Source: Morganella psychrotolerans (lineage in GTDB: Bacteria; Pseudomonadota; Gammaproteobacteria; Enterobacterales; Enterobacteriaceae). From it: 64,000 nt of DNA. The translations under genes and the position numbers were made by a program. The first letter of the stretch is position 1, and every line of letters starts with the position of its first letter. Shown in pieces: positions 1 to 64,000 of this stretch. Location of the stretch: the NCBI RefSeq assembly GCF_001676055.1, contig NZ_LZEX01000043.1, positions 1 through 64,000 of the forward strand, in the 5' to 3' direction. The notes under the pieces were generated by a model. That model made no database searches and was not told the origin of the DNA. It saw nothing but the letters and a program-made list of their open reading frames with translations.

Positions 1-1
1 T

Positions 2-120
2 TGCCTGGCGGCACTAGCGCGGTGGTCCCACCTGACCCCATGCCGAACTCAGAAGTGAAACGCCGTAGCGCCGATGGTAGTGTGGGGTCTCCCCATGTGA
101 GAGTAGGGAACCGCCAGGTT
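2..120 (+). rRNA. rrf: 5S ribosomal RNA
   Basis: Almost base-for-base the enterobacterial 5S rRNA, opening TGCCTGGCGG and closing CCGCCAGG so that the two ends pair as helix I. The window begins at its 5' end, so the 16S and 23S genes of this rrn operon should lie just upstream, outside the window. A strong terminator follows within 20 bases and no tRNA lies between, so 5S is the last gene of the operon. Confidence 0.97.
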
Positions 121-135
121 ATTATTTAAGCCGAG

Positions 136-162
136 AAGCCACCCTTTGGGTGGCTTTTTTGC
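136..162 (+). terminator. rrn operon terminator
   Basis: A 9-bp perfect stem (AAGCCACCC / GGGTGGCTT) with a TTT loop is followed by a T run. It sits directly behind 5S rRNA and fits an intrinsic terminator of the rrn operon. Confidence 0.9.
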
Positions 163-438
163 GTTTGGGCGAAAAAAATCAATACTCCGCCTGAATGTTA
201 TAAAAACCCCTGAATAAACAACACCATCGCTATTTTTCACCTGCTCTGATAACTCTCTGCCATTGTAATCCTGACCTGATTCAGTAAATCCCGATACTTT
301 TATGAATAAATTTCCGTGAATGAAACAACGGTTTCTATTTTGCGCTGCTGACGGTAAATTAAATGTCCGTAATAAAAACCGTATAGTGCTGCATTCCCGG
401 TTATATCACCGGGGTAACCAATGCTGAGGAGATAACTG
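163..438. other. Intergenic, rrn end to yghU
   Basis: AT-rich spacer with no convincing gene. Short open frames here run antisense and match nothing I recognise. The yghU promoter should lie in it, but I cannot assign the boxes with confidence. A good Shine-Dalgarno (GAGGAG) stands just ahead of the yghU ATG. Confidence 0.6.
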
Positions 439-1278
439 ATGGCTGATTCAACGTATACCCCGCCGGATGTATGGGAATGGACGCAAGGCAACGGCGGAAA
501 ATTTGCCAATATTAACCGTCCCGTTTCCGGGGCAACACACGAGAAAGTACTGCCGGTGGGTAAGCATCCGTTTCAGCTTTACTCTCTGGGAACGCCTAAT
601 GGCCAGAAAGTATCGATCATGCTTGAGGAATTACTGGAGTCAGGCATTAAAGAGGCGGAGTATGACGCCTGGTTTATTGATATTGGCAAAGGCGACCAAT
701 TTGGTTCCGGATTTGTCGGCGTTAATCCGAACTCAAAGATCCCCGCATTGGTTGATCTCAGTGGTACCGCACCGGTACGGGTATTTGAATCAGGCTCTAT
801 TCTGATGTACCTGGCTGAAAAATTTTCAGTATTCTTACCGGAAAATCAACCTGAACGGGCTGAAACATTGTCATGGCTATTCTGGCAAATGGGATCAGCG
901 CCATTTGTCGGCGGGGGATTTGGTCACTTTTATGCGTACGCACCAGAAAAATATGAGTACCCAATTAATCGCTATGCAATGGAAACCAAGCGGCAACTGG
1001 ATGTGTTGAATCATCAACTGGCTGACAATGAGTTTATCGCCGGTGAGCACTACAGCATCGCGGATATCGCCATCTGGCCATGGTATGGTGCATTGGTACT
1101 GGGGAAATTATATGGTGCGGCAACATTCTTATCTGTGAGTGATTACCCTCATGTGATCCGTTGGGCAAACCAGGTGGCAGCCCGTCCGGGTGTACAGAGA
1201 GGATACAGAGTCAATCGCACCGGGGATCCGTCAGAGAAACTACTGCGTGAACGCCATGATGCGGCGGATTTTGAATAA
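439..1278 (+). CDS. yghU: Nu-class glutathione transferase / disulfide reductase YghU
   Basis: 279 residues, closely matching E. coli YghU (288 aa), a cytosolic GST-fold protein that binds two glutathiones and reduces disulfides such as 2-hydroxyethyl disulfide. The family N-terminal extension carries ANINRPVSG (about residues 24-32). The thioredoxin-like domain follows with YSLGTPNGQKV (about 49-59) and the helical C domain from about 135. NPNSKIPAL and FESGSI are the usual glutathione-binding segments. The start is set by GAGGAG about 8 bases upstream. Monocistronic; the next gene converges on it. Physiological substrate is unknown. Confidence 0.95.
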   Translation: MADSTYTPPDVWEWTQGNGGKFANINRPVSGATHEKVLPVGKHPFQLYSLGTPNGQKVSIMLEELLESGIKEAEYDAWFIDIGKGDQFGSGFVGVNPNSKIPALVDLSGTAPVRVFESGSILMYLAEKFSVFLPENQPERAETLSWLFWQMGSAPFVGGGFGHFYAYAPEKYEYPINRYAMETKRQLDVLNHQLADNEFIAGEHYSIADIAIWPWYGALVLGKLYGAATFLSVSDYPHVIRWANQVAARPGVQRGYRVNRTGDPSEKLLRERHDAADFE

Positions 1279-1289
1279 TCACCAGAATG

Positions 1290-1322
1290 AATACCGGGCT
1301 GATAAAGTATCAACCCGGTATT
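1290..1322. terminator. Likely bidirectional terminator between yghU and the chemoreceptor gene
   Basis: Inverted repeat AATACCGGG / CCCGGTATT with a 15-base loop lies between two convergent genes, 12 bases after one stop and 16 before the other. The T tract is short, so efficiency is uncertain. Confidence 0.55.
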
Positions 1323-1337
1323 TGACTGCATTACTGA

Positions 1338-3278
1338 TCAATGTGTTTCCGGCAATTTAAAGGCTGAAACCATCTCTGCAAGTTGCTCAGCTTCTTTTCT
1401 CAGGATCTGAGTGCGTGATGCTGCATCATCAATTAATGTCGCATTTTGCTGAACTGTTGTATCCATTTCAGATACGGCCATTGTGACCTCAGCAAGGCCT
1501 TTGCTCTGCTCTTCGCCGGCGATGCGGATATCATTCATTAATTGTCTTACCTGAAGCACATCCATTACCAAATCTGCCAGTGTTTCACCTGCCTCACTGA
1601 CCTGGCGGCTGCCGGTTCCCACATTCAATACAGACTGATCAATCAGAACTTTAATTTCCTGTGCGGCCTGCGCACTGCGCTGCGCCAGTGTTCTGACCTC
1701 TGATGCCACAACCGCAAACCCGCGACCGGAGTCCCCTGCACGAGCGGCTTCTACCGCCGCATTCAATGCCAGGATATTGGTCTGGAATGCAATGCTGTCG
1801 ATGACAGAGACTATCTCAACCATCTTGCCTGATGATGCACTTACATTATTCATGGTTGAAATAACATTTTGCATCATATCACCGCAGCGGCTGGCTGTTT
1901 GCGCGGTACTTTCCGCCAGGTTATCTGCCTGAAGTGTATTTTCGCTATTCTGATGGACAGTAACATTCAGCTCTTCCATCGCAGAGGCACTCTGTTCCAG
2001 CGCCGCTGCCTGCTGTGTTACCCGCGCAGACAACTCTGTATTGTTATCTGCCAGGCTAACGGTATTCCCTGCGACAACGGCGCTGCTGTTGCGAACGGTC
2101 AGTAACATGGTGGATATTTTATCCGCGAATAGGTTAAACGCCTGCGCAATGGCAGAAATTTCATCTTTGCCCCGTACATCCATACGGCGTGTCAGGTCAC
2201 CTTCTCCCTGTGCAATATCATCCAGTGCCTTGCGGGTATCATCCAACCGTGTGATTAACCGGCGTACAACCAGCCAGGATCCCAGCAACAACAGTGCCAT
2301 TATAGGCAGCAGGGCTTCCAGTACATCCTGCATCATGACTTTTGCCAAACCGGTGATCCGGCTTTCCGGTGTGACAAGGCCGATAACCCATCCTGTATCT
2401 TCCATCGGAAAAAGCATGACTTGTGATGGGCTGTTCAGCAATTTGTCATCATCGAGTTTTATTATGTCGATACCGGATTGCGGAGAATGCTGCTGCTTCA
2501 GACTTTCAGCAACGGGTACCAGCCATGCGGATTGGGCGGCAAGCTCATCAAATGTTTTAAATTTCTTATTATCGTCGCCGGGAAAGTAAATTAATTGCCC
2601 CTGCCGGTCTGTCACAAATGCATAGCCGCCGGTTCTGTCACCATATTGCTGCATAATGGCGGCAATATTATTCAGGCGGATATCCGTTGTTGCGACACCC
2701 GAAAACTGACCGCCAACGCGGTAAGGCACACTACAGGTCACCATATTCACACCGGAAACAGCATCCTGATATACATCAGACCACAGACAGGTATCTGTCG
2801 CGTGTTCGCGGGCATTTTTGTACCAGCTCTCGTTATGATAGTCGCTTGCGTTTTCCGCATTGTATTCATCAGAGAAAATTAATTCTCCCGTACTGTTACG
2901 CGCCCAGAAGAAGCTGCGTTTTGCCACATTCGGCAGAAATGCGCCCGGTTCCGGCCAGATCCCGCCGCCGGTGATAATGGCATTATTTTGTCCGCCGATA
3001 AGGTTTGGCGGAATATGTTGATACAACGCTTCGTCATTCGGCAGTACTTCTGACAGCCGTGCCAGACTGACTGTTTTTCCGTCGATATGGGATAAAATCG
3101 TGCTCACCCTGGCGGTCAGTCCATGTCCGGTTTCTTCGATTAATGCTGTATTTATTTCGACAACACGCGGCTGTCCCCGCCAGAGCATGATAACAATAAT
3201 AATTGCAGTGGTGATGGCAAGGAGCAGTATGCCCCCGATGGTCAGGCGGGTTGAAATGCGGGACGGATACAACGACAT
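1338..3278 (-). CDS. Methyl-accepting chemotaxis protein with dCache-like sensor
   Basis: 646-residue inner-membrane chemoreceptor. A membrane helix at about 12-33 is followed by a large periplasmic region (about 34-310) of double-Cache type, a second helix (about 320-340), a HAMP linker and a cytoplasmic signalling domain. The conserved hairpin tip IAFQTNILALNAAVEAARAG is intact and should contact CheA/CheW. The Cache domain has ESWYKNA where amino-acid-sensing dCache receptors have R-x-W-Y, so it may not sense amino acids; the ligand is unknown. The C-terminus (FKLPETH) lacks the NWETF-type CheR/CheB tether. A consensus sigma-28 promoter lies upstream, which ties it to the flagellar regulon. 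Confidence 0.93.
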   Translation of the reverse strand: MSLYPSRISTRLTIGGILLLAITTAIIIVIMLWRGQPRVVEINTALIEETGHGLTARVSTILSHIDGKTVSLARLSEVLPNDEALYQHIPPNLIGGQNNAIITGGGIWPEPGAFLPNVAKRSFFWARNSTGELIFSDEYNAENASDYHNESWYKNAREHATDTCLWSDVYQDAVSGVNMVTCSVPYRVGGQFSGVATTDIRLNNIAAIMQQYGDRTGGYAFVTDRQGQLIYFPGDDNKKFKTFDELAAQSAWLVPVAESLKQQHSPQSGIDIIKLDDDKLLNSPSQVMLFPMEDTGWVIGLVTPESRITGLAKVMMQDVLEALLPIMALLLLGSWLVVRRLITRLDDTRKALDDIAQGEGDLTRRMDVRGKDEISAIAQAFNLFADKISTMLLTVRNSSAVVAGNTVSLADNNTELSARVTQQAAALEQSASAMEELNVTVHQNSENTLQADNLAESTAQTASRCGDMMQNVISTMNNVSASSGKMVEIVSVIDSIAFQTNILALNAAVEAARAGDSGRGFAVVASEVRTLAQRSAQAAQEIKVLIDQSVLNVGTGSRQVSEAGETLADLVMDVLQVRQLMNDIRIAGEEQSKGLAEVTMAVSEMDTTVQQNATLIDDAASRTQILRKEAEQLAEMVSAFKLPETH

Positions 3279-3314
3279 ATAAATCTCCCGGGAACAGATA
3301 AGCGTATATTTACG

Positions 3315-3341
3315 TTATCGGCGCTTTGAGTGATATCTTTA
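3315..3341 (-). promoter_or_regulatory. Sigma-28 (FliA) promoter for the chemoreceptor gene
   Basis: Read on the minus strand: TAAAGATA, exactly 11 bases, then GCCGATAA. The second box is a perfect match to the FliA consensus (TAAAGTTT-N11-GCCGATAA) and the first differs at two bases. It stands about 37 bases ahead of the ATG. Confidence 0.85.
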
Positions 3342-3560
3342 TGATGTTTTATTGAGCGAATGAATGATTCGGGTAGATCTGTGGCAGAGAATGCACTTCA
3401 GTCTTTTTATGATTAGTTTTGTCCGGACAAGCAGAATAATATTGCACCAGGGGACGGTATTATTACGCAGTTGTACTGATTCAGTTTCTGTATAAAAACA
3501 GGTGCGATTAATAATAATACAATTGTATCCGTTACTGAGCCGGTTTCTGTGAATGTATTG

Positions 3561-3581
3561 TTATGTTATATTATATCAATG
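3561..3581 (+). promoter_or_regulatory. Zur-box-like palindrome
   Basis: ATGTTATA-T-TATATCAA resembles the enterobacterial Zur operator (ATGTTATA-n-TATnACAT type), with the left half perfect and the right half 6 of 8. It lies about 25 bases upstream of the signal-peptide reading frame of the DUF1007-NicO pair, so zinc-responsive control of a metal transporter is plausible. Seen by eye only. Confidence 0.4.
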
Positions 3582-3684
3582 CGTAGCGCTGTAATGGGAT
3601 CCGGCATGGAACATACGAAGGTAATCAGATATCCGCTGTTATCTGTTTTTTTGATTTTACTATTTTTTTTTCAGTCCCCGGCTC

Positions 3685-4263
3685 ATGGCGCACCCGCACA
3701 GTTTTATTGAGATGGATACCACATTAGTCACTGATAATCATCATCTTACCGGACTGAACTATGTGTGGGTGATGGATCCGATGACATCCGCAGATATTTT
3801 GTATGATTTACTGAAAACGCAGGAAGACAGCCCGCAATGGAAAAAGCAGGCGGCATCTGTCATGGCGAATATTATCGGACAATCCTATTTTTCAGAACTC
3901 TATTATCAGAACAAAAAACAACCGCTGAAATTATTTCCCGATGAATACAGGATGACCCGGCAGGGATTACAGATTGTGATGTCGTTCCGTGTGTCACTAT
4001 TACACCCGATCCCGCTGGCGGGCAGCACGATTGACTTACTGACGTATGAACCGACCTTTTTTGTCAGTATGGCGTATACCGACAGCGGGATGTTACATCT
4101 TTCAAAGCCGTCAGAATCCGCATGTAAACTGACCTTAGTTGAGGCTCAGCCGTCGGATGAACTCAAAAACTATGCCTTATCATTAGATACCGGGGAAACC
4201 CCGGATGATGACCTTACACTCGGTCGCCAGTTTGCACAGCGGGTCTCACTGCAATGCCATTAA
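3685..4263 (+). CDS. DUF1007 family protein, signal peptide out of frame
   Basis: 192 residues beginning MAHPHSFIEM, the hallmark start of mature DUF1007 proteins, which accompany NicO-type nickel/cobalt exporters and are thought to be periplasmic metal-binding partners. No in-frame start exists upstream because a TGA precedes. In another frame an ATG at 3606 encodes a classic signal peptide (MEHTKVIRYPLLSVFL...). The two frames meet at a run of nine T residues (3663-3671); with eight T the fusion would read ...FFFSPRLMA-HPHSF with a good cleavage site. So the gene as written makes a leaderless protein. The stop overlaps the next gene's start, showing translational coupling. Confidence 0.8.
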   Translation: MAHPHSFIEMDTTLVTDNHHLTGLNYVWVMDPMTSADILYDLLKTQEDSPQWKKQAASVMANIIGQSYFSELYYQNKKQPLKLFPDEYRMTRQGLQIVMSFRVSLLHPIPLAGSTIDLLTYEPTFFVSMAYTDSGMLHLSKPSESACKLTLVEAQPSDELKNYALSLDTGETPDDDLTLGRQFAQRVSLQCH

Positions 4264-5267
4264 TAAAGACACAGACAATAAAGCGCGGTCATATTATGCT
4301 GTGGATTCTGTTCCTGATCATTATTTTACCGGGAAGCTACTTACTGCACAGTGCATGGCCATCCTTACTGCATATCAGTACCGGACTACAAAGAAGCCTG
4401 AATACTGAGCTGGCAACGCTTATCGGGCTGGCAACGGCGGATCCGCTGCGGGCCGGCGGGCTGCTGGTATTGTTCAGTTTTTTGTATGGTCTGCTGCATG
4501 CACTGGGGCCGGGTCACGGCAAAGTGATCTTATCTGCTTATATTGCCACACACCCCGCTAAATTACGCCACAGTGCATTACTCAGTTTTCTGGCTTCTCT
4601 GCTTCAGGGAACGGTCGCGGTCGTATTAGTTTCGGTTGTATTATTTATATTGCAGCTTTCAACACGACAGCTTAATCATATCAGTCAGTTAACTGAAAAA
4701 ATGAGCTATGTGTTTATCATCGCGCTGGGCGGATTTATTATTATCCGAGCGCTCCGCCGGTTAGTGGTCGCTACACCTGTTAAATTACCCACTATTAAAA
4801 AAGCCACGCCGCTGCCACTCAAATCACCGGCAGTTTTACAGGCGTCTCCGATTCACCGGGGCGGTCAGATACCGGCTTGTGGTTGCGGGCATCAGCATGT
4901 TGTGGCTGACGATGCATTAACCGGGCACTGGCGGACACAGGCCGGTATGATCCTTGCGATGGGCTGCCGTCCTTGTTCAGGTGCATTGCTGGTTTTACTG
5001 TTTTCAGCGGTCATTGATGTTTTTCACTGGGGTGTTATAGCCACATTTGCCATGGCGCTGGGCACAGGGATCACACTGTGTGCCATCGCTTTGTTTGTTC
5101 ACAGCATGCGTTTTCTGGCACTGCGCCTGACACATACTCAGGGAAAAGGTATGAATCTGCGCTATGGCGAATATTTACGCCTGATTGCCGGGGGAATATT
5201 TATCATTGCCGGAATATTGATGTATCAGACAGTCAGTACGCCGGGCGCGGGGTTTTTTACCGGCTGA
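4254..5267 (+). CDS. NicO family nickel/cobalt exporter (RcnA-like)
   Basis: 337-residue inner-membrane protein with about six or seven hydrophobic helices. The family signature LHALGPGHGK is at residues 81-90 and GCRPCSGA at about 237-244. A short Cys/His-rich loop (CGCGHQH, about 209-215) sits between membrane segments, as in RcnA-type exporters that bind metal before transport. It overlaps the DUF1007 gene by 10 bases, the usual two-gene pairing. Substrate may be Ni, Co or another divalent ion; the Zur-like site upstream leaves zinc homeostasis open. Confidence 0.88.
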   Translation: MPLIKTQTIKRGHIMLWILFLIIILPGSYLLHSAWPSLLHISTGLQRSLNTELATLIGLATADPLRAGGLLVLFSFLYGLLHALGPGHGKVILSAYIATHPAKLRHSALLSFLASLLQGTVAVVLVSVVLFILQLSTRQLNHISQLTEKMSYVFIIALGGFIIIRALRRLVVATPVKLPTIKKATPLPLKSPAVLQASPIHRGGQIPACGCGHQHVVADDALTGHWRTQAGMILAMGCRPCSGALLVLLFSAVIDVFHWGVIATFAMALGTGITLCAIALFVHSMRFLALRLTHTQGKGMNLRYGEYLRLIAGGIFIIAGILMYQTVSTPGAGFFTG

Positions 5268-5409
5268 CTTACCGATAATAAAACAGGGTGTTTTTGCGGT
5301 AACGGGTGTCGTATTTGATGGATAATAGCAGCCAACCAGTATCCCTTTTCATCCTCATAGCTGAATGGTGTATACTTGCCGACAGAAATTTATTCACGGT
5401 TAATTAATA

Positions 5410-5772
5410 ATGAAAGAAATCGAAAAAGCACAAATCAAACTTCTCAGCGACCGTTTAGACCTTATCCGTCACCAGATGACAAGTATGCAGCTGACAAACA
5501 ATACGGAAAAATACGCGGAGCTTGAGAAAGAAAAAGCGGCACTGGAAATTGAAATTGTTCGTCTGAAGGCGGTACGTAGCACGAAACTAAGCAAAGAAGC
5601 GCAGAAGTTAGTGGATATGCCATTCAAACGCGCCATCACGAAGAAAGAACAAGCTGATATTGGCAAACTGAAGAAAGCTGTGCGGGGCCTGACAATTGTT
5701 CATCCAATGACGGCATTAGGCCGCGAAATGGGACTGAATGATATGACCGGTTTTTCTAAGACTGATTTTTAG
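5410..5772 (+). CDS. yibL: YibL family ribosome-associated protein
   Basis: 120 residues, nearly colinear with E. coli YibL (DUF2810, 120 aa). The first two thirds are a charged helical region with heptad-like spacing and the conserved tail is [14 protein letters not shown]. coli YibL co-sediments with ribosomes; molecular function unknown. Monocistronic, and it marks the left edge of the AT-rich island that follows. Confidence 0.93.
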
Positions 5773-5790
5773 TCAGAAAATTAATCCGGC

Positions 5791-5827
5791 AAAATAAATA
5801 TTAAGATAGTCTGGCAGGTGAGTTTTT
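5791..5827 (+). repeat. Partial copy of the island boundary repeat
   Basis: The stretch from AAAATAAATATTAAGATAGT resembles the left part of the direct repeat next to selC (9265 onwards: AAAATAAACATTAAAATAGC). Matches are clear but imperfect, and this copy does not extend through the conserved right half. Confidence 0.35.
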
Positions 5828-6336
5828 ATAGCCTGCCTGCATCCCGAATGATGATATTTTTCATTAAGAAAATAATTACACGAATTAGATTAAACATAAT
5901 ATCTGAAATCACAGAAACTAGTGTCATGAGAATGATTAAGCTCTGTAAGTAGCTAATTATCAATATGTATTTTATGGTTTTATATATGGAGTCTTCCATC
6001 CAATGTGATGCGGAATAGGAAAGATATATATAAAAATACCAAAAAACAAACGCTATAAGAGTAGGTAGAATAACGTATAATAACATACGATAAAGCAGAG
6101 TTATGTGTATTTTAAGATGATAGTAATATATCGGAGCCAGCATTATGGCATAGGTAAATAGACCAAGGCTTAGAGAATGATGATAAGCGAAAGAAACAGA
6201 AGCGTTGAATGAACCTTCTTTTATTATCGTAAAAAAAAATCTGATGCACACCTTGGAGGTAATAAAAGATAACTCCTAAGCACAGGGATATATAAGATGT
6301 TAGTGCTGAGTTTTTATTAATTTTTCGGAACAACAT
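5826..6336 (-). pseudogene. Multi-pass membrane protein, probable immunity gene of the Hcp effector, frameshifted
   Basis: The natural start is the ATG at 6336: it has a strong AGGAGG 10 bases upstream and overlaps the end of the effector gene, as immunity genes often do. That frame encodes MLFRKINKNSALTSYISLCL..., then leaves the conserved frame at a run of nine A (nine T on the coding strand, 6231-6239). With eight it would continue as ...HQIFFTIIKEGSF... into a 141-residue frame, giving a protein of about 170 residues with four or five hydrophobic helices. I do not recognise the family. The immunity role is inferred from position, translational coupling and membrane character. Confidence 0.55.
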
Positions 6337-6889
6337 GCGGCACACCTCCTTTTTTTAATTGAATATCGAGCAATGCGTCCTTCAGACCCCATGGTGAGAA
6401 AAAACCATCTTCAAAATCAGCAAATACACCCCCGCTTTCACGTAAAACCCTGGCTACATTTTTCGCGCAAGTAAAGTTAGATGCTATTTCAGAATTATGG
6501 ATAATATTATCTTTCATTTTTTTTAACTGAATACGCGGAACAATAAATTCAAACACAACAACGTCTTCGCCATCATCTAATTGGTACTGAAGATAATCAT
6601 CCCAATCAAAGTCCGGGTATTCAAAAAAATCGCCGGAGCCTCTGTAACTTCGTATCGAACCATCACATTTATTATTTTTGCACCCGGTATAACTACCAGC
6701 CGGATCATATAAAAAGGATTCCTCGCCTTCATCAAGAACAAGTCCGGCATGACCGATAAATACATTATTGATCATGATAAAAACTCTCGCATAATCATCT
6801 TGTTTATTTGATATTGCTGTTTGAAGTTTGGAATCATTATCCCTGATGACTGGCAACTGTTGCCGGTTATTAAATACATCATTTCTCAT
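6317..6889 (-). CDS. Putative Hcp-associated type VI effector, permuted papain-like fold
   Basis: 190 residues lying 14 bases behind hcp on the same strand. A histidine in FIGHAGLVL (His47) precedes YDPAGSY (61-67), and a cysteine sits in NFTCAKNVARVL (Cys141) at the start of a predicted helix. His-before-Cys with GHxGL and a helix-leading Cys is the layout of circularly permuted NlpC/P60-LRAT-like cysteine hydrolases. That suggests an amidase or acyl-ester hydrolase acting on peptidoglycan or lipid. No signal peptide, as expected for delivery with Hcp. The family assignment is inference from motif order; a different enzymatic role is possible. Confidence 0.6.
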   Translation of the reverse strand: MRNDVFNNRQQLPVIRDNDSKLQTAISNKQDDYARVFIMINNVFIGHAGLVLDEGEESFLYDPAGSYTGCKNNKCDGSIRSYRGSGDFFEYPDFDWDDYLQYQLDDGEDVVVFEFIVPRIQLKKMKDNIIHNSEIASNFTCAKNVARVLRESGGVFADFEDGFFSPWGLKDALLDIQLKKGGVPHVVPKN

Positions 6890-6903
6890 TCAGGTCAGCC
6901 CAT

Positions 6904-7377
6904 TCAGATATTATTGCTGATGCTATAGCCTGAAGTACTGGCGGCATGGTGATTTAATGTAATACTCTCGTATTTCAATGAAATAGTTTCTTTTGGGTAC
7001 ATTTCATTTTCAATTAGCGAGTCAGGATGAATATTTCCAATTTTAACGATAGATGCCTTAGTTAGTTTTATCGTTTTGTAGTGCAATAAGCCACCACACT
7101 GATCAATGCGGTAATATTCAAATTCACATTCTAATAACTCGTTATTAGCTATACTGGAAAGCAGTAAAGGTGATGATTTATCATCAGCCTTGATAAAAAT
7201 AAAGTTTGCATGAGATACGTTTTGTCTTCTGGATATCTCATAATCAGTAGCATAAACCATAATTTTATGAGTATGGTCTTTCTGATATCTATTGCCAATA
7301 GAGTTATAAGTGGAACACCCTGCAGATATAAGCCCCTGTTTATTTCCTTTGAGAGTGAGGTAGATTGAATCAGCCAT
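6904..7377 (-). CDS. hcp: Hcp family type VI secretion tube protein
   Basis: 157 residues beginning MADSIYLTLKGNKQGLISAG, the standard Hcp opening, with HEISR-like DYEISRRQNVSHA, KSSPLL and SLKYESI at the expected places. Hcp forms the hexameric ring of the type VI tube and can carry small effectors in its lumen. No other T6SS structural gene is in the window, so this is an orphan hcp that would need a core apparatus elsewhere. It leads a three-gene minus-strand set (hcp, effector, immunity). The start has AAGGA eight bases upstream. Confidence 0.92.
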   Translation of the reverse strand: MADSIYLTLKGNKQGLISAGCSTYNSIGNRYQKDHTHKIMVYATDYEISRRQNVSHANFIFIKADDKSSPLLLSSIANNELLECEFEYYRIDQCGGLLHYKTIKLTKASIVKIGNIHPDSLIENEMYPKETISLKYESITLNHHAASTSGYSISNNI

Positions 7378-7379
7378 AA

Positions 7380-7790
7380 TTATCCTTACATGTATAAACT
7401 GGGCTTAATTAATCCATGTTATTAAAACTATAGCAATAACGACGATTGGGTAATTTTGTTCTGAATCCAAGGGGGATTTCCCGTTAAAATAGCCAGAGAG
7501 ATTAATTGTTTTCTGAAAATTAGTTGAGTAATGATTTGAATTTAATGTAATTAGTTTAATTTCATTAAACTTAATTGGGAGCACAGGAGTTGTATTTGAT
7601 GGATCATGATATTTAATGAATTTACTGAGTTAGATAAATAGCAGTGCCACCAGAATGGTTTTTTGAGCAAAAATCAAGCAGCTAAGTGATTTAAATTACA
7701 GGCTCGTTCATAACCATTCCCCATGAGTCGTATTGATTGCATGTTCTATTCCTATTCTTTCAACCATTGAATCAAGTTGGATAACTATCT
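7380..7790. other. AT-rich intergenic region upstream of hcp, containing a direct repeat
   Basis: No gene is supported here. It should hold the hcp promoter on the minus strand. The only structure I see is the 63-bp repeat listed separately and general AT-richness typical of silenced acquired DNA. Confidence 0.6.
7484..7546 (+). repeat. 63-bp direct repeat, left copy
   Basis: Aligns without gaps to 9275-9337; by hand I count 54 of 63 identical positions, with the last 22 bases (ending ATGATTTGAATTTAAT) identical. The two copies bracket the rhuM module and the right copy lies next to selC. Confidence 0.75.
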
Positions 7791-7791
7791 G

Positions 7792-8151
7792 TTAATTTTG
7801 CAAAAAACACATTAATTCTTGCCACTCTTGCTTAAGTCTATTTTTGAAATATAAAGCACAGAGATCTCTTTTAAATTTACCAAATATGCGTTGCTCTTTA
7901 TTTTTCAATATACCAATATCTTCCCATAATTCATCTGCATCAAAATAAGTCCATACCGGAGGTACAGGAGATAACAGATTACAGTAACAGATAGGGGCAA
8001 CATATCGATACAGCATGACTTGAACATACTCAACGGAAAAATTTCTTGCGACCGAGGCGATATATTGATAATCCACCCAATTGTCCACAAACATGTCGGA
8101 TAATGCCGCGCAGAGATCTTTGTCTGTAAACAGTTTACTTGTATTCACCAC
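7792..8151 (-). CDS. DUF7079-like hypothetical protein
   Basis: 119 residues starting at a GTG one base after the rhuM stop, so almost certainly co-translated with it. The pattern LSDMFVDNWVDYQYIA...VAPICYCNLLSPVPPVWTYFD resembles DUF7079, a small family often found near toxin or secretion-effector genes and suspected of immunity-like roles. No signal peptide, no membrane helix. The family match is from memory of its motif pattern and is moderate; function unknown. Confidence 0.6.
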   Translation of the reverse strand: MVNTSKLFTDKDLCAALSDMFVDNWVDYQYIASVARNFSVEYVQVMLYRYVAPICYCNLLSPVPPVWTYFDADELWEDIGILKNKEQRIFGKFKRDLCALYFKNRLKQEWQELMCFLQN

Positions 8152-8152
8152 A

Positions 8153-9199
8153 TCACTTCTTTTGTTTACTTGTTTTCAGCAAATCTTTCAGTGCCGCAAT
8201 ATTCGCTCTCGCTCCTTCAGCCTCTTTCAGTTGACGATATTTTTGAGCAAAAACATCAAATATCTCTTTGGCTTTCTCGTCAGCTGATTTCTTACTAATC
8301 CCACCAGCACCTTGCAAAACTTCACGGTCATTGAAACTTAAAAACTGATCCAGCTTTATATCCCAATCCTGTAAAAAAACCTGCTTACGGCGCAGTGCCT
8401 GGTCTTCGGCAAAGTCGAGCCACATATTGACGATACGATTTAATTCTTTCAGTTCATTCTCACGTAGATAGTTTTTTGCAGTAGTGACATCAGTTTTGCG
8501 AATTTCATCGGACTTATAACTGGTTAAGCCCATATCCGGCTGACTGGCATCTGCACGATTAGCAATAAGCTCAGCGGCAGTCATGCCCGTACAAGCAAAA
8601 TGCAGTTTGTTTTGGATGGTTTGGAAGAAATGTGTGGTTTCTTTATTTGAAGGCTCATAGTCTGCGGCCATGGTGAAGATCTCTTTTACGCGTAAATACA
8701 CCCGCCGCTCACTGGCACGGATATCGCGGATGCGTTCAAGCATCTCATCAAAGTAATCAGGTACGACTGACTGACCGATAGGCGGATTCTTCAGCCGCTC
8801 ATCGTCCATCACAAACCCTTTGATCAGATACTGCTCCAGCGTTTGAGTTGCCCACTGACGAAACTGTGTGCCGCGAACCGAACGGACACGGTAACCAACA
8901 GCAAGAATGGCAGGTAAACTATAGTGGTCGATCTCTCTGGAGACCTGACGATTTCCCTCTAATCGAACTATCCGGAATTTCCGGATGGTTGCGTTTTGAG
9001 CAAGTTCCGCTTCAGAAAAAATATTAACAAGATGTTCGTTAATTGTACGAACATCTTTTCCATACAGTTCAGCAATGGATGCCTGAGATAACCACAGCGT
9101 ATCGGATTCAAAGCGGCATTCGACGCGAGTCTGACCATCTTCACTTCGGAACAAAACAAATTCGCCCTGTGGTGCCTCAGGAAGATTATCACTCATCAA
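8153..9199 (-). CDS. rhuM: RhuM family virulence-associated protein
   Basis: 348 residues matching RhuM, first described on Salmonella pathogenicity island SPI-3. The N-terminal part is a DNA-binding-like helix-turn-helix (LSQASIAELYGKDVRTINEH, about 37-56). The middle contains the conserved DHYSLPAILAVGYRVRS (about 92-108) followed by RGTQFRQWAT. Biochemical function is not established; it is often treated as an accessory or toxin-like gene. SPI-3 is inserted at selC, and this rhuM too lies about 170 bases from selC. Followed at once by the DUF7079-like gene. Confidence 0.92.
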   Translation of the reverse strand: MMSDNLPEAPQGEFVLFRSEDGQTRVECRFESDTLWLSQASIAELYGKDVRTINEHLVNIFSEAELAQNATIRKFRIVRLEGNRQVSREIDHYSLPAILAVGYRVRSVRGTQFRQWATQTLEQYLIKGFVMDDERLKNPPIGQSVVPDYFDEMLERIRDIRASERRVYLRVKEIFTMAADYEPSNKETTHFFQTIQNKLHFACTGMTAAELIANRADASQPDMGLTSYKSDEIRKTDVTTAKNYLRENELKELNRIVNMWLDFAEDQALRRKQVFLQDWDIKLDQFLSFNDREVLQGAGGISKKSADEKAKEIFDVFAQKYRQLKEAEGARANIAALKDLLKTSKQKK

Positions 9200-9274
9200 A
9201 TGGCCTCCGTTTTACTGACGATTATCTCAACTAAATAAAACCCAATCCTACCAATATACCCTGAAAAATAAACA

Positions 9275-9337
9275 TTAAAATAGCCCGACAGATTAGTTGT
9301 TTGCCGTTGATTGGTTGAGTAATGATTTGAATTTAAT
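9275..9337 (+). repeat. 63-bp direct repeat, right copy next to selC
   Basis: Partner of 7484-7546, lying 29 bases beyond the 3' end of selC. A direct repeat at a tRNA 3' flank, with a second copy at the far side of an accessory module, is what site-specific integration or repeat-mediated insertion would leave. No integrase gene is present in the window. Confidence 0.75.
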
Positions 9338-9366
9338 AGAATTGATGGAGTTGTATTGAACTTGAG

Positions 9367-9461
9367 TGGCGGAAGATCACAGGAGTCGAACCTGCCCGGG
9401 ACCGCTGGCGGCCCCAACCGGATTTGAAATCCGGCCGCCCCACCGGGGACGATGATCTTCC
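9367..9461 (-). tRNA. selC: Selenocysteine tRNA (anticodon UCA)
   Basis: 95 bases including encoded CCA, read on the minus strand from GGAAGATCATCGTCCCCGG to GATCTTCCGCCA. It has the long 8-bp acceptor stem (GGAAGATC/GATCTTCC), extended variable arm and TCA anticodon (TGA at 9425-9427 on the plus strand) typical of tRNA-Sec, and differs only slightly from E. coli selC. Its product reads in-frame UGA codons in selenoproteins such as formate dehydrogenases. The gene is a well-known integration target. Confidence 0.97.
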
Positions 9462-9596
9462 GTTTCGAGGTTGCATATTATACGCTTTCCGGGGGCGATT
9501 CAAAAGTTCTCTTACGGCTTTTCTTTTGAGATGTATCAGAATAGTGTGATTATTTGCGCGAATGATTTTTACTCAGCGCAATAACACGAAAAATCA

Positions 9597-9624
9597 TTGA
9601 ACTTGCCGGATAATGTCCCCATGT
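9597..9624 (+). promoter_or_regulatory. Sigma-32 heat-shock promoter for prlC
   Basis: TTGAAC, a 14-base spacer, then CCCCATGT. The second element is a perfect sigma-32 -10 box and the first resembles its -35 (CTTGAA). It lies about 85 bases upstream of the prlC start. E. coli prlC is also a heat-shock gene. Confidence 0.75.
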
Positions 9625-9707
9625 TATAAGGAGTTTCGGTTTTTACTTTTCATTTGTATATGCGCCGTCAGGCGGATGTACACCAGACAGCTAACAGGAT
9701 GTTTTTT

Positions 9708-11756
9708 ATGATGAACCCTTTGCTTTCTCCGACTAAGAATCAGTTACCGGCATTTTCTGCCATTAATCCCGAATGTATTGTGCCTGCGGTAAAAGAAACG
9801 CTGGATAACTATCGTCAGACGGTTGAGCAGGTGATGAGTCATGCTCCTGATTTTACATGGGAAAATGTCTGTGTTCCGCTGGCGGAGGCCGGTGATAAAT
9901 TATCCCGCGTCTGGTCGCCGGTCGGTCATCTGAATTCGGTGAAAAACAGTCCGGAATTGCGTGAAGCTTATGAGCAATGTCTGCCGCTGCTGTCAGAATT
10001 CAGTACCTGGATGGGACAGCATGAAGGGCTATACAATGCGTATAAAGCATTGAAAGCAAGCCCTGAATTTGCATCTTTATCTCAGGCACAGCGCAAATCG
10101 ATTGAAAATTCACTGCGTGATTTTGAATTATCCGGCATTGGTCTACCGGCCGAAAAACAAAAGCGTTACGGCGAGATTTCTGCCCGCCTGTCAGAGCTTG
10201 GTTCGCTGTACAGCAATAATGTGCTGGATGCCACGATGGGCTGGAGCAAGCTGATTACCGACGAAGCAATGCTGGCAGGGCTGCCGGAAAGTGCTGTTGC
10301 CGGGGCGAAAGCACTGGCGGAGTCAAAAGGCGATAAGGGCTGGTTATTCACCCTGGATATGCCGAGTTATCTGCCGGTAATGACCTATGCAGACAACCGT
10401 GAGCTGCGCAAAGAGATGAGTGAAGCCTACGGCACCCGTGCATCAGAGCTGGGGCCGAATGGCGGGAAATGGGATAACAGCGATGTGATGGCTGAGATTC
10501 TGGCGCTGCGCTATGAGCTGGCTCAGTTACTCGGCTTTAAAAATTATGCGGAAAAATCTCTCGCCACCAAGATGGCAGAAAACCCGGCACAGGTGCTGGC
10601 GTTCCTCAATGATCTCGCTGAGCGTGCGCATCATCAGGGCGAACAGGAAGTTGCACAACTGGCTGCTTTTGCTAAAGAACAATATGGTGTCGATAAACTC
10701 GAGCCGTGGGATATGGCGTATTTTGCCGATAAACAAAAACAGCATCTGTTTGCGATAAGTGACGAGCAACTGCGTCCTTACTTCCCGGAAGAAAAAGCGA
10801 TTAGCGGGTTGTTTGAAGTGATCCGCCGGATCTACGGGATCACCGCCAAAGAGCGTTTTGGTGTTGAAACTTGGCATCCGGATGTCCGTTTCTTTGATTT
10901 ATTTGATAACACCGGCGAACTGCGCGGCAGCTTCTATCTGGATTTATATGCCCGCGAACACAAACGCGGCGGTGCCTGGATGGATGATTGCATCGGACGT
11001 ATGCGCCATGCTGATAATTCCCTGCAAAAACCGGTGGCGTATCTTACCTGTAACTTTAATAAACCGGTCGGTGACAAACCGGCGCTGTTTACCCATGACG
11101 AAGTGCTGACATTATTCCACGAATTTGGCCATGGTCTGCATCATATGCTGACTCAGATTGAGGTGGCGGATGTCTCCGGTATCAATGGTGTGCCGTGGGA
11201 TGCGGTCGAACTGCCGAGCCAGTTTATGGAAAACTGGTGCTGGGAGCCGGACGCGCTGGCGTTTATCTCCGGTCATTATGAAACCGGTGAGCCATTGCCT
11301 CAGTCGCTGCTCGACAGCATGCTGGCGGCTAAGAATTATCAGTCTGCGATGTTTATCCTGCGCCAGCTTGAGTTCGGTTTGTTTGATTTCACCTTACATG
11401 CAGAATATGACCCGGCAATTGGTGCGCAGATTATGCCGGTATTGTCTGCGGTGAAAGCGAAAGTCTCTGTTGTGCCAAGTGCGCCGTGGAGCCGTTTCCC
11501 GCATGCGTTCAGTCATATTTTTGCAGGTGGCTATGCAGCTGGTTATTACAGTTATCTGTGGGCGGATGTGCTGGCAGCTGATGCTTTCTCACGTTTTAGT
11601 GAGGAAGGGATTTTCAACCCGGTCACCGGGCAGTCTTTCCTGGACAACATCCTCAGCCGTGGTGGTTCAGAAGAGCCGATGGTTCTGTTTGAGCGCTTCC
11701 GCGGACGTAAACCAGAGCTGGATGCGATGTTAAAAGGCTACGGAATCAACGGGTAA
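9708..11756 (+). CDS. prlC: Oligopeptidase A
   Basis: 682 residues; a cytosolic zinc metallopeptidase (M3 family) that degrades short peptides, including cleaved signal peptides, downstream of ATP-dependent proteases. The zinc motif HEFGH is in TLFHEFGHGLHHML, with the glutamate ligand about 25 residues on. Start chosen at MMNPLLSP because it aligns with the E. coli N-terminus (MTNPLLTP) and has AGGA about 10 bases upstream; an in-frame ATG at 9654 would add 18 non-conserved residues. A sigma-32 promoter precedes it and rsmJ follows after three bases. Confidence 0.95.
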   Translation: MMNPLLSPTKNQLPAFSAINPECIVPAVKETLDNYRQTVEQVMSHAPDFTWENVCVPLAEAGDKLSRVWSPVGHLNSVKNSPELREAYEQCLPLLSEFSTWMGQHEGLYNAYKALKASPEFASLSQAQRKSIENSLRDFELSGIGLPAEKQKRYGEISARLSELGSLYSNNVLDATMGWSKLITDEAMLAGLPESAVAGAKALAESKGDKGWLFTLDMPSYLPVMTYADNRELRKEMSEAYGTRASELGPNGGKWDNSDVMAEILALRYELAQLLGFKNYAEKSLATKMAENPAQVLAFLNDLAERAHHQGEQEVAQLAAFAKEQYGVDKLEPWDMAYFADKQKQHLFAISDEQLRPYFPEEKAISGLFEVIRRIYGITAKERFGVETWHPDVRFFDLFDNTGELRGSFYLDLYAREHKRGGAWMDDCIGRMRHADNSLQKPVAYLTCNFNKPVGDKPALFTHDEVLTLFHEFGHGLHHMLTQIEVADVSGINGVPWDAVELPSQFMENWCWEPDALAFISGHYETGEPLPQSLLDSMLAAKNYQSAMFILRQLEFGLFDFTLHAEYDPAIGAQIMPVLSAVKAKVSVVPSAPWSRFPHAFSHIFAGGYAAGYYSYLWADVLAADAFSRFSEEGIFNPVTGQSFLDNILSRGGSEEPMVLFERFRGRKPELDAMLKGYGING

Positions 11757-11759
11757 TAA

Positions 11760-12521
11760 GTGAATATTCGTTTACAGTGTGAGGAGGGTGCAGATAACTG
11801 CGCCCTTAACGCGTTAGCTGCGCGATGGGGTCTGGTGCATGATGAAACGGCACCGATGGCATTGGTACTGACACCGGAAGGGCTGGAACTACGCAAGTGC
11901 GATGAACCGAAACTCGGTGGGATCCGCGTGGATTTTGCGGGTGGCACCATGGCACACCGGCGGCGTTTTGGCGGCGGGCGCGGGGAAGCGGTTGCGAAAG
12001 CGGTCGGGATAAAAAAATCCTATGTGCCGTCTGTGGTGGATGCAACTGCCGGTCTGGGGCGTGATGCGTTTGTGCTGGCGTCTCTGGGCTGCCGGGTACG
12101 CATGATAGAGCGCCATCCGGTTGTCGCTGCCTTGCTGGATGACGGCTTGCAGCGTGCGTATCTGGATAGTGAAATCGGCAGCTGGATGCGTGAGCGGATG
12201 GTATTGATCCACGCGTCCGGTATTGATGCGCTTGCGGATATTTCGCCGCCGCCGGAAGTGGTGTATCTCGACCCGATGTATCCGCACCGGCAGAAAAGTG
12301 CGCTGGTCAAAAAAGAGATGCGGGTATTTCAGTCGCTGGTGGGGGCGGATGAGGATGCAGATAAACTACTGGCGCCTGCTCTGGCACTTGCTACCCGGCG
12401 GGTAGTGGTGAAGCGTCCGGATTACGCAGAGCCGCTGGCGGGGCAGAAAGCACCGGCTGCGCTGGAGACCAAAAGCCATCGTTTTGATATCTATCCCTGC
12501 ATAAAAGCAGAGGCTGAATAA
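11760..12521 (+). CDS. rsmJ: 16S rRNA (guanine-1516-N2)-methyltransferase RsmJ
   Basis: 253 residues starting at GTG, three bases after the prlC stop, so the two form an operon as in E. coli. The S-adenosylmethionine motif is [11 protein letters not shown] (94-104) and the target-base motif DPMYPHR is at 171-177. It methylates N2 of G1516 in 16S rRNA. Length and motifs match the family. Confidence 0.95.
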
Positions 12522-12537
12522 CTGATACGGTCAGTGT

Positions 12538-12616
12538 GAAAGGGGGACAGGGCAGTTCCCGTTTCGCGAAGGGGCAACAAGTGAGACTTCCGTACCGCTT
12601 GTTATACCCCCTTCGA
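12538..12616. other. Imperfect hairpin region between convergent rsmJ and gdhA
   Basis: AAGGGGG and CCCCCTT about 60 bases apart, with an inner ACAAG/CTTGT pair, could fold into a long imperfect hairpin. There is no T run, so it is not a typical terminator; it could be a degenerate repeat. Confidence 0.3.
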
Positions 12617-12674
12617 CACTGTGTTTACCGTGTAACTGACACGACAGACACTTACTGCTGCAACAAATTAAAAC

Positions 12675-14015
12675 TTACAGAACGCCTTGTGCCAGCATTG
12701 CGTCAGCCACTTTCACAAACCCGGCAATATTCGCACCCTGTACATAATTAGTCTGTTTCTCTTCGCTGCCGTACTGCACACAGGCGTTGTGGATATCCAG
12801 CATGATGTGATGCAGACGCGCATCCACTTCTTCTGTTTTCCAGCTCAGGCGCACTGAGTTTTGTGACATTTCCAGACCGGATGTTGCCACACCACCGGCA
12901 TTTGCTGCTTTACCCGGTGCAAACAGCACATTGGCGGCCAGGAATGCATCCGTTGCCGGAATGGTTGTCGGCATATTGGCACCTTCAGCAACTGCTTTCA
13001 CGCCGTTTTTGATAAGCACCTGTGCATCCGCCAGATCCAACTCGTTCTGAGTGGCACACGGCAGTGCGATATCAACCGGAACCGCCCACGGAGTCTGATC
13101 TTTCAGATAAACCAGCCCGAACTCTCTGGCATACTCTTCCACACGACCGTAACGGTTTTTGATTTCTGTCAGACGTGCCAGTTTCTCTGTGGTGAAACCG
13201 TCTTTATCGACAACAGTACCGCCGGAGTCTGATGCAGTAATGACTTTTGCACCGAGCGACAGGCATTTTTCGATAGTAAACAGTGCTACGTTACCGGAGC
13301 CGGAAACAGAAACCTGCATACCCTCAAAACTCATTCCGTGGCGCTCCAGCATGGCCTGTGTGAAGTAAACCAGTCCGTAACCCGTGGCTTCCGGACGGAT
13401 CAGACTGCCGCCGAAAGAGAGCCCTTTACCGGTGAATACACAAGATGTGTTATTGGAGAGTTTTTTCATCATGCCGGCCATGTAACCGACTTCACGACCA
13501 CCCACGCCGATATCACCGGCAGGGACATCGGTATCCGGCCCCAGATGACGATATAGTTCGGTCATCAGTGCCTGGCAGAAGCGCATCACTTCGCTCTGGC
13601 TTTTTCCTTTCGGATCAAAATCAGAACCGCCTTTCCCGCCGCCCATCGGCAGTGTGGTCAGTGCGTTTTTCAGTGTCTGCTCAAAGCCCAGGAACTTGAG
13701 GATTGAGAGGTTTACTGACGGATGAAAGCGCATACCGCCTTTGTACGGGCCGATAGCGGAGCTGAACTGCACGCGCCACGCACGGTTAACCTGTACCTGA
13801 TTCTGATCATCCACCCAGGTGACACGAAACTGAATAACACGTTCCGGTTCAACAAGGCGCGCGAGCAGGTTTTGATCGCGGTATTGCGGGTTGTTGCCAA
13901 GGAATGGCCATAGTGTGGAGAACACTTCACGTACTGCCTGGAGGAATTCAGGTTGTGACGGATCACGGCGCTGAACACTTTCCAGAAACGTTTCCAAAGA
14001 GATAAAGTTACTCAT
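12675..14015 (-). CDS. gdhA: NADP-specific glutamate dehydrogenase
   Basis: 446 residues against 447 in E. coli; a cytosolic hexamer that makes glutamate from 2-oxoglutarate and ammonium using NADPH. GPYKGGMRFHP (substrate lysine), PMGGGKGGSDFDPKGKS (catalytic lysine) and the GSGNVA dinucleotide loop are all present. Start set at MSNFISLETF with CAGGA upstream; a more distal in-frame ATG would add 11 unconserved residues. Monocistronic, convergent with rsmJ. Confidence 0.96.
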   Translation of the reverse strand: MSNFISLETFLESVQRRDPSQPEFLQAVREVFSTLWPFLGNNPQYRDQNLLARLVEPERVIQFRVTWVDDQNQVQVNRAWRVQFSSAIGPYKGGMRFHPSVNLSILKFLGFEQTLKNALTTLPMGGGKGGSDFDPKGKSQSEVMRFCQALMTELYRHLGPDTDVPAGDIGVGGREVGYMAGMMKKLSNNTSCVFTGKGLSFGGSLIRPEATGYGLVYFTQAMLERHGMSFEGMQVSVSGSGNVALFTIEKCLSLGAKVITASDSGGTVVDKDGFTTEKLARLTEIKNRYGRVEEYAREFGLVYLKDQTPWAVPVDIALPCATQNELDLADAQVLIKNGVKAVAEGANMPTTIPATDAFLAANVLFAPGKAANAGGVATSGLEMSQNSVRLSWKTEEVDARLHHIMLDIHNACVQYGSEEKQTNYVQGANIAGFVKVADAMLAQGVL

Positions 14016-14332
14016 GTTTATTTTCCTGTCTGTCTTACCCTTATGCATTCATATGCAGAATATGCAGGCCGCACTTGTCTCCCGGGAGCAGGTTCTCCGG
14101 AACATTCCTGCGAACGACATATCTGTGACACGAATGATGTCGGGTTACGTTACATTGTGAGGTATCCCGGACATTTTTTATTTTATTTTTCTGATAATGT
14201 GAGATGTATTTGCATTTACCACTTGAATTTATCTCTTGTTTATACCTGGTTTTCAAGTTGTTTTTTACATATATGACAAAAAAAAATTCATTGACGGCAC
14301 TTTGCGCCGAATCTGCCGCTTTATTTTCAGCT
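14016..14332. other. Intergenic, gdhA promoter side
   Basis: No gene supported. It contains the gdhA upstream region on the minus strand and ends at the uspA terminator. I see no clear operator. Confidence 0.5.
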
Positions 14333-14362
14333 AAAAAAAATGCCTGCATAAGCAGGCATTTT
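14333..14362 (-). terminator. uspA terminator
   Basis: Nine-bp stem AATGCCTGC/GCAGGCATT with a 4-base loop. On the minus strand it is followed by a run of eight T, directly after the uspA stop. Confidence 0.9.
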
Positions 14363-14387
14363 ATATGAATAATATTGCAACAGAAGA

Positions 14388-14825
14388 TTATGCGGTATCA
14401 TCGTCACGTAGCGGAACAATCAACATATCGACATGAACGGTGTTAATCAGCTGACGTGCAGAAGACATCAGTTTGCTCCAGAAATCCTGATGGTGCCCGC
14501 AGACAACCAGGTCCATATCATATTTTCTGATAGCATCGACTAATACCTGACCAAGGTCACCGCTGCCGCTGAGCATTTCCTGAATCTCATAACCGGAATT
14601 TTTGGCTAAATTTTTCAGTGAGTTACTGGTTTCTTCAGTAATACGCTGCTGCATGTCGCCCAGGTTAACATCGATAAGCCCGGTGTATAAGTCAGAGTAA
14701 TTGACATCAACGTGGATCAACGACACTTTTGCATCGTAAGGCTTCGCCATGGAAACCGCTTTACTCACTAACACTTCACTTTCAGGCGAGAGATCGACTG
14801 CGACCAAAATATGTTTATATGCCAT
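14388..14825 (-). CDS. uspA: Universal stress protein A
   Basis: 145 residues, start [16 protein letters not shown], matching E. coli UspA (144 aa). A cytosolic dimer induced on growth arrest and many stresses; UspA-type members lack the ATP-binding G-2x-G-9x-G(S/T) motif, as here. AAGGAAC about 11 bases before the ATG decides the start against an upstream ATG. Divergent from uspB, the conserved enteric arrangement. Confidence 0.95.
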
Positions 14826-14984
14826 AAAGAAGTTCCTTTCGTTCAAAGTGTTAAAGGGTTGGCAGGGCTTACGCCGCTATCCTTGATGAATACTATAACT
14901 GCTTCATATCATTAAAGAGTGTAATGCCGATCACAACTCAACGCTTTTATTATATTACGCGGAATATCTGATTCATAAGATATG

Positions 14985-15058
14985 TACCCAACGTCATTCA
15001 AGATGCAGGCAGGCTGAGTGCGGCCAACGAACCTGCAGTTTGAATGAATAAGGGTATA
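14985..15058 (+). repeat. Dispersed palindromic repeat, short copy A
   Basis: 74 bases from TACCCAACGTCATTCAAGAT to GAATGAATAAGGGTATA. The ends match copies C (34171) and D (58131), but the middle, about 50 bases including the ACATCAGTATGTGACC core, is deleted. It lies in the uspA-uspB intergenic region. Confidence 0.8.
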
Positions 15059-15251
15059 ACAATCTATGTACTTCTAACAAGGCTGTGTGTGGCAAAACTA
15101 ATATTTTCAGTAAACTACAGTGTGAAAGAATGTGATAGTTTGTGGAACTTCACAGCTTTGTCCATACTGAATACATAGAATGTTGTCAGTACGCTGTGAT
15201 TAACACTGATATCACCGGTTTCTTCTCCGCGGATAGTCTGAGGGGTGGATT

Positions 15252-15587
15252 ATGTTCAGCATCGTTACACTGTTCTGGGCGTTATGTTTTCTTTGTCTGA
15301 TTAACATGATCCGGTTTTATTCTTCAATCCGGGCCTTGTTCTCTGTTTTGCGTGAGTGTGATCCTCTGCTCTACCACGCAGTCGGCGGTAATAATGCTTT
15401 TACTGATCATACTCAGTGGCAGAAACAATTGCGCCTTATCCGCTATATTAATCAGCGGGAATATCTCACTCATCATGATCCTGAGGTCGTTTTACGCTGC
15501 GGGCGTATTCACCGCCAGTTTACGATGATCAGTGCGATATGCGGTATTGTGATTGCCTCATTACTGATGATGCTTATCTGGCAGTAA
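15252..15587 (+). CDS. uspB: Universal stress protein B
   Basis: 111 residues; E. coli UspB has the same length. An integral membrane protein with one helix at each end (about 5-22 and 88-110), induced in stationary phase under RpoS in E. coli and linked to ethanol resistance there. Divergent from uspA and convergent with pitA, the same order as in E. coli. Confidence 0.93.
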   Translation: MFSIVTLFWALCFLCLINMIRFYSSIRALFSVLRECDPLLYHAVGGNNAFTDHTQWQKQLRLIRYINQREYLTHHDPEVVLRCGRIHRQFTMISAICGIVIASLLMMLIWQ

Positions 15588-15607
15588 AGCGGAAAAAATA
15601 AAAAGAT

Positions 15608-15644
15608 AAAAAAAAAGCCTGACGGCAACAGCCGTCAGGCTTTT
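15608..15644. terminator. Bidirectional terminator, uspB / pitA
   Basis: Perfect 10-bp stem GCCTGACGGC/GCCGTCAGGC with AACA loop, nine A on one side and four T on the other, between convergent genes. Confidence 0.92.
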
Positions 15645-15670
15645 CAGTTTCTGAGGATAACAACCTGCGG

Positions 15671-17161
15671 TCAGATAATTTGCAGGGAAATCCAGTAAAG
15701 CGAACCGGACAGGAAAATAGAGACCGGTAAAGTCAGTACCCACGCCAGCAGGATGTTTTTGATGGTTTTGGACTGAACGCCCCCGCCATCAACAATCATA
15801 GTCCCTGCAACGGCGGAGGAGAGCACCTGAGTGGTTGAAACCGGCATGCCGGTATAACTTGCCACACCGATAGAGACTGCCGCAGTAACCTGCGCAGATA
15901 CACCTTGTGCGTACGTCATACCTTTCTTACCGATTTTCTCACCAATGGTCACCGCAACACGTTTCCAGCCGAACATAGTCCCCAGTGACAGGGCCAGTGC
16001 GACAGACATGATGATCCAGATTGGTGCGTACTCAACAGTACTCAGCAGGTCATTAGAGAGACGTTTCAGGAAGCGGGCATCTTCTGGTTTGGTTTCCGGT
16101 AACTTCGCAACTTCTGCGGCAGTATCCGAAATACACATCAGCAGACGGCGCATCTGACTACGTTGCTCCGGTAATAAATCACTGTAAGTATGAATATTAC
16201 TGAGCAGCCCTTGTGCCTGTTGTAATACAATGCCGGTGCGTGAGCTGTCACAATGGAACTGCTCATCAGGAACGGCATTTTCTGCGTTAACCGCAGGTGT
16301 CAGCTCAATAGCGTGTGCTAATGCTTCCCTGTGCGTGGTGTAATACTGATCCAGATTCACAACCGCATCCCGCGTACGGGCGATATCGTAATCGCTGGAG
16401 TTCATATTCACCATAAAGCCGGCAGGTGCGACACCAATCAGAACCAGCATAATCAGACCAATGCCTTTCTGCCCGTCATTTGCGCCATGCGAGAAGCTGA
16501 CGCCGACTGCGGAGAGGATAAGAGCTGTACGCGTCCAGAATGGCGGTTTACGTTTGCCGTCTTTTTTCTCACGTTCTGCCGGTGTTAAGTGAATGCGGCG
16601 ACGTTTTTTTGTACCACTCCAGTACCGGCGCAAACACCAGATCATTAACCCGGCGATGACCAGACCGATTAACGGTGACAGAATCAGTGAGAGGAAGATG
16701 CTGACCATTTTCGGAATATTAAGCGCATCCACCACAGAACTGTCAGTGACAACTGCGTTGGTTAAGCCGATCCCGATAATGGCGCCGATCAGAGTATGAG
16801 AACTTGAGGCCGGAATACCGAAGTACCAGGTGCCCAGGTTCCAGATGATGGCGGCGAGAAGCAGGGAAAAGACCATGGCAAGACCATGGGCCGAACTGAC
16901 ATTCAGCAGTAAGTCTGTGGGCAGAAGATGCACAATCGCATACGCCACACTCAGACCGCCGAGCAGTACCCCGAGGAAGTTAAAAACACCCGCCATGACA
17001 ACGGCAAGCTGAGCCCGCATCGCCCGGGTATAGATAACAGTTGCTACCGCATTTGCGGTATCATGGAAGCCATTAATAGCTTCGTAGAAAAGCACAAAAA
17101 CCAGTGCCAGTACTAACAAAAGGCCGGTATGGAATTCCAGGCCTGCAAATAGATGTAGCAT
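15671..17161 (-). CDS. pitA: Low-affinity inorganic phosphate transporter PitA
   Basis: 496-residue inner-membrane PiT-family carrier that imports metal-phosphate with protons. Both family signature repeats are seen: [11 protein letters not shown] near residue 31 and [13 protein letters not shown] near 225, each in a half of about five membrane helices. A long hydrophilic loop (about 255-370) separates the halves, as in E. coli PitA. Neighbour order (uspA, uspB, pitA, yhiN) is conserved. Confidence 0.95.
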
Positions 17162-17414
17162 AGACGTTAAGCCAGTTGTTGGACATGAACGCGGCGCATT
17201 ATCAGCGACAAATGCGTCCCGGGGAAGTGAAATATAGCCTTTTTTTGATTTGAGACCTTCAGAAAATCAGTCGTAAAAATAGTTAGCGCTTATATATCAT
17301 CGGGTTAGGCTCCTAAATAAAAAATGACAAATTTATAGCTTGATTTAATCACTATGACAAATTTAAGACATTTATCGGAATTTCGCCACATTTTTAGCCA
17401 TAGAGAACATAATT

Positions 17415-18608
17415 TTGGAAAAGTTTGATGCAATAGTTATCGGCGCCGGCGCCGCAGGATTGTTTTGTGCCGCACAGGCAGGGCAGCGCGGCCTGCGTGT
17501 GCTGGTTCTCGATAATGGCAAAAAAGCCGGACGAAAAATTTTGATGTCCGGGGGCGGGCGCTGTAATTTTACTAACCTGTATACAGAACCGGCCGCGTAT
17601 CTGAGCCACAATCCGCATTTTTGTAAGTCAGCGCTTGCCCGCTTTACACAGTGGGATTTTATTGCGCTGGTGCAGAAATATCAGATTGCGTATCACGAGA
17701 AAACGCTCGGTCAGCTCTTTTGTGATGATTCGGCGCAGCAGATTATTGATTTACTGCTGGCGGAGTGTGAACTGGGTGCTGTGATGGTCCGGTTGCGCAG
17801 TGAAGTGACCGCGGTGGAAAAGCAGGGGGAGGAATTTGTTGTGACGGTCAACGGAAAGCAAGTGAGTACACACTCACTTATTGTTGCCTGTGGCGGGCTA
17901 TCAATGCCGGGCCTGGGAGCAACACCGTTTGGTTATCGTCTGGCAGAACAGTTTGGTCTGCCGGTATTACCGACCCGTGCGGCATTGGTGCCGTTTACCT
18001 TGCATAAGCCTTTACTGACAGAGCTTCAGGCGCTTTCCGGCGTGGCCGTGCCTGCAACCGTTACGGCACAGGACGGAACGCACTTCGCCGAAAATATTTT
18101 ATTCACTCACCGCGGGCTGTCCGGTCCTGCCATTCTGCAAATTTCCAGTTACTGGCAAGCCGGCGAGTATGTGAGCATTAACTTACTTCCCGTGGCTGAC
18201 CTGGCGGAGTTCTTTGCTGTCCAGCGGGAAAAACATCCTAACCTGAGCCTGCGCAACGCGCTGGCAAAACTGCTTCCTAAGCGGTTGGTGGAGTGTTTAC
18301 AGGCAATGGGTGATTTACCCGATGTGGCGCTGAATCAGCTGTCAAAAGCGGCACAGCAGGATATTACGGATAAATTACAGAACTGGCAGGTACAGCCTAA
18401 CGGCACGGAGGGCTACCGGACAGCTGAGGTGACACTGGGCGGCGTGGATACCCTGGCGCTTTCATCAAAAACCATGGAAGCCCGGGATGTACAGGGGCTG
18501 TATTTTATCGGTGAAGTGACAGATGTGACCGGCTGGCTCGGGGGATATAATTTCCAGTGGGCATGGAGTTCGGCGTGGGCATGTGCGCAGGCGTTGCCCG
18601 GAAAGTGA
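17415..18608 (+). CDS. yhiN: YhiN family flavoprotein
   Basis: 397 residues. It starts at a TTG: the conserved N-terminus EKFDAIVIGAGAAGL begins there and no in-frame ATG or GTG fits. The FAD-binding GAGAAG (about 10-15) and MSGGGRCNFTN mark the HI0933/BaiN-like family, and GGYNFQWAWSSA closes the FAD fold. Probable cytosolic oxidoreductase of unknown substrate. Only a weak purine-rich ribosome site precedes it, which with the TTG start suggests low translation. Confidence 0.93.
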   Translation: MEKFDAIVIGAGAAGLFCAAQAGQRGLRVLVLDNGKKAGRKILMSGGGRCNFTNLYTEPAAYLSHNPHFCKSALARFTQWDFIALVQKYQIAYHEKTLGQLFCDDSAQQIIDLLLAECELGAVMVRLRSEVTAVEKQGEEFVVTVNGKQVSTHSLIVACGGLSMPGLGATPFGYRLAEQFGLPVLPTRAALVPFTLHKPLLTELQALSGVAVPATVTAQDGTHFAENILFTHRGLSGPAILQISSYWQAGEYVSINLLPVADLAEFFAVQREKHPNLSLRNALAKLLPKRLVECLQAMGDLPDVALNQLSKAAQQDITDKLQNWQVQPNGTEGYRTAEVTLGGVDTLALSSKTMEARDVQGLYFIGEVTDVTGWLGGYNFQWAWSSAWACAQALPGK

Positions 18609-18673
18609 CAATAAATGCTATGGTTGAGTGCTAATAATAAATGGGATTGCAGCACGGACAAACCGGGTGAATG

Positions 18674-18726
18674 TTGTACACCTTTTCGATTTGATGTATT
18701 ATTGTTTAATTGAAATCGAAAAGGTG
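18674..18726 (+). promoter_or_regulatory. Promoter with 14-bp inverted-repeat operator
   Basis: TTGTAC, 17 bases, TATTAT form a near-consensus sigma-70 promoter. A perfect 14-bp inverted repeat (CACCTTTTCGATTT / AAATCGAAAAGGTG, 20-base gap) spans the spacer and start region, the usual place for an autorepressor. The right arm ends at the Shine-Dalgarno of the next gene. Confidence 0.75.
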
Positions 18727-18732
18727 GCAGTT

Positions 18733-19413
18733 ATGACTACGACAACACAAAAACGAAATGTGCATGATCGCTCCTCCGGTAATTCTTTTTCTGTGATATC
18801 AGCCGACCGTCTGCAAAATATTATCGGTGAAATCGCAGATAATATTCGTGCAGGCAAAACCAATGTCAGCACTGAAAGTATGTCACAAACAGATATGCTT
18901 TTTGTATTTGATATGCTTGTTAAAAACAGTACCGAACATGCGATTCAAAGCCAGAGTAAAGAAAAAAACCGCTTACTGAGGCGAGTGAAGAGCAAGATTA
19001 TGTTTGCTCAAACACTTGAAGCCGATGGCGGTGTTCTTTCAACAGCAGAGGCTGCCGATGCTCTGGGTAAAACAAAGACAACGGTTAATACCTGGCGAAA
19101 AAATCGCAAGCTTCTGGCTATTGATCTGGATGGCGAATTTTACTATCCCATTTTCCAGTTCACTGATGATGAGAAAAACTCTGATGGCGGTGTACTGAAA
19201 GGCCTGAAAGCGCTGCTGGATCATTTGAGGAAATTCAGCGATCGTATGCAGTATTCCTTCTTTATGGAAGAACGCAATACTGTACTGAATGGTTTTAAGC
19301 CGAAAAGAAACACGTTCACTGTTGCAGAGGTTCTGAAAAGTAATTCCGATGGGATTGTGATGGATGAATTGCTTCGTCTGGCCAGACTTTTTGGCACGCA
19401 AGATCCGGCGTAA
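18733..19413 (+). CDS. MbcA/ParS-like antitoxin (DUF2384-type) with helix-turn-helix
   Basis: 226 residues, start MTTTTQKRNV after AAGGTGG. Residues about 130-160 (VLSTAEAADALGKTKTTVNT) form a helix-turn-helix, followed by the FYYPIFQF strand. The C-terminal part (about 185-226), with NTVLNGFKPKRNTF, a leucine-rich segment and RLARLFG, resembles the toxin-binding domain of antitoxins partnered with RES toxins. A RES-domain gene indeed lies next door, but convergently rather than in the usual operon. The large operator at its own promoter fits autoregulation. Family call is inference from architecture. Confidence 0.65.
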   Translation: MTTTTQKRNVHDRSSGNSFSVISADRLQNIIGEIADNIRAGKTNVSTESMSQTDMLFVFDMLVKNSTEHAIQSQSKEKNRLLRRVKSKIMFAQTLEADGGVLSTAEAADALGKTKTTVNTWRKNRKLLAIDLDGEFYYPIFQFTDDEKNSDGGVLKGLKALLDHLRKFSDRMQYSFFMEERNTVLNGFKPKRNTFTVAEVLKSNSDGIVMDELLRLARLFGTQDPA

Positions 19414-19415
19414 TA

Positions 19416-19443
19416 AATGGGAGAGGGGCAACCCTCCCATTTA
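19416..19443. terminator. Bidirectional terminator between antitoxin-like and RES genes
   Basis: AAATGGGAG/CTCCCATTT stem of 9 bp directly between the two convergent stops; T run is short on both sides. Confidence 0.65.
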
Positions 19444-19446
19444 GTC

Positions 19447-20132
19447 TTACCCTTCCTCTACGGGAATTCCCAAATTATTGACAAGGATGTCGGCAGTTTC
19501 CCGGCCATCCCAATCAAATTCACTCAGACAGGTTTGCTTAGATGTTGTAGCAAAGCCTTCCCCTGAAGGTTCGTTGTGCCAGACGACCAAACATAGCTCA
19601 TTGGTAACGTTTGATCTGTATTCCATACCACCGAACCCCGCGCTATGTACTCTTCCCGCTAATCTTTGGGTGACTGAGCGCGTTGATGTTGTGACATTAT
19701 TAACAGTCAATCCGGAGTTTTTAATCAGCTCATCAACCTGAATAACAGTTACATCTTTATCCAGGACAATGACACCCATATAGTACCCGTCAAGGTCTGA
19801 CTCTTTTAGTCCTTTCTTGTTCTGGAACACTTCTTTCAACGCAGTTCCGGTGCTTTGGCAAGGTACATTGAGCCTGTTTTCCCATCGACTACACTGTAAC
19901 GATAATCCTGTCCGTTTTGATTGAAAAAGATACTATTTCCATTGTGTGATCCGTGCTGGAGCCGATACGTTTCCGTGCCTTTACCAACTAATTTCTCACA
20001 CTTATTGAAAAGTGTTTCCGGCAATTTCTCAATTTTTGACAGTACCGCTTCGTCTTGTTCGTTCATTGCCGTGTTTTCAGACTGATTTACGTCATTGTTT
20101 AGGTTTCCCTCTGATTTTGATTTCACTATCAA
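19447..20132 (-). pseudogene. RES-domain NAD-degrading toxin, frameshifted
   Basis: Two overlapping frames together make one RES protein of about 227 residues. The first (98 aa, TTG start) holds TETYRLQHGS and QDYRYSVVDGKTGSMYLAKA; the second (130 aa) holds ALKEVFQ, GFGGMEYRS and LCLVVWHN. RES enzymes destroy NAD+ and use conserved Arg, Tyr, Glu and Ser residues. Arg and Tyr are in the first frame, Glu and Ser in the second, so neither fragment can be active. Adding one A at GGAACTGCG (about 19842) would give the family motif ETALKEV. Frameshift may be real inactivation or a base-call error. Confidence 0.7.
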
Positions 20133-20139
20133 ATTCCCC

Positions 20140-20460
20140 TTGAGCGTTCATGTATTTTGTATTGAGCATAAGATTTGTCTCTTAGCTAATGAATTTGACT
20201 GCCTGTGCTTGCCCGGGCAGCGCGTATGCCTGTGCTATACAGCACAAGCCTGGAGTATTTTATCGTAATGCTATTGATTATATTCATATTTTTTCTGCGC
20301 TGTGTCACAATTTCCGGGGGCATGAATTATGCGCTATAGAGAATAAGGATTTTGGGTAATACCCATAATAACCCTATGGAATTATTAAATTACGTTAAAA
20401 TAAACCAACGGATCAGTGAGTTAACGGAAAGAGACAGTAATTGTACATAGAACTAAGCAA
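20140..20460. other. Intergenic, RES gene to ryhB
   Basis: No gene supported; AT-rich. It should hold the RES-gene promoter on the minus strand. I see no strong repeat or operator. Confidence 0.5.
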
Positions 20461-20467
20461 AAAGTGC

Positions 20468-20497
20468 TTTACAAATGATACTGAGAACCATTATCAT
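20468..20497 (+). promoter_or_regulatory. ryhB promoter with overlapping Fur box
   Basis: GATACTGAGAACCATTATC (20477-20495) matches the 19-base Fur consensus GATAATGATAATCATTATC at 16 positions. It covers the spacer and -10 (TATCAT) of a promoter whose -35 is TTTACA at 20468. Placement implies repression by Fe-loaded Fur. Confidence 0.88.
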
Positions 20498-20504
20498 TAA
20501 TTCA

Positions 20505-20601
20505 CTTTCAGACGACCACCTTCAGGGTTCAGATGAAAGAACGACATTGCTCACATTGCTTCCAGTGTTTATTTAGCCGGCCTTGCGCCGGCTTTTTTTT
20601 T
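20505..20601 (+). ncRNA. ryhB: RyhB iron-stress small RNA
   Basis: The core ACGACATTGCTCACATTGCT followed by TCCAGT is identical to the most conserved, target-pairing part of E. coli RyhB. It is followed, as in E. coli, by a short U-rich linker and a terminator hairpin (AGCCGGC cTT GCGCCGGCT, then nine T). RyhB is an Hfq-dependent RNA that represses iron-using proteins such as sodB and TCA enzymes when iron is low. The E. coli gene also lies near yhhW, the next gene here. The 5' end is estimated from promoter spacing and may be off by a few bases. Confidence 0.92.
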
Positions 20602-20612
20602 CCCCTTTTTTC

Positions 20613-20732
20613 CCCTTATCCATTCGCTCTGCCGCTGTGTTGGCTGCACTCAGGCAGCCGGGTCACATACTCATGTATGCTCCCCGTCTTCCTTCCCTTG
20701 CCGCCTTGCTGCAGAACGAATGGCGTCGGGGA
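20613..20732 (-). repeat. Dispersed palindromic repeat, copy B (diverged ends)
   Basis: Shares the core GGTCACATACTCATGTATGC and the flanks CATTCG...GCCGCC with copies C and D. Its ends are CCCC...GGGG rather than ATACCC...GGGTAT. It begins 12 bases after the RyhB terminator. Confidence 0.75.
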
Positions 20733-20830
20733 AAGTGTGAGTGAGCTAAAACCAGAAAGTATATTTCGTGCCACAAACGGGGTGATTTAGCAGATTAGTT
20801 TTTTGGTTTTGACAGTACTAAAGTTCATCT

Positions 20831-20932
20831 GGGAGTAGCCGGTAAAGAAGAGGAAAGCGTAAAGCGCCATGGATGGCGCGATCCGAGCGGACAGGGATGT
20901 GTCAGCGTCTTTCCGTTTTACCGGCTATTCCC
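20831..20932. repeat. 102-bp structured palindromic element
   Basis: Outer arms GGGAGTAGCCGGTAAA and TTTACCGGCTATTCCC pair at 15 of 16 positions. Inside is a second perfect palindrome (GCGCCAT-GG-ATGGCGC, 20864-20879) and complementary GGAAAG/CTTTCC. It would fold as a cruciform in DNA or a branched hairpin in RNA. It lies between ryhB and yhhW; function unknown. It could be a mobile palindromic repeat or a structured leader of yhhW. Confidence 0.6.
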
Positions 20933-21065
20933 GCGGTCCCGGTGTGAATGTAATCACTCGTCCTCATACTCATTCAAATTTTTTGGATCCTTACGTTAAT
21001 CAGCCCTGCTGGTCTATTTCTGTGGCGGACGTAAACTGTTTCTTATCAGATTAAGGAGACAAATT

Positions 21066-21764
21066 ATGATTTATGTACGCTCTGCAAATGAACGCGGTCA
21101 TGCAACTCACGGCTGGCTTGAAAGCTGGCACACTTTTTCGTTTGCTGATTATTATGACCGGGACTTTATGGGGTTTTCTGCCCTGCGGGTGATTAATGAA
21201 GACTTTATTGAAGCAGGCAAAGGGTTCGGCACACATCCGCATAAAGATATGGAGATCCTGACCTATGTTCTGGAAGGGGCGGTTGAGCACCGGGACAGTA
21301 TGGGAAATAAAGAGCAGGTGCCTGCCGGTGAATTCCAGATAATGAGCGCCGGTACCGGGATCCGCCATTCGGAATATAACCCTGATGATACGACTGCGCT
21401 GCATTTATATCAGATTTGGATAATTCCTCAGGCGACAGGGCTGACACCGCGCTATGAGCAGCGCCGGTTTGATGCCGTAAACGGACGCCAGCTGGTGTTG
21501 TCACCGGATGCCCGCGACGGGTCGCTTAAAATCTTTCAGGATATGACGCTGTGGCGCTGGGCGCTGGCGGGGGGTGAGGAAGAGGTATATCAGCCACAGA
21601 GCGGGCGGGTTATCTGGATACAGGTAGTGAAAGGCGCGCTGACCATTAATGGCCACGCAGTGGTAACCAGTGATGGTGTGGCGATACGCGATGAAGACCT
21701 GCTCAGTCTGCGGGCTACAGAAGACAGTGAAATACTGCTGTTTGACCTTCCTGCTGTTGATTAA
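21066..21764 (+). CDS. yhhW: Pirin family protein YhhW (quercetinase-like)
   Basis: 232 residues against 231 in E. coli YhhW, a cytosolic bicupin with quercetin 2,3-dioxygenase activity in vitro. Metal ligands are in the first cupin: GTHPHKDMEILTYV (two His) and GTGIRHSEYN (His and Glu). SPDARDGSLKI links to the second cupin. TTAAGGAG stands directly upstream of the ATG. Physiological substrate unknown. Confidence 0.95.
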   Translation: MIYVRSANERGHATHGWLESWHTFSFADYYDRDFMGFSALRVINEDFIEAGKGFGTHPHKDMEILTYVLEGAVEHRDSMGNKEQVPAGEFQIMSAGTGIRHSEYNPDDTTALHLYQIWIIPQATGLTPRYEQRRFDAVNGRQLVLSPDARDGSLKIFQDMTLWRWALAGGEEEVYQPQSGRVIWIQVVKGALTINGHAVVTSDGVAIRDEDLLSLRATEDSEILLFDLPAVD

Positions 21765-21806
21765 AACAGAAAGCCCCGGACTTTTGATCCGGGGCTGCTG
21801 TTTTGC
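21765..21806. terminator. Bidirectional terminator, yhhW / pckA
   Basis: AGCCCCGGA/TCCGGGGCT stem of 9 bp with a 7-base loop between convergent genes, followed by GCTGTTTT on the plus side. Confidence 0.85.
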
Positions 21807-21831
21807 TCACACTGCTTTTTTTGTTATTCGG

Positions 21832-23451
21832 TTACAGCAAAGGCCCTGCACTGACGAGAGCCTGACCGGTCGGAGTATCGGTGTACTTATCAAAGTTATT
21901 TATAAACCGTTCCGCCAGGTCTTTTGCTTTTTCCTGCCATTGCGCCACGTTATCATACGTATTGCGCGGGTCGAGTATATGACTCTCGACACCCGGCAGC
22001 TCATGAGGAATGGCCAGATTAAAGATTGGCAGCGTATGTTTTTCCGCTTTATCAATATCCCCGCTGAGAATGGCGTCTATGATAGCACGCGTATTCTTAA
22101 TTGAAATACGTTTTCCTGTACCGTTCCATCCTGTGTTAACCAGGTACGCTTTTGCGCCCGCCGCTTTCATGCGTTTCACCAGAACATCGGCGTATTGTGT
22201 CGGGTGCAGTGTCAGGAATGCCGCACCGAAACAGGCAGAGAAGGTTGGCGTCGGTTCTGTCACGCCCCGCTCAGTTCCGGCAAGTTTGGCGGTAAATCCG
22301 GACAGGAAGTGATACTGCATCTGTTCCGGGGTCAGCTCCGCGACCGGCGGCAATACACCGAATGCGTCTGCCGTCAGGAAAATCACATTGTTTGCATGTC
22401 CTGCCTTTGAGACAGGTTTAACAATATTTTCAATATGATAGATAGGATAAGACACCCGGGTATTTTCTGTTTTGCTGCCGTCATCGAAATCAACGCTGCC
22501 ATCCGGGCGTACAACCACGTTTTCCAGTAATGCATCCCGGCTGATGGCGTTATAGATATCCGGCTCTGCCTCAGCGGATAAATTAATGGTTTTGGCATAA
22601 CAGCCGCCTTCAAAGTTAAAGACGCCGTCGTCATCCCAGCCATGTTCGTCGTCGCCGATAAGTTTGCGTTTCGGATCAGTGGAAAGCGTGGTTTTCCCGG
22701 TGCCGGACAACCCGAAGAAAATAGCCACATCGCCCTTTTCCCCGACGTTTGCCGAGCAGTGCATTGCTGCAATTCCCTGTAAAGGCAGTAAATAATTCAT
22801 GATGGAGAACATGCCTTTCTTCATTTCTCCGCCGTACCAGGTGCCGCCGATGAGCTGGATGCGCTCCGTCAGGTTAAACGCGACAAAGTTTTCTGAATTC
22901 AGTCCTTGTGCCTGCCAGTCCGGATTGGTGCACTTCGCGCCGTTCATAACAATAAAATCCGGTTCAAAGCCATGAAGTTCACCTTCATCCGGCCGGATAA
23001 ACATGTTTTTCACAAAGTGTGCCTGCCAGGCGACTTCCGTAATAAAACGGACTTTCAGGCGGGTATCCGCATTGGCACCGCAGAAGGCATCAACAATAAA
23101 CAGGCGCTTGCCGGAGAGTTGTGTGGTGACGAGTTTTTTCAGTGACAGCCAGGTCTCTTGCGACAGCGGTTTATTATCATTCTTACCTTTTCCCTGATCG
23201 GCCCACCAGACGGTATCGCGGGTGATGTCATCTCTGACCAGATATTTATCCTTCGGCGAACGACCGGTAAAAATACCGGTATCAACGGCGACTGCGCCGC
23301 TGGTGGTGACAACGCCGTGTTCATAGCCGGTCAGGCCGGGGTTGGTTTCTTCGTCGAAGAGTAAATCATAACTCGGATTGTAGATTACCTGCGTGACATC
23401 AGTAATGCCGTACTGCTCCAGTTCGTTTACAGCCATCGTTTTTGCGCTCAT
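21832..23451 (-). CDS. pckA: Phosphoenolpyruvate carboxykinase (ATP)
   Basis: 539 residues against 540 in E. coli; cytosolic enzyme converting oxaloacetate and ATP to PEP, CO2 and ADP, the first committed step of gluconeogenesis. The kinase-1a motif [11 protein letters not shown], the kinase-2 region [20 protein letters not shown] and [10 protein letters not shown] are all intact. The start MSAKTMAV is decided by AGGAGG eight bases upstream; a distal in-frame start would add 13 residues. Fits with the acetate operon later in the window. Confidence 0.97.
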
Positions 23452-23594
23452 CCAAAGCCTCCTGGTCATCGAATTATCTTCTGATATCATAATTGTTTAC
23501 GACTGGTTAACAGCGATAGCTATCAAATAAATGAAAATCCGGATTTTTTTTGAGCTTATTTTGTGAGCTGACTCGATACCATAAGAAAAATTCA

Positions 23595-23629
23595 ACAAAA
23601 AGGCCGCGCCGGGAAAGACCGGCGCGGCC
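23595..23629 (-). terminator. hslO terminator
   Basis: GGCCGCGCCGG/CCGGCGCGGCC, an 11-bp GC-only stem, followed by TTTTTG on the minus strand, just after the hslO stop. Confidence 0.9.
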
Positions 23630-23653
23630 TGGTGTCAGGACAGCTTAAACGAA

Positions 23654-24544
23654 TCAGTGCAGTGACTGTTCTTTCTGATGACGGATATCACGGATATCCT
23701 GTTCATTAAAGATATGGTGAGTACCGCAATATTCACACTCCATATCAATATTGCCATCTTCCTGTAAAATATGGGCAACATCTTCCTGCGGCAGTGTCAC
23801 CAGGGTATCCGCGCAGCGTTCACGGGAACAGCCACAGTGAAAACGTATGGCAGCCGGTTCGTAGAGCACAACCTCTTCTTCATGATAGAGGCGGTACAGG
23901 ATAGTTTCCGCATCCAGCGTGAACAGCTCATCAGGGGAAATTGTCGCCGTGAGTTGCAGCAGGTGGCTGAATATGGCCTTTGTTTCTTCCGGTGTCCGGG
24001 CCTCGGCAGATGCCGGCAGCGCCTGTAACAGCATTCCGGCGGCCTGCAGTTTCCCGTTATGTTCTGCCACACGGACAAACAGGCTGGTGGGTAACTGTTC
24101 TGACTGGCGGAAGTAGTTATCCAGGCAGGCTTCGAGTGTTTCACCTTCAAGAGCTACAATGCCCTGATAACGTTCACCTTTCTCAGGTGTTATCGTGATG
24201 ACCATAACGCCTTTGCCGATAAGTTCATGCAAACCTGCATCGGCCGGAATATCACTGTTCATCCGGGCAACACCGCGCATCTGCTGGTTATGGTTGCCGT
24301 TAATGACCGCCAGATGAACCGGACCATCGCCCTGAATCTGAACGGTAATATCCCCTTCAAATTTAAGTGTGGCAGTCAGCAGGCTGGTACAGACCAGCAG
24401 TTCGCCCAGTAAATGACGGACAGGCTCAGGATAGTTATGATCGCCTAAAATCTGCTGCAATGTGTCGGAAGCGGAAACCAGCTCTCCGCGGATGTCACTT
24501 TTGTTAAACAGGAAGCGGTGTAATGCATCGTGTTGTACAGACAT
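23654..24544 (-). CDS. hslO: Redox-regulated chaperone Hsp33
   Basis: 296 residues. Hsp33 is a cytosolic holdase activated by oxidation together with unfolding. The zinc-binding switch is complete: Cys237-x-Cys239, 30 residues, Cys270-x2-Cys273, matching CXC-X(27-32)-CXXC; an extra Cys244 is present. It lies 23 bases behind hslR, the conserved heat-shock pair. Confidence 0.96.
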
Positions 24545-24567
24545 AATTTTCTCTCGTGTTGACCGCT

Positions 24568-24984
24568 TTACTCCGCGGTATCTGAATTGCTGTGTTTAAA
24601 TTTCAATAATGTCCGTCGTTCCTTTTTATCAGGACGTCGTTCCGGATGCGGCATTGTCAGGGCATTCATTTTACGTGCAAGTGCTGTTTTTTCACGTTTT
24701 TCAATACTCTCCGGTGTTTCTTCCCAGAGTTGCTGTGCCAGCGGTGCACTCAGACGTTTGTCTGTTATACCGAGAATGCGGATCGTCCGTTCATCATTTC
24801 CCTGACGCAGGACGAGAGTTGCTCCGTTCTCAACTAATTTTCCGGGCTTGCTGCGCTGCCCGTTATAATGAACCTTTCCGCCATCAATCATTGTTCTGGC
24901 GACTGAGCGGGTTTTGTAAAACCGTGCCGCCCAAAGCCATTTATCAAGGCGGACAGGTGCAAGAGCCTGTGGTGCCTGTTGCAT
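24568..24984 (-). CDS. hslR: Ribosome-associated heat shock protein Hsp15
   Basis: 138 residues with an S4 RNA-binding domain at about 11-70 ([20 protein letters not shown], then [16 protein letters not shown]). Hsp15 binds 50S subunits carrying stalled peptidyl-tRNA and helps recycle them. The C-terminal third is a lysine/arginine-rich tail as in E. coli (133 aa). First gene of the hslR-hslO pair, 33 bases behind igaA. Confidence 0.94.
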
Positions 24985-25017
24985 GGTTACTCCGTTACAG
25001 GTAGATAGCGCAGTCTG

Positions 25018-27138
25018 TTACGACTGCGCTTCAGTCGGAAAATCGTGGCGGAAGCAGCTGTCGTAATAGTTGCGGATGTTCGTCATCCGGCGGCGGCGCT
25101 GATGAAAGCGGACAATAACATATACACCATTAATAATGGTCAGCAGAGTTAATATCACCAGTAAACTGCAACTGGCGAGAAACCGTGCGAGCATCACATT
25201 ATCCGGCTGATAATGCAGCAGGATATGGCGGGTGCCGTTCGCATCGACAGACACACCGGTGACAATCCCCTGAACCTCAAATGGGGTATGCAGCAGCATA
25301 TCTGAGAGCCGTTGCAGAGCCCGCCAATGTTCAAGCGGTGTGATATCGCCCGTCCGTTCATTGACCGGTGCATTTTCCACCAGTGACTTACCTTCATCGC
25401 TGATCAGCAGGACACCTCCCGGCGGCGGGCTGTTCAGCCGCATGGCGGCATTTTCAACTTCTTTACTGATTGCTGTAGATGTGGTGACGATAACCAGCTT
25501 TTCCAAGGCCTCTGCACTGGCTGGACGTAATAAAACATTTGATTGTTCCAGTTTACCGGCCTCTGCGCGGGCTAATAAATTTTCCCAGTTCGGTGAATTA
25601 CCCAGGTTAACCAGCGCATTTTTCAGGCGTATGCAGTCGCTGTTTTCAAATTCACACAGTGCCTGTGTTTTTAAAACCAGTGAGGAAAAATTATCCAGCA
25701 GGCTCATTCCTGACTTGGTTATCATATCCCGCAGGCTGTCATTGACTTTGCGGGAGCCGGTATCCGGGTGCAACTGACTGTTGAGTGCAGTCAGCAGCGC
25801 CGCTGCCCGTTCAACCTGCTCTGATTCTGGTACCGGGAGCGGAGAGGTGTTATTCCAGTAAATACCGGAGCAGTCAAACGGCAGAAAATAGGGTTTATCC
25901 TGTGGAGAAAGGTTTGGTGGCATGTAACACATACCCACGCCTTTTGCTTCAAGAAAATCACCGACATAGAGCGGCATATTTTGCAGCTCATTAAAATTTG
26001 TCGATACTTTTGTTTCTGTGCCGGTAAGCCAGTTCAGTGCCAGTTTAACGGGTAAATTGACGGGCTGATTAACCGCAAGCACCAGAAGAGCGACCGCACT
26101 GGTCAGGGCAATCAGCAGGTTTTTACTGTAGCGGTGATATGGGAAGCGGATAGCTTCTTCCTGTAAGGACAGGTACTTACCCTGGCGCACCACCTGCTGA
26201 TCTTCATACATTTCAATCTGCACAACGGAGCCCAGATCATGGTGCAGCCAGGCATCCCAGTGCGGCGGATAGATAAGATCGATACCACCGAGAGAGATGC
26301 TGTGTTTCTGGCTGTGGTCAAAATCACCGAACAGTCCCCAGCGCTTGGGTGCACCACGATAGCACTGAATATCTCTGAGTTTGCGGCGGATTGGCATCCG
26401 GATCAGCGTCAGTACCAAACCTGACAGCAACAGGCTGCTGCCGAGTATAAGCATCCAGTAAAACAGAAACGGCGGCATAAATACGGAGGTGATCGCTGTC
26501 AGCACGCCGCAGATAATCAGTGCGCTGCTGACAAATCCGTGTGTGTGTTGCAGATGATATTCCTGCGGACTTTCCCTGCGGGTACCGAGAAACTCAATAT
26601 CAGCACTGCTGTTTTTCAGTATTGCGGCTTGTACCGGTACATCATTATTTTTTGTCATAGGTGTTGCCAGCGGATAATCATCAGTAAATTCACGTAAGTC
26701 ATGACCATTCAGCCCTGTTATCATTGGTAACTGACCGGTAAAAACGACATCAATAACATTTTTGTTCTGAATATATCTTTCCAGAACAAGCGGAAGGTAA
26801 ACTTCATTGCCTTCAATATAATAATGCCATTTCTGTTTATTTTTTCCCGGGACTGCAAAACGGGTGATACTGTTACAGAGACGATAAACGTGATCACTTT
26901 TTCCGGGGATAGCCGGTAATACAAAATGTTGCTCATGACTGACCGCATGCCGGGCTGCATGGGTCAGGTGATATTCAATAGCCTGAATTTCTTCCGGGCC
27001 AAGCTGGTGGTGTGTCGGACTTGCAAGCGAAGGTAACACATGACCGGCCCTGTGCCGCTTCCGTCTGCGACTGACAACGGAAGCCATTATAAGACAACTG
27101 ATCACCAGACCAGCGGCTATAATGACGGTGATATTCAT
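25018..27138 (-). CDS. igaA: IgaA/UmoB, inner-membrane inhibitor of the Rcs phosphorelay
   Basis: 706 residues, the length of IgaA (E. coli YrfF; UmoB in Proteus). It has an N-terminal membrane helix (1-20), paired central helices (about 205-245), another near 345-360, a large periplasmic region (about 365-650), and a last helix near 655-675 with a basic tail. IgaA holds RcsD/RcsC signalling off; loss is lethal or strongly mucoid in Salmonella, and the Proteus homologue affects flhDC and swarming. Periplasmic cysteines (e.g. in VGMCYMPP and LPFDCSG) are retained. Divergent from nudE as in E. coli. Confidence 0.94.
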   Translation of the reverse strand: MNITVIIAAGLVISCLIMASVVSRRRKRHRAGHVLPSLASPTHHQLGPEEIQAIEYHLTHAARHAVSHEQHFVLPAIPGKSDHVYRLCNSITRFAVPGKNKQKWHYYIEGNEVYLPLVLERYIQNKNVIDVVFTGQLPMITGLNGHDLREFTDDYPLATPMTKNNDVPVQAAILKNSSADIEFLGTRRESPQEYHLQHTHGFVSSALIICGVLTAITSVFMPPFLFYWMLILGSSLLLSGLVLTLIRMPIRRKLRDIQCYRGAPKRWGLFGDFDHSQKHSISLGGIDLIYPPHWDAWLHHDLGSVVQIEMYEDQQVVRQGKYLSLQEEAIRFPYHRYSKNLLIALTSAVALLVLAVNQPVNLPVKLALNWLTGTETKVSTNFNELQNMPLYVGDFLEAKGVGMCYMPPNLSPQDKPYFLPFDCSGIYWNNTSPLPVPESEQVERAAALLTALNSQLHPDTGSRKVNDSLRDMITKSGMSLLDNFSSLVLKTQALCEFENSDCIRLKNALVNLGNSPNWENLLARAEAGKLEQSNVLLRPASAEALEKLVIVTTSTAISKEVENAAMRLNSPPPGGVLLISDEGKSLVENAPVNERTGDITPLEHWRALQRLSDMLLHTPFEVQGIVTGVSVDANGTRHILLHYQPDNVMLARFLASCSLLVILTLLTIINGVYVIVRFHQRRRRMTNIRNYYDSCFRHDFPTEAQS

Positions 27139-27432
27139 TTTTTCCCCATTGGTAATTGCCTGTGTAGCATAACAGTGAATAACATCGCTGAAAAATCAGC
27201 CTTTTCTTATTATGCAAAAAATCATTTTAAATAACAGCCTGTTATAACGGACTGTTTTTCTGTTTCCTGCAAATTATTCAGTAGGTTATCGTAATTTGTT
27301 CATGATCGGTGGTACTTTTCTTTGTTTCAGGAACAGGTAATATGGAGCGGTGCGATGTGTTTATCCGGAGTATATACTTATTCACAGCGCGATATATTAA
27401 TCCGCGTTTTTACAAAACGCACCGGGGCATAC

Positions 27433-28020
27433 ATGACAGCATTACAAAAACCAAAAATTATCCGTACAGACAATATTGCCCAATCCCGTTTGTTCAGCAT
27501 TCAGTCTGTTGCACTGGAATTCAGTAACGGCGCGGAGCGCGTCTATGAACGAATGCGCCCGGCTAACCGCGAATCTGTTTTAATCGTTCCGGTTATCGGC
27601 AACGAACTTATTTTAATTCAGGAATATGCCGCCGGTATTGAAAAATACGAGCTGGGCTTTCCTAAAGGTGCAATCGATCCCGGTGAAGACATGCTGACTG
27701 CCGCTAACCGGGAACTGAAAGAAGAAATCGGTTTTGGTGCACAGATACTGACTCCTTTGCGTAAAGTCACTATGTCACCGTCTTATTTTTCAGGGCGGAT
27801 GAACATTTTGATAGCCACCGGTCTGTATCCCGAAAAACTGGAGGGCGATGAACCTGAGCCGCTGATTCAGGTGCGCTGGCCGGTCAGTGATATGATGGAT
27901 CTGCTGACACATCCTGATTTTAACGAGGCCCGCAATATTACCGCTCTGTTCCTGGCGCAACATTATTTGTCGCAGATGTCGCAGAGTGGGGAATTACCTA
28001 TTTTTAACACAAATAAATAA
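27433..28020 (+). CDS. nudE: ADP compounds hydrolase NudE
   Basis: 195 residues from MTALQKPKII, aligned to E. coli NudE (186 aa). The Nudix box is complete: G-AIDPG-E-DMLTAAN-REL-K-EE-I-G. It hydrolyses ADP-ribose, NADH and diadenosine polyphosphates. An upstream in-frame ATG would add 37 unconserved residues. The ribosome site (GGGG) is modest. Divergent from igaA, convergent with mrcA. Confidence 0.93.
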   Translation: MTALQKPKIIRTDNIAQSRLFSIQSVALEFSNGAERVYERMRPANRESVLIVPVIGNELILIQEYAAGIEKYELGFPKGAIDPGEDMLTAANRELKEEIGFGAQILTPLRKVTMSPSYFSGRMNILIATGLYPEKLEGDEPEPLIQVRWPVSDMMDLLTHPDFNEARNITALFLAQHYLSQMSQSGELPIFNTNK

Positions 28021-28070
28021 ACGCCAATCATTAAAGAAAGGTATCAATTTGTGTTAAGTGCGGTCGATTG

Positions 28071-28103
28071 AAAAAACAAAGGGCTGCCGGATGGCAGCCC
28101 TTT
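28071..28103. terminator. Terminator, mrcA side
   Basis: AAAGGGCTGCC/GGCAGCCCTTT, an 11-bp stem with GGAT loop. On the minus strand it is followed by GTTTTTT, so it mainly serves mrcA; it may also stop nudE. Confidence 0.9.
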
Positions 28104-28140
28104 GCGATTACACATAAGTGTCGGATAAAAAAGTGTCGGA

Positions 28141-30666
28141 TCAGAAAAGTTCTTCTGCCGCACCATCCTGGTGAATAATGGTTGTACCCACTTCAGAGAC
28201 ACCGTAATCGGTCGGCTCCGTGCCTTTGATAAAATACTCTGAACGTGAATTACCACCGGAGGCCAGTTTCCCGGTGCTGCGGTCAATCTGTACAGAGATA
28301 ATACCCGGCGGTGGCGGATCTTTACGCTCCGGTACGCCTTCCAGTGCAACTTTCATAAAGTCATTCCAGATGGGCTGAGCACTTTTTGCTCCCGCTTCAC
28401 CACGACCCAGGTCACGGATATTTTCATCAAAACCAATCCAGACCGCTGCGACAATGTCAGGGCCGTATCCGACAAACCAGGCGTCTTTTGAGCTGTTGGT
28501 TGTACCGGTTTTCCCGCCGAGGTCGCGGCGTTTGATATCTCTCATCGCCCGCCAGCCTGTACCACTCCAGCCCGGTTCGCCATAAATATTTGAATTCATA
28601 GCGTCTTTGATAAGAAATGCCACATCGGTACTGACGACGTGCGGAGCATACGGAGAGTTATTACCTGCCTGCGGTGCTTTTTCCAGGTCTGTTTCCGGGG
28701 CTGCGGGTTGGTCATTTTCCTGCGGCTGATTGTCCGATTTGGCCACATCCGTTTCCAGAGCATCACTGTTCAGCCGGGTGCTCAAATCATGGGCACCTTC
28801 ACCGTAGATAACCGGAATATTGGTGCATTGCGGGCAGGCAATCCGGGGTTTTGCGGTAAACAGCGTTTTGCCGTCCATATCATCAATACGGCTGATAAAG
28901 TACGGATCAATAAGGTATCCGCCGTTTGTCATCACCGCATAGCCGCGCACCATTTGCATCGGGGTAAAGGATGAAGAACCGAGAGCCATGGATTCCGTTC
29001 TGACAATGTTGCTGTCCGGGAAACCAAAGCGCAGCAGGTAGTCCGCTGCATAGTTCACACCCATTGCCCGCATTGCGCGCACCATAACCACGTTTTTGGA
29101 TTGACCGAGTCCCTGACGCAGACGGATAGGGCCGTCATAACGCGGCGGGGAGTTTTTAGGACGCCAGTCTGTGCCTGAACCATCTGCACGGACAATCGGC
29201 AGGTCATTGAGCAGAGAGGAAAGAGTCAGACCTTTATCCAGCGCTGCGGTATACAGCAATGGTTTGATGCTGGATCCGACCTGGCGCAGTGATTGGGTCA
29301 CCCGGTTAAATTTGCTCAGTTCAAAATCAAATCCGCCGACCAGCGCGATAATTGCACCATCGCCCGGATTCAGTGCAACAAAGGCAGAGTTAACATCCGG
29401 TAACTGTGACAGTACCCAGCGATCTTTGCTCTGGCGCACCCAAATTTGTTCGCCGGTGTGGATCACACCGTTAACCGCACGGGGTGCAGGACCCATAGCG
29501 CGGTCAGAAATAAATTTCCGCGCCCAGCGCATGCCGTCCATGGTTAAATCGATCGTGCTGCCGTCTTTGAGCATCACCTGTGCGCGGGAGGCATCTGCAC
29601 TGAGAACAACCGCCGGATGCAGCGGACCGTAGACCGGTAATGATTTCAGTTTACTCAGGATTTGTTCTGTATCCCACGGCGTGGCGTTCTGCTGCCATAA
29701 CACCTGCTGCGCACCCCGGTATCCGTGGCGGATATCATAATCAATGATGCCATTATGTACGGCTGTTTCGGCACTGAGCTGATCTTTGCGTTTTACGGTG
29801 GTGTAGACCTTATAACCGTCGGTATAGGCATTTTCACCATACTTTTCGAGCATCGACATGCGTGCCATTTCAGCCAGGTACGGCGCGGAGAAATCAATCT
29901 CCGGGGCATGGTAGCTCGCGTTAATCGGCTCCAGGCGGGCTTCATCATACTGTGCACGGGTGATGTAATTTTCTTCCAGCATCCGGGTCAGTACAACATT
30001 GCGGCGTGCCAGCGCGCGGGATTTTGAGTATAGCGGGTTAAATGTGGACGGCGCTTTCGGCAGTCCGGCAATAACAGCGGTTTCACTCAGTGTCAGCTGG
30101 TCAGGCGTTTTGCCGAAATAGACATAAGCGGCAGCGCCGACACCATAGGCACGCTGGCCGAGGTAAATTTTGTTCAGATAAAGCTCAAGAATTTCATCCT
30201 TGGAGAGCAGTTGCTCAATACGGATAGCCAGAAAGGCTTCTTTTACTTTACGGATGACCGTTTTTTCCGGACTGAGGAAGAAGTTACGGGCAAGCTGCTG
30301 AGTGATGGTACTGGCACCCTGGGATGCCCGGCCTGACGTCATTGCAACAGAGGCAGCACGGAAAATCCCGATAGGATCGACACCATGGTGCTCATAAAAA
30401 CGACTGTCCTCTGTCGCGATGAACGCTTTTTTCATCAATGGCGGGATCTGGCTGAGAGTCAGCGGAATACGGCGTTTTTCGCCGAACTGTGCGATCAATT
30501 CGCCATCGGCGCTGTAGACCTGCATAGGTGTCTGTAATTTGACATCTTTCAGCGTTGCCACATCGGGCAAGTCCGGCTCGACATATTTGTACATGCCATA
30601 TATCGAAGCTGCTCCAAGAAAAATGCAACAGACAACAAAGATCAATAAATACTTTAAGAACTTCAC
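28141..30666 (-). CDS. mrcA: Penicillin-binding protein 1A
   Basis: 841 residues; bifunctional murein synthase anchored by one helix (about 5-27) with the rest in the periplasm. The glycosyltransferase domain has ATEDSRFYEHHG and GASTITQQLARN. The transpeptidase has the active-site serine in GSSIKPLLY (SxxK), the SKN triad in GQSKNVV and KTGTTN. An OB-like insert (about 300-410) carries the ODD docking region for LpoA. The C-terminal tail is short. Divergent from the hof operon, as in E. coli. Confidence 0.96.
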   Translation of the reverse strand: MKFLKYLLIFVVCCIFLGAASIYGMYKYVEPDLPDVATLKDVKLQTPMQVYSADGELIAQFGEKRRIPLTLSQIPPLMKKAFIATEDSRFYEHHGVDPIGIFRAASVAMTSGRASQGASTITQQLARNFFLSPEKTVIRKVKEAFLAIRIEQLLSKDEILELYLNKIYLGQRAYGVGAAAYVYFGKTPDQLTLSETAVIAGLPKAPSTFNPLYSKSRALARRNVVLTRMLEENYITRAQYDEARLEPINASYHAPEIDFSAPYLAEMARMSMLEKYGENAYTDGYKVYTTVKRKDQLSAETAVHNGIIDYDIRHGYRGAQQVLWQQNATPWDTEQILSKLKSLPVYGPLHPAVVLSADASRAQVMLKDGSTIDLTMDGMRWARKFISDRAMGPAPRAVNGVIHTGEQIWVRQSKDRWVLSQLPDVNSAFVALNPGDGAIIALVGGFDFELSKFNRVTQSLRQVGSSIKPLLYTAALDKGLTLSSLLNDLPIVRADGSGTDWRPKNSPPRYDGPIRLRQGLGQSKNVVMVRAMRAMGVNYAADYLLRFGFPDSNIVRTESMALGSSSFTPMQMVRGYAVMTNGGYLIDPYFISRIDDMDGKTLFTAKPRIACPQCTNIPVIYGEGAHDLSTRLNSDALETDVAKSDNQPQENDQPAAPETDLEKAPQAGNNSPYAPHVVSTDVAFLIKDAMNSNIYGEPGWSGTGWRAMRDIKRRDLGGKTGTTNSSKDAWFVGYGPDIVAAVWIGFDENIRDLGRGEAGAKSAQPIWNDFMKVALEGVPERKDPPPPGIISVQIDRSTGKLASGGNSRSEYFIKGTEPTDYGVSEVGTTIIHQDGAAEELF

Positions 30667-30818
30667 CTGAAAGATTCCGTTAGCCGTGTGGTGGACAGTT
30701 AATAAACAGCGACCCTGTAGTATAAAGGTTCATGCCTTTCTTGAATACGTATTTTATAACTGGCGGAAAATAAAGAAGAAATAACTATTTCGCACACCAA
30801 TAATAAAAGGAATTATTA

Positions 30819-31628
30819 ATGTGGATAACTTCGCGGGTGGCAGGGATCTCCCTTCAGGATGGCGCGATAATGATCGCTCCCGGCTATAAAGACCGCCATC
30901 ACTGCTCTTTTGATGACTTTACCACACTGCATTTTCCTGACGGAGAACTGGCAGATGGCCGGGTTCAGGATCCTGCGGCCGTGTCGGCGGCACTGACCCG
31001 CTGGCGCCGTCATTTTCGCGGGCGTTTACAGTTACGCGTGGCACTGCCCGCCCCGCTGTATCTGCAACAACGTATCCGTCTGCCGGAAAACCGGATGGTG
31101 CAGGCATCTGTTGTTCCTCTGATCGACACCTACCTGGCACGCACTTTTCCGGGGCGTTGTCAGGATCTGATATATGACTACTGTATTCTGCCGGGGGAAA
31201 TTGTGCTGACCACGGTACATCGTTCTGTCCGTGAGGTGTGGGAAACGCTGGCGGCAAAAATGAGTGCGCGATTGACCGTGCTTGATCTCATCCCTTGTGC
31301 AATGCGCTGTTTTGCACATGCCCGGGGCGTTCCTGCACAGGACTGGCTGCTGTTCAGTCAGGGAAATTTTGTCTGCTGGCAGGCGGGAACGTCGCATCCG
31401 GCACTCAGCGGCCAGGCAGAGCCGGATTTGCCCTCATTATCAGACGCACTGACATTACAGGGGTTTGATAACGCGCAGGCGTCTCTGTGTTGTCTGCATG
31501 ATACCGCGCTATTACCGGTCGCCTGGCAGCATGAGTGTGAGCAATATAGCGTGACAAAACCGGATACAGTGCCTGCGGGTTATGCGGCGGCTGCCGGAAT
31601 GGTATTGCGCGGGGAAGACAGGCTATGA
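30819..31628 (+). CDS. hofM: PilM-like protein HofM
   Basis: 269 residues, similar to E. coli HofM, an actin-like PilM relative that forms the cytoplasmic end of a type IV pilus-like DNA-uptake complex. Divergence is high, as for all enteric hof genes. First gene of a tight four-gene operon (stop overlaps the next start). In E. coli these genes belong to the Sxy/CRP regulon and allow use of DNA as nutrient; I did not find a clear CRP-S site. Confidence 0.8.
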   Translation: MWITSRVAGISLQDGAIMIAPGYKDRHHCSFDDFTTLHFPDGELADGRVQDPAAVSAALTRWRRHFRGRLQLRVALPAPLYLQQRIRLPENRMVQASVVPLIDTYLARTFPGRCQDLIYDYCILPGEIVLTTVHRSVREVWETLAAKMSARLTVLDLIPCAMRCFAHARGVPAQDWLLFSQGNFVCWQAGTSHPALSGQAEPDLPSLSDALTLQGFDNAQASLCCLHDTALLPVAWQHECEQYSVTKPDTVPAGYAAAAGMVLRGEDRL

Positions 31629-32206
31629 GCGGATATCATGTCAATCTGACCGCATGGCGTGTCCGGTTGCACCGGAAAATCTGTCGCGGAATAGTTATCC
31701 GGCTTATTTTTACAGGCGGCATTATATTCTCGGGTTTGATGATGTTTCGCCTGCAAGCAGGGCTGAATGAAGAGCTGCTTGGTGTGACGGAAATGGCAGA
31801 AGCAGCGCGTGAAACCCGCTGGAAGCCCCGGTTGATTACGCTGGCGCAGGATATCGCCGCACAGCAGCAGACGGAAGATACACAGCGCCGCCTGGCGCGC
31901 ACAGGGCGGGAAAACCGCCGGTATCGTGAACTGCTTCATTTTCTTCAGCAGCAATTTCCGGCAGATGCCTGGCTGGTGCGCTATCAGGCAGAACAGCAGA
32001 AGCAGGAAACAGAAAATACGGTACGCCATGTTCTGGCGGTAAACCGCTATCAGATGATTGCGGCAACTCATCCTTTATTGCACCAGGCTCCGCCGGGGTT
32101 GCCTGCGCTCCGGCTGATCCGTCTGCATCATCATAAAGTATCACGGGTCCGGCAATTCACGCTGGTGACAGATGCCGGTGACAGGCATGCAGAGGCGGCT
32201 CCATGA
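31625..32206 (+). CDS. hofN: PilN-like protein HofN
   Basis: 193 residues beginning inside the hofM stop. A basic N-terminus, one membrane helix (about 23-41) and a long periplasmic coiled-coil stretch rich in Gln, Glu and Arg (about 45-125) match the PilN layout. Role: inner-membrane platform linking PilM to PilO. Sequence identity in this family is low, so the call rests on layout and position. Confidence 0.78.
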   Translation: MSGYHVNLTAWRVRLHRKICRGIVIRLIFTGGIIFSGLMMFRLQAGLNEELLGVTEMAEAARETRWKPRLITLAQDIAAQQQTEDTQRRLARTGRENRRYRELLHFLQQQFPADAWLVRYQAEQQKQETENTVRHVLAVNRYQMIAATHPLLHQAPPGLPALRLIRLHHHKVSRVRQFTLVTDAGDRHAEAAP

Positions 32207-32739
32207 ACATGGATGCATTATGGCGTTGTTTACAGTATCGCATCATGCAATGGGGAATTGCGGTGATGGTCTGTCTGCCGGTGGGTTGCACCTTCTGGTA
32301 TTTTTATCTGCTCCCGGCATTCAGTGACATAAACGTGCGGCAGCAGACGTTGCAGATACTCACCCGGCAGGCAGAAACATTTCTCCCGGAGATTGAATAT
32401 CCATCCCGCCCTGCGGCTCCGGCGTTACTGGCTCTGCTGCCGGAAACAGCTCTGCCGGTGCTGGCGGGCTGGCAGCAGGAGCCACAGGATACCCCGTCGC
32501 GCTGGATACTGACCTTTGAGGCATATTACCCGGAACTCGCCGGTTTACTGGATACGCTGACCGCGCAACTGACAGAGCTGAACATCACCCGGCTCTCACT
32601 ACATCCGGTCACTACCGGCCCTCAGACATCTCCTGTGCTGTTACAGATGACCCTGCACCTGGCATTACCGGAAGCGGAGAGCCCGTCAGCATCTGAGACT
32701 GATTTACCGGACATTAATAAGGAAGAGCATGACAACTAA
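32203..32739 (+). CDS. hofO: PilO-like protein HofO
   Basis: 178 residues, one N-terminal membrane helix (about 17-37) and a periplasmic domain, overlapping hofN by four bases. Position and layout match PilO/HofO. E. coli has a separate hofP between hofO and hofQ; here hofQ follows at once (11-base overlap), so the pilotin-like hofP is missing. The acidic tail (about 158-178) could be a remnant of it, which is speculative. Confidence 0.72.
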   Translation: MNMDALWRCLQYRIMQWGIAVMVCLPVGCTFWYFYLLPAFSDINVRQQTLQILTRQAETFLPEIEYPSRPAAPALLALLPETALPVLAGWQQEPQDTPSRWILTFEAYYPELAGLLDTLTAQLTELNITRLSLHPVTTGPQTSPVLLQMTLHLALPEAESPSASETDLPDINKEEHDN

Positions 32740-33793
32740 AAGACAGGGATGGTCAGCCGGGCTGATTATAGGGAGTTATGTTCTGACAGGGGTGGCGGCA
32801 CACAGTGAAATGCACCCTAGAGATCTCTTTCTGCCGGCGGAAATCAGTACACAACAGGCTGCGGTGATGATCCCGCCGGTTTTATCCGCACCGGCGGCTG
32901 ATACCGCGGACAGCAGGCAGAGCCGCACATTTACCTTGCAGCACGCCGATGCGTCTTCGGTTCTGGAAACGCTCCGCCATCATCATGGCGCGCTGTTCAG
33001 TGAGGGAGATGTATTACAGGCGGATCCGCTGACTAATTCCCTCTTTATAGATGCGGGTGCGCAGGTCCTGACCCGCACAGAAGCCTGGCTGACACTGATG
33101 GACAAGCCACAGCAGCAGGTACAGATAACCGCGCACATTGTGTCCGGCTCCCGCGAGGCGCTGCATGAACTGGGACTGCAATGGGGAACGGTGCTGCCGT
33201 CGCCTGATAAAGGAAACCGGCTGCAATTGCATCAGGCGCGGGGCAATAACACCTTTACCTTTAATATTGCCCGCATCAGCGGACATTTACTGGAGATGGA
33301 GCTCACCGCGCTGGAGCAGGAGCAGCAACTGGATATCGTTGCCAGCCCGCGGCTGACCACGGCGCATGAACACCCGGCCAGCATTAAACAGGGCTCGGAA
33401 ATTCCGTATACCACACAGAGCCATGAGTCCGGATCACAGGTTCAGTTCCGTGAAGCGGTACTGGGAATGGAAGTTACGCCGCAAATTTTACGGGAAAATA
33501 AAGTCCGGCTGACGCTGCATATCAGCCGCAATGCGCCCGGGGTTGCACTGGTACAGAACGGCAGTGAGCAATATGCTATCGATAAACAGGAAATTACAAC
33601 GCAAGTGGTTGTACGTAACGGCGAGACATTGATCCTCGGCGGTATTTTCCAGCAGGACAGGGGAAAACAAGTCACCGGAGTGCCGTATTTGTCCGCAATC
33701 CCACTGATGGGAAAGCTTTTTACTCACCAATACGATAAACTCAGCCGCCGTGAATTGGTGATTTTCATTACACCACAACTGATTGATATTTAG
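32729..33793 (+). CDS. hofQ: Secretin HofQ, short form
   Basis: 354 residues against 412 in E. coli. The secretin core is complete: QLDIVASPRLTT, SIKQGSEIPY, EAVLGMEVTPQIL, GETLILGGIFQ and RRELVIFITPQLI. One N-domain remains (about 65-125), but the N-terminal STN domain of E. coli HofQ is absent. The secretin would form the outer-membrane channel for DNA uptake. The N-terminal hydrophobic stretch (about 8-24) may serve as a signal peptide. The missing STN domain and missing hofP leave function uncertain. Confidence 0.88.
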   Translation: MTTKRQGWSAGLIIGSYVLTGVAAHSEMHPRDLFLPAEISTQQAAVMIPPVLSAPAADTADSRQSRTFTLQHADASSVLETLRHHHGALFSEGDVLQADPLTNSLFIDAGAQVLTRTEAWLTLMDKPQQQVQITAHIVSGSREALHELGLQWGTVLPSPDKGNRLQLHQARGNNTFTFNIARISGHLLEMELTALEQEQQLDIVASPRLTTAHEHPASIKQGSEIPYTTQSHESGSQVQFREAVLGMEVTPQILRENKVRLTLHISRNAPGVALVQNGSEQYAIDKQEITTQVVVRNGETLILGGIFQQDRGKQVTGVPYLSAIPLMGKLFTHQYDKLSRRELVIFITPQLIDI

Positions 33794-34436
33794 TAACTGC
33801 AAAAATATCAGTCTGTTATATGATAATTTACGGGAATTATACGCAGGATAAAGCATTTTTTTTATTGATTTTGCGGTGTTATACATTTGACGACTGCAAC
33901 GATTTAGCATACAAGAGTTACCTAATTTAGTAGGTATGAAATCCTTGCCGCATCAAAACATGCTGTTAATCCGTTGACGGATAACGCCCTAATTTATCAG
34001 ACTACGCCTTATATCTCTGCGCGGCTCCCGTTATCAGAAGGATCCACAGAAATATAAGGCGCGGTTTTTTACAGGCGTTATGATAGTATGTGCAGATGTT
34101 CAGAGGCCGGATTGCAACAGGCATCACACAGCAGTACCTGAGGTTCTTTTCTCGTTTTATACTCGGGTATATACCCAACGCCATTCAAGATTCAGGCAGG
34201 CGGCAAAGGAAAACAGATGGGGAGCATACATCAGTATGTGACCCGGCTGGTTGAGTACCGCCAACGAACCTGTAGTTTGAATGGATAAGGGTATGGTTGC
34301 AGTCAGGCAGAATATGCTGAGATAGTTTCAGGCTACTCTCACATATTCACTCATGAGGTTTCATTTGAGGTTCCGCCGCTGATCGGGTGAGCGGGGCGGG
34401 TTATCATTAACGAATATTCTTAGTTATACCAAAAAC
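33794..34436. other. Intergenic, hofQ to aroK
   Basis: No gene supported. It holds dispersed repeat copy C and should hold the aroK promoter. I cannot place -35/-10 with confidence, and the aroK ribosome site is weak. Confidence 0.5.
34171..34294 (+). repeat. Dispersed palindromic repeat, full copy C
   Basis: 124 bases bounded by ATACCC and GGGTAT. The arms (CATTCAAGATTCAGGCAGGC and its partner near the right end) are complementary, so the whole can fold into a long hairpin. Its reverse complement aligns along its full length with copy D, which is also 124 bases. Confidence 0.88.
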
Positions 34437-34961
34437 ATGGCAGAGAAACGCAATATCTTTCTTGTCGGCCCGATGGGTGCCGGCAAAAGTACTATTGGTC
34501 GTCAGCTGGCTCAGCAATTAAATATGGAATTTTTTGATTCCGACCAGGAAATTGAACATCGCACCGGTGCTGATGTGGGCTGGGTATTTGATGTCGAAGG
34601 TGAAGAAGGTTTTCGCCTGCGTGAAGAAAAAATCATCAATGAACTGACTGAAAAACAAGGTATCGTACTGGCTACCGGCGGAGGTTCCGTCAAGTCACGG
34701 GAAACCCGCAACCGCCTTTCAGCGCGGGGTGTGGTTGTCTACCTTGAGACCAATATTGAAAAACAACTGGCCCGTACACAGCGTGATAAAAAACGCCCGT
34801 TGTTACAGGTTGATGAGCCGGTCCGGGAAGTTCTGGTTAAACTGGCAGAAGAGCGCAATCCGTTGTATGAAGAGATCGCGGATATCACTATCCATACCGA
34901 TGATCAGAGTGCAAAAGTGGTTGCAAATCAAATCATTGAGCTGTTAGAAACCAACAGCTGA
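34437..34961 (+). CDS. aroK: Shikimate kinase I
   Basis: 174 residues, nearly identical to E. coli AroK (173 aa). Phosphorylates shikimate at the 3-OH with ATP, the fifth step of chorismate synthesis. Walker [10 protein letters not shown] (11-19), shikimate-binding DSD and GGGS (in [12 protein letters not shown]) are intact. Followed by aroB after 31 bases. Confidence 0.97.
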
Positions 34962-34992
34962 TTTTACATTACCGGCAACATGCGGAGGTGCC

Positions 34993-36075
34993 ATGGAAAA
35001 TGTGACTGTGACATTAGGTGAGCGTGCTTATTCAGTTTCGATTGCTCCCGGTCTCTTTTCCCTTCCCGGCACCTTTGCGCCGCTGACTTCCGGTCAGCGT
35101 GCAATGATTGTCACAAACACCACCCTTGCCCCGCTGTATCTCACGACTCTCACCGAAAATCTTCAGCGCGAAGGCATTCAGGTGGATTCGGTGATCCTGC
35201 CGGATGGCGAACAGTATAAATCCCTGACAACCCTTGATCTGATTTTTACCGCATTGCTTGAGCACAATCACGGGCGTGATACCACGCTGATTGCGCTGGG
35301 CGGCGGGGTAATTGGTGATCTGACCGGGTTTGCGGCTGCAAGTTATCAGCGCGGTGTCCGCTTTATTCAGGTACCAACGACATTATTATCCCAGGTGGAT
35401 TCCTCTGTCGGGGGTAAAACCGGCGTAAATCATCCGCTGGGTAAAAATATGATCGGCGCATTCTGGCAGCCGGCGAAAGTGGTGGTTGATCTTGACTGCC
35501 TGAAGACGCTGCCGCGCCGTGAGCTGGCCTCCGGACTGGCAGAAGTTATCAAATACGGCATTATTCTGGATAACGGGTTCTTTGTCTGGCTGGAAGAGAA
35601 TATCGACCGTCTGCTGGCACTTGAGCCGCAGGCGATGGCATATTGTATCCGCCGCTGCTGCGAGCTGAAAGCAGAGGTTGTGGCGGCAGATGAAAAAGAG
35701 ACCAGCGGGCTGCGTGCTTTGCTGAATCTGGGACACACCTACGGACATGCGATTGAAGCTGAAATGGGCTACGGTGTCTGGTTACATGGTGAAGCCGTTG
35801 CTGCGGGGATGGTGATGGCTGCCCGCACAGCTGAATTACTGGGTGTATTGCGCCCGCAGGAAACATCCCGGATTATCGCACTGCTGCAACGCACCGGATT
35901 ACCGGTTCGCGGACCTGAATCCATGACGGCGGATATGTATCTTCCGCACATGATGCGGGATAAAAAAGTGCAGGGCGGTAAATTGCACCTGATTATTCCG
36001 ACCTCGCTCGGACAGTCGGTTGTTCGTGCGGATATTACGCATGAAACCGTGCTGACGGCTATTCAGTCAGTGTAA
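34993..36075 (+). CDS. aroB: 3-dehydroquinate synthase
   Basis: 360 residues; NAD- and metal-dependent enzyme turning DAHP into 3-dehydroquinate. [14 protein letters not shown] (NAD site), [19 protein letters not shown] and [12 protein letters not shown] (metal-binding His) are seen. ATGCGGAGGTGCC provides a strong ribosome site. Second gene of the aroK-aroB-damX-dam-rpe-gph-trpS block. Confidence 0.97.
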
Positions 36076-36236
36076 CGCGGGTCAGCCCGGCAGAATGTTT
36101 TTTTATATCTGTCTCGCTGAGTGTCCGGAAAATGGTTACACTACGCATTATGACGCACCATTGTGACGTACTTAGTGCGGGTCAGTTCTCTTCTGTTATA
36201 TCTAAAGACAAGTTTCTGCTCTGATGGGAGGGCAAA

Positions 36237-37217
36237 ATGGACGGCTTTAAACCCGAAAAGCAAGAACCACAAATTTTCAGCGAGCCGGATGACGAAGTAA
36301 TCCGTCCGGATGCTTCAGACAGACCCGATCGCCCGGAGCGCCGCACTACTCGTCCGCGCCCGCAGCAGTCCCGTCCTAAGTTTGCCGTATCCCGCCAGCA
36401 GATGATGATTGGTGTGGCGGTTGTGGTATTGGTTCTGCTGATTATTGCGATCAGTTCTGCATTAAAATCACCGTCAGAACCGGAAACACCGCAACAGCCG
36501 CAGAGCGGTGAGCGCCAGATAAACCTGGGCAGCTACAATAACAGCGACAGCAATACTAATGATGGCGGAGCAACAACGTTACAGCCGTCTCAGCCGGTCA
36601 CGACACAAGCCGGGCAGAACGGGGTAAATTTACCCGCTATCAATAATCTGCCGACTCAGGCTCAGCCGTCACAGACGACCGGCACCGGTCAGCGGGTGGA
36701 TATCCCGGGTGATATTAATGATGCACTGAATCAGGGCAGCACGCAGAGCGGCATTAATAATGTTGCGCAGCAGAACATGAATAATCTGCCGCCGGTAACC
36801 AATACTCAGCCATCTGTACCGGCAGAACCGAAAAAACCGGTTCAGGTGAAACCGCAGCCGGTGAAAACAACGACCGCTCAGCCGGTTAAACCGCGTGAAG
36901 CAACCAAGCCTGTTACCGCAGCACCGGCAAAAAACAGTCCGGCGATTGCGAAAGCGGCTGCCGGTGGTTACACCCTGCAACTGAGTGGTGCGAGCCGTGC
37001 GGATACACTGAAAGCGTTTGCACAAAAGCACAGTTTGTCGAATTATCAGGTATATGAAACGTCACGTAACGGAAAGTCGTGGTTTGTCCTGGTTTACGGT
37101 AACTTCCCGACAGTCGGGGATGCAAAACGGGAAGTTGAGCGTCTGCCTGCTGAAATTCAGGGGAAAAAACCGTGGGTCAGAAAGATGCAGGATGTGCATC
37201 AGGACATGAAAAAATAA
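36237..37217 (+). CDS. damX: Cell-division SPOR-domain protein DamX
   Basis: 326 residues. Cytoplasmic proline/arginine-rich head (1-52), one membrane helix (about 57-76), a long Gln/Asn/Thr/Pro linker (about 80-245) and a C-terminal SPOR domain (about 248-320, GGYTLQLSGASRADTL...). DamX goes to the septal ring by binding denuded glycan strands. E. coli DamX is about 428 aa; here the linker is shorter. Conserved position upstream of dam. Confidence 0.9.
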   Translation: MDGFKPEKQEPQIFSEPDDEVIRPDASDRPDRPERRTTRPRPQQSRPKFAVSRQQMMIGVAVVVLVLLIIAISSALKSPSEPETPQQPQSGERQINLGSYNNSDSNTNDGGATTLQPSQPVTTQAGQNGVNLPAINNLPTQAQPSQTTGTGQRVDIPGDINDALNQGSTQSGINNVAQQNMNNLPPVTNTQPSVPAEPKKPVQVKPQPVKTTTAQPVKPREATKPVTAAPAKNSPAIAKAAAGGYTLQLSGASRADTLKAFAQKHSLSNYQVYETSRNGKSWFVLVYGNFPTVGDAKREVERLPAEIQGKKPWVRKMQDVHQDMKK

Positions 37218-37305
37218 ACACGCATTCCGTCAGGTGCTGATTGACTGTCTGAAACAGAGCAGGATCGGCGGCTCTGGCCTTTTTTGAGCAATGATTACAG
37301 GCAGC

Positions 37306-38123
37306 ATGAAAAAACAACGCGCATTTTTAAAATGGGCTGGCGGAAAATATCCTCTGGCAGATGAGATAAAGCGGCATCTGCCGGAAGGAAATTGCCTGAT
37401 AGAGCCTTTTGTCGGCGCGGGATCTGTTTTTCTGAATACGGATTATCCGCACTATATACTGGCGGATATCAACAGTGACCTTATCCATCTGTATAATATG
37501 GTGAAATTGCGGACTCAGGAATTTATCGATGAGTCCCGCAAGCTGTTCACACCAGAATTTAATGATGAAATTCAGTATTACGCCATGCGGGAACGGTTTA
37601 ATCTGAGCACGGACCCTTTCGAGCGCAGTGTCCTGTTTCTGTATCTGAACCGCCATTGTTATAACGGATTGTGCCGGTATAATTTAAAAGGGCGTTTTAA
37701 TGTGCCTTCGGGCGCTATCGCAAGCCGTATTTCCCGGAAGCGGAATTACTGTGGTTTGCGGAAAAATCCCTGAAAGCGACGTTTGTGTGCCAGTCCTATG
37801 TGACCAGTATGCAAGAGTCCCGTCCCGGCGACACGGTATATTGTGATCCGCCTTATGCGCCATTATCACTGACCGCTAATTTTACTGCTTATCACAGCAG
37901 CGGATTCGGATTCCCGGAGCAGGTAAACCTGGCGCAGCTGGCAGAAATGCTCTCATCTGATCGCAACATTCCGGTATTGATTTCAAATCACGATACCCCC
38001 CTGACCCGGGAGTGGTATCATCAGGCACAACTGCATATCGTCAAGGTGCGGCGCACTATCAGCCGCAATACACTCAATCGCGAAAAAGTGAATGAATTAC
38101 TGGCGCTCTTTCGCGGACAGTGA
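37306..38123 (+). pseudogene. dam: DNA adenine methylase Dam, frameshifted
   Basis: Start MKKQRAFLKWAGGKYPL matches E. coli Dam. The first frame contains the SAM-binding FVGAGSVF and runs to FNVPSG, then goes off frame and stops at 37773. The correct continuation GRYRKPYFPEAELLWFAEKS and the catalytic DPPY (in YCDPPYAPLS) lie in another frame ending at 38123. One T missing at GTGCCTTCGGGCGC (about 37706; the family has FNVPFGRY, CCTTTCGG) explains all of it. As written, SAM-binding and catalytic halves are separated, which should abolish GATC methylation. Sequencing error is a live alternative since everything else is conserved. Confidence 0.85.
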
Positions 38124-38163
38124 GCCGTTGAACCCGGCGGCGTCTTATTAAGAGGAAACAGGA

Positions 38164-38838
38164 ATGAAAGAGTTTTTGATTGCTCCGTCCATTTTATCTG
38201 CTGACTTTGCCCGCCTGGGGGAAGACACCGCAAAAGTACTCGCTGCGGGCGGCGATGTGGTTCACTTTGATGTTATGGATAACCATTATGTCCCGAACCT
38301 GACCATCGGTCCGATGGTGTGTAAGGCTCTGCGTGACTATGGTATTACTGCCCCGATTGACGTACATCTGATGGTGAAACCCGTTGATCGCATTGTGCCG
38401 GATTTTGCCAAAGCAGGCGCAACCTACATTTCATTTCACGCGGAAGCGAGCGAGCATGTTGATCGCACTATTCAGCTTATCCGCGAATGCGGCTGTAAAC
38501 CGGGATTAGTTTTTAACCCGGCGACACCGCTCAGTTACCTCGATTATGTCATTGATAAACTGGATATGATCCTGCTGATGTCAGTAAACCCGGGCTTTGG
38601 CGGTCAGTCATTTATCCCGGAAACACTGAATAAAGTCGCCGAAGTCCGCCGCCGCATTGATGCCAGCGGGCGCGATATCCGTCTGGAAGTGGATGGCGGC
38701 GTGAACACTCATAATATTGCCGCAATCGCACAAGCCGGTGCCGATATGTTTGTGGCAGGATCGGCGATTTTTGGTCAGCCGGATTACAAAACCGTTATTG
38801 ATGATATGCGTAAAGAATTAACAAAGGTTTCAGCATGA
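38164..38838 (+). CDS. rpe: Ribulose-phosphate 3-epimerase
   Basis: 224 residues; interconverts ribulose-5-P and xylulose-5-P in the pentose phosphate pathway. TIM-barrel motifs [41 protein letters not shown] and EVDGGVN carry the metal-binding His/Asp residues. AAGAGGAAA precedes the ATG. gph overlaps its end. Confidence 0.97.
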
Positions 38839-39554
38839 CAGATAAGACAGCAGTACCGCAATTTACAGGAATTAAAGCCGTTGCATTTGATCTCGACGGC
38901 ACATTGGTTGACAGTATTCACGGCCTGGCTGATGCAACAGACAGCGCACTGAATGAACTGGGTTATCCGCAGGCCGGCAAAGAAAATGTCACCGTCTGGA
39001 TTGGTAATGGCGTTGATATTTTATTAGAGCGCGCGCTTACGTGGGCAACAGGATCCGCACCGGATGCCGCACTGCACGCAAAATGTCGTCAGTTATTTGA
39101 TGAATTTTATGCCGAAGCCGTTAAAACCGGCAGCCCGCTGTTTGCAAATGTGAAACCAACATTGCAGGCGCTGGCTGATGCGGGAATGGATCTGGCGATT
39201 GTCACCAATAAACCGACTCCGTTTATTGCACCACTGCTGGCTGAATTAGGCATTACTGACTTTTTCTCCGTTGTACTGGGCGGCGATGATGTGAAAAATA
39301 AAAAACCGCATCCATCACCGCTTTATCTGACACTCGGTGAGTTCGGGCTGCGCAGGGAAGAGATGTTATTTGTCGGGGATTCCCGTAATGACATTCTGGC
39401 GGCTCAGGCGGCAGAGTGCCCGAGCGTGGGTCTGACCTACGGCTATAACTACGGCATCCCTATTGCTGACAGTCATCCGGACTGTGTATTGTCTGACTTT
39501 GCGGGCTTGCTGCCGGCACTCGGACTGTCTCCGTTAACTCATCAGGAAGGATAA
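38835..39554 (+). CDS. gph: Phosphoglycolate phosphatase
   Basis: 239 residues of the HAD superfamily, with nucleophile motif [11 protein letters not shown], motif II IVTNK and motif III/IV KPHPSP...FVGDSRND. It clears 2-phosphoglycolate formed during DNA repair. Overlaps rpe by four bases and lies two bases ahead of trpS, so the three are co-translated. Confidence 0.96.
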
Positions 39555-39556
39555 TC

Positions 39557-40588
39557 ATGAGCGGATCCGCTGCTACAAAAAATCACAAACCCGTTGTTTT
39601 CAGTGGCGCACAGCCTTCCGGCGAGCTGACTATCGGTAACTACATGGGTGCGCTGCGCCAGTGGGTTAAAATGCAGGATGATTACGACTGCATTTACTGT
39701 ATCGTTGACCAGCACGCGATCACGGTGCGTCAGGATCCGGCTGAGCTGCGCAAACGCACGCTGGACACCTTATCCCTGTACATGGCCTGTGGTCTGGAAC
39801 CGGAAAAAAATACCCTGTTTGTTCAGTCACATGTCCCGCAGCATGCTCAATTAGGCTGGGCACTGAACTGCTATACCTATTTCGGCGAACTCAGCCGTAT
39901 GACGCAGTTTAAAGATAAATCTGCCCGTCATGCAGAGAATATCAACGCCGGGCTGTTTGACTATCCTGTTCTGATGGCGGCCGATATTCTGCTGTATCAG
40001 ACAAACCAGGTGCCGGTCGGGATCGACCAGAAACAGCATCTGGAACTGAGTCGTGATATCGCGCAGCGTTTTAATGCTATTTACGGCGATGTGTTTGTTG
40101 TCCCTGATCCGTTTATTTCATCCGGTGGTTCCCGTGTGATGGCGTTGCAGGATCCGACGAAAAAAATGTCGAAATCCGATGATAACCGCAACAACCTGAT
40201 CGCCCTGCTGGAAGACCCGAAAGCGGCAGCGAAAAAAATCAAACGCGCTATGACTGACTCCGAAGAGCCGCCTCGTGTGATTTATGATTCAGCCAACAAA
40301 CCGGGTGTATCAAACCTGCTGGATATTCTCTCCGGTGTTACCGGCAAACCGGTTGCTGCACTGGAAGCGGAATTTGAAGGACAGATGTACGGTCACCTGA
40401 AAGGTGCGGTGGCAGATGCCGTTTCCGGTATGCTGACGACGCTACAGACCCGTTATCACGACATCCGTAATGATGATGTGTTACTGAACAGTGTGATGAA
40501 AGAGGGTGCAGAGAAAGCCTCTGCCCGCGCACAGGTAACACTGGATAAGGTGTATGACGCTATCGGTTTTGTCCGCCGTCCGCTGTAA
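39557..40588 (+). CDS. trpS: Tryptophanyl-tRNA synthetase
   Basis: 343 residues; class I synthetase charging tRNA-Trp. The HIGH-like motif is [10 protein letters not shown] (in [13 protein letters not shown]) and the KMSKS motif is at [12 protein letters not shown]. Last gene of the block, followed by a strong terminator. Confidence 0.97.
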
Positions 40589-40607
40589 TGGTATTGATTA
40601 ATAAGAA

Positions 40608-40637
40608 GAAAAAAGCGCCTTGCGGCGCTTTTTTTAT
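40608..40637 (+). terminator. trpS operon terminator
   Basis: AAAGCGCC/GGCGCTTT stem with TTGC loop and a run of T. It also sits just past the adhesin stop on the other strand, with an A-rich left flank, so it may work both ways. Confidence 0.92.
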
Positions 40638-40659
40638 ATCTGACGGAGAACGACGGAGA

Positions 40660-41685
40660 TCAGAACCCGAACGCAACACCGGCGCCATAAACGGCACTGT
40701 CTTCGCTGTTCCAGCTGACTGAAGTGCGCAGATTCACGTTATTTTCCATACGCAGCTGTCCACCGAAGGCCACGGCGTTGCCGTTATGGTAATTACCGGC
40801 ACCCAGGCCCACGCTGAAGCGGGTGTTATCGGTATACGGAATGTTGGCCATTGCCGCAACAGAAGCAATACCGGCGTTAGCGCGGTCAGCATTCTTATTC
40901 ATCTGCTGCTCAACAGAGTTAAACCGGCCGTTCATGGACGCTTCAAGCTCCGTAAAACGGGCATTGGTATATTGTTGTCCGGATGAAACCGCTTGTTTAC
41001 GGGAATCATCAATTGCGGAATGAATATTACTGACTTTGTTGTCGGTGTAGCTGTTACTGCTTTTTACCGCAGCCGTTTTGGCATCACTGGTTTTTTGGTC
41101 AGTGTAGTCGTTACTGCTTTTTACCGCAGCCGTTTTGGCATCACTGGTTTTCTGGTCAGTGTAGTCGTTACTGCTTTTTACCGCAGCCGTTTTGGCATCA
41201 CTGGTTTTCTGGTCAGTGTAATCATTACTGCTTTTTACTGCAGCCGTTTTGGCATCACTGGTTTTCTGGTCAGTGTAGTCGTTACTGCTTTTTACTGCAG
41301 CTGTTTTGGAATCGGTAATCGCTGTATTTACTTCAGTGATTTTTGTATCTGTATATCCTTTGCTGCTGCTGACCGCGTCAGTTTTTGCATTATCAATATT
41401 GGTATTAACCGTACGGAGTTTTTGGTCGGTATACCTTTTACTGGACTCTATTGCTTCAGTTTTGGCGTTAGTAATACCCGTTGTCAGTATACTAGTAGTT
41501 GTCTGCATCAGATCCATAGTTTCTCTTCTGGCAGTATTTTGTATATCAAGAGCTTTTCTAGATAACTCGCTATCTGTATAAGCTTTGCTTTTGGCAACAG
41601 CGTCATTGAATGAGTCTGCAGCAAATGAGGCAGATGCGCCTAAAGAAAGCATAGCGATAATTAATATCTTACACTTGGTATTCAT
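40660..41685 (-). CDS. YadA-like trimeric autotransporter adhesin
   Basis: 341 residues. Signal peptide at 1-22 (ends ASFAA). A coiled-coil stalk (about 25-265) is built of repeats, including four near-identical 19-residue units (S-DAKTAAVKSSNDYTDQK-T) plus degenerate ones. The C-terminal membrane anchor (about 275-341) has four beta strands and ends in Phe, as YadA-type barrels do. Three chains would form one 12-strand barrel with the stalk outside. There is no globular head between signal and stalk, so this is a short, stalk-only adhesin. Binding partner unknown. Confidence 0.88.
   Translation of the reverse strand: MNTKCKILIIAMLSLGASASFAADSFNDAVAKSKAYTDSELSRKALDIQNTARRETMDLMQTTTSILTTGITNAKTEAIESSKRYTDQKLRTVNTNIDNAKTDAVSSSKGYTDTKITEVNTAITDSKTAAVKSSNDYTDQKTSDAKTAAVKSSNDYTDQKTSDAKTAAVKSSNDYTDQKTSDAKTAAVKSSNDYTDQKTSDAKTAAVKSSNSYTDNKVSNIHSAIDDSRKQAVSSGQQYTNARFTELEASMNGRFNSVEQQMNKNADRANAGIASVAAMANIPYTDNTRFSVGLGAGNYHNGNAVAFGGQLRMENNVNLRTSVSWNSEDSAVYGAGVAFGF
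41057..41284. repeat. Tandem repeat, 4 x 57 bp in the adhesin stalk
   Basis: Unit starts CTGCTTTTTACCGCAGCCGT; copies begin at 41057, 41114, 41171 and 41228 and differ at only a few bases. A fifth, diverged partial unit starts at 41285. 57 bp keeps reading frame, so copy-number change would lengthen or shorten the stalk by 19 residues. Confidence 0.95.
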
Positions 41686-42116
41686 ACGTAATTTCTCAAT
41701 AATATAAACAAGGATGCGCTGTTATTTTCACAGGGCATATAAGGGGTTGGCTGTTGATATGAGATAAAGTGCAACAATGTTCTGGTAATGAATAATATTT
41801 AGCATAAAGTTTATATTATTCTGTTGTATTTTCAATGTAAATATCATTATATTTACAGCGACATTTTAATCTTTATTACATCAATATTTGATAAACGAAT
41901 GGCGCAAATATACCGGAAAACACCAAGTACAGAGCGGCTGAGACAGGCATTAAAGTAGAAATATATGAATTAATATCTAATACATAAAGTAATACTTAAA
42001 ATATGTTTATCGTTTATTTAATATTATAGTTGAGATGTTATTTTTTAAAAAAATGACTGTATCATGACGATGTAGTCATAAAAGGATTAATTAAAAAAAA
42101 CTAAATAAATAAATAA
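41686..42116. other. AT-rich intergenic, adhesin upstream region
   Basis: About 430 bases, strongly AT-rich, with no gene supported. It holds the adhesin promoter on the minus strand and the 3' flank of the ferredoxin gene. No clear operator seen. Confidence 0.55.
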
Positions 42117-42998
42117 TTACAACCAGCCTTTCTCTTTACGGGACTGGCATATCGGACACAATGTTTGTTCCGGTTGCCAGCTCATAAAAGGCAGATGGCA
42201 GCTTTTACAGTGCGCATCAAAATAAGAATAGTGAACCGGTAAACTGTTTTTTTCTGCCATCGGTACAACGTCAATTGCTTTCGGGAAACAGACATCTTTG
42301 CAGCTCATACAGCCGCTGCATTTGGTTTTATCCACGGTAAACTGATTGTTTTCAATCAGGATAGCGCTTTCCTGACAGACTGCCGCGCAGGCGGAACATA
42401 AAATACACTTCTCTGTGTCCGGGCGGACATCAAACCAGCTGTCATCCGGCCAGAGTTTTTTGCGCTCATTCAGACCGGTTTTCGCCCGTCCCCGGTTTAG
42501 TTCTGCGGCGCCCGCTTTCTGGCGGAACAGTGCAAAGCGTTTTCCGGTATCTATTGGCGCAGGCGGTGCAATCGTCAGTTGCCAGACCGGCTCCTGCAAG
42601 GCTTTCAGGCGCAGATTCAGCTCTGCCAGTACCGGCAGCCAGCTATCCACTTCCGGTTCGGTTATCTGCATGCCGCGGATATGATATTGCCGGTGCCAGA
42701 CCAGCAGTTCCTCAATCTGTGCAGGTGCTTCTTTCTGATTGATAACCAGTTGTGCATTGTCGTTAAACAGACGTTCGCGCACAGGGATATTTTCAATAGC
42801 ATCAGACGGGCAGACAAACAGGCAGTTTCCGCACTGAAAACAGCGCTCATTATCGATCCGGACATCAAGATACCCGAATGAGACGGCATTTGCGGGACAG
42901 TGTGCCGCACAGCTGTTACAGGTGCTGTTTTTGAGTTTCTTCCTGACGCAGCGATTGTTCACTGCACCGCTGACACGACGGGGGTTTGTCAAAGCCAC
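42117..42998 (-). CDS. Multi-cluster 4Fe-4S ferredoxin-like protein
   Basis: 293 residues starting at GTG. Cysteine groups: a first STCNSCAAHCP; CFQCGNCLFVCP (about 53-64); CILCSACAAVC and CSGCMSCKDVC further on; and a C-terminal zinc-ribbon-like CKSCHLP...CPIC. It probably carries four iron-sulfur clusters and passes electrons, or assists maturation, for the neighbouring DmsABC reductase. No Tat signal, so cytosolic. Its first 77 bases overlap the dmsA coding sequence on the opposite strand, and its ribosome site is poor; the true start may be a GTG about 36 bases further in. No close named family recognised. Confidence 0.8.
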   Translation of the reverse strand: MALTNPRRVSGAVNNRCVRKKLKNSTCNSCAAHCPANAVSFGYLDVRIDNERCFQCGNCLFVCPSDAIENIPVRERLFNDNAQLVINQKEAPAQIEELLVWHRQYHIRGMQITEPEVDSWLPVLAELNLRLKALQEPVWQLTIAPPAPIDTGKRFALFRQKAGAAELNRGRAKTGLNERKKLWPDDSWFDVRPDTEKCILCSACAAVCQESAILIENNQFTVDKTKCSGCMSCKDVCFPKAIDVVPMAEKNSLPVHYSYFDAHCKSCHLPFMSWQPEQTLCPICQSRKEKGWL

Positions 42999-45378
42999 CG
43001 GGGCTGCCGGCGGATTAGCCGTCGCAGCCGGTGGATTATCACTTCCTTTCAGTCATGCAGCCACTGCAGCAGATAACACACCAGCAGCAGCGCCACAGGA
43101 AAAAATTGTCTGGAGCGCCTGTACAGTCAACTGCGGCAGCCGTTGTCCGCTGCGGATGCATGTGACTGACGGCGAAATCAGATATGTCGAAACCGATAAC
43201 ACCGGCGATGATGTTTATGAAGAACTTCATCAGGTTCGCGCCTGCCTGCGCGGGCGCTCAATGCGCCGCCGTGTGTATAATCCTGATCGCCTGAAATACC
43301 CGATGAAACGCGTGGGTAAACGCGGTGAAAATAAATTCGAACGGATCAGCTGGGAAGAGGCGTTTGATACTATCGCCGGCACCATGAAACGCTTGATCAG
43401 TGATTATGGCAACGAATCTATTTATCTGAACTATGGTACCGGGACACTCGGCGGCACCATGACTAAATCCTGGCCGCCGGGAGCAACGCTGATCGCCCGT
43501 CTGATGAACTGTTGTGGCGGTTATCTTAACCATTACGGCGACTACAGTACCGCGCAGATAGCGGCGGGTCTGAATTATACCTACGGCGGCTGGGCAGATG
43601 GTAACAGCCCGTCAGATATCGAAAACAGCAAGCTGGTGGTGATGTTCGGGAACAACCCGGGCGAAACCCGTATGAGCGGCGGCGGTGTGACCTATTATGT
43701 TGAGCAGGCACGCGAAAAATCAAATGCCCGCATGATTATCATTGACCCGCGTTACACCGATACCGGTGCCGGTCGTGAAGATGAGTGGATCCCGATCCGT
43801 CCGGGAACCGATGCGGCACTGATCAGTGCGCTCGCTTATGTGATGATCAATGAAGATCTGGTGGATAAACCGTTCCTTGATAAATATTGCGTGGGTTATG
43901 ACGAAACCACCATGCCTGCGGGTGCGCCGGAAAACGGGCACTATAAAGCCTATATTTTAGGTCAGGGCGCGGATGGTGTGGCGAAAACACCTGAATGGGC
44001 AGCAAAAATCACCGGTATTCCGGCAGCCAGAATTGTAAAACTGGCGCGTGAAATCGGAACAGCAAAACCGGCTTATATTACACAAGGCTGGGGTCCGCAG
44101 CGCCGCTCAAATGGTGAAACCGCATCGCGGGCAATCTCAATGCTGTCTATTCTGACCGGCAATGTGGGCATTAATGGCGGTAACAGCGGCGCGCGTGAAG
44201 GTTCTTATGCCATCCCGTTTGTCCGTATGCCGACACTGACCAACCCGGTGAAAACCAGTATCTCCATGTTTATGTGGACTGACGCTATCCTGCGCGGCAA
44301 AGAAATGACCGCGACCCGTGATGGTGTACGCGGCAAAGACAAGCTGGATGTGCCGATCAAAATGGTCTGGAACTATGCCGGTAACTGCCTGGTTAATCAG
44401 CACTCTGATATTAACCGCACTCATGACATTCTTCAGGATGACAGCAAGTGCGAGATGATTGTGGTGATCGATAATCACCTGACCTCTTCCGCGAAATATG
44501 CCGATATTATTCTGCCGGACTGCACCGCATCTGAGCAGATGGATTTCTGTATGGACGCATCTGCGGGCAATATGGGATATGTGATTTTTGCAGACCAGGC
44601 GATCGCGCCGCGTTTTGAAAGCCGCAATATCTATGAGATGACCAGTGAAATAGCCAAACGAATGGGAGTCGGTGACGAATTCACAGAAAACCGTACCCAG
44701 GAAGAATGGTTGCGCCATCTCTATGAGCAATCCAGAGCGGCATTGCCGGAACTGCCGGAGTTTGATGAGTTCCGTAAACAAGGCATGTTTAAAAAACGCG
44801 ATCCGCAGGGGCACCATGTGGCGTACCGCGCTTTCCGTGAAGATCCGCAGGCTAATCCGCTGACCACGCCGTCCGGAAAAATCGAGATCTATTCCGCACA
44901 GCTGGCAGAGATTCAGAAAACCTGGGAACTGAATGAAGGTGATGAAATTCATCCGTTGCCGGTATATGCCGCCGGGTTTGAACATGGCGGTGATCCGTTA
45001 ATGGAAAAATACCCGTTACAGATGACCGGTTTCCATTACAAATCCCGCACGCACTCAACTTACGGCAACGTGGATGTCCTGCAGGCTGCCTGCCCGCAGG
45101 AATTGTGGATAAATCCGGCCGATGCTGCGAAACGCGGAATTGTGCAGGGTGACAACGTCCGGATCTTTAACGACCGTGGCGAAGTCCGCGTCAATGTGAA
45201 GGTTACGCCGCGCATTCTGCCGGGTGTCGTCGGATTGGGTGAAGGCGCTTGGTACAGCCCGGATGGTAATCGTATTGACCACGCGGGCAGCATTAACGTG
45301 TTAACCACTCAGCGCCCGTCGCCGCTGGCGAAAGGGAACCCGTCCCACTCCAACCTTGTTGAAGTCGTTAAGGCCTGA
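42922..45378 (+). CDS. dmsA: Dimethyl sulfoxide reductase catalytic subunit DmsA
   Basis: 818 residues from the first usable start (GTG). Twin-arginine signal LTRRGFVKATGAAGG (about 17-31) then a hydrophobic stretch ending SHAATAA. The iron-sulfur site CTVNCGSRCPLRMH and the Mo-ligand serine in HYGDYSTAQ are present, and similarity to E. coli DmsA is very high throughout. Binds bis-molybdopterin guanine dinucleotide; reduces DMSO and related oxides in anaerobic respiration. The N-region before the Tat motif (LFLSFFLTQRLF) is unlike E. coli, has no good ribosome site and overlaps the divergent ferredoxin gene, so the 5' end looks disturbed. Confidence 0.93.
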   Translation: MLFLSFFLTQRLFTAPLTRRGFVKATGAAGGLAVAAGGLSLPFSHAATAADNTPAAAPQEKIVWSACTVNCGSRCPLRMHVTDGEIRYVETDNTGDDVYEELHQVRACLRGRSMRRRVYNPDRLKYPMKRVGKRGENKFERISWEEAFDTIAGTMKRLISDYGNESIYLNYGTGTLGGTMTKSWPPGATLIARLMNCCGGYLNHYGDYSTAQIAAGLNYTYGGWADGNSPSDIENSKLVVMFGNNPGETRMSGGGVTYYVEQAREKSNARMIIIDPRYTDTGAGREDEWIPIRPGTDAALISALAYVMINEDLVDKPFLDKYCVGYDETTMPAGAPENGHYKAYILGQGADGVAKTPEWAAKITGIPAARIVKLAREIGTAKPAYITQGWGPQRRSNGETASRAISMLSILTGNVGINGGNSGAREGSYAIPFVRMPTLTNPVKTSISMFMWTDAILRGKEMTATRDGVRGKDKLDVPIKMVWNYAGNCLVNQHSDINRTHDILQDDSKCEMIVVIDNHLTSSAKYADIILPDCTASEQMDFCMDASAGNMGYVIFADQAIAPRFESRNIYEMTSEIAKRMGVGDEFTENRTQEEWLRHLYEQSRAALPELPEFDEFRKQGMFKKRDPQGHHVAYRAFREDPQANPLTTPSGKIEIYSAQLAEIQKTWELNEGDEIHPLPVYAAGFEHGGDPLMEKYPLQMTGFHYKSRTHSTYGNVDVLQAACPQELWINPADAAKRGIVQGDNVRIFNDRGEVRVNVKVTPRILPGVVGLGEGAWYSPDGNRIDHAGSINVLTTQRPSPLAKGNPSHSNLVEVVKA

Positions 45379-45389
45379 GGAAGCGAATT

Positions 45390-46007
45390 ATGTCAACGCA
45401 ATATGGTTTCTACATTGATTCAAGTCGCTGCACCGGCTGCAAAACCTGCGAGCTGGCCTGTAAGGACTTTAAAAACTTATCACCGGAAGTGAATTTCCGC
45501 CGCATTTATGAATATGCGGGCGGCGACTGGACTGAGCAGGATGGCGTCTACAATCAGAATGTGTTCGCTTACTATCTTTCTGTCTCCTGTAACCACTGTG
45601 ATGACCCGGCGTGCGCCAAAGTCTGCCCGAGCGGTGCTATGCACAAGCGCGAAGATGGTTTTGTCGTGGTAAATGAAGATATTTGCATCGGCTGTCGTTA
45701 CTGCCACATGGCATGCCCGTATGGCGCGCCACAGTTTGATGAAGTCAAAGGGCACATGACTAAATGTGACGGCTGCTATGAGCGCGTTGCAGAAGGGAAA
45801 AAGCCGATTTGTGTTGAATCCTGCCCGCTGCGCGCGCTGGATATGGCACCGATTGAAGAGTTGCGTGCCAAATACGGCACACTGGCTGAAATCGCGCCGC
45901 TGCCGTCCGCAGAATACACACATCCGAATATTGTTTTAAAACTCAATGCCAACAGCCGTCCTGTCGGGGATACCACAGGCCATCTGGCGAACCCGGAGGA
46001 GGTATAA
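45390..46007 (+). CDS. dmsB: DMSO reductase iron-sulfur subunit DmsB
   Basis: 205 residues, same length as in E. coli. Four 4Fe-4S cysteine groups: CTGCKTCELAC, CNHCDDPACAKVCP, CIGCRYCHMACP and CDGCYERV...CVESCP. Carries electrons from DmsC to DmsA. Eleven bases after dmsA, with GGAAGCG ribosome site, and directly before dmsC. Confidence 0.97.
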   Translation: MSTQYGFYIDSSRCTGCKTCELACKDFKNLSPEVNFRRIYEYAGGDWTEQDGVYNQNVFAYYLSVSCNHCDDPACAKVCPSGAMHKREDGFVVVNEDICIGCRYCHMACPYGAPQFDEVKGHMTKCDGCYERVAEGKKPICVESCPLRALDMAPIEELRAKYGTLAEIAPLPSAEYTHPNIVLKLNANSRPVGDTTGHLANPEEV

Positions 46008-46008
46008 C

Positions 46009-46869
46009 ATGGGATCGGGAATTCATGAATGGCCGCTGATGTTCTTTACTACCCTGGGCCAGAGTGTGGCGGGTGCGTTTATCATCATGGCGGCAGTGCT
46101 GCTGTCCGGGAAGCTCACCCCTGAGATGAACCGGAAAGTGCATTACAGTATGTTCGGGCTCTGGGTATTGATGGGGATTGGTTTCCTGCTCTCCATGATG
46201 CACATGGGCACGCCGATGCGTGCATTTAATGCCTTTAACCGCCTGGGCAGTTCATCGCTCAGTAATGAAATTGCCGCAGGTTCGGTCTTTTTTGCGGCAG
46301 GCGGATTTTACTGGTTGCTGGCGGTACTGAACAAGATGCCTGCTGCTCTCGGTAAGCTCTGGCTGGTGGTGGTGATGATACTGGCGGTGGTATTTATTTA
46401 TGCCATTCCGCAGGTGTATCAGATTGCCACAGTGCCGACCTGGAACACGCCTTACACCACTATCCACTTTGTACTGACGGCATTGCTGGGCGGTCCGCTG
46501 CTTGCAGCACTGTTGTTGCGCATGGCGGGGTTTGATCTGCGCTGCGTCAGCTGGCTGCCGGTGGTGAGCATTATTGCGCTGGTGGTGAGTGTGATTGCGG
46601 CAACGGCTCAGGGCTTTGATCTGGGCGGTATCCGCAGTTCTGTTCAGAATGCCTCTGCGCTGGTGCCGGAGTTCGGTATGTTTATGGGCTGGCGTATGGT
46701 GTTACTGGCGCTGGGTCTGGCATGCTGGGTTCTGCCGCTGATTAAGCGCACTAACCCGCCGGTTATTATGATGCTTGCCGGTTTTGTGTTGGTGCTGGGT
46801 GGTGAGATCATCGGGCGCGGTATTTTCTATGGTCTGCACATGACGGTCGGGATGGCTTATCTCGCCTGA
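46009..46869 (+). CDS. dmsC: DMSO reductase membrane anchor DmsC
   Basis: 286 residues from MGSGIHEWPLMFFT (ATG one base after the dmsB stop, behind GGAGGAGG). Eight hydrophobic helices, as in E. coli DmsC (287 aa), which binds menaquinol and anchors DmsAB. The conserved His in MMHMGTPMRAF (quinol site region) is present. Confidence 0.95.
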   Translation: MGSGIHEWPLMFFTTLGQSVAGAFIIMAAVLLSGKLTPEMNRKVHYSMFGLWVLMGIGFLLSMMHMGTPMRAFNAFNRLGSSSLSNEIAAGSVFFAAGGFYWLLAVLNKMPAALGKLWLVVVMILAVVFIYAIPQVYQIATVPTWNTPYTTIHFVLTALLGGPLLAALLLRMAGFDLRCVSWLPVVSIIALVVSVIAATAQGFDLGGIRSSVQNASALVPEFGMFMGWRMVLLALGLACWVLPLIKRTNPPVIMMLAGFVLVLGGEIIGRGIFYGLHMTVGMAYLA

Positions 46870-46879
46870 TACAGTGAAT

Positions 46880-46926
46880 GCGTATCCTGTTACTGTTACC
46901 CGGTCGTAAACCGTGGCAGGATACGC
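46880..46926 (+). promoter_or_regulatory. Hairpin between dmsC and dmsD
   Basis: GCGTATCCTG/CAGGATACGC, a perfect 10-bp stem with a 27-base loop that itself contains CGGT/ACCG. No T run follows. It may be an mRNA-stability or partial-termination element that sets the chaperone level below the structural subunits. Confidence 0.5.
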
Positions 46927-46957
46927 CAATCGTTCTATTCTGATAACAGAGTGTGTT

Positions 46958-47569
46958 ATGAGTCAGCAAGCTGTCAGTGATATCGCATTAACCGCCCGTA
47001 TTCTCGGCGCGGCATTTTATTATCCGCCGGAAGAAACAGGGCAGATAACAGAGCTGCTCTCCTCCGGTGACTGGGTGGCGGAATGGCCGTACGGTACTGA
47101 TGCACAAAAGCAGGCGGCAGCAGAAAAACTGCATACCGCAACAGCCGGTGATGAAACGCATGCGCAGGCTTATCAGCGTTTATTTATTGGTCCGCAGGCA
47201 TTACCGGCATCACCCTGGGGCTCAGTCTGGCTCGATAAAGAACAGGTGTTGTTTGGTGAATCGACCGTCGCACTCCGTCAGTGGATGCGCGACCACAATG
47301 TGGATATCGCTCTGACGCAGAATGAGCCGGAAGACCACATAGGTTTGTTACTGATGATGGTGGCGTGGACGGAAGAAAATAATCCGGATGCGGTAAATGC
47401 ACTGCTGGCGGAGCACCTTCTGCCCTGGGCGCGTTACTATCTGGCAAAAATGCAGGAAACCTGCGCAAGCCCGTACTATGAGGGATTGTCTGCCCTGACT
47501 GCGCTGACACTGAATGCCTGGCAGGAAACCCGCCTGATAATACCGGCGGAAAAAACGATTTTTGCCTGA
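46958..47569 (+). CDS. dmsD: DmsD/TorD-family redox enzyme maturation chaperone
   Basis: 203 residues from MSQQAVSDIAL, all-helical, similar in length to E. coli DmsD (204). Conserved PLAL-type features are seen as SPWGSVWLDKEQVLFG and EPEDHIGLLLMMVAW. It binds the twin-arginine signal of DmsA until the cofactor is loaded. Fourth gene of the dms operon; in E. coli dmsD is in the ynf operon instead, so this arrangement is self-contained. Confidence 0.9.
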   Translation: MSQQAVSDIALTARILGAAFYYPPEETGQITELLSSGDWVAEWPYGTDAQKQAAAEKLHTATAGDETHAQAYQRLFIGPQALPASPWGSVWLDKEQVLFGESTVALRQWMRDHNVDIALTQNEPEDHIGLLLMMVAWTEENNPDAVNALLAEHLLPWARYYLAKMQETCASPYYEGLSALTALTLNAWQETRLIIPAEKTIFA

Positions 47570-47587
47570 ATAAATTACCGCACGTAT

Positions 47588-47632
47588 AAAAAAACCCTTC
47601 AGATGTGAATCCGAAGGGTTTTCTTTTTTATC
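47588..47632. terminator. Bidirectional terminator after dmsD
   Basis: AACCCTTC/GAAGGGTT with a 12-base loop, seven A on the left and a T-rich tract on the right, between convergent genes. Confidence 0.85.
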
Positions 47633-47640
47633 TGACCGGA

Positions 47641-47931
47641 TCACTGCCCGAGGTCAAATTCGTTAATTTTTGCCAGCATGTCCGGGTCGTTCCGGTATTC
47701 TTCCCGCAACATTGTCTGGTCTTTTTTGGCTGCCGGACAGGTTTCATCCATTGCTTTGCGGATCTCTTTTTTATGATCCTCCGGCAGGGTATTGTCCCAT
47801 TCACCGGCGAAATGTATGCAGGTCTCTGCATTATCCATATACACTTCAAGCCGATCTTCCTGCGGTTTTTCTGCGGCAGATACGGTGCCTGCCATGGCAG
47901 AAAGCGCCAGCAGCATTATCAGGTATTTCAT
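47641..47931 (-). CDS. Small secreted protein of unknown function
   Basis: 96 residues with a clear signal peptide (1-19, MKYLIMLLALSAMAGTVSA, cut before AEKPQ). The mature part is about 77 residues, acidic and helical, with two cysteines (in AETCIHFAGEW and DETCPAAKK) that could form one disulfide in the periplasm. GCAAGGATG gives a ribosome site. I do not recognise the family. Confidence 0.75.
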   Translation of the reverse strand: MKYLIMLLALSAMAGTVSAAEKPQEDRLEVYMDNAETCIHFAGEWDNTLPEDHKKEIRKAMDETCPAAKKDQTMLREEYRNDPDMLAKINEFDLGQ

Positions 47932-47949
47932 CCTTGCCTCCTGTTTAAG

Positions 47950-48170
47950 ACGATTGATTCACCAACTGTAATTATTGCAGCGGGCAGAGATAATTACACA
48001 TTACAGAGCCGGTTTAAAGCGGGGACACACGGTATTACACACTCTTACAACTCTTCCCTGAGTGACTTGCGCAAATACCGTTTCAATTGCTGAGGTTGTC
48101 CGGAAACCGAAAGAAATAGCCGCGCAGACGAAAGTATTTCCGCTGGTGGTATAACCGGCACTCCGATACT
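47950..48170. other. Intergenic upstream of the ABC transporter pair
   Basis: No gene supported. I looked for a Fur box, as would suit a siderophore-type transporter, and did not see one. Confidence 0.45.
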
Positions 48171-48190
48171 CTCCGCAGAGAACTGCGGAG
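48171..48190 (+). promoter_or_regulatory. Hairpin covering the ABC transporter ribosome-binding site
   Basis: CTCCGCAG-AGAA-CTGCGGAG, a perfect 8-bp stem with a tetraloop. The right arm contains the Shine-Dalgarno (GGAG) of the gene starting at 48197, so the folded mRNA would hide it. Confidence 0.7.
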
Positions 48191-48196
48191 AATATT

Positions 48197-49912
48197 ATGT
48201 ATCAGGATCTGCGGGCGCTGTTGCGTCCTTTTCACTCTTTACTGATTACCGCGCTTATCTTTCAGGCTATTGCCGGTATCGCATCATTACTTCCCTGGCT
48301 GGCGCTTCATCAATGGGTACGCGTTTATCCGGACAGTTATAACGGCTGGCTGGCCGTCGCTGCGGCGGGCGGCGTGATCTGGCTGGCAGCTCAGACACTG
48401 GCGTTTCACATCACCCACATTATGGATGCCCGGTGCAGTCACGGCCTGCGCCTGCAACTCTCAGACAAGATGCGCAATCTGCCGCTGAACTGGTTTGTGC
48501 AACAGGGTCGCGCTGGTGTGGAGCACTATGTTCAGCAGGATATCAATGCATTGCATCAGTTGGTGGCACATGCGCCTGCTGATCTTGTCCGCCTGATCCT
48601 GGTTCCGTTACTGGCGGCATTGCTGTTGCTGATGATTAATCCTCTTCTTCTTGTCTTATCACTTCTGCCGCCCGTCGGCGCGTTTTTGTGTTTCCGGCTG
48701 ATGCGCTCAGCGCGCTATCGTGAGATTTTTTCAGAGCGCGACAGCTCGTTGCGCACATTATTTGAAGATTACCGTACCCTTGCGGAAAACCCGCTTGTTG
48801 CGCAGCAATTTCCCGGACGCGGAATTTTGCGCAAAACAGAACTGGCTCTGTTGCACTTCACCTCAGTTTTTCATCAATGGGTCACTAAAATCGGGCGTCC
48901 CGGCGCGATGGCACAGGTGTTTCTCAGCTCTGTGTTACTGACCGGCTGGCTGCTGCTGTGCATTGTGCTGACCGGGCAAACGCTGTCTCTTGCTGATCTG
49001 GTGCTGTTTATCCTGCTGTTGCGCAATATTGCTGAACCGGTAACGGCCATGGGACATGGAGCTGATGCATTACAGGCCGCGTTATCTGCGTCCGGACGTA
49101 TCCGTCAGTTACTGACACACCCGCAGATGCAGTACGGAGAGCGGCAATATGATGACGACACACCTTTGCCGGAGGCGGTACCGCTGACAGTACAGAACCT
49201 GACTCTGTACCCGGACCGGGAAGAAAACAGTGTGTCGATCCTGAAAAATGTCAGCCTGACGGTTGCGGCGGGTGAATGCATTGCCATTGTCGGCCCGTCG
49301 GGTGCCGGGAAAAGCTCTCTGCTGCGCCTGATTGCCCGGTTTATGGACCCGTCAGGCGGTATGATCACCCTGGCGGGACAGCCGCTGTCTGTCTGGTCGC
49401 GGCACGGACTGAATCAATTAGTGACGGTTGTGGTGCAAAACAGTGAACCTCTGCCCGGCACACTGCGCGATAACCTGATGCTGTTTAATCCTCAGGCATC
49501 TCCTCAGCAGGTAGAGCAGGCGCTGGCGGCCGCCCGCTTTGACAGTGTAATTGCCGCGCAGGAAAAAGGGATGGATGCAGTGACAGGCACGGATGTTCAC
49601 CTTTCCGGCGGTGAAGCTCAGCGCCTGGCAATTGCGCGGGCGCTGATTGCGCAAAGCCCGCTGCTGCTGGCAGATGAACCGACATCGGCACTGGATCCGG
49701 ATAATGCTGCCCATATTTTTGCCGCACTGACCGGTGGCACAGGTACCCGGGTGATTGTTACTCATGATCTTGCGCTGGCGCGCTGTGCGGACCGGCTGGT
49801 ATTTATGGCAGAAGGTACTGTTGCGGCAACCGGCACACATGATGAACTGCTGGCGCAATGCCCGGCTTACCGGCACTTTGCGCGGCAGCAGGAGATTCCT
49901 CATGAAGGCTAA
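48197..49912 (+). CDS. ABC exporter-fold protein (permease plus ATPase), first of pair
   Basis: 571 residues: six-helix membrane domain (about 1-310) then ATPase with Walker A GPSGAGKSS, Q-loop VVVQNSEP, signature LSGGEAQR and Walker B LLLADEPT. Half-transporter resembling YbtP/YbtQ or IrtA/IrtB types, which move siderophores, rather than CydDC. Overlaps the second gene by 11 bases, so a heterodimer is likely. No receptor, synthase or periplasmic gene is adjacent, so the substrate is unknown. Confidence 0.82.
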   Translation: MYQDLRALLRPFHSLLITALIFQAIAGIASLLPWLALHQWVRVYPDSYNGWLAVAAAGGVIWLAAQTLAFHITHIMDARCSHGLRLQLSDKMRNLPLNWFVQQGRAGVEHYVQQDINALHQLVAHAPADLVRLILVPLLAALLLLMINPLLLVLSLLPPVGAFLCFRLMRSARYREIFSERDSSLRTLFEDYRTLAENPLVAQQFPGRGILRKTELALLHFTSVFHQWVTKIGRPGAMAQVFLSSVLLTGWLLLCIVLTGQTLSLADLVLFILLLRNIAEPVTAMGHGADALQAALSASGRIRQLLTHPQMQYGERQYDDDTPLPEAVPLTVQNLTLYPDREENSVSILKNVSLTVAAGECIAIVGPSGAGKSSLLRLIARFMDPSGGMITLAGQPLSVWSRHGLNQLVTVVVQNSEPLPGTLRDNLMLFNPQASPQQVEQALAAARFDSVIAAQEKGMDAVTGTDVHLSGGEAQRLAIARALIAQSPLLLADEPTSALDPDNAAHIFAALTGGTGTRVIVTHDLALARCADRLVFMAEGTVAATGTHDELLAQCPAYRHFARQQEIPHEG

Positions 49913-51572
49913 TCTGCTTAAAACCAATCTGCTGATAAATCTGATTTTTTCCATGAAAGGCACAGTGTTACTGATGATACTGAGTGCCGTACTGGATGGA
50001 ATTTGCGGACTATTACTGATCCCGGTGATCCTGACCTGGCAGCATGATCCGGCTCCGGCGCTGTGGCAACTGGGGATCGCGACAGTTATTACCCTGTTGG
50101 TGCAGTATATCGCTCTGCAACGCGGATTTTTTGCCGGAAGCCATCTGATGCACCGGCTGACGAAAGCGCTGGTCAGCCATATTCCCCGCCGCTTATCACG
50201 TGATAATCATGCGGACGGACTGTTATCAGGTGCGGTTATGCAGGCGATGGGCATTCCCGCACATCTGCTTGCACCACTGGTAGGCACCATCGTGATGCCG
50301 CTGACGATTATCATCGGTTTACTGTTTTATCATCCGGGTCTGGCGGCGCTGTTTACCGCAACCGCACTTATCCTCATTGCAGCATTGCGTTTGAGTGCGG
50401 TGCGCCTGAACCGGGCTGAAACGCAGCTTATCAGTGCACGCAATGATGCTGCGCAGGCGCTGGGCGATTTTGCCCGTCATCAGGCGTTATTGCGCAAAAG
50501 CGGGCAGATGAGTGATGCCGCGCAGCAGCTTGAGCAAACCCTGTCTGCGCAACAGCAATCACAGGAACAGGTTCTGCGCCGCAGTCTGCCGTACCATCTG
50601 TTATTCAGCCTGTTGATCCAACTGCTGTTTATTGTGGTTCTGGTGTGGGGGGCATTACAGGTTTCCGGCGGTACGGTGGCACTGAGTGGCTGGCTGGCAG
50701 TGATGATATTAATTGCCCGGTTTATTGAACCGCTGCATCAGCTTTCTCATATTGACCAGGCACTGCGCCAGGCGGGAACTGCCCTGAATGCTATCCACCG
50801 GGAGCTCAGCGGCAAGACCCGCCACTCCCCGGCACAGAGCCGGAACCCTTCTTCACTGACCATTAGGGCAGATGCTTTGAATGTGGTATCGGATGAAGGA
50901 AAACCGCTGCTGCATGATGTCTCTTTTATCTGTCCGGAAAACCGGCTGACGGTTATTACCGGCTCATCAGGGGCCGGTAAAACCACATTACTGCATCTGC
51001 TGGCACGAACCGCTGATCCGCAAAGCGGCGTGGTGAATTACGGCGACATGCCGGTGACCATGCTGTCTGAAACCGTGCTGGCATCTGTTCGTCAGTTAGT
51101 CACACAATCTTCGCATCTGTTGCGCGGCACACTGCGCTGGTCACTGCTTCAGGGAGCAGCGCAGCCGGATGATGAGATCGTGCTTGCGCAACTGCATTCA
51201 CTCGGTCTGACTGTTACGCCCGCTCAGTTGGATGAGGATACCGGGGAGCAGGGGGATTGTTTCTCCGGCGGGCAGAAGCAGCGCCTGTGTCTGGCAAGAG
51301 CCTTACTGGCGCAGCCATCCGTGCTGCTGCTGGATGAACCGACAGCCAGCCTGGATGTATTAAGCCGTAAACGTGTGATTGATACACTGACTGAATGGCC
51401 GGGAACACGGATTATCGTCACCCACAGCCCGGAACTGGCACGCCGGGCTGATCACGTTATTGTGATGGCAGAAGGGCATCTCTGCGCACAGGGCGCCCCG
51501 GCAGATGTGGAGGCACAATCTGACTGGTTTGCCCGTTTTTGTACCGGGAAGACAGAAAACAGTGAAAATTGA
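49902..51572 (+). CDS. ABC exporter-fold protein (permease plus ATPase), second of pair
   Basis: 556 residues from MKANLLKTNLL (CAGGAGATT upstream); an earlier in-frame start would overlap 150 bases of the first gene. Six-helix domain (about 10-310), then Walker A GSSGAGKTT, signature FSGGQKQR and Walker B VLLLDEPTAS. Both partners have intact ATPase motifs. Same YbtPQ/IrtAB-like architecture as the first protein. Confidence 0.82.
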   Translation: MKANLLKTNLLINLIFSMKGTVLLMILSAVLDGICGLLLIPVILTWQHDPAPALWQLGIATVITLLVQYIALQRGFFAGSHLMHRLTKALVSHIPRRLSRDNHADGLLSGAVMQAMGIPAHLLAPLVGTIVMPLTIIIGLLFYHPGLAALFTATALILIAALRLSAVRLNRAETQLISARNDAAQALGDFARHQALLRKSGQMSDAAQQLEQTLSAQQQSQEQVLRRSLPYHLLFSLLIQLLFIVVLVWGALQVSGGTVALSGWLAVMILIARFIEPLHQLSHIDQALRQAGTALNAIHRELSGKTRHSPAQSRNPSSLTIRADALNVVSDEGKPLLHDVSFICPENRLTVITGSSGAGKTTLLHLLARTADPQSGVVNYGDMPVTMLSETVLASVRQLVTQSSHLLRGTLRWSLLQGAAQPDDEIVLAQLHSLGLTVTPAQLDEDTGEQGDCFSGGQKQRLCLARALLAQPSVLLLDEPTASLDVLSRKRVIDTLTEWPGTRIIVTHSPELARRADHVIVMAEGHLCAQGAPADVEAQSDWFARFCTGKTENSEN

Positions 51573-51592
51573 TTAGTAATCAATGCACTCTC

Positions 51593-52282
51593 TCAGCCGA
51601 ACGGTCCGGCGAAACCAAATAACCGGCGGTTAAAATCTTCAATTTTGCCGGTCGCCAGGCGGCGCTGCATCGTCAGTGTCCAACTGGCGGATAAACCGGG
51701 CGAATGCAGCAGATGGCGGTATTCTGTTTCATCAAACGGCAGGTGAAATGCGATAGCCACCGCCTCTCTGACAGAAACAGCACTGGTGCGGGTCAGCAGG
51801 CTCAGCGGTTTCTGGCTGCTCACATCCCCTTTTCCGATAACGCGGTACAGCCAGCCGGTGCGACCGGTATCCTGCATGACCTGTGCAAAATCAGCCACAT
51901 CTGTCAGCGGATTCAGTTTGTAGCACGGGGAGCGCGGCTGTGTGACCTGGATAAAAGCACTGCCCCACTGATAAATATCACCGATGAATACGGTTTCTTC
52001 AGTCATACCCACCGTGGATATATTTTCACCGAAAAAGGGCGCGACAAAGCGTTCTTCGATCTCCGGATACATCATTTTCCAGTAATCGTAATGCTCCCGC
52101 GGATAATGGCACAGTGCGCGATCAGGTCCGCCGTGAAAGGCTTTTTCTGCCTGTTCATCACCGGCAAGTCCGGTTGAGTTCAGTGCAATAATACCGTCTG
52201 TCTGACGTTTTTCGATGGCGCTGAGCCCGCAACGGGCGGTTTCTCTGATAGCGCCGGTAAAAACTAAAGGTGTGTATGCCAT
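51593..52282 (-). CDS. yiiM: MOSC-domain protein YiiM
   Basis: 229 residues from MAYTPLVFTG (GGAGGC just upstream). Matches E. coli YiiM, a molybdenum-cofactor enzyme that detoxifies N-hydroxylated base analogues such as 6-hydroxylaminopurine. MOSC core: GDEQAEKAFHGGPDRALCHYP, FGENIST, and the Mo-ligand cysteine in PRSPCYKLN. C-terminal 3-alpha domain at about 165-220. Neighbour of sodA, as in many enterics. Confidence 0.94.
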   Translation of the reverse strand: MAYTPLVFTGAIRETARCGLSAIEKRQTDGIIALNSTGLAGDEQAEKAFHGGPDRALCHYPREHYDYWKMMYPEIEERFVAPFFGENISTVGMTEETVFIGDIYQWGSAFIQVTQPRSPCYKLNPLTDVADFAQVMQDTGRTGWLYRVIGKGDVSSQKPLSLLTRTSAVSVREAVAIAFHLPFDETEYRHLLHSPGLSASWTLTMQRRLATGKIEDFNRRLFGFAGPFG

Positions 52283-52329
52283 GCCGCCTCCGTATTCAGT
52301 AAGGCAGTTATCATAATCGAAAGCGGGGA

Positions 52330-52362
52330 AGAAAAATATGTGCCGGCGGGCGCCGGCACACA
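52330..52362 (-). terminator. sodA terminator
   Basis: TGTGCCGGCG/CGCCGGCACA, a 10-bp stem with a minimal loop. On the minus strand it leads into TATTTTTC after the sodA stop. Confidence 0.85.
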
Positions 52363-52385
52363 GAAACACTAATTATCAGCAGGAC

Positions 52386-53006
52386 TTATTTTGCAGAGGC
52401 AAAACGCGCTGCTGCTTCGTCCCAGTTAACCACAGACCAGAAGGCTTTAATGTAGTCAGGACGGCGGTTCTGGAATTTAAGATAGTAAGCGTGCTCCCAC
52501 ACATCCAGACCCACAATCGGATAACCGGATGTACCGGAGATGGCTTCGCCCATCAGCGGGCTGTCCTGGTTTGCCGTGGAGACCACTGCCAGTTTACCGT
52601 CTTTCAGTACCAGCCATGCCCAGCCGGAGCCGAAACGGGTTGCGGCTGCTTTTTCAAACTCAGCCTGAAACGCGTCGATGCTGCCGAAATCGCGTTCAAT
52701 AGCGGCTTTCAGGTCACCCTGTAACATTGTGCCGGTTTTCAGACCTTTCCAGAACATGCTGTGGTTTGAATGACCACCGGCGTTATTACGGATAAAGGTA
52801 CGCTTATCTGCAGGGAATTTATCGAGCTGTGTGATCAGATCATCGATATCAAGACCGGTCATGTCAGGGAATGCTTCGAGTGCGGTATTGGTGTTATTCA
52901 CATACGTCTGATGATGTTTGGTATGGTGAATTTCCATTGTCATTTTGTCGAAATGAGGCTCTAACGCGTCGTAAGCATACGGTAATGCAGGTAATACATA
53001 GCTCAT
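52386..53006 (-). CDS. sodA: Manganese superoxide dismutase
   Basis: 206 residues, as in E. coli SodA. Cytosolic dimer. Metal ligands are seen in [11 protein letters not shown] (His), [13 protein letters not shown] (His), and [11 protein letters not shown] (Asp, His). GGGSGWAW-type FGSGWAWLV and the Gln/Gly pattern support Mn. Start [12 protein letters not shown] with TGGAG upstream. A Fur-like box lies in its promoter. Confidence 0.97.
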
Positions 53007-53079
53007 AATTATAACTCCAGTAATTGACCGAACCGTCCACATCATGTGTGAACAAGATGAACAGTATAATGGATCAGAT

Positions 53080-53098
53080 GGTAATGAAAATGATTATC
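53080..53098 (-). promoter_or_regulatory. Fur box in the sodA promoter
   Basis: GGTAATGAAAATGATTATC matches the 19-base Fur consensus at 16 positions. A candidate -10 (TATACT on the minus strand, 53063-53068) lies just downstream. E. coli sodA is likewise repressed by Fur. Confidence 0.8.
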
Positions 53099-53099
53099 A

Positions 53100-53375
53100 A
53101 ACCCGTGCGATCTGTGCGGACTCTTTTAATTCGTTAGTTTACTGTCGTATATTAGTTAAAGCTGTTGATAAATTTCAACATTATAATGTTAAAAACTATG
53201 TCTTTGTTTCTATCTGACATTTTGTACCGGTACAGGTTTCCGCATCAAATGATAACGCTGCAATTCTCAGTCCGTTTAATTCGTGATCTTTCGCGCAAAA
53301 AAGAAACAAAAGTGAACAGGCAACTTTATTTAACGTGATTTTGACATAGCATTAACAATTGAAAGGAGACTCACC
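53100..53375. other. Intergenic, sodA / acs divergent control region
   Basis: No gene supported. It holds the acs promoter region. I found no convincing CRP site by eye. AAAGGAGA precedes the acs ATG. Confidence 0.5.
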
Positions 53376-55331
53376 ATGACAAAAATAATGAAATATCCTG
53401 TACCCGAAGAAATTGAAAAAAATGCGCTCATCAATCATCAGCAGTATCTGGCAGAGTATCAGCGGTCGGTTCAGGATCCTGACGGCTTCTGGCGTGAGAA
53501 AGGACAGGTTGTTGACTGGATAAAACCCTATACGCGGGTTAAAAATACCTCCTTTGATCCCGGACATGTGAGTATCAAATGGTTTGAAGACGGCACATTG
53601 AATCTGAGTGTTAACTGCCTTGATCGTCATCTGGCGGAGCGGGGCGATAAAACCGCTATTATCTGGGAAGGAGATAGCCCGGATGAATCCCGTCACATCA
53701 CATACCGCGAGCTGCACCATGATGTCTGTCAGTTCGCCAATGTGCTGAAACAAAACGGGATCGGCAAAGGCGATGTGGTTGCGATTTATATGCCGATGGT
53801 GCCGGAGGCCGCTGTTGCAATGCTGGCTTGTGCGCGTATTGGCGCAGTTCACTCGGTTATTTTTGCCGGATTCTCGCCGGAGGCTGTTTCCGGACGGGTG
53901 ATTGATTCCGGGGCAAAAATGGTGATCACCGCTGATGAAGGTCTGCGTGCCGGGCGGGCGATACCGCTTAAGCAAAATGTCGACGACGGGCTGAAAAACC
54001 CGGGCGTGACAACGGTCGGCAATGTCATTGTTTTCCGTCGTACCGGTAACCCGGTGGAATGGAAAAAAGGCCGTGATATCTGGTGGCATGAGGCAATCGA
54101 CGGTGTCAGTGCAGAGTGCCCGCCACAAGAGATGAATGCGGAAGATCCGTTGTTTATCCTTTATACCTCCGGGTCTACCGGCAAGCCGAAAGGGGTATTA
54201 CATACCACCGGCGGTTATCTGGTGTATGCGACGCTGACATTTAAATATATCTTTGATTATCATGGTGATGAAGTCTTCTGGTGTACCGCCGATGTAGGCT
54301 GGGTTACCGGACATACTTATCTGGTTTACGGGCCGCTTTCCAACGGGGCTATCACGCTGATGTTTGAAGGTGTACCGAACTACCCGGAAGTGAACCGGAT
54401 GTGCCAGATTGTTGATAAACATCAGGTTAATATTCTGTATACCGCCCCGACCGCTATCCGTGCTCTGATGGCGGAAGGTGTTAAAGCCATTGAAGGTACA
54501 TCCCGCAAGTCACTGCGCATTATGGGCTCGGTGGGCGAGCCGATTAACCCGGAAGCCTGGGAATGGTATTACAAAACTATCGGTGACAGCCGCTGCCCGA
54601 TAGTCGATACCTGGTGGCAGACTGAAACCGGTGCCTGCATGATTGGCGCAATGCCCGGTGCTATTGCACTGAAACCCGGTTCGGCAACTGTGCCGTTCTT
54701 TGGTGTTCAGCCCGCGCTGGTGGATAACCAGGGCGAGATTCTGACCGGTGAAACGGAAGGCAACCTGGTTATCCTTGATTCCTGGCCGGGCCAGGCGCGG
54801 ACACTGTTTGGTGATCACGAACGGTTTGAGCAAACTTATTTCTCTGCGTTTAAGGGAATGTATTTTGCCGGAGACGGCACACGCCGTGATGAAGACGGTT
54901 ATTACTGGATAACAGGGCGTGTCGATGACGTACTGAATATCTCCGGTCACCGTCTGGGAACCGCAGAAGTGGAATCGGCACTGGTTTCACACCCGAAAAT
55001 TGCTGAGGCCGCTGTTGTCGGTGTTCCGCACAATATTAAAGGGCAGGCGATTTATGCCTATGTCACTCTCAATCACGGTGAGGAGCCGACACCGGAGCTG
55101 TACGCTGAGGTGCGTAACTGGGTGCGTAAAGAAATAGGCCCGATTGCGACTCCGGATATTCTTCACTGGACAGATTCTCTGCCTAAAACGCGCTCCGGTA
55201 AAATTATGCGCCGTATCCTTCGTAAAATCGCCACCGGGGACACCGGTAACTTAGGCGATGTATCAACACTCGCTGACCCGGGTGTGGTCGAAAAACTGCT
55301 CGAAGAAAAGCAGGCCATCAAAATGAGTTAA
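53376..55331 (+). CDS. acs: Acetyl-CoA synthetase
   Basis: 651 residues against 652 in E. coli; cytosolic enzyme activating acetate to acetyl-CoA via acetyl-AMP. P-loop-like [20 protein letters not shown] and the C-terminal [11 protein letters not shown], whose lysine is the acetylation switch (Pat/CobB), are intact. First gene of acs-yjcH-actP. Confidence 0.97.
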
Positions 55332-55400
55332 TACCTGCCCTCAGTCAGTGTCGTATGGCACTGACACAACTCAGATAACAATAAAAGAGGAGTATCCTCA

Positions 55401-55712
55401 ATGAGTGAATCCATTTATCAAAAGGTGGAGAATGACCCTCGCTTTCAGGAACTGATCAGAAAGCGCAGTCGTTTCTCATGGACGCTGTCCATCATTACTC
55501 TCGTACTGTATGTCAGTTTTATTTTTCTGATTGCGTTTGATCCGCAATGGCTGGGTACGCCAATTAGTGACGGTCTGACGATTACCCGCGGAATACCGGT
55601 CGGGGTCGGGCTGATTGTCAGTGCCTTTGTTCTGACAGGAATTTATACGTTCCGGGCAAATGGCGAATTTGATCGCCTGACAGCGGAAATTTTAAATGAG
55701 GTGAAGTCATGA
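55401..55712 (+). CDS. yjcH: DUF485 membrane protein YjcH
   Basis: 103 residues with two membrane helices (about 27-47 and 62-84). Always paired with ActP, whose partner it probably is; exact role unknown. Overlaps actP by four bases (ATGA). Confidence 0.94.
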
Positions 55713-57358
55713 TCAAGCGCATCTCTGCTCTGCTGGCTTCACTTCCGTTTTTCAGTTATGCCGATGTGATAAGCGGGCCGGTTGAACGCCAGCCTGTTAA
55801 TTATCAGGCAATTATGATGTTTGTGGCATTTGTCGGTCTGACACTTTACATCACTTACTGGGCATCAAAACGCACCCGTTCACGGGCGGATTATTACACC
55901 GCAGGCGGGAAAATTACCGGGTTTCAGAATGCGCTGGCTATTGCCGGGGACTTTATGTCTGCGGCCTCTTTTCTCGGGATCTCCGCGCTGGTCTATACCT
56001 CCGGCTATGACGGATTGATTTACTCTATCGGCTTTCTGATAGGCTGGCCGATTATCCTGTTCCTGATCGCCGAGCGGTTGCGTAACCTCGGGCGGTATAC
56101 CTTTGCAGATGTGGTGTCTTACCGGCTGAAAGCCCGCCCTATCAGGGTATTGTCTGCCAGCGGATCGCTGGTGGTGGTGGCGCTTTATCTGATTGCGCAG
56201 ATGGTGGGTGCGGGTAAATTGATTGAGCTGCTGTTCGGGCTGGATTACATGATTGCCGTTGTGCTTGTCGGGATCCTGATGGTGTTCTATGTCCTGTTCG
56301 GTGGCATGCTGGCAACGACATGGGTACAAATCATCAAGGCGGTTCTGTTACTGGCCGGTGCCAGTTTTATGGCGCTGATGGTGATGAAAGCGGTCAATTT
56401 CAATTTTAATACCTTGTTTAAAGATGCTGTGGCGGTACATAAGAACGGGCTGGCTATCATGAGCCCGGGCGGACTGGTTTCTGATCCTATTTCAGCACTT
56501 TCTCTCGGACTGGCACTGATGTTTGGAACCGCGGGTTTGCCGCATATTATCATGCGTTTCTTCACGGTAAGTGATGCCAAAGAGGCGCGTAAAAGTGTGT
56601 TTTACGCCACCGGGTTTATCGGCTACTTCTATATTCTTACCTTTATTATCGGCTTCGGCGCTATTTTGCTGGTCAGCCCGAACCCCGCATTTAAAGATGC
56701 GGCCGGTGCGCTGATTGGCGGCACAAATATGGCGGCAGTTCATCTGGCGGATGCTGTCGGCGGAAACCTGTTCCTCGGCTTTATTTCAGCCGTTGCGTTT
56801 GCCACAATACTGGCAGTGGTCGCCGGACTGACACTGGCGGGCGCCTCAGCGGTTTCTCATGACCTGTATGCCTGTGCAATCAAAGATGGTAAAGCGAATG
56901 AGCGGGATGAACTGAAAGTCTCAAAAATTACCGTGATTATTCTGGGAATAGTGGCTATCGGGCTGGGTATTTTGTTTGAAAAACAAAATATTGCCTTTAT
57001 GGTGGGACTGGCTTTCTCGATTGCCGCAAGCTGTAATTTCCCGATCATCCTATTGTCCATGTACTGGAAACGCCTGACAACCCGTGGTGCACTGGCGGGA
57101 GGCTGGCTGGGATTATTAACAGCGGTGGTTCTGATGATCCTGGGACCGACAATTTGGGTCGGTATTCTGGGGCATGAAAAAGCCATTTATCCATATGAAT
57201 ATCCTGCACTTTTTTCTATGACGGTTGCCTTTCTTGCCTCCTGGCTGGTCTCTGTAACTGACAACTCAGCGCAGGCGCAGGGAGAGCGGAGCCGCTTTGA
57301 AGCGCAGTTTATCCGGTCACAAATTGGTCTTGGTATAGAGCAGGGTAAGTCACACTGA
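55709..57358 (+). CDS. actP: Acetate/cation symporter ActP
   Basis: 549 residues, sodium:solute symporter family, about 13 membrane helices after a short leader (1-18). [13 protein letters not shown] and the [10 protein letters not shown] segment match E. coli ActP. Imports acetate, glycolate and, in some reports, tellurite. Completes the acetate operon. Confidence 0.95.
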
Positions 57359-57376
57359 CAAACTATACCTGTCATA

Positions 57377-57436
57377 CTGCAGGATGCCCGGTCGTTGGCT
57401 GTACTACGCTTGTCGCCTACAGGCATCCCGGATTAT
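57377..57436. repeat. Possible degenerate palindromic repeat after actP
   Basis: GCAGGATGCCCGG and AGGCATCCCGG are roughly complementary across about 50 bases, with GTTGGCTGTACTACGC between. It may be a different short repeat family. Weak evidence. Confidence 0.3.
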
Positions 57437-57558
57437 TCAGAGTACAGAGCGCGGTCTCCGGTCAGGGGATCGCATTTTCTTTCCTCCTTTTACTTGTTTT
57501 ATCCGGTTGTTAATGATTAACTGCGTTTCGCTTATTTATGTTACTTAAAAGTTAATTT

Positions 57559-58128
57559 ATGCATCTGTTTTTTTCTGTTTTGCTGATTGTGATTATTGCA
57601 CTGGCACCCGCGGTATTAACCGGCGGGCTGGGCGCGGAGTACAGTGTCAAAATTGCGGTAATGGGCGCATTGTTACTGTTGGCAAATATGTATCTTTACC
57701 GCTACCGCTGGGGAAAAGTGCTTGTCGGCGTACTGACATTACTGTGGGGACTGAATTTATCGGCATCTGCTTTTTTCCGCCGGGAGGCGGGATCACAATA
57801 TATTGCGGATCTTCCTGCTCTGCTCAGTCAGGAATATACATTGCCTGCCGGAGATGCACTGGCCGGCAATATCGGTATTACCAGCTTTTTTATTATTGTG
57901 TCAGTGGCTTATTTCGGTGTTGTTCATCTGTTAAGCAGTGTATTCCCCCGCCGTGTTATCCGTAATGCAGGGCTTTCGTTATTATTATTGTCTTTTATTT
58001 TGCCGGTTGAATATTATGCGATGGAAAAAGATAAGACACCGGGTCTGACGGTATATGACCACTATCTTCTGGGAACTCCGTTGTATAATCTCTCATCTGT
58101 TAGTATGGCACGGCGCTGTAATGCCTGA
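57559..58128 (+). CDS. Membrane protein, possibly a truncated phosphoethanolamine transferase
   Basis: 189 residues, mostly hydrophobic helices (about 1-20, 30-48, 52-70, 113-130, 137-155). The ending VYDHYLLGTPLYNLSSVSMA recalls the end of the membrane domain of sulfatase-fold lipid A phosphoethanolamine transferases, which continues into a catalytic domain. Here the frame stops two bases before dispersed repeat copy D, and no catalytic part follows. It may be a relic cut by the repeat or a genuine small membrane protein. The start has only a weak ribosome site. Confidence 0.5.
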   Translation: MHLFFSVLLIVIIALAPAVLTGGLGAEYSVKIAVMGALLLLANMYLYRYRWGKVLVGVLTLLWGLNLSASAFFRREAGSQYIADLPALLSQEYTLPAGDALAGNIGITSFFIIVSVAYFGVVHLLSSVFPRRVIRNAGLSLLLLSFILPVEYYAMEKDKTPGLTVYDHYLLGTPLYNLSSVSMARRCNA

Positions 58129-58130
58129 AC

Positions 58131-58254
58131 ATACCCTTATTCATTCAAACTGCAGGTCAGTTGGCGGAACGAGGACAGCCTGGTCACATACTAATGTATG
58201 CTCCCCGTCTGTCCTCCCTTGCCGCCTTCCTGTATCTTGAATTATGTTGGGTAT
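58131..58254 (-). repeat. Dispersed palindromic repeat, full copy D
   Basis: 124 bases, ATACCC to GGGTAT, reverse orientation to copy C and the same length. Shared core GGTCACATACTAATGTATGC. It follows the truncated membrane gene at once. Confidence 0.88.
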
Positions 58255-58294
58255 TGATCTGATTGATAATCATAGATTATTCAGTGTGCAGTGG

Positions 58295-59353
58295 TTAATC
58301 GAATTGCAAAACGAACTGTGCCGTTGCTTCTGCTTTCCCTGCTTTTATTGAATCACCATAGCGATAATATTCAGCGGTAAGAGGAACCCTGGTTCTTCCT
58401 TCCTGAAGATCGGAAATTTTAATAAATTCCTGATTAACCAGCATTTCGTTATTGTTCATCGGCGATTTTATGGTAAAGCCAATTCCGGCAGCATTATTAC
58501 CCTGACCTTCATTATCTATTTTAATAACAGAGTCTTTGCCATTATAACTTTCAGTATCCGTCGCAATTAATTTCATGTTTGCCGAAACATTGTCATTGCA
58601 TGAAATGAATAATTCATCTTCTGCAGTATATGTTCCGTCAGGAAAACCAACAGAAGAGAATGCACTGGTTGGTGCCCGTGGTAATGTAAATTCCAGATTT
58701 GAATTTTCCAGGTTACATGAGGAAGGTGCGTTTTCAATTTTACCTTTCAGCCGGTAACTATACCCGACAGATGTCGTGCCTCCTCCGGGATTAAAGGCCT
58801 GAATTAAAACGGTACCGATATAAGCACCACCTGAGAGATTGAGGGTATCCGGATTATCTTTTGCGGCATAGATAATAACGGTTAAATCAAGCGGTAACAG
58901 GCTACCTTCCGGAACAGGAACATCAGCCCCCGGGTGGTTCTGAAAAGGAACTCCTGTTCTGCTGTCGAGTAAAACATAAACAAAATTACGATCCCCGCCA
59001 GGATAAATATGGTAGGCAGGACGACCATCAATATCGGCATAATACTTGGCAGTAATACCACTTCCTTCGCTGTAACTGGTATAGCCATGAACACCGGCAT
59101 CCGGACCACATTCAGCAACACCACCGACGCCGCCCTCACGAACAAAGCTGAACCGGCCGACTTCCTGATGCTGTTTTATGCTCCCGGTCAGCTTGAGGGA
59201 TATTTGCGAGGTCATTGTTGAGTGTCGCTGATTACCTTTTTCAACACAATCCTGTAGAGCATAGGCATTATTTATAGTCCCCAGACCGGCAAGTGTAACC
59301 AGTAAAGTCAGTGCCAGGTGTTTGGTTTTTTTCATTATATTATAGCGATTCAT
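58295..59353 (-). CDS. Fimbrial tip adhesin, two-domain
   Basis: 352 residues from MNRYNIMKKTKHL, whose ATG overlaps the usher TGA and has AGGAGG upstream. Signal peptide to about 32 (NAYA). The N-terminal region (about 33-210) has two cysteines (DCVEKG, AECGPDAG) and is the likely receptor-binding domain. The C-terminal region (about 215-352) is a pilin domain with CNLENSNLEF and SCNDNVS cysteines and the usual ending FVLQFD for donor-strand exchange. Last gene of the operon. Ligand unknown. Confidence 0.82.
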   Translation of the reverse strand: MNRYNIMKKTKHLALTLLVTLAGLGTINNAYALQDCVEKGNQRHSTMTSQISLKLTGSIKQHQEVGRFSFVREGGVGGVAECGPDAGVHGYTSYSEGSGITAKYYADIDGRPAYHIYPGGDRNFVYVLLDSRTGVPFQNHPGADVPVPEGSLLPLDLTVIIYAAKDNPDTLNLSGGAYIGTVLIQAFNPGGGTTSVGYSYRLKGKIENAPSSCNLENSNLEFTLPRAPTSAFSSVGFPDGTYTAEDELFISCNDNVSANMKLIATDTESYNGKDSVIKIDNEGQGNNAAGIGFTIKSPMNNNEMLVNQEFIKISDLQEGRTRVPLTAEYYRYGDSIKAGKAEATAQFVLQFD

Positions 59354-61876
59354 AATACCTCCTGCTGACAATCTGAGGTCATAATATAAAGACCATTTGT
59401 CGGAATAGTATTGTTAATATTGTAATTCATCCGGCAGTTTTGTGTGACACCGTTATATTTCCACTCAATAAGGATGTTGCCTTTTTCTTTATTAGCAACA
59501 AAATAAAGTGAGCTGAAATTAGAGACAAGATAGTCAGGTGATCCTTCCATGCTGCTTTTGCGCCCAGTGGTATTTCAGTATTGTCTTTCGATGTGAGTTT
59601 TATTAATAATTTATATCCTTTCTTTGCATCAAAGTCGGCAAGAATTAGTGCGCCTTTTGTCGGAACAATGTTATTAATAATATTATTTTCAATCTCAACA
59701 TTACCAGGTAGTGTCTGTGTATCTATCGTAATGTTATTTTTCCGGTAAGGGGTCATTCCGGAGACAATTGCCAGACCTGAATTATTGGTTTTCAGTGAAT
59801 GGCCATTAACGACACCGATACCTGCGGCATCTTTTGTCAGTACCAGAGCATTGGTTTCCTGTAACGCGGGGGTTGCCAGAACACCATACTGTGTGGCAAC
59901 CAGCGAACCGTTCATGCCATAACTGAGGTTTTTATTATCTTTACTGTATGAATAACCGGCATGAACGGTTGAATATTGTGAACGGTATGAACTGCTCAAT
60001 CCGCCTGAATAATCGACACCCTTATTGCCATGACTTTGATAAATATCCCAGCTGCCTTGTTGTTTATCACCATAATTACCGCTTATCCCCGCAGTTTGTA
60101 ATGACTGGCGATCATTATCGACAGACGCGCTGTAATTTGCCCAGACAGGATAATCATTAATACTCAACGGAACACTGAGGTTCATACTGATATTATAGGT
60201 GTTTTTATTATTATCATGGGATTTGCCTCCCTGATAATAGTTATAATAAATACCATAGTTCATTTTATTAAATGAGCTGTTAAATCCGGCATTATACGAT
60301 TTTTGTTTTTTCCCGTTTGTATATTCATAGATAACAGAGGAAATGTTCAACGATGAATTCCCGGATAATATTGGTTGGCTCAGGGATAATGTATATTCAT
60401 TTTTCAGTTTATTATGATTATTGTCAGTATCCTGATAGGCCATTGCATCATCAAAACGATAAAAGTTAGTGTCAAAATGCCGGTAGCCAACTAAGGTGAG
60501 ACTTGTATTTGTTGCCTCGAGACGCTTTGAGTAGTTAACACGGAATGCATTACCACTGAATTTTTTATCATCTGCCATAGTTGTTTTTGCATGTAACATA
60601 TCGGTCGTTATAGCACCAAAAACACCTAAATTAAATGCCGCTCCTATCCCGCCGGATTGGTAACGTGGTGCGATAAATGCACCACCGTAAAGTGTAATAA
60701 AATCGGTAAAACCATAAAAAACGTCTGCCTGATTGATGTATTTCCCATCACCATCATTGCGGCTGTCATATTTTCCGCTGGACAGGCTGTAGCGTATGTT
60801 ACCTTTCCTTTCCAATGTTGAGATTGACGAAAAAGGCACAATGAAGTTTTTTTTCACTACCATCTGTTTCTGTAATATTAACGTAGAGATTTCCGCCATT
60901 GCTCATAGGGAAATAGTTGGTCAGATTAAATGGACCTGCGGGCACACTTTGTTTAAATATTGTTTCACCATTTTGAACAATAGTGACAGTCGCTTCTGAG
61001 TTGGCCAGTCCGGAAATAGTCGGAACATAATTCGTTTTATTTGTTGGTTCCATTGTTCTGTCTGTTGTCAGACGAACACCACGGTATTTAACGGAGTCAA
61101 ACAACTGTGATGAGGAGTATAAATCCCCGATAGTGAATTCACTTTTTATTTTATTAATATTTCGTGAAAGAGTATTGCTTATATTATTCCATTTCTTTTT
61201 TCCATTGGTATCATTCATCCAGGTCGAGTAATTTTTGTAGCGCCATGCACCCATATTTACGCGGGTTCGAATGTTACCGTAATAGTTATCATCAGAATTG
61301 CCATTATGTTGGCGATTGAAAGCAGAGAATAAGTAATCAACAAATAATACAGGGATGCCATTATCCCAGTTTTTTTTCTTCTATCTGTGATAGCTTATCT
61401 TTATTAAGATAAGATTGAGGGACGGTAAGGGAATAAACTTTAGTATTGAGATCCAAATAGCCTTGTACAAACTCAATGTTATTAATATTAAGGCAGTTAT
61501 CTGTATTTTGATTTTCATCAGATGATACAGGAAATTCAATACCAAAATTATCCCAGTCTGCTTTTGAAAAGCAAGGCGCCAGTTTTTTATTTCCGGTACT
61601 ATTTTTCATCAGAATAAAATCAATATCCTGATTAGATACCTTATTATTATTAATGAATAAGTTAACTTTATATTTCCCCGGCGCTATATCATTTTCTTTG
61701 AAGACATCAAGTTCTTCATTAGTTAACTGCGATTCAACACCGGCAATGCTGAATAAACCAGGCGGGTAATAGTCACCGGCAATCGCTGAGCAGGATGTCC
61801 CTGCAAGCAGAAATGACATTACAGACAATGATATGAAGTGATTTTTATTATACGTATTTTTCATAGTGGTCATCAT
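59350..61876 (-). pseudogene. Fimbrial usher, three frameshifts
   Basis: Over the full length about 842 residues, typical for outer-membrane PapC/FimD ushers: signal peptide, N domain (SIAGVESQLTNEELDVF... with paired cysteines), the barrel, and a C-terminal domain ending YIMTSDCQQEVL. The reading frame breaks three times: at an A8 run near 61375 (seven A would give EEKNWDNGIP), at an A8 run near 60851 (seven would give GSEKNFIVPFSS) and near 59550 (one base missing; GAKASMEGSPDY expected). Every segment between is well conserved. As written, no full usher can be made and the fimbriae could not assemble. Confidence 0.82.
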
Positions 61877-61879
61877 GAT

Positions 61880-62563
61880 TTATTTAACAGAAACGTTTTT
61901 CTCAATCGCTTTACCATAGTCATTTATATATATCAGCCTGATATGTGCGGGTGAATTTTTTGTACCGGATAATATCAGTTTTTCTTCGGATTTTGGCGTC
62001 AGATAACCATCAGGTAGTTTTATTTCCTGATTATTAATGACTAATTTTGAGACATTAACATAATAAGGTGTCGGGTTTTTTACGGTGAGAGAGTTTCCGG
62101 ATACATTCCAGGTTAACTTATCAACATAGGTTTCAATATCTTTATTATCTAATGATGCCGGACGGTAAATTATTTTTATTCTGTTTGTCATGGAATAACG
62201 TAAAACGTTTTCCTGACCTTCACTGCTTGGCGCAACAAACTTAACATTCAGCCAATAAAGCGATTCTTTGTCTGAGGGCAAATTAACCACTTTTGTTACC
62301 TGTAATGTATTTTTTTGTTCTGCCCGCAATTTTAATAAAGGGGGAGTGGAAACAAAGTCAGGACTGACCTTTCCGGCTTTATCTTCAACCCAGGATTGCA
62401 GCAGATAGTTTCTGTTTTTGTCGGTATTAAAAGCAACGACACCTTCACTATTATTTTTTTCATTATAAACAAGGCGGGTAGTTTCCAGACCGAACCCTGC
62501 ATAACTTTTTACAGTAAATAAAAGGCATGTTAAAACAGAGATAGTGATTTTTTTAGTAAACAT
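61880..62563 (-). CDS. Periplasmic fimbrial chaperone
   Basis: 227 residues from MFTKKITISVL, signal peptide to about 22 (KSYA). PapD-like features: GFGLETTRLVYNE (first strand), a TRLVY-type segment, LYWLNVKFVAPS and RIKIIYRP, the last containing the conserved Arg/Lys region that anchors pilin C-termini. It holds pilins by donor-strand complementation and delivers them to the usher. Four bases before the usher start. Confidence 0.9.
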   Translation of the reverse strand: MFTKKITISVLTCLLFTVKSYAGFGLETTRLVYNEKNNSEGVVAFNTDKNRNYLLQSWVEDKAGKVSPDFVSTPPLLKLRAEQKNTLQVTKVVNLPSDKESLYWLNVKFVAPSSEGQENVLRYSMTNRIKIIYRPASLDNKDIETYVDKLTWNVSGNSLTVKNPTPYYVNVSKLVINNQEIKLPDGYLTPKSEEKLILSGTKNSPAHIRLIYINDYGKAIEKNVSVK

Positions 62564-62627
62564 AATATTGCCTGATTTCATCATAATATAAAAGGAATGC
62601 GCAGATTAAATAATCTGCGCACTAAAA

Positions 62628-63191
62628 TTAATTATAGGAAAGCGTATAATTTAATGTTGCATCAGCCTGGCCGGCTTCAACATCGTCAGCAGTACTGGTA
62701 TATTTTGCGACATAGCTTGCATGCCACTCTGTACTGGAAACAACATCATACTCTTCAGACTCGCCATCAATAGTAATAGGGTCATCCATATTGTCACGGT
62801 TATAAATAATAATACCGATATTTTTAGCTGTGTTATCATCATTCGGATTATCTAATTCCAGAACAGATGCGTAACCATCTTTCCTGGTACCATGCAGCTG
62901 TAATTTTACAGTGCCCTGATCCGGGCAATCAATTAATGAAATATCCAGCGAACCATTCTTTCCTTCTCCGCCAACTTCATCACCTTTACTTTCAAATGCA
63001 CTGGTCGGGTAACGTCCCATTGCAACATCTGCATTTGGTGAATTGGAGTTATTAATGTCGATTGAACAGGTTGCGTTATAAATAAAACCTCTGAATGAAA
63101 TTATGCCTTCCTGTTCAACAGCGGATGCACTCATTACTGAACCTGCCAATAAAATAGATAATACAGTTTTACCTGTTAAAAACGTTTTCAT
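62628..63191 (-). CDS. Major fimbrial subunit
   Basis: 187 residues; signal peptide to about 24 (MSASA). Mature part has the two pilin cysteines (NATCSIDIN and LIDCPDQG) and ends ATLNYTLSYN, the penultimate tyrosine motif recognised by chaperones. First gene of the minus-strand pilin-chaperone-usher-adhesin operon. Belongs to the FimA-like superfamily; not close to a named fimbria I can recall. Confidence 0.88.
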   Translation of the reverse strand: MKTFLTGKTVLSILLAGSVMSASAVEQEGIISFRGFIYNATCSIDINNSNSPNADVAMGRYPTSAFESKGDEVGGEGKNGSLDISLIDCPDQGTVKLQLHGTRKDGYASVLELDNPNDDNTAKNIGIIIYNRDNMDDPITIDGESEEYDVVSSTEWHASYVAKYTSTADDVEAGQADATLNYTLSYN

Positions 63192-64000
63192 TAAAAAACC
63201 TTGTTTGAATTAATATAGATAGTATTCTGGGTAGCTAAATAAAACTAATACGCACCATTTATCGTCAGATATTAATCTGATTAAAAATAACGGTCAAAAT
63301 AGCTATAAATAATTGTATTTGGTAAAGGATGTGAGTCTTTACACCCGACTTAATAAATTTATTTATCCTGAAATAAATATTGTCTGTATATCAGTTCATC
63401 TGTGTCCTGTTTACTGGTCTGGCTTATAGGAAGCAGATGCTTTCCGGCATGAGTCAGATATAAAATGATGCTGCATTGACATTATTATGTACGTTTATTT
63501 TAGTGATAAATAAGTGATGACTAAGTCACTCACAATATAAGTATACCTTAATCGTTTATTTCCGGAATAGTCTGGTGTATCGGAGTGTTGTTTGGTGTTT
63601 CGTTATATTTCAGAGTGATAATCTATTGTTACCTGTTGATTATCATTGATTTTTATTTTATCCGGTTTCATATTACGCGAATTATGTTCATGGAAAATAA
63701 TAATAACCCAGAATAAATCCATTATTTATCAGTGGGTTGGTGAAATCTAAATGAAAGGGAAACGCATAATAAGCGTATTATTTCCTTACATATAGCAGAG
63801 CGCTATTATGCGGGAGATATCAATGTTTTTTATAAATATAGTTTAATTTTTATTATATTGTTGTGCGTTTGTTAGAAAGCGAAATAAGATATATTCGTGA
63901 TAAATGAGACTGATTGGTAAATTATGATTCAGGAAAGGAAGTGACAGATACGGATAAATAATATGTTACCCGTATCTGTTGGATTTTAGCAGCATGTTAC
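63192..64000. other. AT-rich region upstream of the fimbrial operon
   Basis: About 800 bases with no gene supported; it must contain the fimbrial promoter. I found no pair of inverted repeats of the fimS switch type. Near the edge ACAGATACGG (63944) and CCGTATCTGT (63970) form a 10-bp stem with a 16-base loop, possibly the end of a neighbouring transcript. Confidence 0.5.

Follow-up and report, generated by a model that had tools for sequence, protein, structure and literature searches.

Comparison with congeners confirms, at the level of sequence, that a 386-bp deletion between short direct repeats has removed the region between a polyferredoxin gene and the divergent dmsABCD operon in a Morganella genome. 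Our preferred reading, to which we assign a probability of about 0.8, is that this repeat-mediated event took the shared control region and both starts. The operon and the ferredoxin gene would no longer be induced, the event would be recent and another operon of the genome, of YnfF type, would be a possible cushion. The window, i.e. the whole stretch of DNA analysed, is 64,000 nucleotides long. The features of the locus are listed below.

42117-42998, minus strand: ferredoxin open reading frame, 293 aa, opening at GTG.
42922-45378, plus strand: dmsA open reading frame, opening at GTG.
42922-42998: head-to-head overlap of both frames, 77 bp, made at the junction.
42955-42965, plus strand: deletion junction, where one copy of TTGTTCACTGC remains and 386 bp are missing (one copy and everything between).
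42117-42965, minus strand: retained part of the polyferredoxin gene (4Fe-4S), with Fer4 domains; native 5' end lost.
42966-42998, minus strand: ferredoxin frame continuing by chance through antisense dmsA DNA as far as the GTG.
42955-45378, plus strand: retained part of dmsA (NF011566 DmsA, 1639.9 bits, cut-off 1600).
42922-42954, plus strand: dmsA frame continuing by chance through antisense ferredoxin DNA.
45390-46007, plus strand: dmsB, intact (TIGR02951, 254.8 bits, cut-off 214.1).
46009-46869, plus strand: dmsC, intact (PF04976, 327.2 bits); the start taken is the ATG at 46009.
46958-47569, plus strand: dmsD, Tat proofreading chaperone, intact (NF008632, 244.3 bits, cut-off 162); the start is the ATG at 46958.

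The sequence-only reading had described a 77-base head-to-head overlap of coding frames on opposite strands, GTG openings with poor ribosome sites and an atypical DmsA N-region. All three observations hold. The open reading frame coordinates share 42922-42998 and, by eye, there is no Shine-Dalgarno sequence upstream of either GTG. The window DmsA has MLFLSFFLTQRLFTAPLTRRGF in place of the MTKIKETALFTAPLTRRGF, optionally preceded by MY, of M. psychrotolerans. Of the three candidate starts, namely the two present GTGs and an in-frame TTG at 42955, none showed a ribosome site by eye. The match to the M. psychrotolerans ferredoxin begins at residue 12 of the window open reading frame, and the ferredoxins of relatives are unmatched over most of 42966-42998. 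In DmsA, the twin-arginine motif is retained at 42976, as is LFTAPLTRRGF. The GTGs at 42922 and 42998 sit in the antisense strand of the opposite gene. They are therefore chance openings, and the overlap arose at the deletion junction rather than being a designed gene overlap.

DNA from 42100-43600 was used to query the 5 other genomes of the genus; the window species or strain is itself represented by one genome. The sequence-only reading had suggested that relatives might contain an extra segment of 200-400 bp. Such a segment was present in 5/5 congeners, where the matching halves are 355-375 bp apart. In each case, matching of the query breaks at base 865 or 866 and resumes at base 856. The identical overlap, named beforehand as an observation that would speak against a deletion, was seen in 0/5 congeners, and we rejected the overlap as a feature of the whole genus. 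The nearest relative is M. psychrotolerans DSM 17886 (G004; NZ_LZEW01000030.1), with halves that are 92% and 96% identical. This relative has two copies of a perfect 11-bp direct repeat, TTGTTCACTGC, with a spacing of 386 bp (L036 2645 and 3031). Because one repeat copy is counted in, the deletion with respect to M. psychrotolerans is exactly 386 bp. The junction is flanked on the left by the 30 bases preceding copy 1 and on the right by the 30 following copy 2. In the M. morganii genomes the left repeat copy has diverged; L037, L038 and L039 hold 0, 1 and 1 exact copies. A 501-base query for the lost segment matched just the two junction sides of the window genome. With no second location found, misplacement of the segment by assembly was ruled out.

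Slipped mispairing is a source of spontaneous deletions between short direct repeats. The event described here resembles such deletions in its perfect end repeat, in the one copy kept and in that nothing else is altered. One retained copy is what a slipped-mispairing deletion would leave, and from the repeat length we infer RecA-independent slippage. Thus, the mutation is of an ordinary, known type with an unusually clear footprint; compared with other deletions of its kind, the interest lies in what got removed. The divergent ferredoxin/dmsABCD layout is common to the window, M. psychrotolerans DSM 17886 and M. morganii, and the flanks match both junction sides. The relatives still have the promoter region between the genes and both native 5' ends; the window is without the 386 bp.

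Both genes have their 5' ends within the segment in the congeners. In M. psychrotolerans, DmsA starts (MY)MTKIKETALFTAPLTRRGF, and the start is nearly identical in the four M. morganii-like genomes. The ferredoxin stretch lost at the junction is IRRSAIKYLMSGDSISAP. Loss of coding DNA amounts to 8-10 DmsA codons and, if the native start is the ATC proposed below, ~18 ferredoxin codons. The comparison with 5 congeners hence supports the earlier proposal that a deletion took the shared control region and both true starts.

An ATC codon may be the native ferredoxin start, which is lost in the window. The sole in-frame ATG, GTG or TTG of the four M. morganii-like genomes is a GTG, without a ribosome site, 15 nt before VRKKL. 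A similar frame (IRRSAxxYLxxG) extends upstream of that GTG in the same genomes. The ATC-RR sequence is preceded at 6-8 nt by AGGAG or AGGGG in 5/5 congeners (L120-L124), and two family genomes (L127 and L128) have ATG-RRF at the matching position. Other in-frame ATG and TTG codons are present in the M. psychrotolerans ferredoxin 5' region. Ferredoxin homologues were found in 16/119 family genomes (E<=1e-20), 2 of them Morganella. We rejected the idea that the gene usually accompanies dmsA; tblastn placed it at 4/80 dmsA loci, all Morganella, with loci extending up to 3 kb upstream and some less.

The frames of DmsA, DmsB, DmsC and DmsD are open and exceed curated cut-offs. DmsA, DmsB and DmsC belong to the same families as those of E. 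coli dmsABC; the difference is that the FNR-type promoter is gone from the window. According to one account (PMC12096835), E. coli dmsA is under FNR and ModE control, and dmsD is downstream of ynfEFGH; in the window dmsD is directly downstream of dmsABC. We found no literature on dmsA or DMSO reductase in Morganella.

Promoters of FNR class II combine the FNR and −10 consensus sequences at a characteristic spacing. The lost segment carries TTGATGCAAAACAA or TTGATACAAAACAA followed by 21 nt and TACAAT or TAAAAT, which we take, on consensus and class, to be such a layout. For a wider survey the layout was defined as an FNR-like site, 20-23 nt and a −10 hexamer, and 80 dmsA loci were kept of 241 confirmed. 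The 80 include 4 congeners; G001 was read apart. The layout was found upstream of dmsA at 64/80 loci, including 60/76 outside the genus, and in 5/5 congeners; the other 16/80 loci lack it. It was found in 0/1600 dmsA-internal stretches and in 84/1600 shuffled upstream stretches, the latter being the fairer control because base composition is preserved. The window showed no such layout within 400 bp upstream, even when 3 mismatches were allowed.

Absence of an FNR site (TTGAT-N4-ATCAA) had already been proposed from the window, and our analysis agrees. Over the 400 bp that precede the DmsA twin arginine, the best match has 3 mismatches, which is the commonest value for dmsA-body controls (1037/1600, compared with 0 at 1 mismatch, 401 at 2 and 162 at 4). 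Across the surveyed loci, the best FNR-like match has 1 mismatch in 40/80 cases, 2 in 33/80 and 3 in 7/80; some of these matches lie off the usual position and may be due to chance. Sites with 2 mismatches come no nearer upstream than 42342-42359, in ferredoxin coding sequence and >500 bp from dmsA. The whole window contains 57 such sites (44.5 expected, sd 7.45) and 6/100 shuffles reach 57. The sequence at 42342-42359 is a palindrome, CTGATTGTTTTCAATCAG, common to M. psychrotolerans; it provides two overlapping 2-mismatch matches, at chance density.

We propose the following model. The window genome is a sister of M. psychrotolerans, and in its lineage or strain an event such as replication slippage would have occurred between 11-bp direct repeats 386 bp apart, one near the divergent polyferredoxin start and the other within the first dmsA codons. 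Comparison shows that one repeat copy and the intervening DNA are gone, and with them the control region, the FNR-type class II dmsA layout and the native start regions. The overlapping frames that start with GTG are accidental read-outs across the junction. Both dmsABCD and the ferredoxin gene would lose anaerobic induction and would hardly be translated. Thus, dmsABCD is structurally intact and has probably been switched off recently, a putative silence deduced from the DNA. Against silence, an in-frame GTG or TTG would still yield DmsA with twin arginines.

Promoter-like sites between 40400 and 43600 occur at the shuffled level (5 compared with 5.4), and the M. psychrotolerans region has 0 compared with 1.6. 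Since the M. psychrotolerans region is also blank, the scan does not discriminate. A blank scan may be expected of an activator-dependent promoter. Read-through from trpS was considered and is unlikely because a terminator-like hairpin intervenes.

40609-40634, plus strand: hairpin 3' of trpS with runs of A and T, resembling a terminator on either strand; it parts trpS from the dms region.

Between trpS and the ferredoxin gene there is also a trimeric autotransporter-like gene (40660-41685, minus strand; YadA anchor) with tandem repeats of SSNDYTDQKTSDAKTAAVK. In G001, ~60 bp separate the end of trpS from that of the ferredoxin gene, so there is no room for the autotransporter-like gene.

The age of the event was addressed by codon comparison with M. 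psychrotolerans, polarised on other congeners. We excluded 9 non-synonymous and 63 synonymous changes that the outgroups left unresolved. For dmsABCD, the window branch has 8 non-synonymous and 52 synonymous changes, compared with 7 and 57 on the sister branch (Fisher p 0.79). There is no sign of decay in dmsABCD, whether as relaxed selection or broken genes. Purifying selection is unrelaxed in the dms genes, which means a recent loss or an operon that is still functional. In a Poisson model of drift without selection, P is 0.046 for 5% of the window branch and 0.019 for 6%. Hence, if the operon is silent, the silence spans less than ~5% of the window branch, and the event would be recent. For ferredoxin the figures are 7.5/8.5 on the window branch and 4/19 on the sister branch (p 0.04 or 0.15, depending on rounding), which hints, though not firmly, at relaxed selection.

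Four genes of the window genome score above the dmsA/ynfE cut-off. One of these, at C1:174137-176521, stands out with 1272.7 bits. Congeners have 1 to 3 such genes per genome, these being the primary dmsA and others of ~1000-1040 bits. The outstanding gene heads a separate operon.

L118 7642-11554, minus strand: YnfF-type reductase operon with dmsB- and dmsC-type genes, beside argS on contig C1.

We considered this operon as a second dmsABC and dropped the idea; the A subunit passes the YnfF model (1651.8, cut-off 1650) and fails the DmsA model (1320.4, cut-off 1600). No counterpart was seen in the 5 congeners, where the operon DNA matches chiefly primary dms operons (70-72%); shorter matches are to other relatives and argS. 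The closest A protein, among 80 of the 241 loci, is 68% identical. Upstream of the operon are two FNR-like sites with 2 mismatches, at −278 and −89. No dmsD-like protein was seen by eye nearby (open reading frames of at least 130 aa in 19 kb). The operon may cushion the loss of dms; the cushion may be a poor one, since the A subunit fits YnfF and not DmsA. The adjacent argS (L118 5849-7580) comprises two overlapping frames in the window genome and one 579-aa frame in four congeners. In G004 there is the same 423-aa open frame as in the window genome. The split reflects either a sequencing error common to both genomes or a true frameshift.

Other explanations differ in whether the operon is silent and whether the deletion is real. 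The deletion could be real and the operon still expressed, from another promoter, internal to the ferredoxin gene or made by the junction, with translation from TTG 42955 or GTG 42922 and a new leader. We consider this unlikely. It is consistent with the strong purifying selection on the window branch (dmsABCD, 8 non-synonymous and 52 synonymous), with the open dmsA frame and intact twin-arginine motif, and with a promoter-like site in the ferredoxin gene (42204-42232, plus strand, 9/12 matches). However, promoter-like sites in the junction area are at the shuffled level noted above, none of the three candidate starts has a visible ribosome site, and the new DmsA N-region is hydrophobic, unlike a Tat n-region. 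Slightly more doubtful is a scenario in which dmsABCD, freed from FNR control, would be expressed via a new or antisense start with a leader born of the deletion, and the YnfF-type operon would take over anaerobic S-oxide reduction. If true, the strain would show the first step of a regulatory hand-over between related operons.

It is improbable that the junction is an assembly artefact or a minority variant of the sequenced culture. The assembly is a draft of 46 contigs and argS is split by an apparent frameshift in the same genome, though the nearest relative shows an equal open-frame length. However, the join lies at an 11-bp repeat, too short for collapse at usual assembly word sizes. Furthermore, the lost segment is left over nowhere in the assembly, and both junction sides match the relative flawlessly over 30 bases. 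We found no support for an ancestral compact overlap with a segment gained by relatives, which is hardly credible; the segment is in 5/5 congeners, it has coding sequence of both genes, and the promoter layout is also upstream of dmsA at 60/76 loci outside the genus.

The locus is a caution for gene prediction, as two genes with overlapping GTG starts may be called where neither start is real. On our preferred reading, of a recent deletion that left the operon uninduced, the loss of a divergent promoter in a single event, with structural genes intact, would make this a naturally occurring promoter-null allele of dmsABCD in which decay has probably not yet set in. Such an allele would let the decay time of an unexpressed respiratory operon be tested.
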